In this document: in pieces, positions 1-64,000 of the stretch | How positions within the stretch are numbered: position 1 is the stretch's first letter | How the letters are laid out: each line of letters begins with the position of its first letter | Assembly: GCF_001625215.2 (NCBI RefSeq) | Contig: NC_030381.2 | Location: 41,786,689-41,850,688 of the forward strand | DNA from: Daucus carota subsp. sativus | Lineage: Eukaryota; Streptophyta; Magnoliopsida; Apiales; Apiaceae | Length of the DNA: 64,000 bases | Direction: 5' to 3' | The notes under the pieces: generated by a model | Seen by the model: the letters and a program-made list of their open reading frames with translations, nothing else | Told to the model about the DNA's origin: nothing | Databases searched by the model: none | Program-made: the position numbers and the translations under genes

Positions 1-219
1 ACAAATTAAAATAGTTATTCACCAATTGATATTTTTCTCAGAGTCATATATAAGAGTTTTAAGTAATTATATATAATTTTGTCCCATAAATTATTTACAA
101 TATGTTAAAATATAAATAAAAATAATTTTAATTATATTATCTACTTAAATTATAACTTTCAATTTTATAATATAAAATTATTAAAATAAATAAATTACTA
201 AAAGCTCGCATATATGTTA
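1..219. other. AT-rich intergenic DNA
   Basis: Very AT-rich with no open frame of note and no recognisable motif. It precedes a Stowaway-like MITE. Confidence 0.5.
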
Positions 220-423
220 CTCCCTCCGTCCCAGCAGGCTCTTTACGTTACTTTTTGGCACGCATTTTAATGCTCCTATAAAGTATACTTACATTATATA
301 TTTATTTTTAAAAAAAATCTCCAAAAAAAGTTTGACGTTTAAACTTTATTTAAAAAAAGAAAAAATTAAAAATATGTAATAGGAGCCTTAAAATGCGTGG
401 AAACAGTGCACGTAAGCATGGAG
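220..423. mobile_element. Stowaway-like MITE
   Basis: The left end reads TA|CTCCCTCCGTCCC, the classical Stowaway (Tc1/mariner) terminus. The right end reads ATGGAG|TA. The arms also match further in: CACGCATTTTAA plus a GCTCCTAT-type block on the left is repeated inverted on the right near 379-400. TA flanks both ends (218-219 and 424-425), which is the expected target duplication. It is about 204 bp with no coding capacity. The right terminus is degenerate relative to the left, so this is an old copy. Confidence 0.7.
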
Positions 424-972
424 TACTTCTTTAAGAGGCTCTTAGCTAGTTCCCCTCTTGTCTTTTTACTTCGTTAATTCAGTTATCAAGTCGTCTACTC
501 ATCTTTCGTGTTACCAATTTACCATAGACAAACTTACACTCTAACATGGATAACACAAGAAAAACGATTGTGATATAGTATAAAGTTGATAATGTAGCTA
601 GCTACAAAAATCAGAGCTCAACTATTGCCACCAAGGACACTGACTTCAACTATTCCAACCTCCATTACTCCCTTCCAAAAATATCTAATCCAATAAATTG
701 AAAATTGAAATGCGCATGATGCCACTTTCTATCTCCCAAAATCAAAGATCTTGAAAGTTCGAATTAGTAGATATTCATTCACTAAGTTTGTTAAGTATAG
801 GAAAACATGCATTAAAAGTAATAACCATTGACCTAAAAAACTTGTCAAGAATGAAATGAGGGTTTGAAGCAAAACACTTGTCACTGCCCATTAATTGAAA
901 GAACCCTAATAGAGAAAACAAGGATACTAAAACATGAAATGAGCTTAAACATGAACCCTAATTTACCATACA
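424..972. other. Intergenic, downstream of the ALOG gene
   Basis: No gene recognised. The part nearest 973 probably contains the 3' UTR of the ALOG gene on the minus strand. Confidence 0.4.
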
Positions 973-1698
973 CTAGTTGAAAAAAGACATGTGATGGATC
1001 ATGGAGCTCCGAGGATCCGATAAATGACCCACCACCATCCCTAGCCCTTCAAACCTACCTTCCGAAACCTGAACATTGAATCTCTGATCCTGAGCAAACA
1101 AATCATGAGTACTCATATTATTGTTATTACCACTATTCGAGCAATGATCATTTTCATGTTCTTGATTTGCTGACACTTTCTGTGCCTGCGGCTTCTTTCT
1201 TTTCTTCTTGTCATAAGCTATCCCTCTTGCTTTAGCTTGAGAATCTCTCACTTCCCTCAGATACAACCTGACGGCCCGTGCGCCGAAGGGGTTGGTCTCC
1301 GGTGAGCCGCCGTGCTCCTCGAAGGCGGCGCGGAGGCGGCCGATGAGCGCGTCGAGGCTGCCCCAGGCTTGTTTGAGTGGACAGGGGCAGGGGGCTGGTG
1401 GATGAGGGTGGCCGAAGAAAGGGCAGCTGTTTGTGTGGACCTTGGTTTTCCCGAACTGGTCGAGGTACCGGAGGAATTCCAGGACGTGGGCGCCGCTGCA
1501 TCGCGACAGATGCAGCGGCGGACGGTGGTTCTTTAGGTATTGGCCGAATGTGTTCCAGTCTCGCCGCTTCTGTGATTCGTAGCGGCTGAGCGGCGGCGGT
1601 GGTGACACGTGGCTGGTGTTCGGAATGTACAAGTTGTTGTAACCGTGGGTTGCGGTGGTGGTGGCGGTGGTGCAGCAGTTGGTGATGGCGGCTGACAT
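973..1698 (-). CDS. ALOG domain protein, LIGHT-DEPENDENT SHORT HYPOCOTYLS (LSH) family
   Basis: A single uninterrupted frame of 241 aa, as is usual for the family. The ALOG domain spans about residues 38-166: [18 protein letters not shown] at its start, [20 protein letters not shown] in the middle, then [19 protein letters not shown] and [19 protein letters not shown]. The domain derives from tyrosine-recombinase DNA-binding folds and carries a Cys/His-rich zinc-ribbon insert (about 92-107, ending CPCPL). A nuclear-localisation cluster KKKRKK follows at 164-169. Flanking N- and C-terminal segments are low complexity (Thr/Pro N-terminal; Asn/Ser C-terminal), as in other LSH proteins. Known family role: nuclear transcriptional regulators at organ boundaries, inflorescence and light-dependent growth. 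From memory it looks closest to Arabidopsis LSH5/LSH6, but the subgroup is uncertain. The coding region is clearly more GC-rich than its surroundings. The start at 1698 is the first ATG of the open frame. Confidence 0.93.
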
Positions 1699-2184
1699 GA
1701 ATGTAGCTAGGGTTTGCTAGATGACTGTAAAATATATGTATATATAATATCTGATAGTTAACAGAGATAACAGCACATAGTAAATGATAGTGTGTGTGAT
1801 TTGAAGGGTTTGCATGTAAGGAGAGAAATGAGAGAGGAGAGGGGAAGGAATGAGGAAGGGTTTAAAAAGAGGGGAATGAGGAAATGAAGAGCAAGGAGAG
1901 AAAGGGGTAAAATTAAGGTGATGAGGGGGGACAAAGAGGGTCCCATGCAAAGACTACCACGTAAAGTAAGAGAAGGGAAGTGTAATGACAGTTTGAATAT
2001 CACTTCAACATGTCTTTTCACTCTTATTTCTTTCCCTTTCAAACACCTCCTTTTTTCTATTCACGAGTTTATTGAAGCTACTCATTTCTCTACATTATTA
2101 GCATGTCTCAAGTTATGAATAACTACAAACCACTCCAATTGAATGAGATGAAATTTATGTTTCTGGAATTGTTTAGTGTGACCG
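1699..2184 (-). promoter_or_regulatory. Upstream region of the ALOG gene (5' UTR and promoter)
   Basis: Read on the minus strand, 1800-1920 is a CT-rich tract of the kind common in plant 5' leaders. AT-rich TATATA-type sequence lies at about 1735-1750, only some 40 bases before the start codon, so it is more likely leader than core promoter. No firm TATA position can be given. The short open frames here are low-complexity shadows. Confidence 0.35.
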
Positions 2185-2495
2185 TGTGAGATTCAATTTT
2201 GAGGGGTTAATAGGTCAAAAGGTCATTGGATTCATAACTAACATGTTGTTGAATCAAGAATTCAAAAATCCCCTTTAAACGGATCATAGAACTAGATTTA
2301 ACTTGCAGTCAACTAACTGAACTAATAAAAATTTTCATTTAGGTAATCGTCTTTAGCACAGTCGTTAAGTTAGTTGATTGCAAGTTAAATCTAGTTCGGT
2401 GCACTGTTTGAAAATTTTTTGAGTTAACTGTCCCAACTGCAAGTTAATCATGAGTTCAATAATTTTTTTACCTATTAACCTCAATTTAAGCAACT
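2185..2495. repeat. Foldback / long inverted-repeat element
   Basis: The left arm (about 2190-2320) and right arm (about 2364-2490) are imperfect reverse complements. The inner arms are strongest: AACTAGATTTAACTTGCA at 2290 pairs with TGCAAGTTAAATCTAGTT ending near 2396. The outer arms share GGTTAATAGGT on the left against ACCTATTAACC on the right. The loop is about 43 nt. It has no coding capacity. It looks like a MITE or foldback element of unknown family, and no clear target duplication was seen. Confidence 0.55.
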
Positions 2496-3121
2496 GATCA
2501 GTTTGCAGCTACTCCTTTGACAAGTGAATTAGACATTTCTTGGTATATACAGGCAGAGAAAACTGTAGTTAAAAGAAAGATTGTAGGTAGTTTATATACA
2601 TGCAAGCATACTGCAAAATTTACAGCAACGAAGAGTTGGACAATTCTATGGAATTCAGAATACACGTTCACTCTTCTGTGAAAGATCTAATAGATCAGCT
2701 GATACAGATACATGTTCTCTCTCTCCCTCTCTGATAATAAAGTTGCATGACCTGCTATTTACTGGTTAAGACCATGTATGCATACTATCTTGGTTTGGGT
2801 AAAGTCGTGGTGTGGATTGACCATTCTCTGTCTGCATTGCATGGGACGTTGCTTGTACCACTCGTCTCTTTTTTCCTTCTCTTGTTCCATTATATCTGCA
2901 ACTCCTGCAGTATTCCCTTCCTCCACAATTATTTCCTTCTGTCTCTTTTACCTATGAACCTATGTTCCACACACACACTCACTGTATTAAATATGCACAA
3001 CAGCGAACATCTCCTCACCGCTTTTTATATCATCGGTTTTTCTATACTGTGTCTATAGACACTTACGAAACACCACATTTCATATATTTAACTTATTTCG
3101 ATTGACTCTGACCAATGTTAT
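2496..3121. other. Intergenic, no gene recognised
   Basis: A 103-codon open frame at 2747-3058 is hydrophobic and low-complexity, without any domain I recognise. I regard it as chance. Confidence 0.4.
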
Positions 3122-3438
3122 AGGTCCTGTTTGGAGATTAGCTGTTAGCGGATTGAATTAGATGTTTTGACTACCGGATTGAAATAGATGTTTTGACTAA
3201 CGGATTGAATTAGCTGTTTCCCGTAAAACTGTTTGGTTAATAGCTGATTGATTAGTTTTTTCTAACACAAAGCAAAACTTCTAACCCAAAAAACTCCTCA
3301 AAGTAGTTTTTTGGGTCCAAACTTCTATTTCAATCCGTCAACTACCAAACACTTATATTAACGGATTCTAATAGTCAAACCTCTAAACCACCCCAAAACT
3401 CTGATTGTGCCCCAAACTTTTAACTTTCAAACAGGGCC
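3122..3438. mobile_element. TIR MITE, Tourist (PIF/Harbinger)-like
   Basis: The terminal inverted repeats are AGGTCCTGTTTGG on the left and CAAACAGGGCCA on the right, resembling the GGnCnTGTTTGG ends of Tourist-type MITEs. The interior repeats GGATTGAATTAG-like units, some inverted near 3330-3375. It is about 317 bp and non-coding. The target duplication is unclear (TA or a trinucleotide). Confidence 0.55.
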
Positions 3439-6400
3439 ATAGTATAACTATATTTTAATGCATATGTTATAAATACGCATAGTCAATTAACTGAGAAGTA
3501 AATTTCTAGTTGAGAAAAGAAAGTGTCCTTTAGAACTATTGATCCAAAGAGGGAGAGAGAGGGGTGACCAAAAAAGAGGAGAAGTATCGTTCTCAACAGC
3601 AAATGTCGTTTTACAAGTACATTTAATACTCACTCATGGGGACCTTCTTGTATTCAATTCCTCCCTCTGCTTTTATTAATTATGTACACATTTTCTAGCT
3701 GTTGTTAGAATTATAAATCTTCGTTTGTATTGCAGACCAGTACCAGTTATTCACACAAGTAGAGTGATAGAGCTCAACAGTGAGCAAATAAGCTGCATTC
3801 AATGCAAAATATTGTATCGGCAAATGGCAATGATAATAAACTGTTTACGGGCTTGTCAATTTCATAGCGGTAACTACCTCGCTCCGCCTACGTGATTTGA
3901 AAGGAATTTGAGATCTTAATCCAAAGGGACCTAGCTAGATTTCAATTCATATATTGGGATCATTACTAACGAATAAAATATTACTACTATATATGTAACA
4001 AATGATCAATATTGTTTTCAATAATACTTATCAGTTATACACGTTTGAGAGAGGAATCGACACATATTCTAATATTCTTATAAAATATAATTTTATAATT
4101 TGTTTTATAGATATTTTTCTCTGAACAAAAATACAATGTTTAAATGTTTTTTGGAAAACGAAAAATTTTAAGAAATAAATTATAAAACTATACTTTTTAC
4201 ATCTTAAAATACTTGTGAGTAATGGGAAAAACAGTCATTTTCGTATAATAACGAGGGGTACAGAGGAGTAAAAAAATGAACGAAATCTAGAAATATTTTT
4301 TAATTATATATTTATTTATATTTTTAAATTTGAAAAAATAGAAAAGCTAAGAAAAGAGGTAAATTGGAGTGGTAATAGTAGTCATGTCATGACATCAAAG
4401 AGCAGCAGCACAAATCATTTGATTGACAGGGGGGAGATCACTTGTTTGTAGTATTGATTTTTAGGCAACAAGTTGGGCAAAAGGAGGAAGTAAAGGAAAG
4501 GTTACATCTTGTCAAAATGTCAAATCCAAGCACAGAACAATCCAACGCAAGAAAACAAAACATAACAAGAAAATTATGACTCCTCTCTTTCTTTTTTGTC
4601 CATTGGTTCATATTTCATCCATCTATTTATTTCTTTATTCTTCCCCTGATTTAGCACTGTGTTTGGCACGTGGGTCACCCTAGATCTTAGCTGCAAACTG
4701 CAAATCCCATTCTTTTGTTTTCATCCCTCTGTCTCCTCTTCCTCCATTCCTAAAAATATTTATCACCAAAATTTTAACAAACAAAACATTTGTTATAATT
4801 TCTAAATATATTGTTCACATTTAAAAATATAAATTTTCTTTAATTTCAAAACTGAGTCTTGTTTTCACACCGTAAATAATTCCACGATCTGGCACTGTGT
4901 ATTAGTCTAATAACCGACAGATTTATTTGTTTTACTATACGGGGATTATGTATTTTTTTTTCATTCTTATTAAGATTAATTGATAATTGCTTGCATGTGG
5001 TTATAAAGTTTGGAGGAAAACCAAACAAAGCTTTTACAAAAGGTAAGAATTTATTGTTATATATAGGTCACGGGTCGGCAAGCATGGATTATTTTTATGA
5101 GAAAAGTTTTGGTCTGTGATGTTATAGTGCGGTCTATGTTGTTTTCTGGACATTCGATGATTCAACACAAAAAGACTTCTGCTTTCTTTTCCTTTGTATT
5201 CAAAGTAGTACTGGAGCTTCCATATGTAAATTGAGAAACTTGTGAAATGAGAGGGTTAGGTATTATGCAAGTTAGTACAGGCAGTATTCTCCACAGCATT
5301 ATCTCTTTTTAGCTCCTTTTTTTTATTTGTTTTTTGAGAGAAATGCAGTCAAGATGTAGTGTTATCGAGAATCGAACATGATTTCATAAAATATTAATAG
5401 ATTATGTTATGCACTTATGAATAGGCAAGGTGGTGTCTACTGGTATATTTTGAGATACTATAACAATTGTTTGCTTATAACCTAATCCCATTGATGGTAC
5501 ATTTGTGGAAGCACAGGCCAGACGGAGTTAAGGGAGTTAACTTTTGGTACAACCGGGGCCAGTTCTATGAAATGGAGAATTTTTAAACGAAGTTTTTAAC
5601 CCTTCACAGTACACAGAAGAACTATGGTCATTTATGATATATTATTCATCGTACAATCTGCAACAAAATCAATCAACAATAGCAATATTGTTCGTGTGTG
5701 TGAATAACGAAAATAGTGCAAATAAACTGAGCAAGAAACAAATTAAAATAACTGAGAAGGAAAGAACCGTAAAATTCAAATAGTATGTAAATGTCTCTTT
5801 AAAGCGTATAGATTAGCCCTCATCGTATGTTTGGGCGCATTGTTTTTTAGGATAATTAAACGGATTTCAGTTAAACAATGTGTCACTTCCAACGAGTATG
5901 AGAGAGCCGCTAGGGTTTTAGTTTATATATGAACCTTACGACTTATGATGATTATATGTAGAGACCGCAAACTGTGTTAGTTACTCAATCAATTAATTTT
6001 GTTAAATTTTAATCCGTAATTAACTCGAATTAATTAATATTTCATCAAATCAATTATATTAATTATCCATATCAAAAGCGAATTAATTATTTAAGAGCTC
6101 AAATCTAGTGGAAATAGAATAGCAAAACTAGTGGTCGCACCTATGGCCTTCACAAATTTCGAATTTGTCCTAAAAGATGGAGCAATACCTTACTAACACA
6201 TTTGAACATTACTAAAGTATTGTGCTATATAAAACAATGAAAATTCCTTTTCCATATTAATGTGGACTAAGTTTGTTTAGCAAATTTTCCAATCTCAAGG
6301 GTGCAACTTTGAATGAGGGTTTTTCAAAGCAATATCCCAAAGGGTTTTCTTAGTAGTTTACCGGAAGAACAGGCTGCCAAGGCATATGACTACCGCTTTG

Positions 6401-6480
6401 AATTCCAGCCTTGGAAGGACCTATGGGGAGGCAAGATATCTGGGATGTGCCGACTCTTGTGTCTCTATTACATGAAGTGA
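3439..6480. other. Intergenic, AT-rich, no gene recognised
   Basis: No convincing coding exon, RNA gene or terminal-repeat structure was found in this 3-kb stretch on either strand. Confidence 0.4.
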
Positions 6481-6489
6481 TAATTAGTA

Positions 6490-6800
6490 AGCAACATAGA
6501 CATCCACCTGGTCTTCTACATAAGCAGCGGAGACATTCCTCCGGTCTTCAACATAGGTAACAGTGACAGGCCTCTGGTCTTTAAAATAAGCATGTCCATG
6601 TGAAGGTTTTGATGGTTTGCCTTGCATTGATCAGGTCAAATGGCATGCCCAAATGGCAATATAGCCCTCTGTGATGACCAATGAAGTATACTCTTGTAAT
6701 TTGGAGGCAAATGGGCCTCTCCATGACATCTGCCGAGAGAGAGATAGTGGGTGTGTTACCAAGTAGAGCAACAGATTTAGGAGATGGTCGAGACACTTGA
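6490..6800 (-). pseudogene. Remnant of a Ty3/gypsy reverse transcriptase
   Basis: The minus-strand frame at 6581-6796 contains GLYCHLGMPFDLINARQT, a degraded form of the gypsy RT block YCYxVMPFGLKNAGATYQ. The flanking sequence is broken by stops, and no LTR or other polyprotein domain was found nearby. The adjoining 6490-6590 region repeats a CTGGTCTTn-ACATA-type unit three times. Confidence 0.6.
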
Positions 6801-7059
6801 CAAACACCCAGTTAGGTAGATAGGCTGAGTATCAATGAGACAATATTAAGAGTGGATATACATACATACATGTAATCATATTCTTTAAACTCAAGAGTTT
6901 ATGTATATCCTACAAGATGAATTAGGGTAATTTCTTGGTCTGATGAGTTTATTAAGAGACAATATAGGTGCGAGTTTTGTTTGAGAAGAGGAAGAGACTA
7001 AATAACTACTAATCGTGAGAATTTTCTTCTATTTTTTTAATAAAACTTAAATTATATAC

Positions 7060-7391
7060 GTCGGTTAATATTAGATAACCGTCATATATGTTGCCACTTT
7101 ATACATCAGGGTTCAAAAACACTGACGTATATGTCAACCGTGTATAAACACTTTATACATCAGGTTGAAATAATGTGACGTATATTAAATTGTTATACGT
7201 CGGGTAATCAAATGTCGACGTATATGATCAATATACACATCGGTGTTTTCGTGAACCGATGTAAAAAGTACTTAAAACATATTAATATACGTCGTCTTCT
7301 TTAAATTTTGACGTAAAAACAAATATATACATCGCTTTTTTTAATGTGTGATGTAAAATCCACGACATAAAAAGCCATTTTTGTACCAGTG
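7060..7391. mobile_element. One end of a CACTA (En/Spm) transposon with subterminal repeats
   Basis: Read on the minus strand the sequence begins at 7391 with CACTGGTACAAAAATGGC, a typical CACTA terminus. Many copies of a TATACGTCG / TGACGTATA motif in both orientations follow, which is the subterminal array bound by CACTA transposases. I could not find the opposite terminus in the window, so this is probably a truncated end. Confidence 0.7.
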
Positions 7392-8350
7392 AGAGTGAGA
7401 GAGCTTGAGTAATAAGGTCTGCTCTTTCTTCTTCTTCGATATGAACAACAAGCTTTCTCAAACTACTCACACCGACATCTGTTACACCGGATATGTTCTG
7501 AATATTAGCTTGAGAAGTCGAGGTTGGGTTGCCAACCTCATCTCGTGAGGCAATGTTAGAGGTGGGGCAGATGCGTCGGTGTTGGTAACAGCCGAGTTCG
7601 GGGTTGCGATAATAGTCTGGATGTTATGAGAAGTAGCGGTGTTCCTTGTAGGTAAGGTTGTCAAATTTTTTTGAAAGCTCTGATATCCATTCAAAATATC
7701 TACATTCGTTTTCGAAATAAAGCAGATATTATTTCTATCTGAAATAAATGGGTTGTTATCCGTATCTGTATCCAATAATGTCCGATACGAATACAGATAA
7801 TGGCATATACAAATACAGATATAGACATTTCTACATGCGTTTAATTTTAGCATATGGAAATAAAGATTTGTATATATATATATATAATAACTATAACTAT
7901 AATTAATTAATGATATATTTTTTTCTTCATTATTTTAATATATTTTATAAAGATATATTTTTGTACGGACCTTTTAATATTTATATATATATATATATAA
8001 ATAAATAAATATATATATATATATATATATATTATGTATATAATAAACTATTATTTTAAAAACTAATATATTATATTATATGTATAATATACACTATGAT
8101 ATGGGATATTATTAAAATTATCTAATAAATTAATAAGTTATTTTGCCATTAAACCAAAAAAATGGATAATGTAAAATGGGTTCGGATATTATCCGGATCC
8201 TGATATTATTCGCCGAATTCAAATTTATTTATTTTTCAAAATATTAGTTTGGAATTTAGATGCGGATTCATATACAAATTCAGATTTTCAGATTCGAATT
8301 CCAATATAGACATAGTCGTATCCGAATTATCCGTTTGATTGTCCTAATAA
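7392..8350. repeat. AT microsatellites and a TATCCGAAT-rich degenerate repeat
   Basis: AT dinucleotide tracts lie at about 7870-7890 and 7985-8035. Flanking them (7690-7830 and 8180-8340) are repeated forms of TATCCG / CGGATA and ATTCGAAT-like words in both orientations, suggesting a decayed DNA transposon. No clear termini were found and no gene was seen. Confidence 0.35.
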
Positions 8351-9439
8351 TAGGTGTACCAATGGGAGGAATAACATCATCATTAAGAGGGGTTGACTAT
8401 GTGTAACCTAATTTTGTGTTGAATTCATAGGTGGGCGCTCCTGTCTTTGTAATGAGCTTTTATAATATCATCATTAAGAGGGGTTGAGTTCTTCAACATA
8501 AGACTACTATATATCAATTTATAGCTCATTTTCACTAGCCATTGATGGGTTAAATTGCAGTTGATAAATCTATATTCCTCATTCTTTGATAGCTTGATTT
8601 AGTCATTAATCTTCATTTCACTCGTATAGTTTACATGATTTAGAATGTTTACAAATTGACATCCTAACTACGATATATTGATAGATCAAAATCTTATCAG
8701 TTGATCACCTTGTCCTATCAACTACTAATAATGGAAAGTACCTATTTTGTTAAAACACCTTATCCGTTGACGGGTTATCTGATCAACGGATATTACAAAT
8801 AGTTTGCTATTTGTTGATTAGCTACACTTTGACAAATAAATTACACTAAGTGTTGACTTATCTTCAAGACTAACATGTTCATAACATAAACTTGTACATA
8901 AACCGTAGATGCAAGAATATTCTGCAGGTTAAAGGCTACAACAAATTATGTTCTTGGAAAGACATAACCCATGGCTTAAATACAAGGAGTGATATGAGGT
9001 TGTCTTAGGTAAAATTAAGAACTAAATGGAAAGAACTGTCTTGACGAATGCAAGGTCTTAAACTGGAGATCTAGTTAAAAAAATAAAAAAAATTAAATAG
9101 AATAAATATTCATCTGAAGACATGAGGATAGAGAAAAGATGAAACATGTTGAGCTTGAGATGAGAAACTCAAATGCATGTCAAGAAGAAATACGAAAGAT
9201 TATGAAAAGGTAGTGAACACTTTGACAACAAAAAAGACCAATCATTTTTTGGGCATATGTATCTTCTTGATTTCAGCATAGTGTGTGGATTTTGGATTTT
9301 TCGTTATCAAATTATCGAGCAATATTTGTGCAGAATAGCTTGTATTAGATTATGTGTAAAACACAATAAATTGATAAAAGTCTTTTTTCAGTTTGAAGTT
9401 GTTATATGTGACTACAAGGGGCATTTGCACGGGATCACA
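8351..9439. other. Intergenic, no gene recognised
   Basis: AT-rich, with no domain or termini. The last part may belong to the LINE remnant that becomes recognisable from about 9440. Confidence 0.35.
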
Positions 9440-10590
9440 AAGCTTTCTAAAAGTGTTTATGGTCGCTTAGGATGCTTGGAAAGGTTTATTAACTTCTTGT
9501 GGATGGTATGTAAAGGTTGTCTACCAACAACATATGCACTATCCATGAAGCATGTGGATATAGATGTTAAGTTGTTAACCATCCCTAGTGTCATCGTTGA
9601 GTGGATAATGATATCCATGTTCTCTTTTAGTATAAATTTGTAAAAAAAATGTGGCAGTCTACTGAGTTCTTATGGATGATTCATATATCATCAAATGAGA
9701 CTTTGTTCCAAATCTTGTTGATGATTCTTTAGGTGTGCTAGAGATCAATAGGCATGATATGCCGGACTATTTGGAACTGTAGGAATAAATGGGTGTGGGA
9801 GAAGGCAAATGGGCCAACTTTTGATTTTCAAGCTGCCACATCTAATAATACAATTAGCGTGAAGCGAATCTTCTAATGAACACGACATATTAAAGCTTTC
9901 TATAAGTGTTTATGGTTGCTTACGATGCCTGGAAAGGTTTATTAACTTCTTGTGGAGGGTATGTAAAGGTTTTTTTTCAACCAACAACATATGCACTATC
10001 CACGAAGCATGTGGATATAGATGTTAACTATCCCTAGTGTCATTGTTGAGTGGAGAATGATATCCATGTTCTTTTTTAGTATAATTTTGCAATAAAAGTG
10101 TGGTATTCTACTGAGTTCCGATGGATGATTAAAAATAAACGTTGATGTGACTAGTTCCCAGAATGATGGTATAGGATTGGGTGTTCCATTCGGAATTTAT
10201 AGGCGCAAATTCTTGGAGCTCGGTATTAGAAGGTTGAACGAAATTAGCAATCGAAGGAGGCAGAAGCTATTAGTTGGAAAAAAAATTTATCTTGTGCTAA
10301 GGAACTAAATTTAATTTATTGTAATTTTTGAAATAGGCTCTAAAAATGTTGGTCATGGCGTGTAAGGGTTGGAGAGGCGAAGGCTATTTTGTTATCATTA
10401 TCATTGATTGTCATGAAATTTTAAAGCACCTTGATCATGTGCTATTGGGTCTCTGAATTGGTTGACTCGAAAGGCGACACATTTTATGGAAGGCATAAAA
10501 GACCGATATGTAACTCCTCACGAGTTTTTAAATCATGTACTAGATTCTAATATAATTTAAGAAATTCAAACACGATAGGTTAAAAAAAAG
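9440..10590 (+). pseudogene. 3' remnant of a non-LTR retrotransposon (LINE) with an internal duplication
   Basis: The plus-strand frame around 9470-9560 reads FINFLWMVCKGCLPTTYAL, matching the zf-RVT zinc-binding block (FLWRxCxGxLPTxxxL) found after plant LINE reverse transcriptases. Further on, about 10128-10215, KINVDVTSSQNDGIGLGV resembles the start of a plant LINE RNase H-like domain (KxNVDxS...GxG). About 10255-10315 gives EAEAISWKKNLSCAKEL, as in that domain's EAxAL helix. All are broken by frameshifts and stops. A direct duplication is present: 9440-9681 recurs, slightly diverged, at 9893-10130. An A-rich tract at 10572-10588 could be the old poly(A) tail, and a Helitron begins just after it. 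Confidence 0.6.
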
Positions 10591-10598
10591 AGTTGTCA

Positions 10599-12421
10599 TC
10601 TATACTATACTATTAAAGCCGAAAGATTAAAAGTTTGGTCGGTCGGTACGCGGGCTTTTATACGGACTTTTATAATTAGCGGGTTTCAAACAAAATTAGT
10701 GGGCTTCAAACAAAATATAAACAAATCAAGACATAAAACAATTAAAAATACATGGCCAAATACGGGGCTATCTATATACCAATTATTCTTTTTAACTAAA
10801 ATATGTTATCTTTTTATATATTTTTTAACTAAAATAACTCCATTATTTAAAATAACATCGAAAAACATAGTGATTACGTTTTTAACTAAGACGCATTATC
10901 TTTTTTATTTATATATTTTAACAAAAAAAAACGGATCTTCTACGGTTAACACGGGCTATACATATACACAAATACTATTAAAGCCCAAACATTAAAAGTT
11001 TGGTCGGTCGGTACTTGGGCCAAATTATGAGCCTACTTATATAATCAATTATCTTTTTAACTAAATCTTTTATCTTTTTTTATATGTTCTAACTAAAAAA
11101 ACTCAATTTTCTAAAAATAATATTGGACAACATAGCAACTACTCTTTTTAACTAAAACACATTATCTTTATCAGAATCCTAACTAAAAAAATCGATTTTT
11201 CAAAAACAACGCATGCAACATTCATATAAAAAGATATTATATATCTATATTATTATACTATTAAATCCGAAATATTGAAAGTTTGGTGAGTCTGTACTTG
11301 GGCCAAAATACGGGCCTATCCATATACTAATTATTCATTTTAATTAAAATATGTTATTTTTTTATATTTTCTAACTAAAAAAACTCCATCATTTAAAATA
11401 ACATCGAGAAACATAGTAATTACCTTTTTAACTAAAACATTATCTTTTTTATATTTTCTAACTAAAAAACATACCTTCTACAATTAACAGGAGCTAAATA
11501 TATAAAAATATAATATTGTTATATATTATTTAATAAATAACCTGTGATATTTTTCAACCAAAATACATTAACATTATTTTTAAATACACTAATGGATTCA
11601 CTTTAAAAGTAATATTATAAATCTATAATATACTATTATATTGTTAAACCCGAAACAAGAGTTAGTCGGTAGGTCAGTCGAGTTCGGTGAGCCGGTTGAT
11701 ATTCGACCAATGAACCTCCTTAATTTATAACATACTAGCTTATAGCCCGTGCAAGGCACGGGAGCTTTTTAATTATTTATAAATTTCTTAAATATATTTT
11801 AAATGGTGTGAAGAAATTTAATTTATAAATAATAAATTAAAATTTTCAATAAAATAAAATTCGAAATTATAATTTGTTTGTAAGTTAGAACTGTGGTAAA
11901 TACATCATCACAGTCATTAATGGCTTCAAATAAACTATTGTAATGAAGCCATTCCTACTATTATATTGTTAAACCCGAAACAAGAGTTAGTCGGTAGGTC
12001 AGTCGAGTTCGGTGAGCCGGTTGATATTCGACCAATGAACCTCCTTAATTTATAACATATAGTATATTTTTTATAATTATCTATTAAACCAAAACATTTA
12101 GGTTAGTATGATGTGTCGATATTTGGTTTTGTACGTGTTTTTTTAACTTAATAGGTTACATACTATATTATTAATTATCAATAACGAAATATTAAAAGAT
12201 TGATTTATTAGTTTATGTCTGATTATATTCGACCTAATTTTTGATTAGCCATTTGATGAAATTAACTATTAAGACTTTATCATCTGTTAAATAAAAAATT
12301 TATTTAATCATATTATTCTATCATAATTTTATTCTCACAATAATATTAATTTAAGTTAAAATATATATGATAAAATAGCAAATATTATAACAGCCCGTGC
12401 ATTGCACGGGTTTTAAGCTAG
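10599..12421 (+). mobile_element. Non-autonomous Helitron
   Basis: The 5' end is A|TCTATACTATACTATTAAAG. The 3' end is a perfect 7-bp hairpin (CCCGTGC, loop ATT, GCACGGG at 12394-12410) followed by TTTTAAGCTAG|T. This fits the Helitron rules: 5' TC, 3' hairpin plus CTRR, insertion between A and T, no target duplication. It encodes no Rep/helicase. Internally, the block around AAAGTTTGGTCGGTCGGTAC recurs three times (near 10620, 10985 and 11275). A segment of about 105 bp starting ACTATTATATTGTTAAACCC is present twice (about 11629-11734 and 11953-12058). Between those two copies, at 11735, lies the 3' terminus of another Helitron in reverse orientation. Confidence 0.8.
11735..11775 (-). mobile_element. 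Nested inverted Helitron 3' terminus
   Basis: Read on the minus strand it gives CCCGTGCCTTGCACGGG, then CTATAAG and CTAG|T, a hairpin-plus-CTAG Helitron end in opposite orientation to the host Helitron. No matching 5' TC end was found, so it is a fragment. Confidence 0.55.
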
Positions 12422-12783
12422 TTAATAAATTATATTAAATTTATAAGATAACAGACGATGTTGCATTTCCAAATATCTCTAGGGGTTCAACAAACTAATA
12501 TGGAGCTATTATTATGAATAAGGATTCATATCATTGAAGTGGTAGAATTCATATGCTTTATTATAAATTTTATTTTTCGTATCCCAAATAGATTTTTTGT
12601 TAAAGATTTTACAAAATTGGACATACTTCCGGAGTGACAAACTTGTCTAGAAGACATATTGTACCGTTCAGTTTCCCAATCAATCAAAGAATTATTTTGT
12701 TCCTCTGTCATGTTATTCTTCTAGTCCAGATTTCGATTGCTAAAGCCTAAAGTTTCGCAGTACTGTATTTAGTTTCCTTTACC
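12422..12783. other. Intergenic, no gene recognised
   Basis: Short AT-rich spacer between the Helitron and the NOP58 upstream region. The 61-codon minus-strand frame here has no recognisable domain. Confidence 0.4.
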
Positions 12784-13400
12784 TGGGCCGCTACGAAGAA
12801 TTATAACTTCTCTTGCTCGAGCATAACATACCAAAAAGAGCGAGCCCGGCCCACTAGGAGGCAACAATTTTTCATGAAAAATAAAGCCCACAAAGAAGTA
12901 GAATAGAAATAGTCCCATTCAGTGAATTTGGTTAAGATCAAAAATACTTTTCTTTATGAACTATTCTCTTGCTAGTATAATTATTTAAATATTTTATGTT
13001 ATGTATGTAACTAATAAAATTAAGGAGTAATTAACTCTCTTTACTCACTTAACTTTTCGAATTCTGTGTATAAATTACATTCCACGTTGTTACTTAAATA
13101 TTTAAATATTTAATTAAGTCGCCTTAGGATATTTAAATAATCAATTATTTAATTTTTGACTAAATCAATCAATACTAGTTAATTTTCTTTTTTTTTTTGT
13201 CACACATATAATTTTTCTTTGGTAAAACATATAAAAGCAAATACTACAAATAAAGGTCAAAATCGTAAATTCAATGGTATTTTAACTTTTACATTTTTTT
13301 CCGAATTACTTTTTTTACTTTCATTCCTTCACAATTACATGGTCTCTCTATAATGAATGAAACCCTATAAATCTTAAACCCTAGTTCAGATATAAACCTC
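12784..13400 (+). promoter_or_regulatory. NOP58 promoter region with site II and telo-box motifs
   Basis: Site II type TGGGCC/T elements occur at 12784-12789 (TGGGCC), 12848-12853 (GGCCCA) and 12885-12890 (AGCCCA). Two telo-box-like AAACCCTA words lie at 13360-13367 and 13376-13383, just upstream of the likely leader. Site II plus telo box is the known promoter signature of plant ribosomal-protein and ribosome-biogenesis genes, which fits the gene downstream. The transcription start is inferred near 13380-13400. The 5' UTR probably contains an intron, with a donor-like GTAAGT at about 13479 and acceptor CAG either just before 13660 or near 13553. Confidence 0.6.
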
Positions 13401-13663
13401 AATTTTTCTCTGTCGGCTACAAACAGAGAACCTCCAACTATTTCACAGAGGCTTCACGCTTGCCATTCAGCTGAATGTAAGTATATGTATCTCTTTATTT
13501 ATTTTTGCTGCACATTCATTTGATTTTATTTTAAGTTCTTTCTGTCTTTGCAGAGGATTTTTAGTTGTTTTATAGCTTTAATGTTAATGGGTTTTGTTAA
13601 AGTTTTGATTTTGCGGCTTATTTGATGATTTTCTTGGTGGGTTTTGCTGTGGATTTCAGAAAA

Positions 13664-16600
13664 ATGCTTCTTTTATTTGAAACCCCTGCTGGGTTTGCCC
13701 TTTTTAAAGTGTTGGATGAGGGGAAGCTCTCTAAAGTTGAGGTAATTGATGATTTTTGATTATATCCAATTGTTATATTTGTTTGTGTTTATTTTCGGAG
13801 TTCTATTTTGTACCTGTTTCTGGTTTCGACTGTAGTGTATGATGATTGTAATGGTTCGCAGGACTTATCGAAGGAGTTTGATACCGTGGACACAGCTAGA
13901 AAGGTTCTTCGCGTTCTTGCTTATTTTAATGTTTGATGTGGCTACTTCAAGTCCAACTTTGTGATCCCTTGTAGAATTTGTACCTTTGTAGTTCAATCAA
14001 TACATGATTATTTGTAATATTTGAAGAACTCGTGCAGAGTATATTATTTGTATTTGCAAAATACACTTTCACTGTTGGAAGCTTTTTCTTGCATATGGAT
14101 TTTACCATAAATTTCTTGCTATTGGTTGCTTGTATGCTTTTGAAACTGAGACCAATTGTTTGATGTCTCGATCAGATTGTGAAGTTGAAAGCTTTTTCTA
14201 AGTTTGAGAACACATCAGAGGCTTTGTCAGCAGCAACATTGTTGATTGATAGCAAACCTAGCAAAGGTTTACGCAAGTTCTTACGTGCTCACTGTGATGG
14301 TGAAACACTAGCTGTGGCTGATTCCAAACTTGGAAATGCAATCAAAGAGAAACTTGTAAGCTAATAAGCTTTTTTATATTGCACTTGTTTGTTTTTGGAT
14401 ATTACTTGACTCTCTTGACTTAAATTACTTTCTTACAGCAAATCGACTGTTTCCACAACAATGCTGCTATGGAACTGATGAGAGGTGTGAGAAGTCAATT
14501 GACTGAGCTTATATCTGGTCTGGGAGCTCAGGATTTGGCTCCAATGAGCTTGGGTTTATCTCATAGCCTGTCCAGATACAAGCTAAAGTTCAGCCCTGAC
14601 AAGGTGAAGCTCTAGTCTTTATGATGATACATTATCTCGGTCCCCTATGCCTCCTGCTGCAGTTAGAAGTTAAATTTGAAAGCTATCGATGAAGGCAGTT
14701 CATGAAATATTGAAAAACACCTTATCCACACCAAATTCTGGGAAATCCTGCGGGAATAAGTTATATGCAAAGTAGCATTAAAACTTGCAAGTGCATAAAA
14801 GTATTGTGATGCTTCAAAGCTGGCAGCTTCATGTCAGATTAAGAAACATCTTTATTGATGTGATAAATTTTGAATACTTAGGACATTGATCTCTATAAAA
14901 TTCCAGTTGACCCTTTACAAGTTTATGAACCAGCTGAATGTGTGTCAGTTTGGCCACTTGAATTTGTTCTTGAATCATATGAATTGGATCTAAAGAGTAA
15001 AGACTTCTCCCTGGAAGTCATTTCAATCAGTTTTTCTGCTCTGCTGGAAAAGATTGGCTTAGTTCTTTTCTAACTGTCAACTGCTTATTACTCTTTGCAG
15101 GAAAGAATGTAGAACTCTATACTCGCCTGCTAGATTTAGTTTGCATTGCTATCTCTTTTCATATCTATTAGTGTTGGTGATAATATATACTGTGGAGCTA
15201 TGTTTGCTTTTTTTTCATTGCTCTATGAATGATGACAGTGATATGTAGCTACATCTGCTCAGCAGTATGCATTATTACCACACACACACACAGATATATT
15301 TATATATGTGTGTGTGTGGGTGTGTGCAGCACTCATATGATGTAAGATGATCCTATTACCAATTGAATGTACCCTGAATTTGCTTGTGTCGTTAGCATTG
15401 GTACTCATATCTGTTTTTAGAATGTTAAGGGATGCTGTATTCTGTTAAATGTTTGCTATAACATTGTACTTAATATACTCACCTGTCTTATTTGAACTTT
15501 TCCAGGTTGATACAATGATCATACAGGCAATTGGTTTATTGGATGATCTTGATAAAGAGCTTAACACATATGCCATGAGGGTGAGGGAATGGTATGGTTG
15601 GCATTTTCCCGAGCTTGCAAAGATCATTCAAGACAACATCCTTTACGCAAAGTCGGTGAAGCTGATGGGTGACCGTACGAATGCTGCAAAGCTCGATTTT
15701 TCTGAGGTATTTGTCATAAATTAGCATCCCCACACTGCTAAAATGCTTCTTATATCTGAATAATAGGAGCTTATTACCGATATGATTTTAGCAGGCTTTA
15801 TGTAACTTCCTCTTGTGATTATTGTAGTTTCCCAGAGGTGATTATTGTAGCATCCCTAGCTTTTCCTTGTTCCACCCTAGCAAACTATACAAGCTACTTA
15901 TGTTTTATGCCTTCTTTAGAATAAAAGCTTATAACTTCAATTTCTTGTGGTTTCTGCAAGTTATGGTTGTATTTAGATACTCGATTTTGTGAACGAGAGT
16001 AAAGGAGAACATTACTAGGTACTTCAGGTACTAAGTAGTGTGCTATAGAGAGAGTTACTATCAAGTAGCTTTGCAAGTTGGTTGTGTTGTTCTTCTAATC
16101 CCTTACAATATTTGTACACTTGGACACTTGTCTTTTGAGTCCAAGGAAGAAAGCTTTTATTACCTTTTGAACTATGAATCACCTACATATTGTGGTAATT
16201 AGTATATTATTCTGGGAAAATATATTTTTGATTAAGAGACCATCATACCAAATTTCCGTGTATGTACCAAACTTCTGTGTGTATAATTTGATTTTTTACA
16301 TTATACTGATGCTGAAGTTAAATAATAGAAGCATCCTGAACAACAATTGTGCCTCGATTATAAGATATTAGATGTTTATTTGTCTTGTTTTATCTATGCT
16401 GTACATGTATATGAACTGACACTTATATTTTATAACCAATTTCTGAAGCTTGTTTTTCCACATTAAAGCAGCAAAATATGAATCTGGAATAAGGTTTTAG
16501 GCTGATTGCTCATATGTGGTTATTCTGATTTTTCTCAGGTCCTGTCGGAAGAGGTTGAAGCTGAACTCAAAGAAGCATCCATGATATCCATGGGAACTGA

Positions 16601-18010
16601 AATTAGTGATCTTGATCTGATAAATATTAAAGATCTTTGTGATCAGGTTCTGTCTCTTTCAGAGTACAGAGCTCAACTGTACGATTATCTGAAGAGCAGA
16701 ATGAACACTATCGCTCCAAATCTAACTGCTCTTGTTGGAGAACTTGTTGGTGCTCGTCTCATTGCCCATGGGGGGAGCTTAATTAATCTTGCAAAGCAGC
16801 CAGGGAGCACAATTCAAATTCTTGGAGCAGAAAAAGCATTGTTCAGAGCTCTTAAGACAAAACATGCAACCCCAAAATATGGGCTTATCTACCATGCCTC
16901 TTTAATTGGTCAGGCTGCTCCAAAACATAAAGGAAAAATTTCACGATCTCTAGCTGCTAAAGCATCCATAGCAATTCGGTATGATGCCCTTAGAGAAGGG
17001 GAAGATAATTCTATGGGGTTGGAGCATCGAGCCAAGGTACTAATATGTACAGTTTGTTTTGTATTATGTAATTTGTTCATTGTTCTTCCTTTAAATATAT
17101 AATTTCATACTTGAACATTGTAGCTTGAAGCACGCTTGAGGAATCTAGAAGGCAGAGAACTAGGCCATGCTTCTGGTTCAGCTAGAGGCAAACCCAAGAT
17201 TGAGTTCTATGATAAGGACCGCAAGAAGGGAGCAGGTGCTTTGATAACTCCTGCGAAGGTCTGTATTGTACTAGAGCTTTTATTAAAGTGCTTTGTCACT
17301 TAAAATACAAAGTTTATATTAATTTTATTACTTCTCTGCAAATAAATTGACGACTTATAAACATAAGCAATTGCATTTTGAACTTAATAGTGAGTGTATT
17401 TGCCATTGATTATGATTGTTGCCTGCACTTTATGGGTACACGAAATTCATTTTTGCAAAATTGTGGATAAGATCAGATGAACGTTTATCTGCTGTTGGGC
17501 TTTATAAGATAGTTACTACCTTATGTTTTTCCTAAGCTGCTGCAACTTATTTATATGAATTTGCTTGTCAGACTTTAGTAAGTATAAAACGATGTATTTG
17601 AAACGCAGACATACAATCCATCAGCTGATTCTCTTCTTGGAAAGACGGAAGCATTGCCTGAGGATAAGGAGGAAGAGGAAGCTGTCTTAGGAAAGAGGAA
17701 GAAAAAAACAGAAGAAACTCAGACCGAAGCCCCTGAAGAGAAGAAAGACAAAAAGAAGAAAAAGAAAAAGGCCGTTGATGCAGATGAAACTGTGTTGGCA
17801 GAGGCGGAGGCTGAGGATGAAGTTGCTGCCAAAAAAGAAAAGAAGAAGAAGAAGAAGAAGCATTCAGCTGAGGAGTCTGAGGCTCAGAATACTGAGAATC
17901 TAGAGGCAGGGGGGAAGAAAAAGAAGAGGAAGCATGCCGACCAAGATGAAGAAACTGAAACTCCCGCAAAGAAGAAAGATAAAAAGAAGAAGAAAAGAAG
18001 TGAAGAATGA
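13664..18010 (+). CDS. NOP58: Nucleolar protein 58 (NOP58/NOP5), box C/D snoRNP core
   Basis: Eight coding exons join in phase 0: 13664-13741, 13862-13903, 14176-14355, 14439-14603, 15506-15706, 16539-17036, 17124-17258 and 17609-18010, giving 566 aa, a normal length for plant NOP58. The NOP5 N-terminal domain opens with [20 protein letters not shown] (1-66). The coiled-coil and Nop domain follow (about 155-400), with the signature [20 protein letters not shown] near 318-337 and [11 protein letters not shown] after it. The C-terminal tail (434-566) consists of Lys/Glu blocks, the KKE/D repeat of NOP58 rather than NOP56. In the nucleolus it binds 15.5K/SNU13 and box C/D snoRNA and positions fibrillarin for rRNA 2'-O-methylation. 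All introns are GT-AG. Separation from NOP56 rests on the N-terminus and tail. Confidence 0.95.
15280..15320. repeat. CA/TG inverted microsatellite in NOP58 intron 4
   Basis: A CACACACACACACA tract is followed, after AGATATATTTATATA, by TGTGTGTGTGTGGG. In the transcript this can fold into a nearly perfect hairpin inside the intron. Confidence 0.6.
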
Positions 18011-19355
18011 GGGAAGATGCGGAATACTATGCTCACATGCTACTGATCTATTTTGGGTATGTATACTTGCAAGAAGTGAGTTTGGGCGGTTGTTGGATGT
18101 TAAGTTCTATTATTACAGAGCAATTTCTGTAGGATCAGTTAGCAATGTTTTCCTGCTTGGAGTATGTCTGCCTGCAGTTAAATATTTAAATAGGATAAAT
18201 ATTATTTAGTGTTGGATGAATCGCATATGTTATGCCTTTGATTGAATATTAATTTGTTTTGCGTTTCACTGCTTTTTACTTATGTTATTACTTTATCATG
18301 GGCCTGTTAATGTTAACTACTGATGGTTAAAATGGTGCAAAACGAAATGAGAATTCTGAAGAATTTTTTGAAGACCAAAATGAAAAAACGCTCTAAGTTC
18401 TCAAATGCAAAGTACAAATTACTCTGTTAAAAACTTCATCAGCGAGCTTCACTACCTCATTGGACATTCACCAAGATATTAGAGACACCGATCATTCTCG
18501 CGGTCACACGGTAGTTTGTAAGATCTTTTTTGATATGTTTAGCGTATTGATCTATTATATAATAAGTATTTTATCCGATTACTTGTCACATGAATAGAAT
18601 GGTAACAAATCACTTGTGATTATGCTTAAATTTTAGTCCAAAGAGAATTATTTGAATGAAAACTATATTTTACGAATTCTCTATAATTTGTGACACACAC
18701 ACATATAATCAACCCTTTTTTCTTAGAAATGCTTTTTTTTTACCTCATGAAATTTGATTACCACTAAGTCTAATGAAATTAATAGTTGGAATATAATTAG
18801 CCGGAGATGCATAATTTGAATTTGATTACAACCAAGTCTTATTAAACTAACAGTTGGAATATAACTACCAGGAGATAGCATAGTTTGTAATCAATATGTG
18901 GAAGCCTAATTAACTAGGGAGATGGGTCGGCAATTTATTCTTGGCAACAAAATATCACTAATTTTTTTTCACGGAAGAAAATAATCCTAGAGCTGGTGTC
19001 ACTGCACGGACACAAGGAATCTAGGGTTAAAGTCTTTCTGCTATAAAAAATCACAGATAATTTGTTGCACCAATCAATTAGCAGGGATCCCGACCCAATT
19101 AACTAAACAAAAACAAAGGTAAACTATGAATATAGTAAGAAAATTCCCCTTCATCAAAAGCAAGTGCTTAAGATGTAGCACTCTACAAGATTTATATTAT
19201 TCACAAAGGTTGAACTGCACCAATCTTTACAACACCAAAGTCCAAAGGGATACTCTCTACAGTTTTATAGATAACCAAAAAAAACAGCTGTAGCCTGTAG
19301 CTGCCTGTTGCTTAAAATCTGCAGTCTTTATCCAAATTCTAGGCTGTTTACCGCA
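18011..19355. other. Convergent intergenic region between NOP58 and the IPGA1-like gene
   Basis: It holds the 3' UTRs of both convergent genes. A 68-bp tandem duplication lies at 18751-18887, two diverged units that each start AATTTGATTAC. No other gene was seen. Confidence 0.5.
18751..18887. repeat. 68-bp tandem duplication
   Basis: Two adjacent units (18751-18818 and 18819-18887) share AATTTGATTACnAC.AAGTCT and AGTTGGAATATAA, with scattered substitutions. Confidence 0.6.
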
Positions 19356-22300
19356 TTACATCTTGTTCAGAACAAGAGCAAGATTCCGCAGCTCCTCAAA
19401 TGCATGCATTGTTTCTGCATCAAATCCTCCAGCAAACTGCGTCAAGAGGAAATATAAAACATGAACAAGAAAGTTATGTAGTTAATTTCCTCAACCTAAA
19501 GTTGCTGATTTGCTTTTATACAAGAATGTGGAAACTAGCTAAAACATTGTGCATAGGAAAAATATCAGATCATCATTTCTGTTGATATGATCTTGCTTTC
19601 CTGTATTATTATTATACTTGTAGTTTAAATCACTTGTCTTGTTTCCTCTAATGTGTTGTGTGGCTAGTCTATTTGGAGTACTTGATATCAGTGTCAATTT
19701 ACCAACCTGATGAATTCGGAAAGCAAATCTCACACCCTGAAGAAGCATGTAGTCCATAGAGGAATCTTTCTCTGATGTTCCTTTGGTATGGAGTTCGGTC
19801 GCCACCCTCTTCATATATTTCTTTGCAAGCTTCACAGATCCAAATTTTATCTGCAGTGGAAGATTGGACAGACCATACTTTGTTCAGATATTTGTAAGAC
19901 TTGGGCGGAACAAAATTTTGTCCTTCATAAGTAACAAGAATGTATTTTTTGAGCTATACTATTGACATGGCACAGGCGTACATAACCATGAACAAGCCCC
20001 CCCCCAAAAAAAAACAAAAAAAAACTCCTTGTTGCTCCTTACCATAAATTCAAATTTCAGATAAAAAAATTCAATATAGCATAGACGTGATAATAAACCC
20101 AACTATATTACCAAAATCGATTTGAAAAACCCCTACAAGACGATGTATGGTAAACATCAACGGTCAAACTCCCCCAAAGATCTTTAATACTGATAGGAAT
20201 TAAATTATTTATGGAAAAGAGAACCTCTTAGATCTAAACTGCAGTCTGCAAATAAATTAAGTCCCTTTTCTCATTTGTTATGAGAAAGCTCACCAAAGTT
20301 TCATGTTCAGTTTTGAATTAGAGACGTTCAAAATGCTAACGGGGTAGGTAGACAGCTGAGGCATATCCTATTATGGGTAAATATTTGTCAAGGCTTTTTA
20401 TTGGTGGAAATCATGTGACTGGCTAACAACCAACTACAGAATGAAAGCTAAATGTTTTTCTACATTACCAGGAACAGAAGTGGGAATATAGCTCAGGGTC
20501 CATAGCAATAAATAAATCTCAAGTTAGTGCTATTTTAATATAATTATAAGCGACCACTATTTAAAATATGTCATGGTCTGATCCGGTGGGAGGTTTAGGC
20601 ATCACATTCACAATGTACATGTACTGTTTTCTTTTGAATCAAACACAATAGAAGATTTCTACTTTACAGAATATGTAAACAAAAATCAACTGAAACTTGT
20701 TAAAATGATAAGGAGAAATGGAATTACCTTGCTTAATATTCCATTGTCAACCATCCAGTCTGTAGGGATTTGGAAGTCTTTACAATTACGGATCAATGAA
20801 TCTCTCGTTCGTAGAAGACTGTACACAGTCCGTTCCATCCTAAAATTGAAAAATCGTTGATATTTCTCAGAAGAGCTGGAAGACATTATAGACCAGTATT
20901 ATGAGAAACTGCTTTAGCAAAATTTTAATGTTCTTACTTTTCAGACAAGGTAACCATTTTCTTTAGCGCAAGATCACATGGAACTCGAGTATCATCGTTA
21001 TAGTTAGAAACTTCATGCTCCAGTTTTTTGAGATCTCTGTACCCAAAAGCTGCTTCTCTCAATGTGTCGGCTTTCTTCTCTGGCCAATCAAAGTGCTTTA
21101 GGACAGCCCTTTCATCCACCTACCAATAGAAACCAAATATAATGAGGAATAAGCTGGAGAAGTGTTTTACTACACGAGGCAGGCTAGATTGTACATTTAT
21201 ACAGATCATAATTTAAACCTATAGTTCTAAGTCCAGCAAGTAATATATAAATTCTTGTATAAAATTAATCCTTTCCAGAGCAGATCCTCTTGGACAACAT
21301 TAAACACAGCTGTGCAAATTGTTTAGCACGCGCCTTGAGTGCAAGTTAATAAAATGAATAGTTGTCTTACAAGGAAGCCGAGTTCATCATCCAGCCATTT
21401 AACGAAAGCCACCACATCTTCAATGTCCTGAAATACTGCTTCATTGACCTCTTTTATTAAAAAATTGACAAATTCCCCCTGGGTCTCGACATCTGCCTTT
21501 ATCTGTATACAGATAATGATTCAAATATAAGTTTGTTGGGCTACACATAATTATATACGAATTGCGATGAAAGGAACAACTGAACAATAGTGGGAAAACA
21601 CTGATCGAGTGAATTCCAATTAGAAGAAACTTAACAGTAGCTTTCAGCAAAAATGAGGATAGAAACGATAAAAAGAAGAATGAAACGGGTTGAACTTACA
21701 GCAATCAAATGTGATGATCTATTCTCTATTTCGCCAATCATGCTACTACGAACATTTGCAACATTCACGCCATCACAGGCTCCTCCATTCAAAGATTCTT
21801 TTCTGGAGTCCCTCTTCATAAGGGAATGATAAAACTCAACAACTTGTGGAGCTCGCTTTACCATTCCGGTAGTACTTTTTCCCGCAAACTTTGGAGGGGG
21901 AGGTGGTGGTGGAGGAGGGGGAGGTGGTGGAGGTAATTGAGATGAGACATTTTTTGGATCATTTGAAACAGAACATAAAGGCCTTGGAGGAGGATTGGGG
22001 ACACGGAGGACCCGTCTCTCAACATCAAAAGAAGCTCTGGCTTTAGTTATCTCTTGGCAATTCATAAAGAATTGATCTGTCTGAATATCTCCCATTTTAT
22101 AAGTTTGAGGAGCTAACGAGTCTTCTTCCTTCTCCACTTCCTTTAAACACATAAAACCATCAGATTGCCTTCTCTTATTCTGTGCTGAGTCTTCTGCATA
22201 GTATTTTGCTCCACTTATAGAATGCCTTCTTCTGGGGCTTTGTATGTCACTCCAATTATGTTCTAACAGATGAGCCGGGTTTTCAAAATTTTGCAAATCT

Positions 22301-23593
22301 TCATCAGTAATAGGCCATCTCTTCAACTTCTTAACCAGATTCAACCTCTTCATGCTACTACATTCATAGTCTGTATCACTTTGGCAAGATGACAGGTTAA
22401 GTATCTCACTGTTTCTCTCAACTGCATTTGGAGTTGACATCTGATCAGAATTTGCAGATGACAAACCACGCAACTCACTTCGCAGACATGAATTCACCCA
22501 TCTCAAATAGACAAGCTCCTCAACCTCATTCAACCGGCTTACTTGTAAATTTTCCACTTGTTTAGACAAATCCTCATTTGTGTGTCTTAACGAAAAAGCC
22601 TCTGCTTTGATCTTCTCAATAATATCGGTCTGATAAGCCACAATGAAAATAACAACATATACAAGGGTTAAAATCACGGATACTTTTTTGCTAAAAAATC
22701 AAGAGGCAATTTACTCGTACGAAGTTAATATTTTCAGTAATTTCTAAAAGAGCATTTGTAATCTGAAAACATTCGTTATCACTATTATTAATAGATATAC
22801 ACAACGGGAAAAAAATAAATACCTCGGAAACTTCTGCAAGAGCAGCTAGCTTGGATTCCATGGAAGAGAGTCTACAAGCAAGATTTCTCTTCTCAAGTTG
22901 AAGCTCCATGTTTATGCGCCTCAACTCCACAACTTCCACCTCAAGACTATTCGATGGTGCTACCTTTAAAACATCCGCATTTTCCCTTTCCAATATATGC
23001 TCCTGCCTCTCCTCCAACACAGAGGTTGCAGACACCAATTGCTCCGAAAGGCAAGTATTCTGTGATTCTAAATGAGCTACTTTCCTCAGTAGATTATCAT
23101 TTTCAATTTTCTTTAATTCTAGTTCCTTTTCAAGATCCAAAATTTTGGGGTTTCTCTTACAATCTAATAACTCAGCTTGCAAATGTATCTCCCTTTCTTT
23201 TGATTCCTGAAGCCATCCTCTTAAATGGTCGAGCTCCAAATATAAATCACGAGAACCCGAAGAATTGGTCTTATTGAACTGAGGATGAACTTGTGTGGGG
23301 GTGACTGAACAAGATAAATCACCAATGAGAGATCGTTTTACTCGCACTTGTGAAGACACCAATGCATTTTTCTGATTCGAATTATCAGAAAGAGGTACTT
23401 TTTTGCTCTGAGCTAATGTCTGTATCTTAGTTTTCTTATCCCCCGAGAACCCTTTTACAATGTTAGAACCCCAAGAAGACCTGGGCTTTACAGGATTGTT
23501 GCTCCCTTTTGCAGCATTACTCTTTGGTATCTGATTTTGATCAGAAAATTTCGAGCCTTTTGCTCGAATTTCAGAAAGTTTTGCTTCTCCCAT
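19356..23593 (-). CDS. IPGA1-like / CHUP1-family protein with a polyproline tract
   Basis: Eight coding exons on the minus strand: 23593-22823, 22762-22721, 22629-21700, 21502-21371, 21119-20938, 20839-20728, 19850-19707 and 19436-19356. They join in frame (the fifth ends in phase 2) to give 797 aa. The N-terminal quarter is basic and Ser/Lys-rich. Coiled coil runs from about 115 to 320. A run of 14 prolines sits at 504-517, preceded by NPPPRP. The conserved CHUP1-type C-terminal region begins near VVEFYHSLMKRDS (about 533) and includes FVKWLDDELGFLVDERAVLKHF-like sequence and a final FAGGFDAETMHAFEELRNLA block. CHUP1 links chloroplasts to actin. The shorter relatives include IPGA1 and IPGA1-like proteins, which associate with microtubules and affect cell expansion. 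No chloroplast outer-membrane anchor is seen at this N-terminus, so I favour IPGA1-like. A 5' UTR intron is likely, with a donor-like GTCAGT near 24020-24025 and a leader up to about 24250. Confidence 0.9.
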
Positions 23594-24330
23594 TTATGAT
23601 TATAAACAAAAGAAGCTAGCTTTCTACTACCAATAGAGCTAATCGAAATCCTAAAATTAACAAATTCAGTATCAGGATCACAAATACAATCCAATCACTA
23701 AACCAATCATACCCTCGAATCAAGAAAAAAATATCCGTCTTAAACTGACAAATTACAAGGGTTTCTAAAAATCCTCAAGTTCAAACTTAACCACTCCAGA
23801 ACTCAGTAAAGATTTATATGGGCTCCTTCAAATTGACAAAAAAAATATAGATCAATGTTCGATAGACTAAAATGACCTAAAAAACTCTAGCCCATCAGCT
23901 ACAATTTCATTCCTGTTCAAGAAACACAAAGATACTATTGGTTTCTTGACTTAAATACAACAAATGGTGATAAACTAAATCATGGGTTAACTTAAAGAAT
24001 CAAAAGGGTAGCACAAGAACTGACCTTTTTTGAGTTTAGAATGAATCAAGCTGAGCTGGGTATTTTGCAATTGAAAGTTCAAAAGAGTAGACACAGTGAC
24101 ACAATTATCGAGATACAGACTACAGAGTGATGGATGGGAGAATTTGAAGTGAAAAAGTGGAGTGTGCTTGAAAAGTGGACAAATGTTTCTGCTTTGTTTG
24201 TTTGCTTTTTCGAGGCTTGAGAGTGTGTAGTCATTTAAATTTTTGAATTTTGAAATTTCGATGAACAAAGTAGAATTCTAACGGTCGTGTACTGCTACAA
24301 AGTGCAAATGGTCCAGTTCTTTCATCTTTG

Positions 24331-24589
24331 CGGTGGCAATTTCAGACACGACCCGAAACCCGACACGAACCCGACCCAACCCGAAACCCGATTTACTGAG
24401 ACAGAAACCCGAAAGTGACCCGAAAATCACCCGACAGACCCGAAATGGACCCGAAATGACCCGAAACTAGAATTTCATTTGTAATAACTTCAATTTTTGG
24501 TTTTATTCAATTTTAAGTGATTTTAAGTTGACCCGAAATCGACCCGATTGCTGACACGAACACGACCCGTTACCCGAAATTGCCACCCC
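24331..24589. mobile_element. hAT-like non-autonomous element rich in ACCCGA repeats
   Basis: The terminal inverted repeat GGTGGCAATTTC is at the left (about 24332) and GAAATTGCCACC at the right (about 24576-24587). The 8-bp flanks are CATCTTTG and ATTCTTTG, a partly decayed 8-bp duplication typical of hAT. The interior is built of directional ACCCGA / ACCCGAAA units. It is about 259 bp and inserted just upstream of the IPGA1-like gene. Confidence 0.6.
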
Positions 24590-24599
24590 ATTCTTTGGG

Positions 24600-25730
24600 T
24601 ACTTCCTTTAGTTGCATCATGTTTGAAGTACTAGAATTACAATGACGATATCAATTTAAATAATTTCGTTATAAATTTAATGCTGTCACCTGACTAATTT
24701 AAAACAACTAGAGTTCAACACTAAAAACAGAATCTTGAAAGATAAGAAGAAGAATGAAAGAAACAGTATGTAAATTCGAATATTTGGTTCTGTTGTTAAA
24801 ATCAAATTTGAAAAATCTGTTATGGTTTCAATTTAATTGGATACTCAATATTTCTGATGTGATAAAAAGCTTGACAATCAAAATCTCAATTAATTATTTA
24901 TAATTTAATATAATTAATAAATATTTAATATACGAATTATGTTTTACTCAGTATAGTTAGGATGTTGGCCCGGTTGGTCATAATGACTAACGAGGTCATT
25001 AGTCACGCGAGTGTCATTTAAAACGATACTTTGGCCAGTTAAGCTCAAAACGCCAAAACGCCACTTTGGTTGGCGTTTAGGCTTTTAATTGAGATAACGT
25101 CACTTCAGTTGGCGTTCTCAACATTCTCTTTAGTCTCTCTCTACACAACCCCCTTCTCGCTTCTCTCTCTTCACCCGGACCCAATTCCCCTTCTCTCTCC
25201 TCCACTCTCTCCCAATCTCTCTCAGCAAAACTCAAGCCCATCAAACATGCAAACGCCACTTAGTATGGCGTTTAGGGTGCAAATATTAAACGTTAATTGA
25301 AGCATCGTTCTAGAGTGATAATGAGAGCCATTTTTTTAATACCGTGTCAATTGAGGCAATTCACGATAGAAAAGAGTTACTGGGGCCTTTTCTCCTATAG
25401 TTGGCTATCTAAATTATAAATTAATTAGTTGATATACCAATACTTCACTATTTTAAACTTTTTTCATTTTATTTTAATCCAATAAAAATATTAATAAATT
25501 TTACAAAAAATCTAAGCAACCTCTTGCTTCTAGTATCTCCTAGCTGTGTCACCTTCTTCCAAGGAGATCTCTATGAGTTTGGAAGAGTATTAATTATAAA
25601 TTCACTACCTATATTTAGTTAGACGTATTGAATCATCTTGAATTCTCGTTAATATTATTAATTATTAAATTATAGAAACAGACATTTTTCAGAAACAACT
25701 TTAAGCTTCCGAATTGAACACAAATAAACA
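24600..25730. other. Intergenic with AACGCCA/TGGCGTT palindromes and a CT-rich tract
   Basis: A cluster of AACGCCA words and their complement TGGCGTT lies at 25047-25079, 25109-25118 and 25251-25274. They form small hairpins on each side of a CT-rich stretch (25120-25230). The source is not recognised. The open frames on both strands here are simple-sequence shadows. Confidence 0.45.
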
Positions 25731-25732
25731 TG

Positions 25733-25875
25733 CTCTGAAACTATTCGTTCGTGCTTATCATGAGTGAAATATTTAAGTGAATAATGTTTTCAATGAGAAT
25801 CACGCTCCGAAACTATTCGTTCATGCTTATCATGAGCGAAATTTTTAAGTGAATAATATTTTCTAACGAGAATCT
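25733..25875. repeat. About 70-bp tandem duplication at the outer edge of the left arm
   Basis: Two adjacent units share GAAACTATTCGTTC(G/A)TGCTTATCATGAG and AAGTGAATAAT. The same words appear inverted near 35925-35955, which marks the approximate outer limit of the large inverted repeat. Confidence 0.65.
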
Positions 25876-26879
25876 GAAGCAGAGCTCTCAGCTCAGGACA
25901 GAGCTCGACTTTGTAACGCTCTGTCAAGTGTCAACTTTTGAACGCTCTACAGCGTAGGAATGCCACAAAGATAAAACTCACTTCAGCTTATGCACTTTCC
26001 TTTGACATGTTTAATTTCATTCACAAAATGCTTTTATTACATTTTTTTCTCATACCTTTCAGGGATCAGGAATTGGATTCTGAATACACATAACACATGT
26101 GTTTAGTTAATTGTTTTATAATAATACGAGGGTCGATAACTGCAAATCCATTATAGCATGATTTAATATTTGCGGTTTAAAGATGAAAGCAGTACATCTT
26201 CTTGTCAAGCAACAAAATGTTGAAATTCTATGCGTCGAACTGGAAGGAGCATAGTGTTTACGGTGGAGGTGAAAATTGCAACATGCAATCCAGTAGGTTA
26301 AACAGGACTTCCTAATTCATTCAGAAGCACGAGACGAAATAAAATGAACCCAAAAATCCTCAAGCATAAGCAGGCACAAGGTTGAGCAGGACGATCAGAA
26401 TTGAGGATCAGACACAAGACTCAGCCGGTTTAGAGTGATCTCGACTCAACACATAACAACCAAACTCGAAAAATGAGTTCCACTACAGATACATTAATGA
26501 ATTTAGATACTTAGATGTCTGGTTTCATGAGGGTGCATAACTGTAAATCTATAACAGCATGTTTAATGTCTAAATTTCTGAAAGTCAGACTGGAACTCTG
26601 GAAGGAGTATATAATGGTAAAGAACATTGTGATTTGCAATCCATTAGGGGTTTATCTGAACTATGGAAAAGATAGTTGGCAAGAAATCCGAACTCAATTG
26701 ACGCATAAGGACAAAAGAAATAAAAAAACATAGTTGCTAAATACAGTTCAAAATTACTTCGTACAGTTCACGGAGATTACAAATGTGTCCTTACTAAACT
26801 TCTGCCTAATGTTAGCAAACAAACAAAGTCTGCCCTAATTTTTTGTGCACGTGAACTGGATTACGTATACGAGCATTAA

Positions 26880-27964
26880 CTAATATATTAAAATTTTTTT
26901 TTTCAACTATTAACTGATGCATATGCATGAATATTATTTAATATGTACATTCTTTTTGTTTGATAATACATACATGCATGTTAATATATTCATGTCGGTG
27001 TGTCTACTAATTATTTATTTATTAATAAATAGATTTGATTTGTTATCATCTTGTTAATTTTATTCTTTTTAGTTTTTGTTGAAAAATTGCTTGTGCATTC
27101 ACAACTTTAATTTAAACAACTTAAAATTTTATGACTATATTAGACTATATTTGATTATTTTTTTATAATATAATCTTTAGTTGACCATTAACCTTAATAT
27201 GTATTAAGAATTTAAAAAGATAATTTGTATAAATAATATTTATTCATATTTTTTTACATATAATTTTATAAATAAAATACTTTATTTTATTAATAAGTTA
27301 ATACTAGTGTCTGATATAATTTTTTAGTCAAAATAAAAATACTTGATTTTATTATAATATAAATTTTATTTGGCCTATAACCTTTAATATGTATTAAGAA
27401 TTTAGAAAGATAATTTTTATACATAATCTGTTCATATAGTTTTTATTTGACTTAGTGTATAATTTATAATTAAAAAACTTGACTCTATATATAATTATAT
27501 CGACTTCTTTATTTTTTATCGATGTGTTTAATTTTTTATTTTGTTTATTCTCATTTAATCAAAACAAGTTAAAACTATACTATCCGGGCGGGCCCTAATT
27601 ACCATTACGGCTAAATGGGCTAAAATCCCTATAACATAAAATATTAAAAAATTTACACTAGTGTTTCATATAATATATTAGTTAAAATAGAATATACTTG
27701 ATTTTTTTATAATATAACCTTTAACTCGTCTAGAACCTTTAATATGTATTAAGGATTTAGAAAGATAATTTGGATATATAAGTTTTATTCATATATTTTT
27801 TATTTGACTTAATAAATATTTTTATAAATAAAATTATAAAATCCCAGTAATATTTTAACATGGAACAGTTGGAAATTACGATTCATCATTAATTCATTAT
27901 ACACTTATATCTTATTAGTTGCAAGTGCATGCATACGTAAATTCTTTTATTTAAATAACATATG

Positions 27965-28006
<42 letters not shown>

Positions 28007-28330
28007 TCATCCAAAAATAAAAATTACAAAATATTATGAAAGTAATTTTTAATAATTTTTCTTGTAATTTTAATTTTTTTTTTTGTGAATAAAATTACTC
28101 TTTGCACGAAATTTTAAACGTATTTAAAATTTATAAAAGTGAATGGAACCTGTAATAATCAATAATCAATAATTATATTAATTCATGATATTATATATAC
28201 AAAACTAATAGATTATTGAAACGTGATAATTATATTTTATAATATATTTTTGAAAAGAATGCATGCTTTAGAATTAAAATCTAAATATTTTAAAATTTTA
28301 AATCAAGAAAGTAAGAAAATGATTGTTTAC
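26880..28330. repeat. AT-rich insertion with a three-fold direct repeat
   Basis: The word TATGTATTAAG(G/A)ATTTA followed by AAAGATAATTT recurs near 27197, 27390 and 27745, each after a TATAATATA(A)-type lead-in, so units of roughly 190-350 bp are repeated in direct orientation. A long AT dinucleotide tract lies at 27969-28003. The block has no counterpart in the right arm and so was probably inserted after the inverted duplication. No coding sequence or termini were recognised. Confidence 0.5.
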
Positions 28331-28399
28331 AAATTAGTGTCATAGCATAGTATTATACACGTGTAAATATGCATCTAGCCAAAGCTTGTACGTAGAAGT

Positions 28400-29200
28400 A
28401 GTCAGAAGTAAACATCTTGTAATCAACAACACATATTTATTAGGGTTTGATACATTTAATAAGGTTAAGGTCATATTTGTAATATCTGCGAACTGCAGAA
28501 AGCAAAAATGAACTGTATTTAGCAACACCAAGCCTAAGCATAAGCAGACACACGGCTGAAAAAGGCCAATCAGAGTAGGGAATCAAACACGAGGCTCAAC
28601 CTGACTTAGATTAATCTTGATTCCAAATACAATCACCAAACTCGAGAAAGGGGTTTGAATTCAAAAATGAATGTCGAGGGTGACTTTATCATAATTGGTT
28701 GAAAGACAAGGACGGGTTGTAGTCCTTTTAGTTCACATGTTCGTTGATTAGCTTCAACCAGGTTTACAAAATGACACAGATCCTTTACAACTAGTTTACC
28801 CGGCAGTGCTAAAACAAATATAAAAATCAATAAAAGGAGTTCTACAATGCCCACTACGATTCATAAACACTTTGCAAGAAAAGAGACTTCGGAATATAAC
28901 AGGGGTCAAACAAATATGAAGACAATGAAGTCAGGTCAAAGATCTAAGTTCTAATTGAGGACTCTCCTTCAAAAATTTGTTCCCGACTTGTTATCAGAAG
29001 ATAGTGGTCATCCTTACATAGACAAGCATTCGCCCTCAATACATACATTCATTATAATCTCACCAGCCTAATAAACAACATTATAAACATCCGACCATAC
29101 TTATAACAATGAAATAGGAAAGCATATAAATAGCACTGGTATGGTGGTGCCACTGAATCTCATCTCCTAATAGAAAAGAATCAGGGAGCCGTTGAAAATC
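28400..29200. repeat. Tandem, truncated copy of the GRP2/CSP 3' flank
   Basis: Blocks at 28860-29150 repeat those at 30290-30600 in the same orientation, e.g. AAACAAATATGAAGACAATG against AAACAAACATGAAGACAATG, and TACATACATTCAT-like then ATAATCTCA. The copy ends before any gene sequence. This indicates an extra, gene-less duplication of the locus. Confidence 0.6.
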
Positions 29201-29619
29201 CGAACAAGAGCTCAATATAGATGCTCAATTAGCCGGAATGCTACAAGGATAAAAACTCAATTCAGCTTCTATTCACTTACCTCTTCTTTAATTTCATTCA
29301 CATAAATTCATCTTTTCATTTTTATTTTTTATCTCATTCCTTTCGGGGATCAGAAATTGTAATCTGAATACAGATACCACAAGAATTCAGAAAATTATTT
29401 AGTAGCATTACAATCGTAAATAACTGTGAATCCATAAGCATGTTAATATCTGTAGTCTAAAGATACAAGCCAAACATCTTTTGACAAGCAACAAGATTGT
29501 GAGATTCTATTGGTCAGACTAAAAGAAACCCAGAGCTACAGTGCATCAGGATTCGGGACTATATGATTAGAGATAGTTTGCAAGACTTGCTAATTTATTC
29601 AGTAGCATAAGGGCAGGTA

Positions 29620-30945
29620 AAATGAAACCAAAAGGCTGAAGAAGTTGAAGATCAGCCACAAGGCTCACCTCGATTTAAACTGATCTGGATTCCAAACATG
29701 ACCACCAAACTCGAAAAAGAGATTTTGGAATTCAAAAACGTATATTGGTGTGCCTATCATATATTGGTTGAAAGAGATACTGAAAAACAATAAGGACGGG
29801 TTTTGGTCACTCAGATTTACAAACGATTTTGCACAGCCAATGTGTGAAAAACAGAGCTTATATAGAAAGTAGACGATGCAAAAGTGGGAAAATTGATTCA
29901 TAACCAATAAAGATTTTGAGAACTCAAAACATGGTCATCTTTATAATCAGACTAAGCATTAGTTTTGAGTCGACAAAGAACTAAAATCAATATTTGCAAC
30001 ACTGACCCTGAATGCATTGTGTTCGGAAACTTCAAATAAACATGGTCACCATTAGAACTTGAAAAAACCAACACCTTATACCTTCAAAGTAGTATACCAG
30101 CAACTAAAAAGAAACAAAAATAAACCTAAAACCAAAATATTTGACAGGAAAAAAACAATTCAGACCCGTCATACTAAACCATTACAGAGCCTTAAGCATA
30201 AAGCTCCCATCAACTTTAAAGCCCAATTAAAAAAGAGTTCTAAGAGAAGAATATTGACAGAAATACCTACGAGGGGAGGGTCACTGGTATTCATGGACAC
30301 ATTGCAAGCAAAGAGACTTTCGAAAACAACAGGGCTGAAACAAACATGAAGACAATGCAGAGCAGTCCAAGATCTGAGTTCTAATTGAGAACTCTACTTC
30401 AAAAATCTGTTCTAGTCATGTATCAGAATACCTTAGTCATCTTCAGGATCATCAGAGAATGCATTTACTTGACAAGCATTCGTACCAATACATACATACA
30501 TACATCATAATCTCATCAGCAGCTTAATAAATAACATCATTAACATCAGATAATAATAATAACAATAACAATAATGAAAAAAGAAAAGAGAGCACGTTAT
30601 AAAGAGCACCACTGAGTGTTGTCATCAGCTTAATTCCACACATCCATTCATTCATGAGCATATTAACAATAATGAGAAACGAAAAGCATAATAATAGACA
30701 ACACTGAGTAAATCCGAAAGAGAACAAGCATCACACAGTTGATTGATAAACCAAACCACCAAAAACCATCTGAAATCCTTAAAAAAGTTTAAACCTACAT
30801 AATAATAATCCTTAATTAATCAAAAGACCAAGAGTCGCACCAGGATAGGAGGATTAAGATTAATTAACAGTAAAGAAAGCGAGAGAGCAAAATGCATCAA
30901 CACGGAAGCACATATTACCCCATCGCAGCAGCACAACCCCGAAAC
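29620..30945 (-). other. 3' UTR and downstream flank of the left GRP2/CSP gene
   Basis: The proximal part (about 30590-30945) mirrors 32855-33230 almost base for base, including the 3' UTR. Beyond that the match is clear but diverged. The small open frames at 30059-30349 and 30524-30727 have counterparts on the other arm only as repeat shadows. Confidence 0.5.
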
Positions 30946-31542
30946 CTAACGGTTGGAATTAGGACAGTCCCTGGCGAAATGGCCGTCCTCACCACACTGA
31001 TAGCAGCCACCTCCGCCGCCGCCGCCACGGCCCCCACCACGTCCTCCACCACGACCACCTCCATAGCCACCGCCTCCGCCATAGCCGCCGCCACCACCTC
31101 CATAGCCTCCACCGCCTCCGCCATTGTCGCAATCCCTCGCCATATGACCATTCTCCCCACACTTGTAGCAGCCTCCGCCGCCACCGCCGCCATAACCGCC
31201 ACCACCACCATATCCGCCGCCGCCACCACCGTAGCCGCCTCCGCCACCACCATAGCCGCCGCCGCCTCTACCACCGCCGCCGCCGCCTCCCCTTCCACTT
31301 CCCTGGACAGAAGCACCATCTGGGCCAGTGACATCAACGGCCTTGGTCCTGCCATCGTTGCCATTCTCGATGACAAACTCAACCGACTCCCCTTCAGCGA
31401 GGCTGCGAAACCCATCAGACTTGATGGAAGATTGATGAACAAACAGATCCTCACCGCCTTCGTCAGGGGTGATGAATCCAAAGCCCTTGGTGTCATTGAA
31501 CCACTTGACTGAACCCTTCAAACGGCTGCCATCTTCACCCAT
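30946..31542 (-). CDS. GRP2: Cold-shock-domain glycine-rich protein with two CCHC zinc knuckles (left copy)
   Basis: Single exon, 198 aa. The cold-shock domain (about 8-73) carries RNP1 (KGFGFI, 19-24) and RNP2 (LFVHQ, 33-37). A Gly-rich region with GGYGG repeats surrounds two CCHC knuckles: [14 protein letters not shown] (125-138) and [14 protein letters not shown] (180-193). This matches the two-knuckle plant CSP/GRP2 class (Arabidopsis CSP2/GRP2 and CSP4/GRP2b, about 200 aa). The family binds single-stranded nucleic acids and acts as an RNA chaperone in cold response, flowering and seed development, in nucleus and cytoplasm. The ATG at 31542 begins [10 protein letters not shown]; the frame upstream stays open for four codons without another ATG. 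The protein differs from the right copy only at residue 62 (Asn here, Ser there). It is transcribed away from the palindrome centre. Confidence 0.93.
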
Positions 31543-32257
31543 CTTTTGATACAACTTAAAACAGACACAACACGAGATTGATAATAAAAACCCTAAACCC
31601 CCAAATGTAGTATTGTGCCTCTTTCTTTGCTCCTGTGTCTTTATTTATACACCAAATGCGATTGTTGTGTTTATGGGCCCCACGTCACTATTCTAGTGGA
31701 CCGACTCTTCATCTTTTGTTGGACTCATGTTCCGATATTTCAGTCCATGTGTCTTGGGCCTCTACGGTGCAGTCCGGTCCATGTTTATGGCCTTTTTACG
31801 GTCTCTCGATTCGACCTATTCTGTCTCTCCTTTTTTCCACGTAGATTCCATCCGATTCTAAATAAGTTGTATTAGATAAGAGGTATTGTATTGACGGTGA
31901 TTTTCAAATCTCGCGGAACAGGATGTGATACAACTTATTTAGAATCGGACTGAATCTACGTGAAAAAAAAGAGAGATAGAATAGGTCGAGTCGAGCGACC
32001 GTAAAAAGGCCATAAACATGGACCGGACTGCACCACAGAGGCCCAAGACACATGGACTGAAATATCGGAACATGAGTCCAACAAAAGATGAAGAGTCAGT
32101 CCACTAGCATACTGACGTGGGGCCCATAAACACAACCATCGCATTTGGTGTATAAATAAAGACACAGGAGCAGAGAAAGAGGCACAATACTACATTTGGG
32201 GGTTTAGGGTTTTTATTATCAATCTCGTGTTGTGTCTGTTTTAAGTTGTATCAAAAG
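31543..32257. promoter_or_regulatory. Mirrored divergent promoter of the GRP2/CSP pair
   Basis: 715 bp separate the two start codons, and the two halves are reverse complements apart from a 55-bp spacer (31873-31927). Each half has a TATAAATA box (minus-strand copy at about 31641-31649; plus copy at 32151-32158), a site II TGGGCC next to CCACGTCA (31674-31687 on the left; mirrored near 32115-32125), and AAACCCTAAACCC-type telo boxes in the leader near 31588-31602 and 32198-32212. The leaders are thus about 70-90 nt. Both genes should share regulation and respond as growth-type genes. Confidence 0.7.
31873..31927. other. Non-palindromic spacer at the centre of the inverted repeat
   Basis: The arms match up to GTTGTAT on the left (ends 31872) and from ATACAAC on the right (starts 31928). 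The 55 bases between show no self-complementarity that I can see. Confidence 0.6.
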
Positions 32258-32854
32258 ATGGGTGAAGATGGCAGCCGTTTGAAGGGTTCAGTCAAGTGGT
32301 TCAATGACACCAAGGGCTTTGGATTCATCACCCCTGACGAAGGCGGTGAGGATCTGTTTGTTCATCAATCTTCCATCAAGTCTGATGGGTTTCGCAGCCT
32401 CGCTGAAGGGGAGTCGGTTGAGTTTGTCATCGAGAATGGCAGTGATGGCAGGACCAAGGCCGTTGATGTCACTGGCCCAGATGGTGCTTCTGTCCAGGGA
32501 AGTGGTAGGGGCGGCGGCGGAGGCGGTGGTAGAGGCGGCGGAGGCTATGGCGGTGGTGGAGGAGGCTATGGTGGTGGCGGCGGAGGCTATGGTGGCGGTG
32601 GAGGTTATGGAGGCGGCGGCGGTGGAGGCTGCTACAAGTGTGGGGAGAATGGGCATATGGCGAGGGATTGCGACAATGGCGGAGGCGGTGGAGGCTATGG
32701 AGGTGGTGGCGGCGGCTATGGCGGCGGCGGTGGCTATGGAGGTGGTCGTGGTGGAGGACGTGGTGGGGGCCGTGGCGGCGGCGGCGGAGGTGGCTGCTAT
32801 CAGTGTGGTGAGGACGGCCATTTCGCCAGGGACTGTCCTAATTCCAACCGTTAG
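32258..32854 (+). CDS. GRP2: Cold-shock-domain glycine-rich protein with two CCHC zinc knuckles (right copy)
   Basis: Single exon, 198 aa, with the same architecture as the left copy: cold-shock domain with KGFGFI and LFVHQ, GGYGG-rich linker, and CCHC knuckles at 125-138 and 180-193. Only residue 62 differs (Ser). At DNA level the two genes differ mainly at third positions of glycine codons, which points to purifying selection on the protein. The start is the ATG at 32258, about 100 bases after the TATAAATA box. The 3' UTR (32855 to about 33080) is almost the same as that of the left gene. Which copy is ancestral cannot be told from this window. Confidence 0.93.
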
Positions 32855-33079
32855 GTTTCGGGATTGTGCTGCAGCTGCGATGGGGTAATATGTGCTTCCG
32901 TGTTGATGCATTTTGCTCTGTCGCTTTCTTTACTGTTAATTAATCTTAAACCTCCTATCCTGGTGCGCGACTCTTGGTCTTTTGATTAATTAAGGATTAT
33001 TATTATTGTGTAGGCTTAAACTTTTTTAAGGATTTCAGATGATGGTTTTTGGTGGTTTGGTTTATCAATCAACTGTGTG

Positions 33080-35427
33080 ATGCTTGTTCTGTTTCGGATT
33101 TACTCCTGTTGTCTATTATTATGCTCTTCGTTTCTCATTATTGTTAATATGGTGATGAGTGAATGGATGTGTGGAATTAAGCTGATGACAACACTCAGTG
33201 GTGCTCTTTATAATGTGCTCTCTTATCTTTTTTCTGTCTCATTATTATTGTCATTGGATGTTCAAAAGCTTGTTCATTATTAAGCTGCTGATGAGATTAT
33301 GATGAATGTATGTATGTATTGGTATGAATGATTGTCTACATAATAGATAATACTAAATACTGAATCTCGTGATTCTAAAGATGACTTTGACTCCTGTATA
33401 CTTATAACATGACCAGAACAAATTTTGTAAGGAGAGTCCTTGGTTAGAACCATGATTTTTGACCGCAATTCATTGTCTTGATGTTTGTTTGAGCCTTGCT
33501 GTTGCAGTCTTGCAGAAGTCTCTTTTCTTGTAAAGTGTCTAGGAGAATACAACCCTCCCCTTGTAGGTATTTCCTTCAACATCCATCTCATTGGACTATG
33601 TTGTAATTGGGGTTAAAGTTGACGGGAGCTTTATGCTTAAGGCTCTTTGATGGTTTAGTATGACGGGTCTTAATGGTTTTTTTTCCTGTGAAATATGTTT
33701 GTTTTTGGTTTATTAGTGTTTCTTTTTAGCTGTTCCTGTTCTGATTTCTTTAAATCAATTTTCTCATGTGCATAGTGATATAATCTATGTAAAGTTTCAA
33801 AATATAAAGGCATTGAGGATTAACATAGTAGGATGATGAGTTTGTTTGTCTGATACTAGTAGTTTCACCTGATAATAAATATGCCCTTTTCTGACACATC
33901 TCGTGATTTTGGTTGTGTGTTGATTCAAGATCAGCCTGAAACCAGTTGAGCATTATGTTTCATCCTCAATCCTGATTGTTCTTTTCACCCTCAGTGGTTT
34001 CTGCAAGTTTATTTGCTATTGAGCATGTTGGTTTTAGTTAAAGTTAAGCTCATTATGTCTACAATATCAAATATCCCATGTTCTAGTTATGTTACGGTTA
34101 ATTTGAAGTTTCAATAGCCAAATGCATTGATTGTCAATGTAGCAAAATTTGATCTTATTTGTTTGACACCAGTGCTTCATCTGATTACAAAGATGGTCAT
34201 GTTTTGTTACCTCTTTTAAAACAAACGATTAGGAGTTCTCAAATTCATTAAAAGTGTCGATTGTATCTCACGCACTAGTGTTTCCGCTTCTATTTGAGAT
34301 TTGTTCTTCACACATATGCAGCAAAATCAGTTCTAAACCTTAGTGACTACTGACTACAATCCATCCTCATTGTTTCTTAAAAGTTCTTTTAACTAATATA
34401 TGACAAACCCACCCTCATCATCCATATTTGAATTTTTAAAAGTCTTCCTTTAGTGCGGTTGTAATGTTTGGAATCATATTTGTAAGCTCTGTTTTCCCCA
34501 TATCTGCACCGACTGGCCAACCATCATTTTTCTTGGGAGAATATTGTGGTTGTTTTGTTCCTTTTATAGTTAAACCGAAATTTCAAAGATTTTATAGTTC
34601 TGCACGAAGTGACAATGTTATTTTGCATAGCTACTCATCTTCAGCTACATAAACTTGAAACTTCTTGCAAGAGTTTGGTTGTGTGTTGAGACAGGATCCC
34701 TCTGAATCCAGTTGAGCCTTATTTTGATAATTTGATTGTCCTTTTCAGCCTTGTGCCCATATGCGTTACGCATTGTGATGGTTTTGGATTGTTTTGCTTC
34801 TAATAAATTGGGGTGTCTTGAGAAATATTTTCAACCATAGTACTTGTAAACACCTACTGAATTCAGAGGAAAATAACCTTTAGTGGTTTCTGCAAGTTTA
34901 TTTGCTATTGAACATGTTGGATTTAGTTAACATTAGTATTTGATATACTAACCCTGAACATACTGTTTTGAATTCTATAACCCCTTTCTCTAGTTTGGTT
35001 TGTGTTGTTTCAAGATAACTCAAAATCCAGTTGAGCCTTATGTCAGATATTCAATTTTGATCGTCATTTTCTGTCTTGTGCCTGCATATATGCCTTTGGC
35101 TTTGTGATGGTTTTGGACTCATTTTATTTTACCTCGTGTTCCTGAATGAATTGGGTGGTCTTGAAAACTATCTTTAACCGTAGTCGTGATGCCCACCTAC
35201 AGGTTTGCATGTTGCAATGTTCTCCTCCAATGTAATTCTGTGCTCCAACCTGTCTGACTTGTAAATGTCACCATCTTGTTGCTTGTCAAGATGATGTATT
35301 GCTTCTTTAAACTACAGATATTAAATCGTCGTATTATGGCTATACAGTTATTACCTCTTGTAATACCATTATATAATTATCAAAATTCATATATTATTGT
35401 ATTCTGTATCCAATTCCTGATCCCTAA
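33080..35427 (+). other. Downstream flank of the right GRP2/CSP gene, no second gene recognised
   Basis: Made of the decaying repeat units of the right arm. No domain-bearing frame was found. The small open frames at 33077-33283 and 33280-33591 are shadows of repeats shared with the left arm. Confidence 0.45.
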
Positions 35428-35727
35428 TGTTGTGTTTGGTTGGAGTGAAAGGTGAATGGAATGAAATGAGTATAAATAAAAGAAAATAATAGAGTGTTGG
35501 AGGGAGGATTTTGAAAAAAATGAGTAAGTACAAATTTCGTACGTAGAAAACAGGTATGACAAGGAATGGAGCATTCCTTCACAAAATGGAGGGTTTAAGC
35601 TCTAGTTAAGGGTGATAGGAATGGAATGGTATGGTGGAAGGAACGAAAGGATTATACATTCAACTAAATTATAGTTCAAATCTCATTTCATTCCCTCTAT
35701 TTTCATTCACCCCAACTAAACACAACA
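35428..35727. mobile_element. TIR MITE with TGTTTGGTTGG ends, PIF/Harbinger-like
   Basis: The ends are TGTTGTGTTTGGTTGG and, inverted, CCCCAACTAAACACAACA. TAA flanks both sides (35425-35427 and 35728-35730). Subterminal GAATGGAATGAAATGAG on the left is mirrored by CTCATTTCATTCC on the right. It is 300 bp and non-coding. The same ends and TAA target occur on the 3-kb element at 47288-50344, so the two are probably one family. Confidence 0.7.
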
Positions 35728-35959
35728 TAAAGGAATGAGATAAAAAAAAAAAAAAAAAGTAACAAAATGATTGTAAACGAAAGAGAAGTGCACTGCACAG
35801 AGTGCATAGAAGCTGAAGTGAGTTTTAGCCCGTGGCCTTCATTTCTGGTCCTGTGGAGAGTTATAAAATCAGGCCTCATCTTGACCTCTTATTCGGACTC
35901 TAACTGAAGCACTATGTAGTCTTTATTCTTTCACTCATGTTAAGCACGAATGGATGATA

Positions 35960-36500
35960 ATAACCTTTTGTAAATAACTTGTTTGGATGGGGAACTAGAG
36001 GATTAGTGATTGTTGTGTATGATGGTTTGTGTACAGTATCGATTTTCCCATGTTCGAATTGAGATGATGTTTATTGAGGTTTTTCACAAATGAATTCAGG
36101 GTCGATTTAGCAGATATTTATTTTATTTGTTTGCCCTCTTTTTAGAACAATTAATTAGTTCTCAAAATCGTTGTTAAGATATTCATGTTACAGAGTTAAT
36201 TTTTTAGTTGTATGTTTTTTTCTTGCTTATCTGAATCACGATATCAAAAGCTTACACCGTTGAGACCGAAGAGAATACGTGAACACTTCATAGTTAAAAG
36301 TACAGATTCTCACATACTTTAGAACTACAATACGACTCAAAAACAAGGATCTTCTAAGCTAATTAATTAAGAAAAACAGTACAAAGCAGGGGCAATGTTG
36401 TCTTGTTGTAACTCGAATGTGGTTTCTTCACTCTAGCTTTCGGTCAACAATTATGACGAAATTTATCAACTTTTGATCATACTGTCGGATGTGCTCTCGT
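35960..36500. other. Intergenic / LAX2 3' flank
   Basis: AT-rich. It probably includes the LAX2 3' UTR on the minus strand next to the stop codon at 36501. Nothing else was recognised. Confidence 0.4.
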
Positions 36501-39500
36501 TCAATGGTGGCCATGGAAAGCTGGTGATGGATGTGCGGCGGTGGCGTTGAGGTGAGGTGGTGGAGGGAATTGTGATGGCTGAGGTGGGCATTGATAGCAC
36601 TTGGTGAAGAGTCCAAATGTATCAATTTGATGAACAAAATTTGTGACACTAGCCCATCCACCGAACCCGAATCCGACCAGAAAAACCCACACAACTACGA
36701 AGATGTTAATGGTATAGGCCCCTGCCCATCTTCCCAAAATCTTTGGAGGTTGCTCCACAGCATTCTGCATCAAATTACAAGTTGAGTCAATTAAAAGATT
36801 CACATTGAAAGGCTAGAAGTTAGTGAAATGCTGCATTTGATTGATCGGTTACCTCTCTAGCCGCGGCTGATTTGAAGGTGAAGATGTAGGCCAGAGCAGG
36901 GATGATATAGACAGTGAAGCTAACAAGTAGTGATCCCACAGTGGAATTGATTGGTCCAAAGAAAGGGAAGATGATGGCCAAAAACCAGATGGGGATGACC
37001 ACAGGCAGCCGGGCTGCAGCGCGCTTGAACATGCTCTTGCAATCGTGCATCCCGATGGCTTTCTCCCATACAAAATATAATGGTGTGCATGCAAACCCGA
37101 ATGTTATAATCTGCACAATAAACAGCAAAATGAGGCCTAATGCAAACGCAAGATATGAGCATGCCTGGTGATATTCGACTGTTCGTGAGCTATTCAAGTG
37201 GTTTACAAGTAGTAAATATGCAGTGTGGTATGTTAGAAAGCATGCCTGGTGAATGAGCATCAAAATGACAGCCATGTCCTTGAATCGAGAGCTAGGGAGG
37301 AGAGCAAAAGCATTGGAATGGTTAAGAAGCAGATCACCAAATCTCCAGTACACAGCAATTGCAGATGGAAGAGTTAGTGTCATCACATAGAGGGTTGCCA
37401 ATAAGTAAATTGACTTGAATTTTTGTGGCTTCCACATTGCATGCATTATCTCCCTGTTGATAAAACCAAACACAAAATTACATCAAATCTTTTATTAATT
37501 CTACTTCATTATTTCCAATATTGTTTATTACTTGTATTATGCAACAAAATAGTCTGTGAGATGGACCACTCATCATTGGGTTTCACAGCTTAGTTGGAAA
37601 GCTGAAAAATAGCTTTGTATGACCAAACACGGCACTGTTTCTTTTCATGAATCTTGGCTTTCTATACATAGAAAGAAAAGAAAAGGGTCTCCAAGAAAGT
37701 GAGACTTTTTGCCCCCCACGCCTAGCAAAGCCCAAAGGGTAATTTCAGAGTCCAAAAATTTACCCTCCCCAGACTTCACAGTGGTTAATAAAATACTCCA
37801 TCCACCCCAATAAGCTTGTATTATCACCAGTGTTGTAAAAAGCGCAAATCGGTCCTAAGCGGTGAGGTGACCTTCTAGCGCTTAAGCGGATAAGCGGACG
37901 CTTAAGCGGAATTTTAAGCGGGTGATTAAGCGGATTAATAATATATATTTAAAATTTTATATATAATAATATTATATATATAATTAAAATTATAAAATAA
38001 TTAAGTAATAAGAATTTAAACATAAAATGTTTTTGATAAAAAAGATATTTTTAATATTTTATTATAATTTTCATAATATTTATAAAAAAATATATGTATT
38101 TAAATATAAAAAATTAGCAAGTCAAAATCATTATGACCGCTTAATCCGCTTAATGTACGCTTAATCCGCTTAACAAGCCGCTTAATGTTAAAAACGCTTA
38201 ATCTCCCGCTTAATGTTAAATCGAAGCGTTTTACCCTCCGATTCCGCTTAAGCGCCCGCTTAGACGGCCGCTTAATGCGCTTTTTAGAACATTGATTATC
38301 ACATGCTCTTAACATGAAAAATACCACTTTAATAGTTTATGCAAGAATAAAGCTGTGTTAAAAATGCAGCAGCAGCTGGTCAGCAGAATATATTACTGGT
38401 ATTACAAGTAAGCAAATGGACAGCTTTTGGATAAGGATTGGTCATTAGATTACAAGGTCAGATCATGTCCGAGCAGGGTCAGGGGCTAGTCGTTTTCAAT
38501 GTACATAGAAAAATAGTTGATACTATTGTACACTGCAGGCACAATATTTTACAAATTTGCAGTTTGGTCCCTGGTGATTCATGCATTTTATATAGAATAA
38601 GTTGCCAATTTGATGCATTGAAATGAGGGGGAGATTTTGGAGTTGGACGTAAGAGACACGAAAACCATAATATAAGATTAGAAGTTGTCTTACACAGTAA
38701 CAGCATGTCCCCCGAATGTATAGAGAATGTTTGTTGCCCCTGTGAAGTATAGTACTAATTTGGCTGGTCCTGTATGCTTCACCCCTTCCACCTACATTTT
38801 ATTTCAAAAAATTAATTTTTTATATTATATGCAACTCCCTTGCTTCTGAGTTGATATATCTTAATAAATCGGAAAATTTTAGACATTGTTGCGGTATCAT
38901 AATAAAAATGTGGTACAATAATGTGTAGTAATGTAAGGTACCTGGTCATGGAGGAGTGAGGCAATGGTGAGGTACCAAGCAGTGTAAGTGGTCATGATGA
39001 GGCCTAAGAATGACCAGATTCTGTAGTTGTGGAATGAGGGTATGAAAACTGTGGTAGCACAGCAAGCTCCAAATATGTAAGTCCAAGTTCTCTTGTCCAG
39101 ATTATCATTTATGTAGTATATGTTGCTGCAACAAGAATCTTGATGTTAACAGACCCTTTTGTAATTGTCAGATTTAAACATATATACAGCTAGCTAATAC
39201 ATTGCTAGAACATTATTATATTTAAAATAATTGTATGGGCAGTCTTTCTAGTACTATAATATAGAGCTACAATGCTAGGTAGATACCTTGCACAAGCTAT
39301 GAGCTGAATGACAGATCCAAACAGAAGAAATGTGCAGTTGAATGCCAAGCCCACATTCCTCCAGTGTTTCCCAAGGAGACCATCAAGAACTTCAAACCAC
39401 TGTCCTCAGAAAATTATTCAAGAAAAACCCATGAGGAAAAAAAATTGTTTATTTGTGGGGTTTTTATTTAGGGAGAGTAGATCAAACCTGGATGACATGG

Positions 39501-40027
39501 TTTCTAAAATCAACTTTCTCTCTTTCTTTTCTGGTTCTGTACTCTACATAGAGAATGCTGATGAGATAGGCTGTCCAACTTCCCATGAGTCCATAGAAGA
39601 TCTGAAACAGCACTCCAGATAGCATTCCCAGTTGTGAGAATGAGTATGGAAGTGTTAGTAACACTTGAGCCACCTGAAATTTTCAAAACATACAATTTAC
39701 AAAGTTAGACATATCCTCAATACCTGGTCTGGATTCGGTTTTCGCTCACCCGAGAAATATAAGAAAGGACTAAAAAAAACACATTACAGAAAATCTGGAA
39801 TGAATAACATGTTATGATTTCTTTGCATGGCAAATAACAAAAATATATGAAACAAATAAGATGACCTGATTTGAAGAGCAGCTGAACCAAGCATCATAAG
39901 CAGAGCCACCATGCCAGAAGAGCTGAGAAATGCTAGCTTTTAAATCCTTAGGCTTCCCACTATCAGTTTCCATTTCCACATAGTTCCCTGCTAATACAGT
40001 CTCTACCACAACTTTCTCTTCTCCCAT
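36501..40027 (-). CDS. LAX2: AUX1/LAX auxin influx carrier, LAX2-like
   Basis: Eight coding exons on the minus strand: 40027-39866, 39673-39488, 39399-39287, 39125-38942, 38791-38694, 37453-37246, 37110-36853 and 36764-36501. They give 490 aa, the normal family length (about 470-490). The whole chain matches AUX/LAX proteins, a plasma-membrane proton/IAA symporter family of the amino-acid/auxin permease superfamily with about 11 membrane spans. Diagnostic blocks include FWHGGSAYDAWFSC (40-50s), QVLLTLPYSFSQLGMLSG, ILYVEYRTRKEREK, EVLDGLLGKHWRNVGLAFNC and HQIDTFGLFTKCYQCPP. The N-terminus (VLAGNYVEME) and the His/Pro-rich C-terminus point to LAX2 rather than AUX1. Six introns are GT-AG. Intron 6 (37111-37245) begins with GC, has length divisible by three and contains no stop. 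Intron 5 contains a hAT-type MITE. LAX2 acts in vascular patterning and root and leaf development in Arabidopsis. Confidence 0.93.
37111..37245 (-). other. GC-AG intron of LAX2 that is open in frame
   Basis: On the minus strand the exon ends CTCATTCACCAG and the intron starts GCATGC; it ends TTGTGCAG before ATTATAACATTC. Splicing here restores LMLIHQ-IITFGF, the family consensus. The intron is 135 nt (45 codons) with no stop. A 14-base copy of the junction (TCACCAGGCATGCT) recurs 81 nt further into the intron, a second potential GC donor also in phase. No GT donor gives the conserved protein. Confidence 0.75.
37828..38294. mobile_element. hAT-type MITE in LAX2 intron 5
   Basis: The element begins CAGTGTTGTAAAAAGCGC and ends GCGCTTTTTAGAACATTG (inverted match with two differences). 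It is flanked by perfect 8-bp direct repeats ATTATCAC at 37820-37827 and 38295-38302. The length is 467 bp. Subterminal regions are arrays of CGCTTAA / TTAAGCG words. The 8-bp duplication and CA...TG ends place it in hAT. Confidence 0.88.
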
Positions 40028-40164
40028 TGAAGCTCAGATTACTCAAAATCTAATATTCTTCTTCTGTTTTGCAGGCTATGTTAAGTGCTGAAAAAAGATG
40101 CAGAAAGTGATGATATTAGAATGAATGAAAGTTATAGCATTGCTGGATACTTATGATGCAGAGA

Positions 40165-40185
40165 CATGCATATATTTATATATGG
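40165..40185 (-). promoter_or_regulatory. Likely LAX2 TATA box
   Basis: The minus strand reads CCATATATAAATATATG about 140-160 bases upstream of the LAX2 start codon, at a plausible distance for a leader of about 110 nt. Confidence 0.45.
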
Positions 40186-43100
40186 ATGGAGTGAGAATAA
40201 AGGGGATGAGTAAATGCACAAAAGGCTGTGTTTGAAAGGTATGTTTGAGAGGTGTTTGGGGAAGTGAGTTAATGGTGAGCTAAGCATGAATACTTTAAAC
40301 TTACAGCTTTAAACCATTTCTTAATCCTATATTCTTTTAGATTATGTTTATTTTGTTTTCTACTGACTAAACCTGTGTTATTCTAATTGAGTTATTCAAA
40401 AGAATAATTAGAGGGAGCGTGGGTGGCTTGTTTGCATGAGCGGTTTCCTCACTTCAAGGCAAATTATAGTATTTATTGAGTTTTTAGCTTAATCATGCTT
40501 TGTCTCTTGCTAATTGCTCCTACCAACTTAGTATGAGTTCTTTGTTTGTTTCAGATTTCGTAGTACATTAACACGTGATAATGTAATTAGTCCATAGAAA
40601 ATGTATCTGCCATAATCGTAATGAATAACCTCTTCTTAAAGGTCGACAGTTCAAGTATCAGAGTTCATATAATAAGTGAAAATTTGTAATTCTACCCCTG
40701 AGACTTAAAGATTGTACAGGTTACCAAGTTCGAATGAATCAGGGCCTAAGCAGTGTTTTGTTTAATTTCTCCTTGGCAAGTAGTAGCACAAGATTTGGTA
40801 AGTGAGAGATATTCTGGTATTTATTATATTGGTTCAAGAAAAGAGAGAAGGAAATAATGAAGCAAGCAGGAGTGAATGAAAGAAATAATAAGCAAGTAGA
40901 CCACATGATTGCAGCCAAACGGGCGTGGTCTGTTTTTTATGAAGTAGAGAAACCACTTTAATCACATGGCCAATCCCAAATCCCCTCCCTGGACTCGAGA
41001 ACTCATCTTGACCCCTCAGATTAAAGCCCACAACCCTAAACCACTCTTATTTCCATGCTCACCTTTCTTTTGTTTTACATACACATGTACATTCTTGACA
41101 TGCTAGGCCGGAAACACGGCTAACCTACGCTGCAGTCCCGACTAAACTTCAAAATTTTATTGAATTTTTCTTAAGCCCGGATGTTTAGTTAAGAATTAAC
41201 AGAAGCTCTGCTGGTATTCAAAATGTTCGGAATTCTAGTTCCACAGGGACATAGATATTATATATTCAGCCCCCTGGAATTACCTTCTGCACTATCACTA
41301 TTCTTTTATCATATGTAAAATTCTAGCTTTTAAATTCTTGTAGTACAAAACCACAGCAGTAAATTTCACTTTTATGTGGGCTTTCTAGTTCTTTGCTAGT
41401 TTCCATCATTTAGATTCTCTCAAATTATTTATGCAGAGACAAAGGCAGCTCATACATTTTGCTTTTGCTTCTTTTTACATCCTCATAAATCACTGCAATT
41501 CTTTTTCATGGATTGGTCATGGGAACTAAATATAATTGCCTTATTTCCAGATCATTCTGCAAGTTGTTTAAGATTATGTCAAAATAACTAATTATCAGGT
41601 AACATGTGCAGAGGATGCTCTGGTACATGACATGAAAGGGATATATCAGGTTCAAATATAGTGAAGTCATATCCAGGTACTACTGATAATTCTATGGCCA
41701 ATTATTCTCGGGTTCGAATGAGAACCAAAAATCTGAGAACCAATTTGTTTTTTTTTTTTCACTCGACAAAGAATGCAAACAGTTTATAGCCATACAGGAA
41801 AAAAAAACATTGGTTCTCCGATTCTCATTTTTAGCGTAGTACTCACTGGACTCGGACCCTATACACTATACAGGACCGATGTTGGTTCACGTTGTAGTTA
41901 AAAAAACTTGAATACCTGAGCTAGATAGATCACTGATCATTTCAGTTTTAAAATGATGGAACACCTTGAGTTTTTACTTTACAAGCTGATCTATGATTAT
42001 TCACACACTATCATAAAATATTTTCTGTGTGAATTGTAACTTAAGAAAGAATTTGTTTTGGTGCAGAGCAACATATTGATGGTTATGTTGGCCACCACAT
42101 CCCACTCTTATTGTTAAGTCCTGCTTTCACCTCAGTACTCATTGGGACCAAAAACAAAACATTCCAGTGTGCCTTCTGTCTCCTTGACTATACATTGTTG
42201 AGTCCATTTTATCAGAGGCAAACACCATTCATCAGCCCATGCCTATTGCCTTCACCTATATCCATCATTTTCATCCTGCATTTTCATTGTCTCTTGTAAC
42301 TTAAATTAATCCACTCTTATTTATAACATAATTTACATGTAATCATGACTCCTAATCTGTGTTCCGCGGTCTGACAAAGTAGCATGGGTGCTTCATTATG
42401 CAATACTCTTGTCTTTAAATCAAAAAATGTATCCTATACAAACTTATGTCAATATGACTAACTTTTTTGGATTATATTTGGAATACTAGTTAGCAAGGCC
42501 ATAGGTCCATAACTAATTAAGAAATGGATCAGTTAAAAGTCTGTAGATTTTGTAGCTGTAGTTATCTTAATAGTCTTTTTAGGTACAAAAGTTTGGTTTC
42601 ATATGATTGTCATTACAATGAACTCTTTCCATATGCTCTATGATTCATATGATTATAGTCATGAACATCATAAGAAACACCTATTACAGAAAACCAAGTG
42701 TGATAATAATAGATATAAGCACGCGACGAATATTAATGCTTCATAACTCAATTATGCTAACACATTCTTGAAGTCAACTTAAAAATGAATAAATATTTGG
42801 GAAAATGATGTTAGAATCAATGTAAAGATGGTATCAAGACATTGTCATTAATAGCTTTCTTGATCATGTTGCACTCTAAGAAAAAGAAAACCTAAAGTTG
42901 ATCTTTCCATTGGATACTTTGATCTTTAAAAAGGTTAGTTAGCCATGGAATGATTAAAGCTTGGTTAGTGGGGCTGAATCTGCTTACTCATTCTTTACCA
43001 ACTTTATACAATGAAACAGTTTCTACATATGAAAAGAGAAGCAGCTTTGAGTTTTAGATGCTCCATATCCATGGTAAATCACCAGCTTTCATTGACTTGA

Positions 43101-44475
43101 CATGAACTGAAATGATGGTCAGCTCCATTAACTAAAGCACTCCTACATATAATTAACAGTCTCTTTCATTTACAAACATCATCATACAAGACTTGCACTT
43201 TTGGCTGCTGAAATGGCCAGCCAAAACCAAGGGCTTGTAAAGATCATCAAAGTAATGACATTGTTATGCTATAGATTTAAGTTACAGCATGACAGGCCTG
43301 TATGGATTATCAAAAAGGAAACCAAGAACATTAGCTTTAGCATGGCAATAGACAGCTTTTATAACAGTTTGCTTGCATTTTTGAATGTGCTGTGGATTCA
43401 AATTGAAGTTAGCTTCAGTTTATTGCATTAAAGTGATGAGGTTCCTGCTTCATTAAACTCATTTTTCTCATTGCTAGTCAGCAAAGTAACTAGATGACAA
43501 CTGAGACTGGTGCCTGGTCCTGTTTTGTTTCGTTTTTTGGTGAAAAAAGTTTATGCTTAGTTTGTCTCTGACCCCCAAACTGTCTAATTGTTTTGGTAAC
43601 TAAAAACAAATTGTACATTTGATTTGAGCCATGTCTCAGTAATCTTAATTCTCATAGAAGTTTGCACTTCTTTGATATAGCATCACAATGAGGATTAAGT
43701 GAGATAAAGGAAATCTACCGAAAATATGTAGAGATTTTAGAATAGCATGAAGAAACGAGGCCAGGAATAGAGATGTATAAGATCATTGCAAATATTAAAG
43801 AAAACAAAAGCAAAAATGAGTTTTCGAGTGACATACATCACTATGTACCCCAGAAATGGAATTTCAAGCATAATTTTTGCGCGACTAAGCCCAAAACTTT
43901 TTTTATAATTGCATTTTTTCTGTGATAAACTGGGGCGCATTGACCTTGAGCATTGAGTGGTAAGGTCATGTTCATTTGGCTAAGTTGTTATTATCAAGCA
44001 TGTCATATTTCTAAGAACCTCTTTTGTAGGCTCTATATTTTTCACAGTTGTGACTTCCAAAGGGTCTCCAGTGTGCTCCAATAAGATTCAATTGAGTATT
44101 TTCCACTTTCAAACTCCGATCGGCATAAGACGGAGGCAGTAGAGGACTAAAGGTAGAGCAGCGGCCAGTTAAGAGTAACAGGAAGCAAACTAGTGAAGTA
44201 CACTAGATCGTAAATAAAACTAGTGAAGTACTGGGCTACTGGTGGACTGGACTTCAAAATTCAAGTTGGGCCATATGAAATTATTGTAATGATAACCGTA
44301 ATGTGTAAGCCAAAATCTGTAAATATATCTATATATATAAAATTTATTGTTCTTAAATAAATTTATATATAATTTAATTCGGTTCGGTTCAATTAAGTTT
44401 GTATCTGGTTTAGAAAAATTTAAAACAAATCGCCACGATATCATTGATTTGGTTTTTATTGAGTTTAGTTATTAA
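40186..44475. other. Long intergenic region upstream of LAX2, no gene recognised
   Basis: No exon, RNA gene or complete transposon could be supported. At about 41713-41840 short inverted words (GAGAACCAAT against ATTGGTTCTC, with GAGAA/TTCTC repeats outside) suggest a tiny MITE of about 130 bp. The remaining open frames are short and lack domains. Confidence 0.4.
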
Positions 44476-45823
44476 CTAGTTGTGAAGCCGCGCGTTGCGA
44501 CGGCCTATAAAAATTATATTAATGATCAATATTAATATTGGTAGAATGTAATAATTTTGTGACTGTCTATAAAAAGCATATTAATGATCCAAAATTAATA
44601 TTTGTAGGATAAAATAAATTTTATATTATAAATATCTTGATGTAATACTAATACTAATATATAAAATTGCAAAATTGGACTATAATTCATAGTGAAAAAA
44701 CTGAAAATAAATTTCTACACATGATTAACAATTTAAAGCACGACGAATCTTAATTTTTTTTTTTAAGTAATCATGTTCCTACATTATCACCTTCCTCCAA
44801 TATTTTTGGATTGATTGTGCACAAAAACATCTAAGTTAAATCTGAGATAACGGTCTATAACTACCCTTGCTTGTAACAATAGTACTGTCGTCCCTTAAAA
44901 GTTGCTTGAACGGAGAATACAGATAATGCATGAATAATATTTTCCTGTGTACAAAATAAATCATATAAAAATTAACAACAACAAACATGTCTGATGAACA
45001 AAACAAATACTATAAAAGAATAACCAACAAACAAACATCACTAATAGTTAATTTATTGATATCATCCATCAATATCATGTTAAGACTATATTTTTCTCCC
45101 ATGTTTGGATTTGTCGACTCCCACATAGCGGTCTATAACTACGTTTGTTTGCAACAACCTTTATTATTTTTTTAATACCGTATAAATAGCCTTCACTTAT
45201 CGTTGCAGAAGAACGGCACCACCGAGTTAGAAATCGAGCAAGAAAACTATCACTAAAACTATCACTAGAGAGAGGTAGAGTTGTGGTATTGAGGGAGAGT
45301 AGGTTGTGTTTAGATGATCCAAAACCCTACAACCTACAAGGATATTTATAGGTCCAGAAAGATTTGTGTGCTACTCTTTCCAATAATTAAATAATCTGAA
45401 ACAAAATCAGATTAAAACTTTCAAGCTGCTATATTCCATAAATAATCTGAAACAAAATCAGATTCTGAAACTTGCTTCTAATATATCCGAAACTAAAAAA
45501 GGTAGTTCTAATTTTTGATATTTTTCATTCGAAAATTCCAAAAAATTAGAAAATTAGAACGGAGCGATGTGAGAGGCGCCACCTACACGCCCCTTCTCCT
45601 TTATATAAAAATAAATTCAAATTAAAACTTTCAAGCTACTATATTCCATAAATAATCTGAAACAAAATCAGATTCTGAAACTTGCTTCTAATATATCCGA
45701 AACTAAAAAAGGTAGTTCTAATTTTTGATATTTTTCATCCAAAAATTTCAGAAAATTAGAAAAATAGAACGGAGCGATGTGAGAGGCGACACCTACACGC
45801 CCCTCGCTTCTACTTTATATTGA
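44476..45823 (-). mobile_element. Helitron copy A (non-autonomous)
   Basis: On the minus strand the 5' end is A|TCAATATAAAGTAGAAGC and the 3' end is a GC-rich hairpin (around 44488-44505) followed by CAACTAG|T. The length is 1348 bp. The last 220 bases on the 5' side are duplicated in tandem (about 45400-45610 and 45615-45823), each ending with a GCGAGG...CCTTTATAT-type terminus. No Rep/helicase. The shared 62-codon frame (44987-45175) is conserved only as part of the repeat. Confidence 0.75.
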
Positions 45824-45825
45824 TA

Positions 45826-47104
45826 CTAGTTGAGAAGCCGCGCGTTGCGGCGGCCTATAAAAATATATTAATGATTTAATATTAATATTTGTAGAATAAA
45901 ATAATTTTATGACTGTCTATAAAAAGTATATTAATGTTTCAAAGTTAATATTTGTAGGATAAAATAAATTTATATTATAAAAATTTTGATGTAATACCAA
46001 TACTAATATATAAAATTGCAAAATTGGACGATAATTCATGGTGAAAAAATGAAAATAAATTTATACACGTAATTAACAATTTAAAGCATGACGAATCTTA
46101 ATTTTATTTGGTTTTTTTTTTTTGAAAAGTAATCATGTTCTTACATTGTCACCTTCCTCCAATTTTTTTGGATTGATTGTGCACAAAAACATAACTTAAA
46201 TATAACTACCCTCTTAAAAGTTGCTTGAACGGAGCAAACAGACAATGCATGAATAATTTTTTCATGTATACAAAGTAAATAATATAAAAATTAACAAAAA
46301 CAAACATGTCCGATGAACAAAATAAATATTATAAAAGAATAACCAACAAACATACATCACTAATAGTTAATTTATTGACATCAATCATCAATATCATGTC
46401 AAGACTATATTCTTTTCCCGTGTTTGGATTTGTCGACTCCAATATAACAGTCTATAACTACATTTGCTTGCAACAACCTTTACTGTACAAACAGCCTTCA
46501 ATTATCGTTGCAGAAAAACGACACCTCCGAGTTAGAATTCGAGCAAGAGAAAAGTATTTCTATTTTTTGATATTTTCCATCATAAAATTTCAAAAAATTA
46601 GAAAAATAGAACGAAGCGATGTGAGAGGCGCCACCTACACGCCCCTCGCTTCTCCTTTAAAAATCGAGTAAGAGAACTATCAGGTAGGTTTGTGGCATTG
46701 AGAGATGAGGTTGTGTTTAGATGATTCAAAACCCTACGATCTATACGGGTATTTATAGGTGCAGAGAGACTTGTTTGCTACTCTTTACCATAATTAAATA
46801 ATCTAAACAAAATCAGATTAAAATTTTCAATCTACTATATTCCATAAATAATATGTCTTTCTCATAATTAAATAATCTGAAACAAAATCAGATTAAAACT
46901 TTCAAGCTACTATATTTCATAAATAATCCGAAACAAAATCAGATTCTGAAACTTGCTTCTAATATACCCGAAACTGAAAAAGGTAGTTCTAATTTTTGAT
47001 ATTGATTTCATCCAAAAATTTCAGAAAATTAGAAAAATAGAACGGAGCGGTGTGAGAGGCGCCACCTATACGCCCCTCGCTTCTCCTTTATATAAGTATA
47101 TTGA
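45826..47104 (-). mobile_element. Helitron copy B, head-to-tail with copy A
   Basis: On the minus strand it starts A|TCAATATACTTATATAAAGG and ends with hairpin GCCGC...GCGGC and CTCAACTAG|T. The length is 1279 bp, with clear identity to copy A along its length. The 3' end of this copy is separated from the 5' end of copy A by only two bases (TA at 45824-45825). Confidence 0.75.
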
Positions 47105-47287
47105 TGATTGATATTGAATATTGATGATTAGTTCGATTTTAATGGTTTAATTTTATTCGGTTGTTTCGATTTTGATTTCAATTTTAATTTTTGGTTAGAT
47201 TTGGTTTATCCCTGCTAAATTTTAGGATCCACCCTCGGTATCTTTATGATTTGAGAGAGAAACGAGAAATAATTAAAAAAAAAATAA

Positions 47288-50200
47288 CACTCTGTTTGGT
47301 TGGCCTGAATGGAATCATTTTAGCCCAGAATAGAATGGGCCATTCCATTCCAAAAATAAAAATTTCTGTTTGGTTGGCCCAAGGAATGGAATAGCCCATT
47401 CTTTTATTCATTCCAATCCAATCACTAATCAGACAATCGATTCATTTTTGGAAGTGCGGGTTAAGCCCATTCCATTCACTCACGAGTCACGCCCGCCTCT
47501 CTCACGCAGCTCTCCCTCGCCTCCCTCACGCAGCTTTCTCTCGCCTCTCTCCGCCCCTCTCTCTCGCCTCTCTCTCTTCCTCGCATCTCTCTCTCATCAC
47601 TCCTTCCTCGCATCTCTCTCTTCTTTTTCTGCCTCTCCCCAGTCGCCTCCATTGCTGCTCTCAGACAAGGGCGATTCAGAGTTCAGACTCTCGCATCTTC
47701 GACTCCGCAGATTTCAATAAGCTCCATGTCCGACGCATCTCAAGCATTCACTTTACCATTTGCAACGATTTTGAAATCTAAAATTATCTAAGCATACAGG
47801 TTCGAGCTTGATCTATTTGAATTTTTTCATCAATTCTGCTAAATTGTGTAATTTGTAGACTGATTTAGATGTATTCTCTGTTAATCTGGCTGATTTATGT
47901 GTTAACCTTTACTTAATCTGACTTTTTAGTTGTAATTTTGTCTGATTTGTCACTGGTTTGTCTGATTCTTGGGCTTTACACAGTTTTATTGAATCATATA
48001 TCTTTGCTGTTGGGGTTTCAACTCTTCTGAACTGGGGAATTTTCTTCAAGGAGATAATTTTAGGTTTGTTACTCTTTAGTCTTGATTTAATGATAAATTT
48101 ACTGATCTTGTACTAGTTTATGAAATCAGTGCTCTTTTAAATTTTAGGTTTGGCTCTGGGCATTCACAAGCTTTTAAATTGGCAGTCTCAAGCTTATTGG
48201 TGTAATTTTTGGTCAGTCTGAAAAGCCATAGTATGTTGTTTTCTTTGCTGATGTGCCTGCAAATTATCTTTTCATGTTGCACTGCGATACTGAGTATAGA
48301 ATAGCGTGTGTTGTTGATGAGTGTATGTTTTCATTTCTTTTATTGCAGTAAGTTAGGTGTGTGTCTTTCAGACGTTCAAAAATATCTGCTAAAACAGGAG
48401 AAGTTTCGGCTGCAATCATAGGTTAGCTCCTTTCAAGCTTGACAATACTGGAAAAGCAATACTAACAGTAATCTGGTTCTCTGTATACTGGTTAAGCTGG
48501 TTCTCTGTACTAGCCTTGTTAAATATCTTTTGATGATACTGAGATGTTAAATGTATTGCCATTTGCGACCCCTTTTCTATTCAAGACATTCATGTGCTGA
48601 CATCAGGAATGAGTATGAAGCTTATAATTTGGTTAGGTTGGCAAGTAGTAATCTGATTTCTGTTCTAATGCTCCCGAGTTTTTAACGATAGAAGAGAAAA
48701 AAAGTGATATAAAAGTTTGAGACATATATTTTAGGACCATGGTTATTGTATATAGATAATTCACTCAGAAATCATTCACTTTTTTGAATTTCAAAAGGTG
48801 AATTCAATTTTTTTTATTATATTTCTGATGACTACATTTCTCGTTTTAACTTCTGGTTTAAATTGGTTTATATATTAACTTATATGATATAGATTTCTGT
48901 GTTTAGATTTTTTGACTGGAGAATCACTGTAGTTTGCAAGTTCTGATGATTATGCTTTTGTTTGAATGCCTCAGTTTCTACCTGGAGATGATTACTTTCT
49001 TTTTTGTTTGGTAACTTTTTGAAATTCTTGGTTTTTCTGATTGGTAACTTTGAGTCCCCTATACAATAAAATAATGTGGAGGATTTGTGTAATCTGTTTC
49101 TTTATGTGACACCCTTTTGTCTTTTAACTGAATTTCCCATGAGGTCGTGTCAGAACAAAAAAGAGATTCAAACTTGGAGAAGTGAAAAAACTAATCTTTA
49201 GCTGTGGAGTCTTATTTGTAAGATTCTGATGCCTTCTGTTAGCCTAGTCTACCACACCCTGTACTTGTTCTCATCACCTCTCTGCTCATAACAACATGTT
49301 AAGATTCTTCTGAGTATCCTCATCACTTTTCTTTCAGTTATCTACACTTGCCTTGTTAATTATATATATTTTAGGTCTGGTACATTATGCTCATTAGTTT
49401 AGCTCTGTGCTCTATGGTCATTCTGAGATGATCATCTTCTTACTAGGATCCAGATTCTATAGCATTCAGCTTGTGTTGTATCATCTTATCAGAGGCATAT
49501 TTTGCATTTTTATGTCTAATCACTTGATCCACACATTTTTAAGGATGCTTGGTCTGTTTCTGATCTTTAATTTTTTGACCTTTTTTTTTACTACAAGTTA
49601 CAAGGTAAAGGTGGAAGATATTGTTCAGAGTGCTGGCTCTAATTTTTTGTGAAGATATTTTTATTCCCTGAGACCGGCTTGGAAAGTGGAGTTGGTCATG
49701 CTGGAGGAGTGGGAGGCTAGTAATAGTTTGAAATCTTGACGACGAGTTAAGTGCCATGTCGGTTATGTGCCATCTGGACAACGAGTGGTAGGCCTAAGCA
49801 AGCTCTCTTGGGTTGCTGATGTTTTTGCAAGAAGGTTTGAAGATCCATCACTGACAGATGATGTCTGTTCAGCTCTACATTATAGAAAAATGCCTATAGG
49901 TCTTGCGGGTCTTCGGTGTTCTCATTTTCACTTCACAAATTTTGCATTTTACATGTAAATTATGGACAACTAGTAGCGGCCGAAGTTTGGATTTTATTTG
50001 TAAATTTTTAATATTTATTATAGTTGATTTAGGTACTACTATTTTGTGTAATGAAATGGAAAGTATGCTATTGACATGAAATTTTTAATTTATAAATTCG
50101 TGAAAGTTAAAATTTTATATAGAAAAATTTGTTAAAAAAACAATTAATTACCATTCCATTCCTTTGGGTAACCAAACAACTCAAATGAATGGAATGGTTC

Positions 50201-50344
50201 ATTCCATTCCAATCATAAAAAAAAAAACCAAACAAGAGCTTTGAATTGATCATTCCATTCAATCTTCTTTCCATTCTCTCACCATTCCATTCATTATTTC
50301 ATTCCATTCTTAACAAATTTCATTCCTCCCAACCAAACACAACA
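47288..50344. mobile_element. 3.06-kb TIR element carrying captured gene sequence (Pack-type)
   Basis: Ends: TAA|CACTCTGTTTGGTTGG on the left and CCAACCAAACACAACA|TAA on the right (TAA at 47285-47287 and 50345-50347). Subterminal regions are GGAATGGAATGG-type words, inverted between the two sides. The ends and target match the 300-bp MITE at 35428-35727. Inside are a CT-rich, exon-like 5' part (about 47480-47720), a 1.8-kb T-rich intron-like stretch, and a degenerate fragment of GTP cyclohydrolase I. No transposase was seen. Confidence 0.65.
49590..49960 (+). pseudogene. Captured, broken fragment of plant GTP cyclohydrolase I
   Basis: Reading in changing frames gives, in order, YKVKVEDIVQSA, FPETGLESGVGHAGGVGG, LVIV, VKCHVGYVPSGQRVVGLSKL, then VADVFARRFEDP, LTDDVCSALH and a final CSHFHF. 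This is the order of the N-terminal cyclohydrolase unit of the two-unit plant enzyme (folate synthesis, first step), from its YKQKV-type segment to the CSHIHF motif. The stops and two frame changes near 49640-49745 show it cannot encode a working enzyme. It lies inside the 47288-50344 TIR element. The rest of the enzyme is absent. Confidence 0.75.
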
Positions 50345-50553
50345 TAAGGGAACAAAAGTTTAAAAAGGAAGAAAGCGCAAAACCATTTATTTTAAATATG
50401 AATTTCTAATTCTTGGCCTTGAAAATGTAACATAAGAAAACAAAACAAAAGCAGAAAAGCAAAGCATCCCCCATTTTCATCTTTCACCACCTTTCTCTCT
50501 TGAACATTCAAGAACCCCCCAAATAAATCAAACTCATCTCCCTGATTTCCCAG

Positions 50554-51440
50554 ATGGGTTTCTTTCTATTCACCATCGCAATCCTCGCCACTCTTTCATC
50601 TATCACAGGTACCACTCTTTCTCCACATGGTCTCTTGAATTCTCATTAATAATCATCATATTTGCTAACTGTGTCTTATGTATTTGTTGTTTGTGTGTAT
50701 TTGCAGAAGTGGACTCAACATCGTTTAGAATAGTTAACCAGTGTAGATACACTGTCTGGCCGGGAATTCTCACCGGCGCCGACCGGCCCGTCATAAACCC
50801 CACAGGGTTTGCTCTAAAACCCGGAAAATCGAAAACCATACCCGCCCCGAATTCTTGGTCGGGTCGGATCTGGGGTCGGACCCTTTGCTCCACTGATCGG
50901 ACTGGCAAGTTCGCTTGCCTCACCGCCGACTGTGGCTCCGGTAAAGTCGAGTGTCTCGGCAGTGGGGCCATCCCTCCTGCTAGTCTTGCTGAGTTCACTC
51001 TTAATGGTGACTCGGGTCTTGACTTTTATGATGTCAGCTTGGTTGATGGGTATAATTTGCCGATGCTGGTGGTTGCCAAAGGGGGGAAGAGTGGGGGGTG
51101 TGCTTCGACAGGGTGTTTGGCTGATTTGAACAATGGGTGTCCGATTGAGTTGAGGGTTTCGAGTGGGAAGAGAGGTGTGGCCTGTAAGAGTGCTTGTGAG
51201 GCTTTTGGCGATCCCATGTTTTGTTGTAGTGAGGGGTTCAATACTCCCGATACTTGTAGACCTTCGGTTTATGCTCAGTATTTTAAACATGCTTGTCCGA
51301 GATCTTATAGTTATGCTTATGATGATAAGACCAGTACTTTTACTTGTCGTGGTGCTGATTATATGATCATCTTTTGCCCGAAGCCTCACACAAGGTATCA
51401 ATTGATTCACCTCCTTTTAATGCTTAGTTATATGTTCTAG
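50554..51440 (+). CDS. Thaumatin-like protein (PR-5 family), 3' end uncertain
   Basis: Exon 1 (50554-50608) encodes the signal peptide MGFFLFTIAILATLSSIT. Exon 2 starts at 50707. The mature chain has all 16 cysteines of the thaumatin fold, with WPGILTG, DCGSGKVEC, LAEFTL and DFYDVSLVDGYN, and the acidic residues of the cleft. TLPs are secreted defence or developmental proteins, and some bind or cleave glucans. The open frame runs to a stop at 51440, but a GT donor at 51395 (CACAAG|GTATCA) sits at the same place and phase as the donor of the neighbouring paralogue. The true gene may therefore end in an unrecognised third exon; read through, it gives 262 aa. The paralogue lies about 6 kb downstream on the same strand. 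Confidence 0.88.
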
Positions 51441-54195
51441 AAAATTTGTTTGTGTGATATTATTATTATTGTGAAATTATATGGTATAGGAGTTATCTGT
51501 AATTATCAAGTGTGGTTGTTGACGTGTGACATTTATTAAATGTTGTTATATAGTAGTAATTGGGATGTGATCATGTAACAAGTTGCCTAACATTACTAGT
51601 TACTAGTTATATAATTAGTACAAGATTCTAAATTCAGTAGGTGTATGTATGACAGGGGCTTTTATGGTATTTATGATGAATGTTAATGTAGCTAGTTTTA
51701 AGTAAGATATATAAATTTGATTGACTATTATATGTCAGATGATTAATTTTTATTATTTGAAGATGATTACTCGAAAGTAAGATCATTTATCTTTTTCAGA
51801 CTCTCCTTGAATGTCTTTCAGATAGGAAGGGAATGTCTTAAGGATTATAAGGTCAGCACATTTGGCGAGTTAACAATAATGCAAGCTCAGCCCTAAAATT
51901 ATTGAGAGCGATTCTTCTCTCTTACCAGAGGAAGTTATAGCTGATATTGAGCATTGGCGAGTATGCTATTGAAAAAGTAAATATACTGTATGTTGACAGT
52001 AAAAGTGGTATGCGGTTTCATAATGATTTTGTGTCTAGAGCTGTCTCCAACTACATTTGGAATATAGGTCTTCTTGTGTTAGCAATGGAACACCAAACAA
52101 CTAGCAACTAAAGTAACTTAGAATAATGTAGCACAGATCGACTAAAATGTCGAAAGTTATCTAGTAGCTGTTAGGGCCCTTCTTAGCTAGAAGATATGAC
52201 CAAGAAGCTTTAGCTTATGAAGTGGTGAATGGTGATGGCCAGGAATATTGTGAATTCGTGATTAAGCATGCAAGTCGGGAAATCCCATTAGGAAATCTTT
52301 GGTGTGCATATCTAAGAGTTAAATCAATAAAATTTCATGCTTGCAGTCTAATTAATAACAAAATCTTTCTAGATTAAAAATTTAACTTAATTTATTTTTG
52401 ATGATTCTGGTCTTAGAAAGATAAACTAGGGTAGTTTAAGGATTATGATACTTAGATGACACTGATTTTGATAAATCAGATTTTGAATATCATTAATTTG
52501 ATGAATAATTGATAAATCCATGAATTTATCTGTATATTAACCAAAATTCTGCTGAGAGACCTGTTTATGACCATCTTCTTAAACTTCTACATCACCCTGT
52601 GTCACATAAAACACCTTTTGCTGTAGTCTAAATACTGATAACAAAAGGAATGTTAATATATGATAGAGAAGACCTGTTAGTAGTTGTATAAATGTCACAG
52701 AGTCTTCAGCTTGTGTCCTAAAAGGTGTTCTTTTACTTCTTGCTACTTGAAGATGTTTTAGCACCATCCGTTCTTCTTGTGCTGATACTTTGTAGGATAA
52801 TTATAGATAAGTATAAGTAATTTTTACTGTGTTAGATATTCCATCTTTACCATGCATGGTTTTCTGCAGGGAACTGATAACTTATAGTTCCTCGGTTATA
52901 TAAGCTATTTAAATTGATTGGATGAGGTTTCCTATTATAAATGCTTCAGTTAGAAAAAAGATAATACCGGGAACTGTCTTGTAAGGTAATATAAAGCAAT
53001 TACAAATATTAAGGTTTTTTTATTCCATCTGTCTGTTCGGCTACACAAGATATGTTTGATGAAATGTACAAGTTGTGGGAATCTGCAACTTTAAATTTTT
53101 TAAAGCTATATGTCATTGCCCGCTTGAAAATTATAGGCCATGACATACAACATTCCAAAGCTTGAGTAATTATTATGATTAATATCATTTTTTGTTGCTA
53201 CTTTCCTGCTTACAAGTTTTTTTCATCTCATTACTCCTCTTTGATGCTGCTAAATTCTGCTTACAGATTATTAACTTCAGTGGCCCATGTTCTTGCCTTT
53301 TTGCCTTGTATAAATTTGTTGCATCTTGTTTCTCCATAATTCTTGAATCCATTGTATTTTTAATTAAAAAGACAATGTCACATAATACGGACTTGGCAAC
53401 AAGGTCATACATACACTTAGCAAAGAAAAGAAAAGCAATGTCATTCATATCGCATATTTATAATTACACATTTCTAATTGCGGTTTTATGGACCACTCAG
53501 TCAAAAGTTACTGGGAAGAAGAAAGGAAGTCGCTGATCTGCCATTGATCAACCAAACCATGATGTCCATTGGAAGGCGTCATGCAAAAGGTGAGTCGAGA
53601 TAACGAGCGATCTTGTTTGCATATTATGGCCTTTTCTGTTTCTTGGCTAAGAATGACTAACATTTAGATTGCTGTCAGGGTAATATACCATCATGTGTGA
53701 TCGAGATGTGGCTATATTCTGCAAGACGGAACCCCCAATGCTGGACTAGTTCTCTAATTCATTCACCTAATTTGGTGACTGTATTTCCTTTTTCTTGTAC
53801 ATATATCTTCCTTTCTTGTACTTTCTAGCATATCTTTCCATATAGTTGGATGCTCTTTGATGGAGAAGGAGAATATACAGTGACGTGTTGCATTTGACAA
53901 GTTTTGAGAGTGTTGCTGGATTACAAAGAGACATGATTGTTTCTCCGCCACCTGCCTCGCAGGCTGCAGCATATTAAATTGATAGAGATGTTGCAATTAA
54001 TTATGGATATTAAAACCATCTGCCATGGAATGAGCAGTTTGTGAAATTGATCGTAGATCGTGTTCTGGCTTCTCTCATCCTCAGCTCCTCAACTTGTCTC
54101 TGGTATCTTACTAGCATAACAATTTACAGCATTCTTCAGCTCAATCTTTAAATTTCACATGTTGTGGTATAGTGAGACCTGAGGCTTGCGTCTAA
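51441..54195. other. Region downstream of the first TLP gene, no gene recognised
   Basis: A last exon of the first TLP gene would be expected somewhere here, but I could not identify one. No transposon termini were recognised. Confidence 0.35.
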
Positions 54196-54587
54196 GAGCA
54201 AGTCCCATGTCCAATAGTAATGTTAAAATAAATGTAGCTATTATTATAATTTGAAACCAAAAAATGGTTTTTGGTACTAAAATAGAATTTATGGTCTAAT
54301 GCTAAATGCGAAATAGTACTAAACATATCCAAAAAAAATATTCTAATTACATAATCTTAAAGTACATAACTATATTTGTCACTATTATTTTATTAATGCA
54401 TTTTGTCTCTTGTATGTTTATGTGGCAATTATACCATCATCTATACTTGGTTCTATATTTATATTTAGTATCAAGTATTGCATTTTGCTATTTTACATTG
54501 TTTAGCATCTTATTGGAGTTGAATTTTTTACTTGAGTGCTGTATTATAGCAATAGCACCTACTTTAGCACTACCATTGGACTTAGTC
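54196..54587. mobile_element. TIR MITE, GAGCAAGTCC type
   Basis: Left end TAA|GAGCAAGTCCCATGTCCAATAG; right end ACTACCATTGGACTTAGTC, its degenerate inverse. It is about 392 bp with no coding sequence apart from chance frames. The right-hand target is not a clean TAA. Confidence 0.5.
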
Positions 54588-56340
54588 CATGTATATCTGA
54601 TCACAGACCGACTCAATTCTGATGCCCCAAAAGATGATCAAATTAGGAGGACTAGTCACCCACAACAAAATCAAAGATTAGCTAAGCGGGTTTTTGTTTT
54701 AGAATGGATTTTGTTGCAAAAGGATGGGCTTTAGAGAAACTAGAACCTTCAATTATTATTACTCCAACAAACAACAAAACAAGATTTGGGCAAGGGGCAG
54801 GGGTTGGGCCCTATTAACGTCAAGGAACATGAAAAGAAGAGAAGAGATTTGACGTATATATGAAAAGCATCCTATGCAATGTTAACTTATTTCACCCTTA
54901 AATATCCCTGCACAATTCTGGTCACGCCTTTAAGGAAATTACAGTAATATTTTATCATTGGGCATAATTTTAGGTATTGTTTTAGGTGTGGCTTAATTCC
55001 TGTTTATCGGAGTCGAGAGATACTCAATATAGATGCAGAGTTAGGAACCTACACCGTACTGTAGATCCATACAACGAGGAGCTACTGTCCTGCTCGTTGG
55101 TGTACAAATAATGAAATAATCACATTATTGAATACTGAGGATTTTTCATTTTAATATAAATATAAACAAAATTTTATTTTAATACAAACTCTTTTATTCA
55201 ACATATTAGGAATATTGCTAAATTATCATGAGAATATCGCTGAATTCTCAATCATCCTCAATACCATTTCCCATACCATCCTTTTATGTCCACCACTTCC
55301 ACTATCTCCACCATCATCTTCACTACCAGAATCAATAACAAGGACGAGGACAGATTTGAAAATTTTCTTATTTTTGGAGTTTTTCATCAATTTTTACAAC
55401 ACAAATCGCTAATTTATAAATTAAATATTACTAAATTGTATTAGTTTGTAATTTTTATTTATGAATTGATTTATATATAGCCATTACTCAAAAAGAACAC
55501 GGAAAACTTTAGAATCAAATATAAAATCTCATCAAGAATTTGAATTACTCTCAAATTTTAAACTGACTTAACTTTTTATTATGAATAATGACAGTATCCT
55601 TCATGTTTAACAATAATTTCTTATTGATAATAAGGCTCAATACCACGACCATTATAATTTATTAATGGCGGAGAAACGAAATTTATGATCCAACAATGCC
55701 GGTATGATTCTCAATTTTTGTTACTTTTTTTTTTGTCGTACTCAATTTTTGTTACTTGATTAGCACCTTATTGTTAATAAAATGGAGTTCAAGCCAAATG
55801 AATATTGCAAAGTTATTTAAATTGAATATCATTAATGATTATTATCATATACAAAAAACAAGCAGCTTTAGAATTTGTAGAATAAGAGTATATTTTGCCT
55901 AACTAAGGGATTATTATCTTTATTCTACAAAAAGACTAAAGAGTGATATATGGAGAACAACTTTAGGTATAAGATAAGAAAGATTCTAGTTTTATCATTC
56001 TATTTTTCTAGGGTTGTGCTTAATATAATTTTTTATACAAAATATACTACTCCATTTAAGTAGATTTCACTCCTATCAATTCTCCCCTGACCTCACCACT
56101 TAAATCCATGATGTTCCTTTCATTAAAATATCCACTTTTTCATTTGTTTTCTTCTTTTTGTTCATTAAACCCTACTCCTTAACCTCCTTCCCATTTCTCT
56201 TTCACACTCTTTCCCTGCAAAGAAGAGAGAGAGATCTCCATTCTCTTAGCCACCTTATCACTAATATTACTACTTCCATCCCTTTCTTCTTTGGATCTTT
56301 AAGAAAATCTAACACTCTGAAACACACTTAAAACACTTGC
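54588..56340. other. Intergenic upstream of the second TLP gene
   Basis: AT-rich, no gene recognised. The last few hundred bases should contain the promoter of the TLP gene at 56419, but I cannot place a TATA box with confidence. Confidence 0.35.
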
Positions 56341-56349
56341 ACACCAAAC

Positions 56350-56373
56350 ACACCTCTCTCTCTCTCTCTCAAA
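56350..56373. repeat. CT microsatellite in the 5' leader of the second TLP gene
   Basis: An uninterrupted CTCTCTCTCTCT tract about 50 bases before the start codon, a common feature of plant 5' UTRs. Confidence 0.6.
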
Positions 56374-56418
56374 TCTCTCCCATCAATAACAAGGAAAAGC
56401 AAAAGTAGACAAAATCCC

Positions 56419-57967
56419 ATGGATCTGTTGAAGCTCTTTCTTGCTCTTGCACTGCTTTCCAGAGGTAAATTTTTTCATATTTACAGGACTAATTCTTGCT
56501 AGCTAGCTTTATATTTGTCACATTTTTAATTAATTATTTCTTCAACTTGTTAATTACATTTGGTAAATGTATGCATAGGTACATTTGGAGCCACATTTAC
56601 ATTTGTAAACAGATGCGAGTACAAAGTCTGGCCCGGCATTCTTGCAAATGCAGGCACAGCCCCTCTCGAAAGCACCGGTTTTGAGCTAGCCCAGGACACT
56701 TCACGCTCTTTCCAAGCTCCAACCGGCTGGTCCGGCCGCTTCTGGGGTCGAACCGGCTGCAAATTCGACGGATCCGGTTCAGGCTCCTGCTCAACCGGAG
56801 ATTGTGGGTCAGGCCAAGTAGAATGCAACGGCGCCGGAGCTTCACCGCCGGCCACCCTAGCTGAGTTCACACTTGGGACCGGCAGTCAAGACTTCTATGA
56901 CGTCAGCTTGGTGGACGGGTACAACGTGGCCATGATAATCGAAGGGAGCGGCGGGTCGGGTATGTGCGCTTCGACCGGGTGCGTCACGGATCTGAACCGG
57001 CAATGCCCGGCTGAGTTGAGAGTGAGTGAGGGCGACGCGTGTAAGAGTGCGTGTGAAGCGTTCGGGAGTCCAGAGTACTGTTGTAGCGGCGCGTATAATA
57101 CACCGGCTACTTGTAAGCCGTCGGTTTATGCGGAGATGTTCAAGATGGCTTGTCCGAGATCTTACAGTTATGCTTATGATGATCCAACCAGCACGTTCAC
57201 TTGCACTGGCGCTGATTACACCGTCACGTTTTGCCCCAACATGCCTAGGTAACATATTTTATTTCTCCAAATTTTTTATGTCCAGTTTTGTAGAGAACCA
57301 TTCCCTCTAAAACCTTAAGGTGTTAGAGGAGGCCCCTTTATGGATCTTATGCTTATATTCAACACTCCCCCTCACTCGAAATCCCATTATTTGGGTTGAA
57401 GAGTGGATCACGGGCGCCCATCTTTGGAGCATAAATTGCCTTCGTGTCCATTTTAAATTGTGAGAATATTGGGGGTGGCAGGGGCTCGAACCCGAGACCT
57501 CCCGCAAACCTCGCTCTGATACCATGTAGAGAACCATTCCCTCTAAAACCTTAAGGTGTTAGAGGAGGCCCCTTTATGGATCTTATGCTTATATTCAACA
57601 AGTTTATCTTTTTTGAAAACAATTGTATATTGACATTATTGATGTGTACAGTCAAAAATCATCAAGAGAATCAGCACCAACAACCACCATTCCAACACCA
57701 ACAACAACAGTAGGTGACGCCACTCCTACAACAACAACAAATGGTGATGGGTCATCATCAGTCACGGGTGGTGATGCAGGGTTACAGTCAGGCACAATGG
57801 GTGGTTCGAGTACATCATCAGGGTCAGGAACTGATGGTGCAGTGATGGCTGATGATGGGTCATGGCTAGCTGGTTTGGCCATGGGTGACTCCACAAGGAG
57901 TAATCATTTGCATTTCACTTTACATTTTCTCTTTATTGCATTGTGTTGTTTCAGCTTTTTGTTGTAA
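56419..57967 (+). CDS. Thaumatin-like protein with predicted GPI-anchor tail
   Basis: Three exons: 56419-56464, 56579-57248 and 57652-57967, joined in frame, give 343 aa. The signal peptide is MDLLKLFLALALLSRGTFG. The thaumatin domain (about 22-240) has all 16 cysteines, WPGIL, LAEFTL and DFYDVSLVDGYN. Exon 3 adds a Ser/Thr/Gly-rich linker and a C-terminal hydrophobic end (FTLHFLFIALCCFSFLL) after a short hydrophilic stretch, the layout of a GPI-attachment signal. The protein is thus likely held at the outer face of the plasma membrane, unlike soluble PR-5 proteins; long-tailed TLPs of this type are known in plants. The intron before exon 3 carries a TRIM element (57289-57600). It is a tandem paralogue of the TLP gene at 50554. 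Confidence 0.92.
57289..57600 (-). mobile_element. Complete TRIM (miniature LTR retrotransposon) in a TLP intron
   Basis: Two identical 76-bp LTRs (57289-57364 and 57525-57600), which on the minus strand start TGTTGAATATAAGC and end TCTACA. Directly inside the 5' LTR on the minus strand is TGGTATCAGAGC, the primer-binding site complementary to initiator tRNA-Met. Before the 3' LTR is a purine tract (GAGTGAGGGGGAG). A perfect 5-bp target duplication AGTTT flanks it (57284-57288 and 57601-57605). It is 312 bp with no coding capacity. Confidence 0.92.
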
Positions 57968-59696
57968 TCTTTTTGCTTTTGTATTAGGGTAAATTAATCT
58001 GCAGTAGATTCATCTAAACATTGTAAACAAACAACTGAGATGTCTCCTACATTTTTCACTGTCAAATATGTACCATATCTAGATTCTTCTCTTGCTACTA
58101 CTACCCTATTTTGGTCATCTCATAATGGATTCAACTGAAATTAATATTAGATTCTTGGTCAAATTTCTGGGGACATCACGTGAAGACTTAAAGCCAACCC
58201 ATTGGCCTTGTCTTTTTCTTTCATGTTCCAGACAGCTTGGGCCATCTTGTATCACTGGACAAAACGGATTGCAATCTTTAGCCTGGTTGCCCAAGAACTT
58301 AACTGGACTTTATTTTACAAATGATTTTCTGAATTAGGAAAAAATAAAATCAGCAGACTAATTGTTACTATTAAGATTTTATAAATATAATCTTATTATT
58401 TGAAAATTTTGTATATTTTAATTTAAATTTGCCAATTATATCCCGTTCAGCATGATTGCATGACTCCTGGATCATATGTACGTATTTAAATGTGGAGGGT
58501 ATCACGGACTTGTAGCGAAGTCGACAACTAGTCAATGACTTGGAAAGAGTAAAGAGAAATTTAATATAAATAACTAAAATATGTAATAAATAAAAATATA
58601 AAAAGCCATTTCCCTCTCTATAAAGCAGTGCCAGTTTGATAATTATATTGTCTTAGGTTAAAAACTGGGTCGGTCCACACCACAGCACTAGGTTCATATC
58701 CTGTCCAAAATCATATGAACTTGCGTTTGTACTCGTGTTCTAATTTTTAATTATTTAGTTTTAGACGTTGATTCCGAGTTTTTTTAGCAGTGAAAATAAG
58801 TGAATGCAGGTGAAGATAAATAATCAACCGTCTACAATGGTTACATTATACTCCTATAGGATAGTACTGGTATTTCCTTTTTTCAAGAGAGAGCACTAAA
58901 ATTATTTTGAACAGTGTGATATGATTGTTTCATGTCTTCAGCGGTTTATAGGGTAGTAGTATCCAACAACATAAAAAAACAACAATTTTAACGTACTAGT
59001 CTAATTTTATAAAATCAATTTTGATAAATAATTCGTTTTTAGAGTTAACTCTAATTCTCTCATAAAATATGGATAGGTATAACTCCCAATAAAATATTAT
59101 TTTTTGTAAATAAATATTTAGTTCATGCATGTCAGTAAATTAGATACCATTTTTCAATATATTCACAATGAGGGACTGAGCTAGTAAAAAGAAATTTGAC
59201 AGATTTTTATCATTTAAATTTTATAAAATTATAGAGGTACTCCAATAGAATTTATAAATTTATAGATATTTTTTGAAAATATGTTGATATTTTCCAAGAT
59301 CCGTCTCTATCGCAGCTCTTTATCACAGCTCTTTATCACAAATGTCATGATCCTTTGTACCAAATTGATATTCTACTCTAAACTTTCCATTAATGTCAAT
59401 ATTAAATCTGTGATTTGATTACCGAATAACATGCTGAATAATCAGAATATTACAAATGGCTACAAATTTATAAAAAGGGGACATCAGGCCGGGAATTCGA
59501 AACCCATTATGAGTTTTCGGTCCTACATGCTGCCAAATTTTAAGTCTTTTGACTTTGTTGATCAAAGCAGAACTACTATCTTGCTACAAAGTGGAATCTA
59601 ATCGAGTACGGTCGAATAACAATTAATTTATTGGTAGTAGAAAGTTAACCAGTGATTCTAATCTAGTGTTAAGAATATTTTAATTTAAACAACTAA
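57968..59696. other. Downstream region of the second TLP gene, no gene recognised
   Basis: It includes the TLP 3' UTR. The 81-codon frame at 58092-58337 has no domain. No termini of mobile elements were recognised. Confidence 0.4.
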
Positions 59697-60090
59697 GAGC
59701 ATCTCCAACCATACAAAATCCTTAGCTAAAAGATGAGTTGACATGCCAAATATAAAAAAATTAGCCAACCGTTGAAAAAATACCACTCCAACCACATTCA
59801 TCTGTTAGAGTATAATTTTAGCCAACCGCTTATGGATGACTATATTTGTCGATCCGCTACAGGTCTGTAATAAATCTATAGGAATATTACACATCATTTG
59901 TTACCATATTGAACTGATATATTCTATTTTAACAATCTAAAATATTAATAACATACTAATTTTAAATTATAGTCAACCAATATAGCCAATATCATTGAAT
60001 CACAATGTCTTACAGGTTGAGCAAATTTTACATGATGTTTCACAGGTCCAATTTCACCAACAATTATAGTCAACCCCGTTGGAGATACTC
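59697..60090. mobile_element. TIR MITE, GAGCATCTCCAACC type
   Basis: Left end TAA|GAGCATCTCCAACCA; right end GTTGGAGATACTC. About 394 bp, non-coding. This terminus is common in plant MITEs. The right flank (AGTAA) keeps only an approximate TAA. Confidence 0.6.
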
Positions 60091-62866
60091 AGTAACATTT
60101 ATCCTGAGGTTAGATATATTCAACCATCAGATTTATATACCATTTCTTCTCTGATCGTCCATAATATTAAAGTTCCAGATGCTCATCTTCACTTTTTATC
60201 TTCTGATAAGTTATATTCTAAGTAAAGTATTGATTTAATACAATAGGATACTATAGTGTTTATAAAGAATTTGGTAGTTACACAAAGCCATCGTAGTGTG
60301 AAGCAATCGACTACGTATTCACACAGTGACGGAAAAATAGATTACGATAAAGATATAAATAAAGTTAAGACCAGTCAGGAATGAACAATGATTTGTTGCA
60401 CTCATCCGCTTTAACCTTTCCTTTTAGCAATTTACGTTTTGCATATTGCAATTTGCTTAGCTTTGGTCTGTTAAAGTAAAAAAATACTACTAATATTTTT
60501 ACTTTTACAGAAAATAATGTCTACTCTACTCAATCTTTGGGATCCGAATTGAAAGACTTTGCTTGTATTTATAGTTTCTGCTTTCAACTGGCAATGGTAG
60601 TTATGTGCAGTTAGTAGTAGTTGATTAGATTGGGCCTTGTTAATGGCTTCAACTTAAATTTATGTCCCCTCTTTAATTTGCTGGGTGAAGATGTAGTTAA
60701 GTCTGTTGCCTTCAACACATCAGCATAGAATCAGATATTCATGACATGAATCCGTATTCACCCAACCCACAAATAAATATTACTAATACAACAAACTATG
60801 CAATGAATCATTATCAGTCTTGCTATGTACTACTATCCCAGTTTTCCATTCTATTAGGAGTCCGGTTCCTTTCAAGTGATTGTTGCAGCAAACTATCCGT
60901 GATTTTATTAGCAGTACAAAACAGAGACAAATGCAATGAACTCTACCAAGTCTCTGTGTTGGTTAAAATGTTACTTATTGAGTTTCTTGACTATAAATCA
61001 AGACTGATATCAACTTCACTTAGCCAAATGGTTTGTTCTATTCATCTGTCTACATTGGCCCTGAAGAGGGGATACTGTAGGTGGTTCCAAATTTTGTTAC
61101 ATTGTAAAGTTCCCTTAAGCCTTGAAGTATTGCCATCCCCGGTAGATTAATTCCAATCATAACAAGTTTCGTCGACATTGCATCCATTCGTAATCCACAA
61201 AAAATCTTGTTAAGGGATTAGCCTGCTAAAGTAAAAGTATATGATCTTTAGTTGTCAAGCTTTGAATCCGAGAGTTGATAGTGAAAGTCAGGTCACTGGA
61301 ATCTAAATTTTGAACCGAATGAGGCCATACTCAGGGTACCTCAGTTGTCTTGGATTCAACCTTCGAATGAATGGAGTAAAGTATGAAATCTGATTATGCT
61401 AACCAAACCATGAAGTTTATTTGTTACGTACTCTCCAGCAGAGATGAAATTGTTATTGTACTTGAAGACAAGCTTTTCGTTTACATCTTTTTGTGGAGAG
61501 TGAACTCTTGATGATCGAGTCCTAGTTGTGGTGAAACTCTGAAATCATTATTATGATCATGTCTATTGTTTTCAAGACAAAATAGATGAATCAAAAGTGC
61601 AAGTAACGGAAATATAACTGGAGGAACAGTGGATGCAAAGCTTGTAAGATTCTGAAATGAAACTGAAGGCGGAAAATTATCACTGCCAACCAGCCGATTT
61701 ATGTGGATTGATTCGGACCAGTTTGCTGTAAATTGTAATTCACAGACAAACTCAAGCTACCAACATTGTTCCAGTAAATTTATTAGAAGATTGTTGATAG
61801 CTGACATGCTAAAATAACGAGTAGAAACAAGATAGAATTTCTGAAAAGTTTCAGGCAGTTACAACTTACAACTGGATTTGTTGCACACAAAAACAAGCTA
61901 TCCAAGTGAAAGCAGAATGATCATAAAATGGAACATCTGCAGTAAAAGTGATCACCTCGTAGACCAAATGGCGATTAATTAAGCCAAATTTCAATCAAAC
62001 AGATGAAGAGAAGGAGAACCTTTGCTGAAAACAGTTCCGATATGCAGGTAGCTCCATTAAATATGTCAAAGTCAATACACTTACTAATAAGAAACTGTGA
62101 CATTAAGGCAGTAGATGAGTGACAACAAGTTGTGTTGGCCCTGTTGGTTTTATTTGACATTTGGTTGCGGGTGTCTTTTACATCAAAGAGGTACTCCTTG
62201 AGCTTAAATCCCGAACAACCGGACCCTATGGAAGACTTGGACAGCTGCGCTTCGTGATCTTGGACATCATTGTATATTTCAGGAACTTCTGAGAGAAAAG
62301 AAGTTTTAGTAGTTTAAAGCGTTTATAGCTACCAGTCCTGTGTCAGTGCAGAACTTCACCATTTGTACCTAATCTGAATTGTTAGCCTGTCGATCTAAGC
62401 TGACAAAGGAGTATTGTTGTATGAATTCGGTTATAATAACTGAGAGGCGCTATTGCACAGACTCTCAGCTGTGAAATAAGTAGAGTCTACAGAGCATATT
62501 GTTTTTAATTATGATGATCTGCTGAGTATTTATTCATCTCCCATTGTTTATATTCTGAGGACCCGGGCTGAAATTGTGTGTGTTGGCATATGTGCATAAT
62601 CAGCGGCAAAATGGACATTGTTCATACTGATCAGAGAAAATAGATCCAACTGTCTTTTTTACATTCATGATAAAACCCAAATAATGCTAGTACAAATACT
62701 GATAGAAGTGTAAGAGATCCATCAAATCCGAAATAATAAATAGTTGAACAACAAACAATAACTAAACAGCTAACGAAGCAAAAAAGGACATCATTGGAAA
62801 AATCTCCGATCAGTCCTGCATATGCTTGAATGTAGATTGTGGATGACTGGACACTCACGATGGCCA
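60091..62866. other. Intergenic, no gene recognised
   Basis: The 134-codon frame at 60746-61150 (plus) has no domain, poor composition for a gene and no splice partners, so I do not call it. The part next to 62867 is probably the 3' UTR of the minus-strand MFS gene. Base composition from about 60750 to 62630 is less AT-rich than typical spacer, so an untranslated exon or non-coding RNA cannot be excluded. Confidence 0.35.
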
Positions 62867-63335
62867 CTAAGATAAGGTCACTGACTTCTTCCCCTTCTTG
62901 CTAGTATAAATCTTCGAATAGACACTTTTTGTTCTAAAAGTGAGTAAAACATCTAAACCAAATCCAATAACGCATGTTATGGCCATGACAATAAACACTA
63001 GCCTGTAACAGTGAGCCCCTATGCATGTGTTTCCGCCTCCAGCAGTAGGTGTAGCCTGTGAATCATACAAGAAACCAGCAAGCATTCCGGAGAACAGAAA
63101 AGAGCCAAGCGGAAGGTTGAGGATTAGGATATTGTAGATCAGACCATAGTACTTCAGCCCAAACAGCTCTGAAGCAGTAGGAACTGTGATAGCCAGGCGG
63201 ACTCCGTAACATACTCCTACTACAATTGAGCCAACATAAAGAGAACCTGGCAAAGCCATAGCCATCAAAATGTATCCTACACACATTAAAATTTGAGAAG
63301 CTGCATTCCAGATAGGCCTTGGTGTTCCAGCTTTC
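62867..63335 (-). CDS. 3' exon of an NFD4-like (nodulin-like) MFS transporter, partial
   Basis: The last exon encodes 155 residues after one base of a split codon. The acceptor TTTGCAG lies just above 63335. The sequence starts KAGTPRPIWNAASQ and continues with transmembrane segments, including ASELFGLKYYGLIYN, GSFLFSGMLAGFLYD, a short Cys pair (TCIGAHC) and a final FRTKSVYSKIY. These match the C-terminal half of NUCLEAR FUSION DEFECTIVE 4-like / nodulin-like major facilitator proteins, which end in RTKSVYxxLY. Substrates are mostly unknown. The 5' exons must lie beyond 64000 or in the unresolved end of the window; 63336 onward looks like intron. Confidence 0.85.
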
Positions 63336-64000
63336 CTGCAAATAGTAACAAGTAGTGGTTACAGGTTTGCTATCAGTGAACTAGTCAAAACAATTAATAT
63401 AAAGCTATATGGCAATAAAAACTAACTACATCGATTGATTTCGGATCTTATGTGACAGGCATTACTTAAATGTTACTGGTCTTTAGACCATACCAATAAG
63501 CCTCTGGTCCATTTTTTCAATAATTCACCGTAGAAATGTGAAGTAGTGATCCCCTAGCACATGGCTCGTAAATCTCAGGAATGACTCACACTAAAGGCAA
63601 CATTTACTTGTATAACCTAAAACTATTCATTTCACTGACCATTTCAGCACACTTAACTAGATATAAAGAACTTAACTAATTTCTTCAAAGAAACTAGTAC
63701 TTAATTAATTAGGTGATCCTACCAACTACTTTGTAATGTATGGTACAAAATCTTCAGACTTAAAAAGCATGCTAAAGAATAGAACGATGAAATTGATGCA
63801 CAACAAGGTGGTCCCTTCTCCCTTATCTCCATCAAGGCATCAAGTGGATCAAGCTTGCCCACATCATTGACCTCCGATGTACAAAGTGCAAAACAAAGAC
63901 TATTCTTTTTTTAATTACAAAGACTATTTTTTAGTGGCATATTTTTGTTCCTCTCACCGACACATATATTCTATGGATGCCAATGAAAAGGGCATCTCTT
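63336..64000 (-). other. Probable intron of the NFD4-like gene
   Basis: No conserved MFS sequence is present. An open stretch on the minus strand near 63780-63890 has acceptable codons but no similarity I recognise, so I do not call it an exon. Confidence 0.4.

Follow-up and report, generated by a model that had tools for sequence, protein, structure and literature searches.

The window, meaning the whole 64,000-nt stretch of DNA that was analysed, corresponds to C1:41786689-41850688 of Daucus carota subsp. sativus (genome of 441 Mb in 11 contigs), and the gene content in and around these data is that of a plant (ALOG, thaumatin and a Ycf1-bearing plastid insert). It holds two divergently oriented genes, each encoding a 198-residue protein with a CSD and two zinc knuckles, which are embedded in an inverted repeat at approximately 30101-33732 that includes both genes and their 3' flanks. 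A BLAST self-match aligned 30104-33732 with 33729-30101 at 89% identity over 3692 columns (E=0), a further alignment of the whole repeat gave 88.9% over 3697 columns, and the longest ungapped arm pair returned by a repeat finder was 953 nt at 96%. Given the length and identity of these arms and the E value of the self-match, the mirror is far beyond chance. The total extent of the gene palindrome is 3.6 kb and its features, together with a flanking match, are as follows.

30101-33732, no strand: whole inverted repeat, arms and centre (BLAST self-match)
30101-30571, minus: left outer arm with old divergence (103 of 468 sites unlike the right arm)
30572-30945, minus: left inner 3' part, homogenised with the right arm (13 of 370 sites differ; outgroup test)
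30946-31542, minus: left gene, CSD and two zinc knuckles, 198 aa (ORF, Pfam)
31543-31872, minus: left promoter and leader, with TATA box (TATAAATA) at 31642-31649, telo box (AAACCCTAA) at 31588-31596, TGGGCC at 31674-31679 and 31755-31760, and ACGTG at 31681 and 31838
31873-31879, no strand: seven bases between the left arm and the filler that match neither (junction alignment)
31880-31931, no strand: putative plastid-type filler, agreeing with both C5:39522371-39522422 and C2:19387227-19387278 at 51 of 52 bases
31928-32257, plus: right promoter and leader, with TATA box at 32151-32158, telo box at 32204-32212, TGGGCC at 32040-32045 and 32121-32126, and ACGTG at 31958 and 32115
32258-32854, plus: right gene, CSD and two zinc knuckles, 198 aa (ORF, Pfam)
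32855-33234, plus: right inner 3' part, homogenised with the left arm (arm alignment; outgroup test)
33235-33732, plus: right outer arm with old divergence (arm alignment)
28560-29156, minus: possible third copy of the 3' flank that lacks the gene, oriented as the left arm (pieces 28560-28706 and 28852-29156, 72-74% identical to 29630-29775 and 30282-30615)

The mirrored promoters

The CDS coordinates place the start codons 715 bp apart, as the initial annotation of this locus had stated, and its description of two GRP2/CSP-type genes firing outward from mirrored promoters was borne out, as both genes are intact and diverging and their TATA boxes face outward. The promoter halves are indeed reverse complements around a 55-bp centre (31873-31927) when counted outward from the common ATACAACTT; via the ungapped extension of the repeat finder, the gap between the arms is 45 bp. 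The mirror is larger than the promoter halves described there, and whole genes and their 3' flanks lie within the repeat. Similarly, the "perfect mirror order" of the promoter elements holds for the motifs that we take to be TATA boxes, TGGGCC elements, telo boxes and ACGT cores, but it is not perfect at the level of individual bases, with differences at 15 of the 235 that lie between the start of the arm and the TATA box. Promoter motifs such as these mark genes for growth and translation. Their mirrored order is explained by the duplication of the whole gene, and nothing at the locus points to selection for mirrored promoters.

An ACCGAC core, presumably the cold-responsive DRE/CRT core, is confined to the left promoter (31700-31705), with ACTGAC at the corresponding site on the right. 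Its occurrence in the left promoter alone is explicable by chance, as at least one such core was present in 32% of 2000 mononucleotide shuffles. When the right promoter half was searched against the genome, the portion outside the spacer matched the left arm alone, at 96%. A mobile element as the carrier of the promoter was considered and rejected, as the six matches to 31878-32257 consisted of the two arms and four matches within the spacer part.

The two genes and their family

Both reading frames are uninterrupted. The pair differs at 18 of 199 codons, 17 of them silently, and the sole replacement is N62S (Ka 0.002, Ks 0.13; NG86). Each protein has similarity to PF00313 (CSD; E values of 8.9e-27 and 1.3e-26) and two stretches with similarity to zf-CCHC (PF00098), so that CCHC knuckles set in Gly-rich sequence come after an N-terminal CSD, as in GRP2/CSP-type proteins, and in the PDB the best-matching sequence is 8tg0 ('Cold shock protein 2'). 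Judged from these sequence features, the genes are GRP2/CSP-type putative RNA chaperones. The AtGRP2/CSP2 family (PDB 8tg0; available text of PMC11602973) shares this layout of an N-terminal CSD and two CCHC knuckles within Gly-rich sequence, and in comparison with that family the carrot protein itself is unremarkable; it is the arrangement of the genes that is new.

Among the 14 matches listed in a protein search, those at two other loci, C6:26.488 Mb (62%) and C5:18.789 Mb (58%), take in most of the protein, the remainder covering only the Gly-rich/knuckle part. The CSD of the C6 homolog is predicted from its protein match and its reading frame. No comparable palindrome is present at either homolog, the longest inverted matches within 9.9 kb around each being 48 and 47 bp. 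A thaumatin-family frame (8602-9288) lies 3 kb downstream of the C5 CSD homolog (L010:5001-5597). Two frames of this family also occur in the window close to the gene pair, at 50436-51440 and 56554-57252. This shared proximity suggests that the region of the C5 homolog and the window are related duplicated chromosome blocks.

Weak homology extends past approximately 30.1 and 33.73 kb and was left out of the arms. Pieces around 35111-35425 in the right flank recur on C2, C4, C6 and C9 at 69-86%, which places a dispersed repeat in that flank, and the homology beyond the arms may therefore be, in part, dispersed repeat. Three control comparisons made beside the flank match at 28560-29156 gave no match, and this flank possibly hints at an older array of three copies. 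Elsewhere in the window, at 44470-47095, there is a cluster of direct repeats that are 86-95% alike, AT-rich and high in CpG observed/expected (1.09).

Divergence along the arms

Arm-to-arm differences number 47 in the 1301 aligned sites of the inner arms and 104 in the 469 of the outer arms. The jump in divergence is located near 30.57/33.24 kb, where placing a break gave a gain of 65.7 log units against 8.2 for the largest of 300 shuffles, and in a second alignment identity falls near 30.6/33.2 kb. This break is situated in the 3' flank, outside the CDS.

To polarise this contrast we employed as outgroup two 5'-truncated relatives, at C6:20.461 and C9:42.341 Mb, which hold the last 18 codons and the 3' flank and are near-identical to each other (6 of 419 sites differ), so that they are effectively one outgroup. 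The outgroup test covers the 3' part, the promoter being without an outgroup, and the C6 copy lacks 30262-30474. In the inner 3' part the left and right arms differ at 12 of 426 sites, while the arms differ from the outgroup at 70-74 of 373-378; the respective values for the outer part are 31 of 176 and 39-43 of 166-169, and for a middle piece, compared with C6 alone, 23 of 105 and 29 and 24 of 89. The left-right distance is thus 0.028 inside and 0.176 outside, whereas the outgroup distances are alike (0.19 inside, 0.23-0.26 outside). The Jukes-Cantor ratio of left-right to outgroup distance is 0.13 for the inner and 0.68 for the outer part, with raw-distance bootstrap intervals of 0.07-0.24 and 0.51-0.96, respectively, and with columns taken as independent the inner ratio equalled or exceeded the outer in 0 of 1000 replicates.

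Local constraint would be expected to slow the outgroup comparison too, and the contrast in ratios therefore points to the inner arms having been converted or recopied. Arm divergence that is locally lowered relative to an outgroup, here effectively a single one, is what an arm-to-arm conversion palindrome should display. By this comparison of sequences, either gene conversion homogenised the inner arms or they were copied anew from one arm of an inverted duplication of greater age. Silent divergence within them is patchy. A run of 143 consecutive identical silent sites covers the leader and the CSD (permutation 0.0005), but in the first Gly block 14 of 34 Gly codons are unlike, versus 2 of 39 past the block (p 0.0004), and 15 of 41 third positions differ in the Gly block. 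A single event would be expected to leave silent divergence that is even along the inner arms, which agrees with neither the Gly block nor the identical stretch over leader and CSD; a single event is thus insufficient, and multiple tracts, or else a rearrangement of the Gly repeats, must be invoked. If substitution rates between 7e-9 and 1.5e-8 per site and year are assumed, the outer arms would be approximately 9-19 million years old and the inner arms approximately 1-5 million years old.

The truncated relatives, which comprise the gene tail and the 3' flank (L039:3631-4353 at C6:20.461 Mb; L040:3342-3757 and 6658-6825 at C9:42.341-42.344 Mb), sit in a longer unit that is common to C6 and C9 (96-99.7%). 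They may represent a fragment of the gene that was captured and later copied.

The plastid-type centre

The C5 insert that matches the filler runs on into tRNA-Asn(GUU) (trnN-GUU) and an open frame corresponding to the Ycf1 N-terminus (PF05758, E 1.3e-128), and a 330-base piece of it is matched 15 times in the nuclear genome, the spacer of the carrot palindrome included. Based on this nuclear insert with trnN-GUU and the start of ycf1, the spacer is judged to be plastid-type DNA, and its source may alternatively have been plastid-derived mitochondrial DNA. The tRNA-Asn(GUU) resembles tRNAs in 980 phage records, the eight matches listed being 82.7-89.5% identical and two of these annotated as tRNA-Asn, a likeness that indicates a bacterial-type tRNA. 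Prokaryote contigs gave 0 matches to a 77-base plastid-type pattern, searched for exactly, and likewise 0 to a 48-base tRNA-Asn piece, a result that is silent on plastid origin either way.

At the right junction the last four bases of the filler, ATAC (31928-31931), are common to the start of the right arm and constitute a 4-bp microhomology. There is no microhomology between arm and filler at the left junction, where the seven bases intervene. The spacer, which has a single mismatch among its 52 bases, seems to be of more recent date than the outer arms (P 0.009 or 0.034, depending on which of two estimates of outer divergence is used), and its age is consistent with that of the inner arms (P 0.48, 0.76), although this is a small-number argument on one substitution. 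The available portions of PMC6215612 and PMC7037861 describe organelle DNA as filler in end joining, and the carrot centre shares with the plastid break-repair filler described there a short plastid-type piece and a few bases of microhomology at one junction; it differs in that the carrot filler sits at the axis of a gene palindrome. Within the one open-licence library that was searched, no paper combining a gene palindrome with plastid filler was found.

Origin of the palindrome

Computation establishes an inverted duplication, unequal homogenisation along the arm, a plastid-type spacer and intact frames, and the divergent paralogs with reverse-complementary arms that include the promoters are those of a head-to-head inverted gene duplication. 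Neither the plastid-type spacer nor the homogenisation had been noted in the initial annotation. On balance we think it somewhat probable that this head-to-head inverted duplication of a GRP2/CSP-type gene underwent break repair that recopied the inner arm and was completed by end joining with plastid filler. An older inverted duplication or array, possibly of three copies given the match at 28560-29156, would have supplied the arms, and a double-strand break would have occurred upstream of one copy. The broken end would then have invaded the 3' flank of the other arm and copied through the gene and promoter, the free end would have been joined to the other end using a scrap of plastid DNA, and smaller conversion tracts would have followed. 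A single break-repair event would in this manner link the homogenisation and the filler. The outcome would be two intact genes, each with its own outward promoter, and a doubled dose of one RNA chaperone; we infer that both copies are expressed and that dosage is a consequence of the second copy. We take as support for break repair and conversion the finding in rice that conversion is highest between copies <5 kb apart (available text of PMC2277409). A more far-reaching version, which we advance only tentatively and would not ourselves bet on, is that one plastid-filled repair made a complete fresh head-to-head copy with its promoter in an older inverted array, the arms of which have been converting since. 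The locus would then be a self-refreshing palindrome, and a single antisense start would suffice to turn it into an siRNA source of the VIM4-VIM2 kind.

It is also possible, though in our view rather doubtful, that the palindrome is old and its arms have been kept alike by ordinary recurrent gene conversion, the plastid piece being an unrelated insertion into the spacer. The outgroup and mosaic evidence would serve such a history equally, and plastid-type inserts are common in the genome, as the 15 matches to one 330-base query indicate. Against it are the placement of the filler precisely on the axis, the microhomology that it shares with the start of the arm and its apparent age, which fits the inner arms; for these reasons we favour break repair, without considering the matter settled. 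The position of the divergence break in the 3' flank, outside the CDS, might be expected of a recent simple inverted duplication whose outer part seems older merely through lack of constraint, but the outgroup ratio rules against this and the similar outgroup distances inside and outside contradict it, making it a very unlikely history. An assembly artefact, either a fold-back read or misjoined paralogs, we consider more improbable still. A chimeric read would give near-identical arms, and a fold-back is hence disfavoured by the pattern of arm divergence (47/1301 inner, 104/469 outer). Also difficult to reconcile with an artefact are the mostly silent nature of the CDS differences, the approximately 22% difference between the outer arms, the foreign (plastid-type) sequence in the spacer and the presence of both arms within one 56.3-Mb contig.

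Hairpin formation, silencing and activity

The initial annotation had raised the prospect of a cruciform at the centre, and of transcripts crossing it that fold into a hairpin and feed siRNA silencing of the family. The 201-nt strand at the centre folds at -61.4 kcal/mol versus -19.1 (sd 3.07; z -13.8) for shuffles, but this strong snap-back is due to the palindrome and the fold restates it. A non-palindromic loop of 55 bp should disfavour a cruciform. Since both TATA boxes face outward, transcripts begun there exit the palindrome and cannot form the hairpin; hairpin RNA needs a transcript begun inside one gene that runs back through the centre. Loss of promoters or starts that cross the centre, as in VIM4-VIM2 or PAI-type loci, is not what we found, both TATA boxes being retained and outward, with the starts inferred from these boxes. 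Silencing of the family via siRNAs is consequently not indicated.

That the palindrome is a silencing locus, in which antisense transcription over the centre produces hairpin RNA and siRNAs against the family, is in our estimation unlikely. The arms and spacer length (55 bp vs 50 bp) do resemble those of the siRNA-making head-to-head VIM4-VIM2 palindrome of Arabidopsis Cvi-0, and the central DNA strand snaps back strongly, but the carrot promoters are intact and outward and the start codons are separated by 715 bp rather than ~96 bp (VIM4-VIM2 data from the available text of PMC13213937). Moreover, the frames are intact with low Ka/Ks, and promoter and CDS are without CpG depletion. Other family members have only 58-62% protein identity to the pair, so any siRNAs would be predicted to target chiefly the two genes of the pair. 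CpG observed/expected is 0.85 in the promoter region and 0.94 and 0.86 in the CDSs, in comparison to 0.60 for the window; it is low in the 3' flanks (0.48, 0.44) and high in the left flank (0.83), and the CpG test is a weak one. Together with the intact frames and the Ka of 0.002 and Ks of 0.13, these CpG levels would fit active genes.

Relationship to known palindromes

Head-to-head duplicates with mirrored intergenic sequence and conversion of palindrome arms in plants are already known, from what the available texts of PMC12845241 and PMC7023750, respectively, describe. A close counterpart, VIM4-VIM2 in Arabidopsis thaliana Cvi-0, has start codons ~96 bp apart and a 50-bp non-palindromic centre, siRNAs arise from it, a crossing transcript begun inside the gene is reported in Cvi-0, and CDS identity is 99.86% in Cvi-0 and 92.22% in Col-0 (available text of PMC13213937). 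Like the carrot pair, it is a head-to-head paralog palindrome with a non-palindromic centre of ~50 bp that is attributed to an old intrachromosomal inverted duplication later homogenised. Unlike the carrot pair, which keeps both promoters (715 bp) and has a plastid-type centre, VIM4-VIM2 lost its intergenic region by deletion, according to the same text.

The Arabidopsis IAN (AIG1-like) duplicates are likewise head-to-head tandem copies with reverse-complementary intergenic sequence. Their authors propose crossing-over between inverted repeats, in contrast to the organelle-filled end joining and copying that we propose for carrot, and no filler is mentioned in the available text (PMC12845241). 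The palindromes of the willow W chromosome resemble the carrot locus in having old arms with stretches held alike by conversion, but there are two consecutive palindromes that together span ~200 kb in a non-recombining region (available text of PMC7023750), while the carrot palindrome is 3.6 kb. In the available main text of two cotton surveys (PMC10934078, PMC6594650), neither 'head-to-head' nor 'inverted' occurs.

If the break-repair interpretation is right, the carrot locus would be a base-pair-level record of the making and refreshing of a head-to-head plant duplicate, with homologous copying on one side and organelle-filled end joining on the other. It would also be a counterpart to VIM4-VIM2, namely a head-to-head gene palindrome with intact promoters in which silencing is unexpected. 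The analysis additionally corrects two tempting readings of such a locus, those of an assembly error and of an siRNA trap.

The initial annotation held that such mirrored promoters are rarely kept in plant genomes, a claim that was set against 200 kb of this genome. Within this small sample of 20 random 10-kb pieces, there were no inverted repeats with arms of at least 500 bp; the longest separate arms were approximately 230 bp and the longest fold-back was 418 bp in all. Beside the gene fragment on C6, at L039:5312-6306, there is a 995-bp fold-back with arms of approximately 0.5 kb that are 86% identical, and palindromes as such are therefore not unique in this genome.
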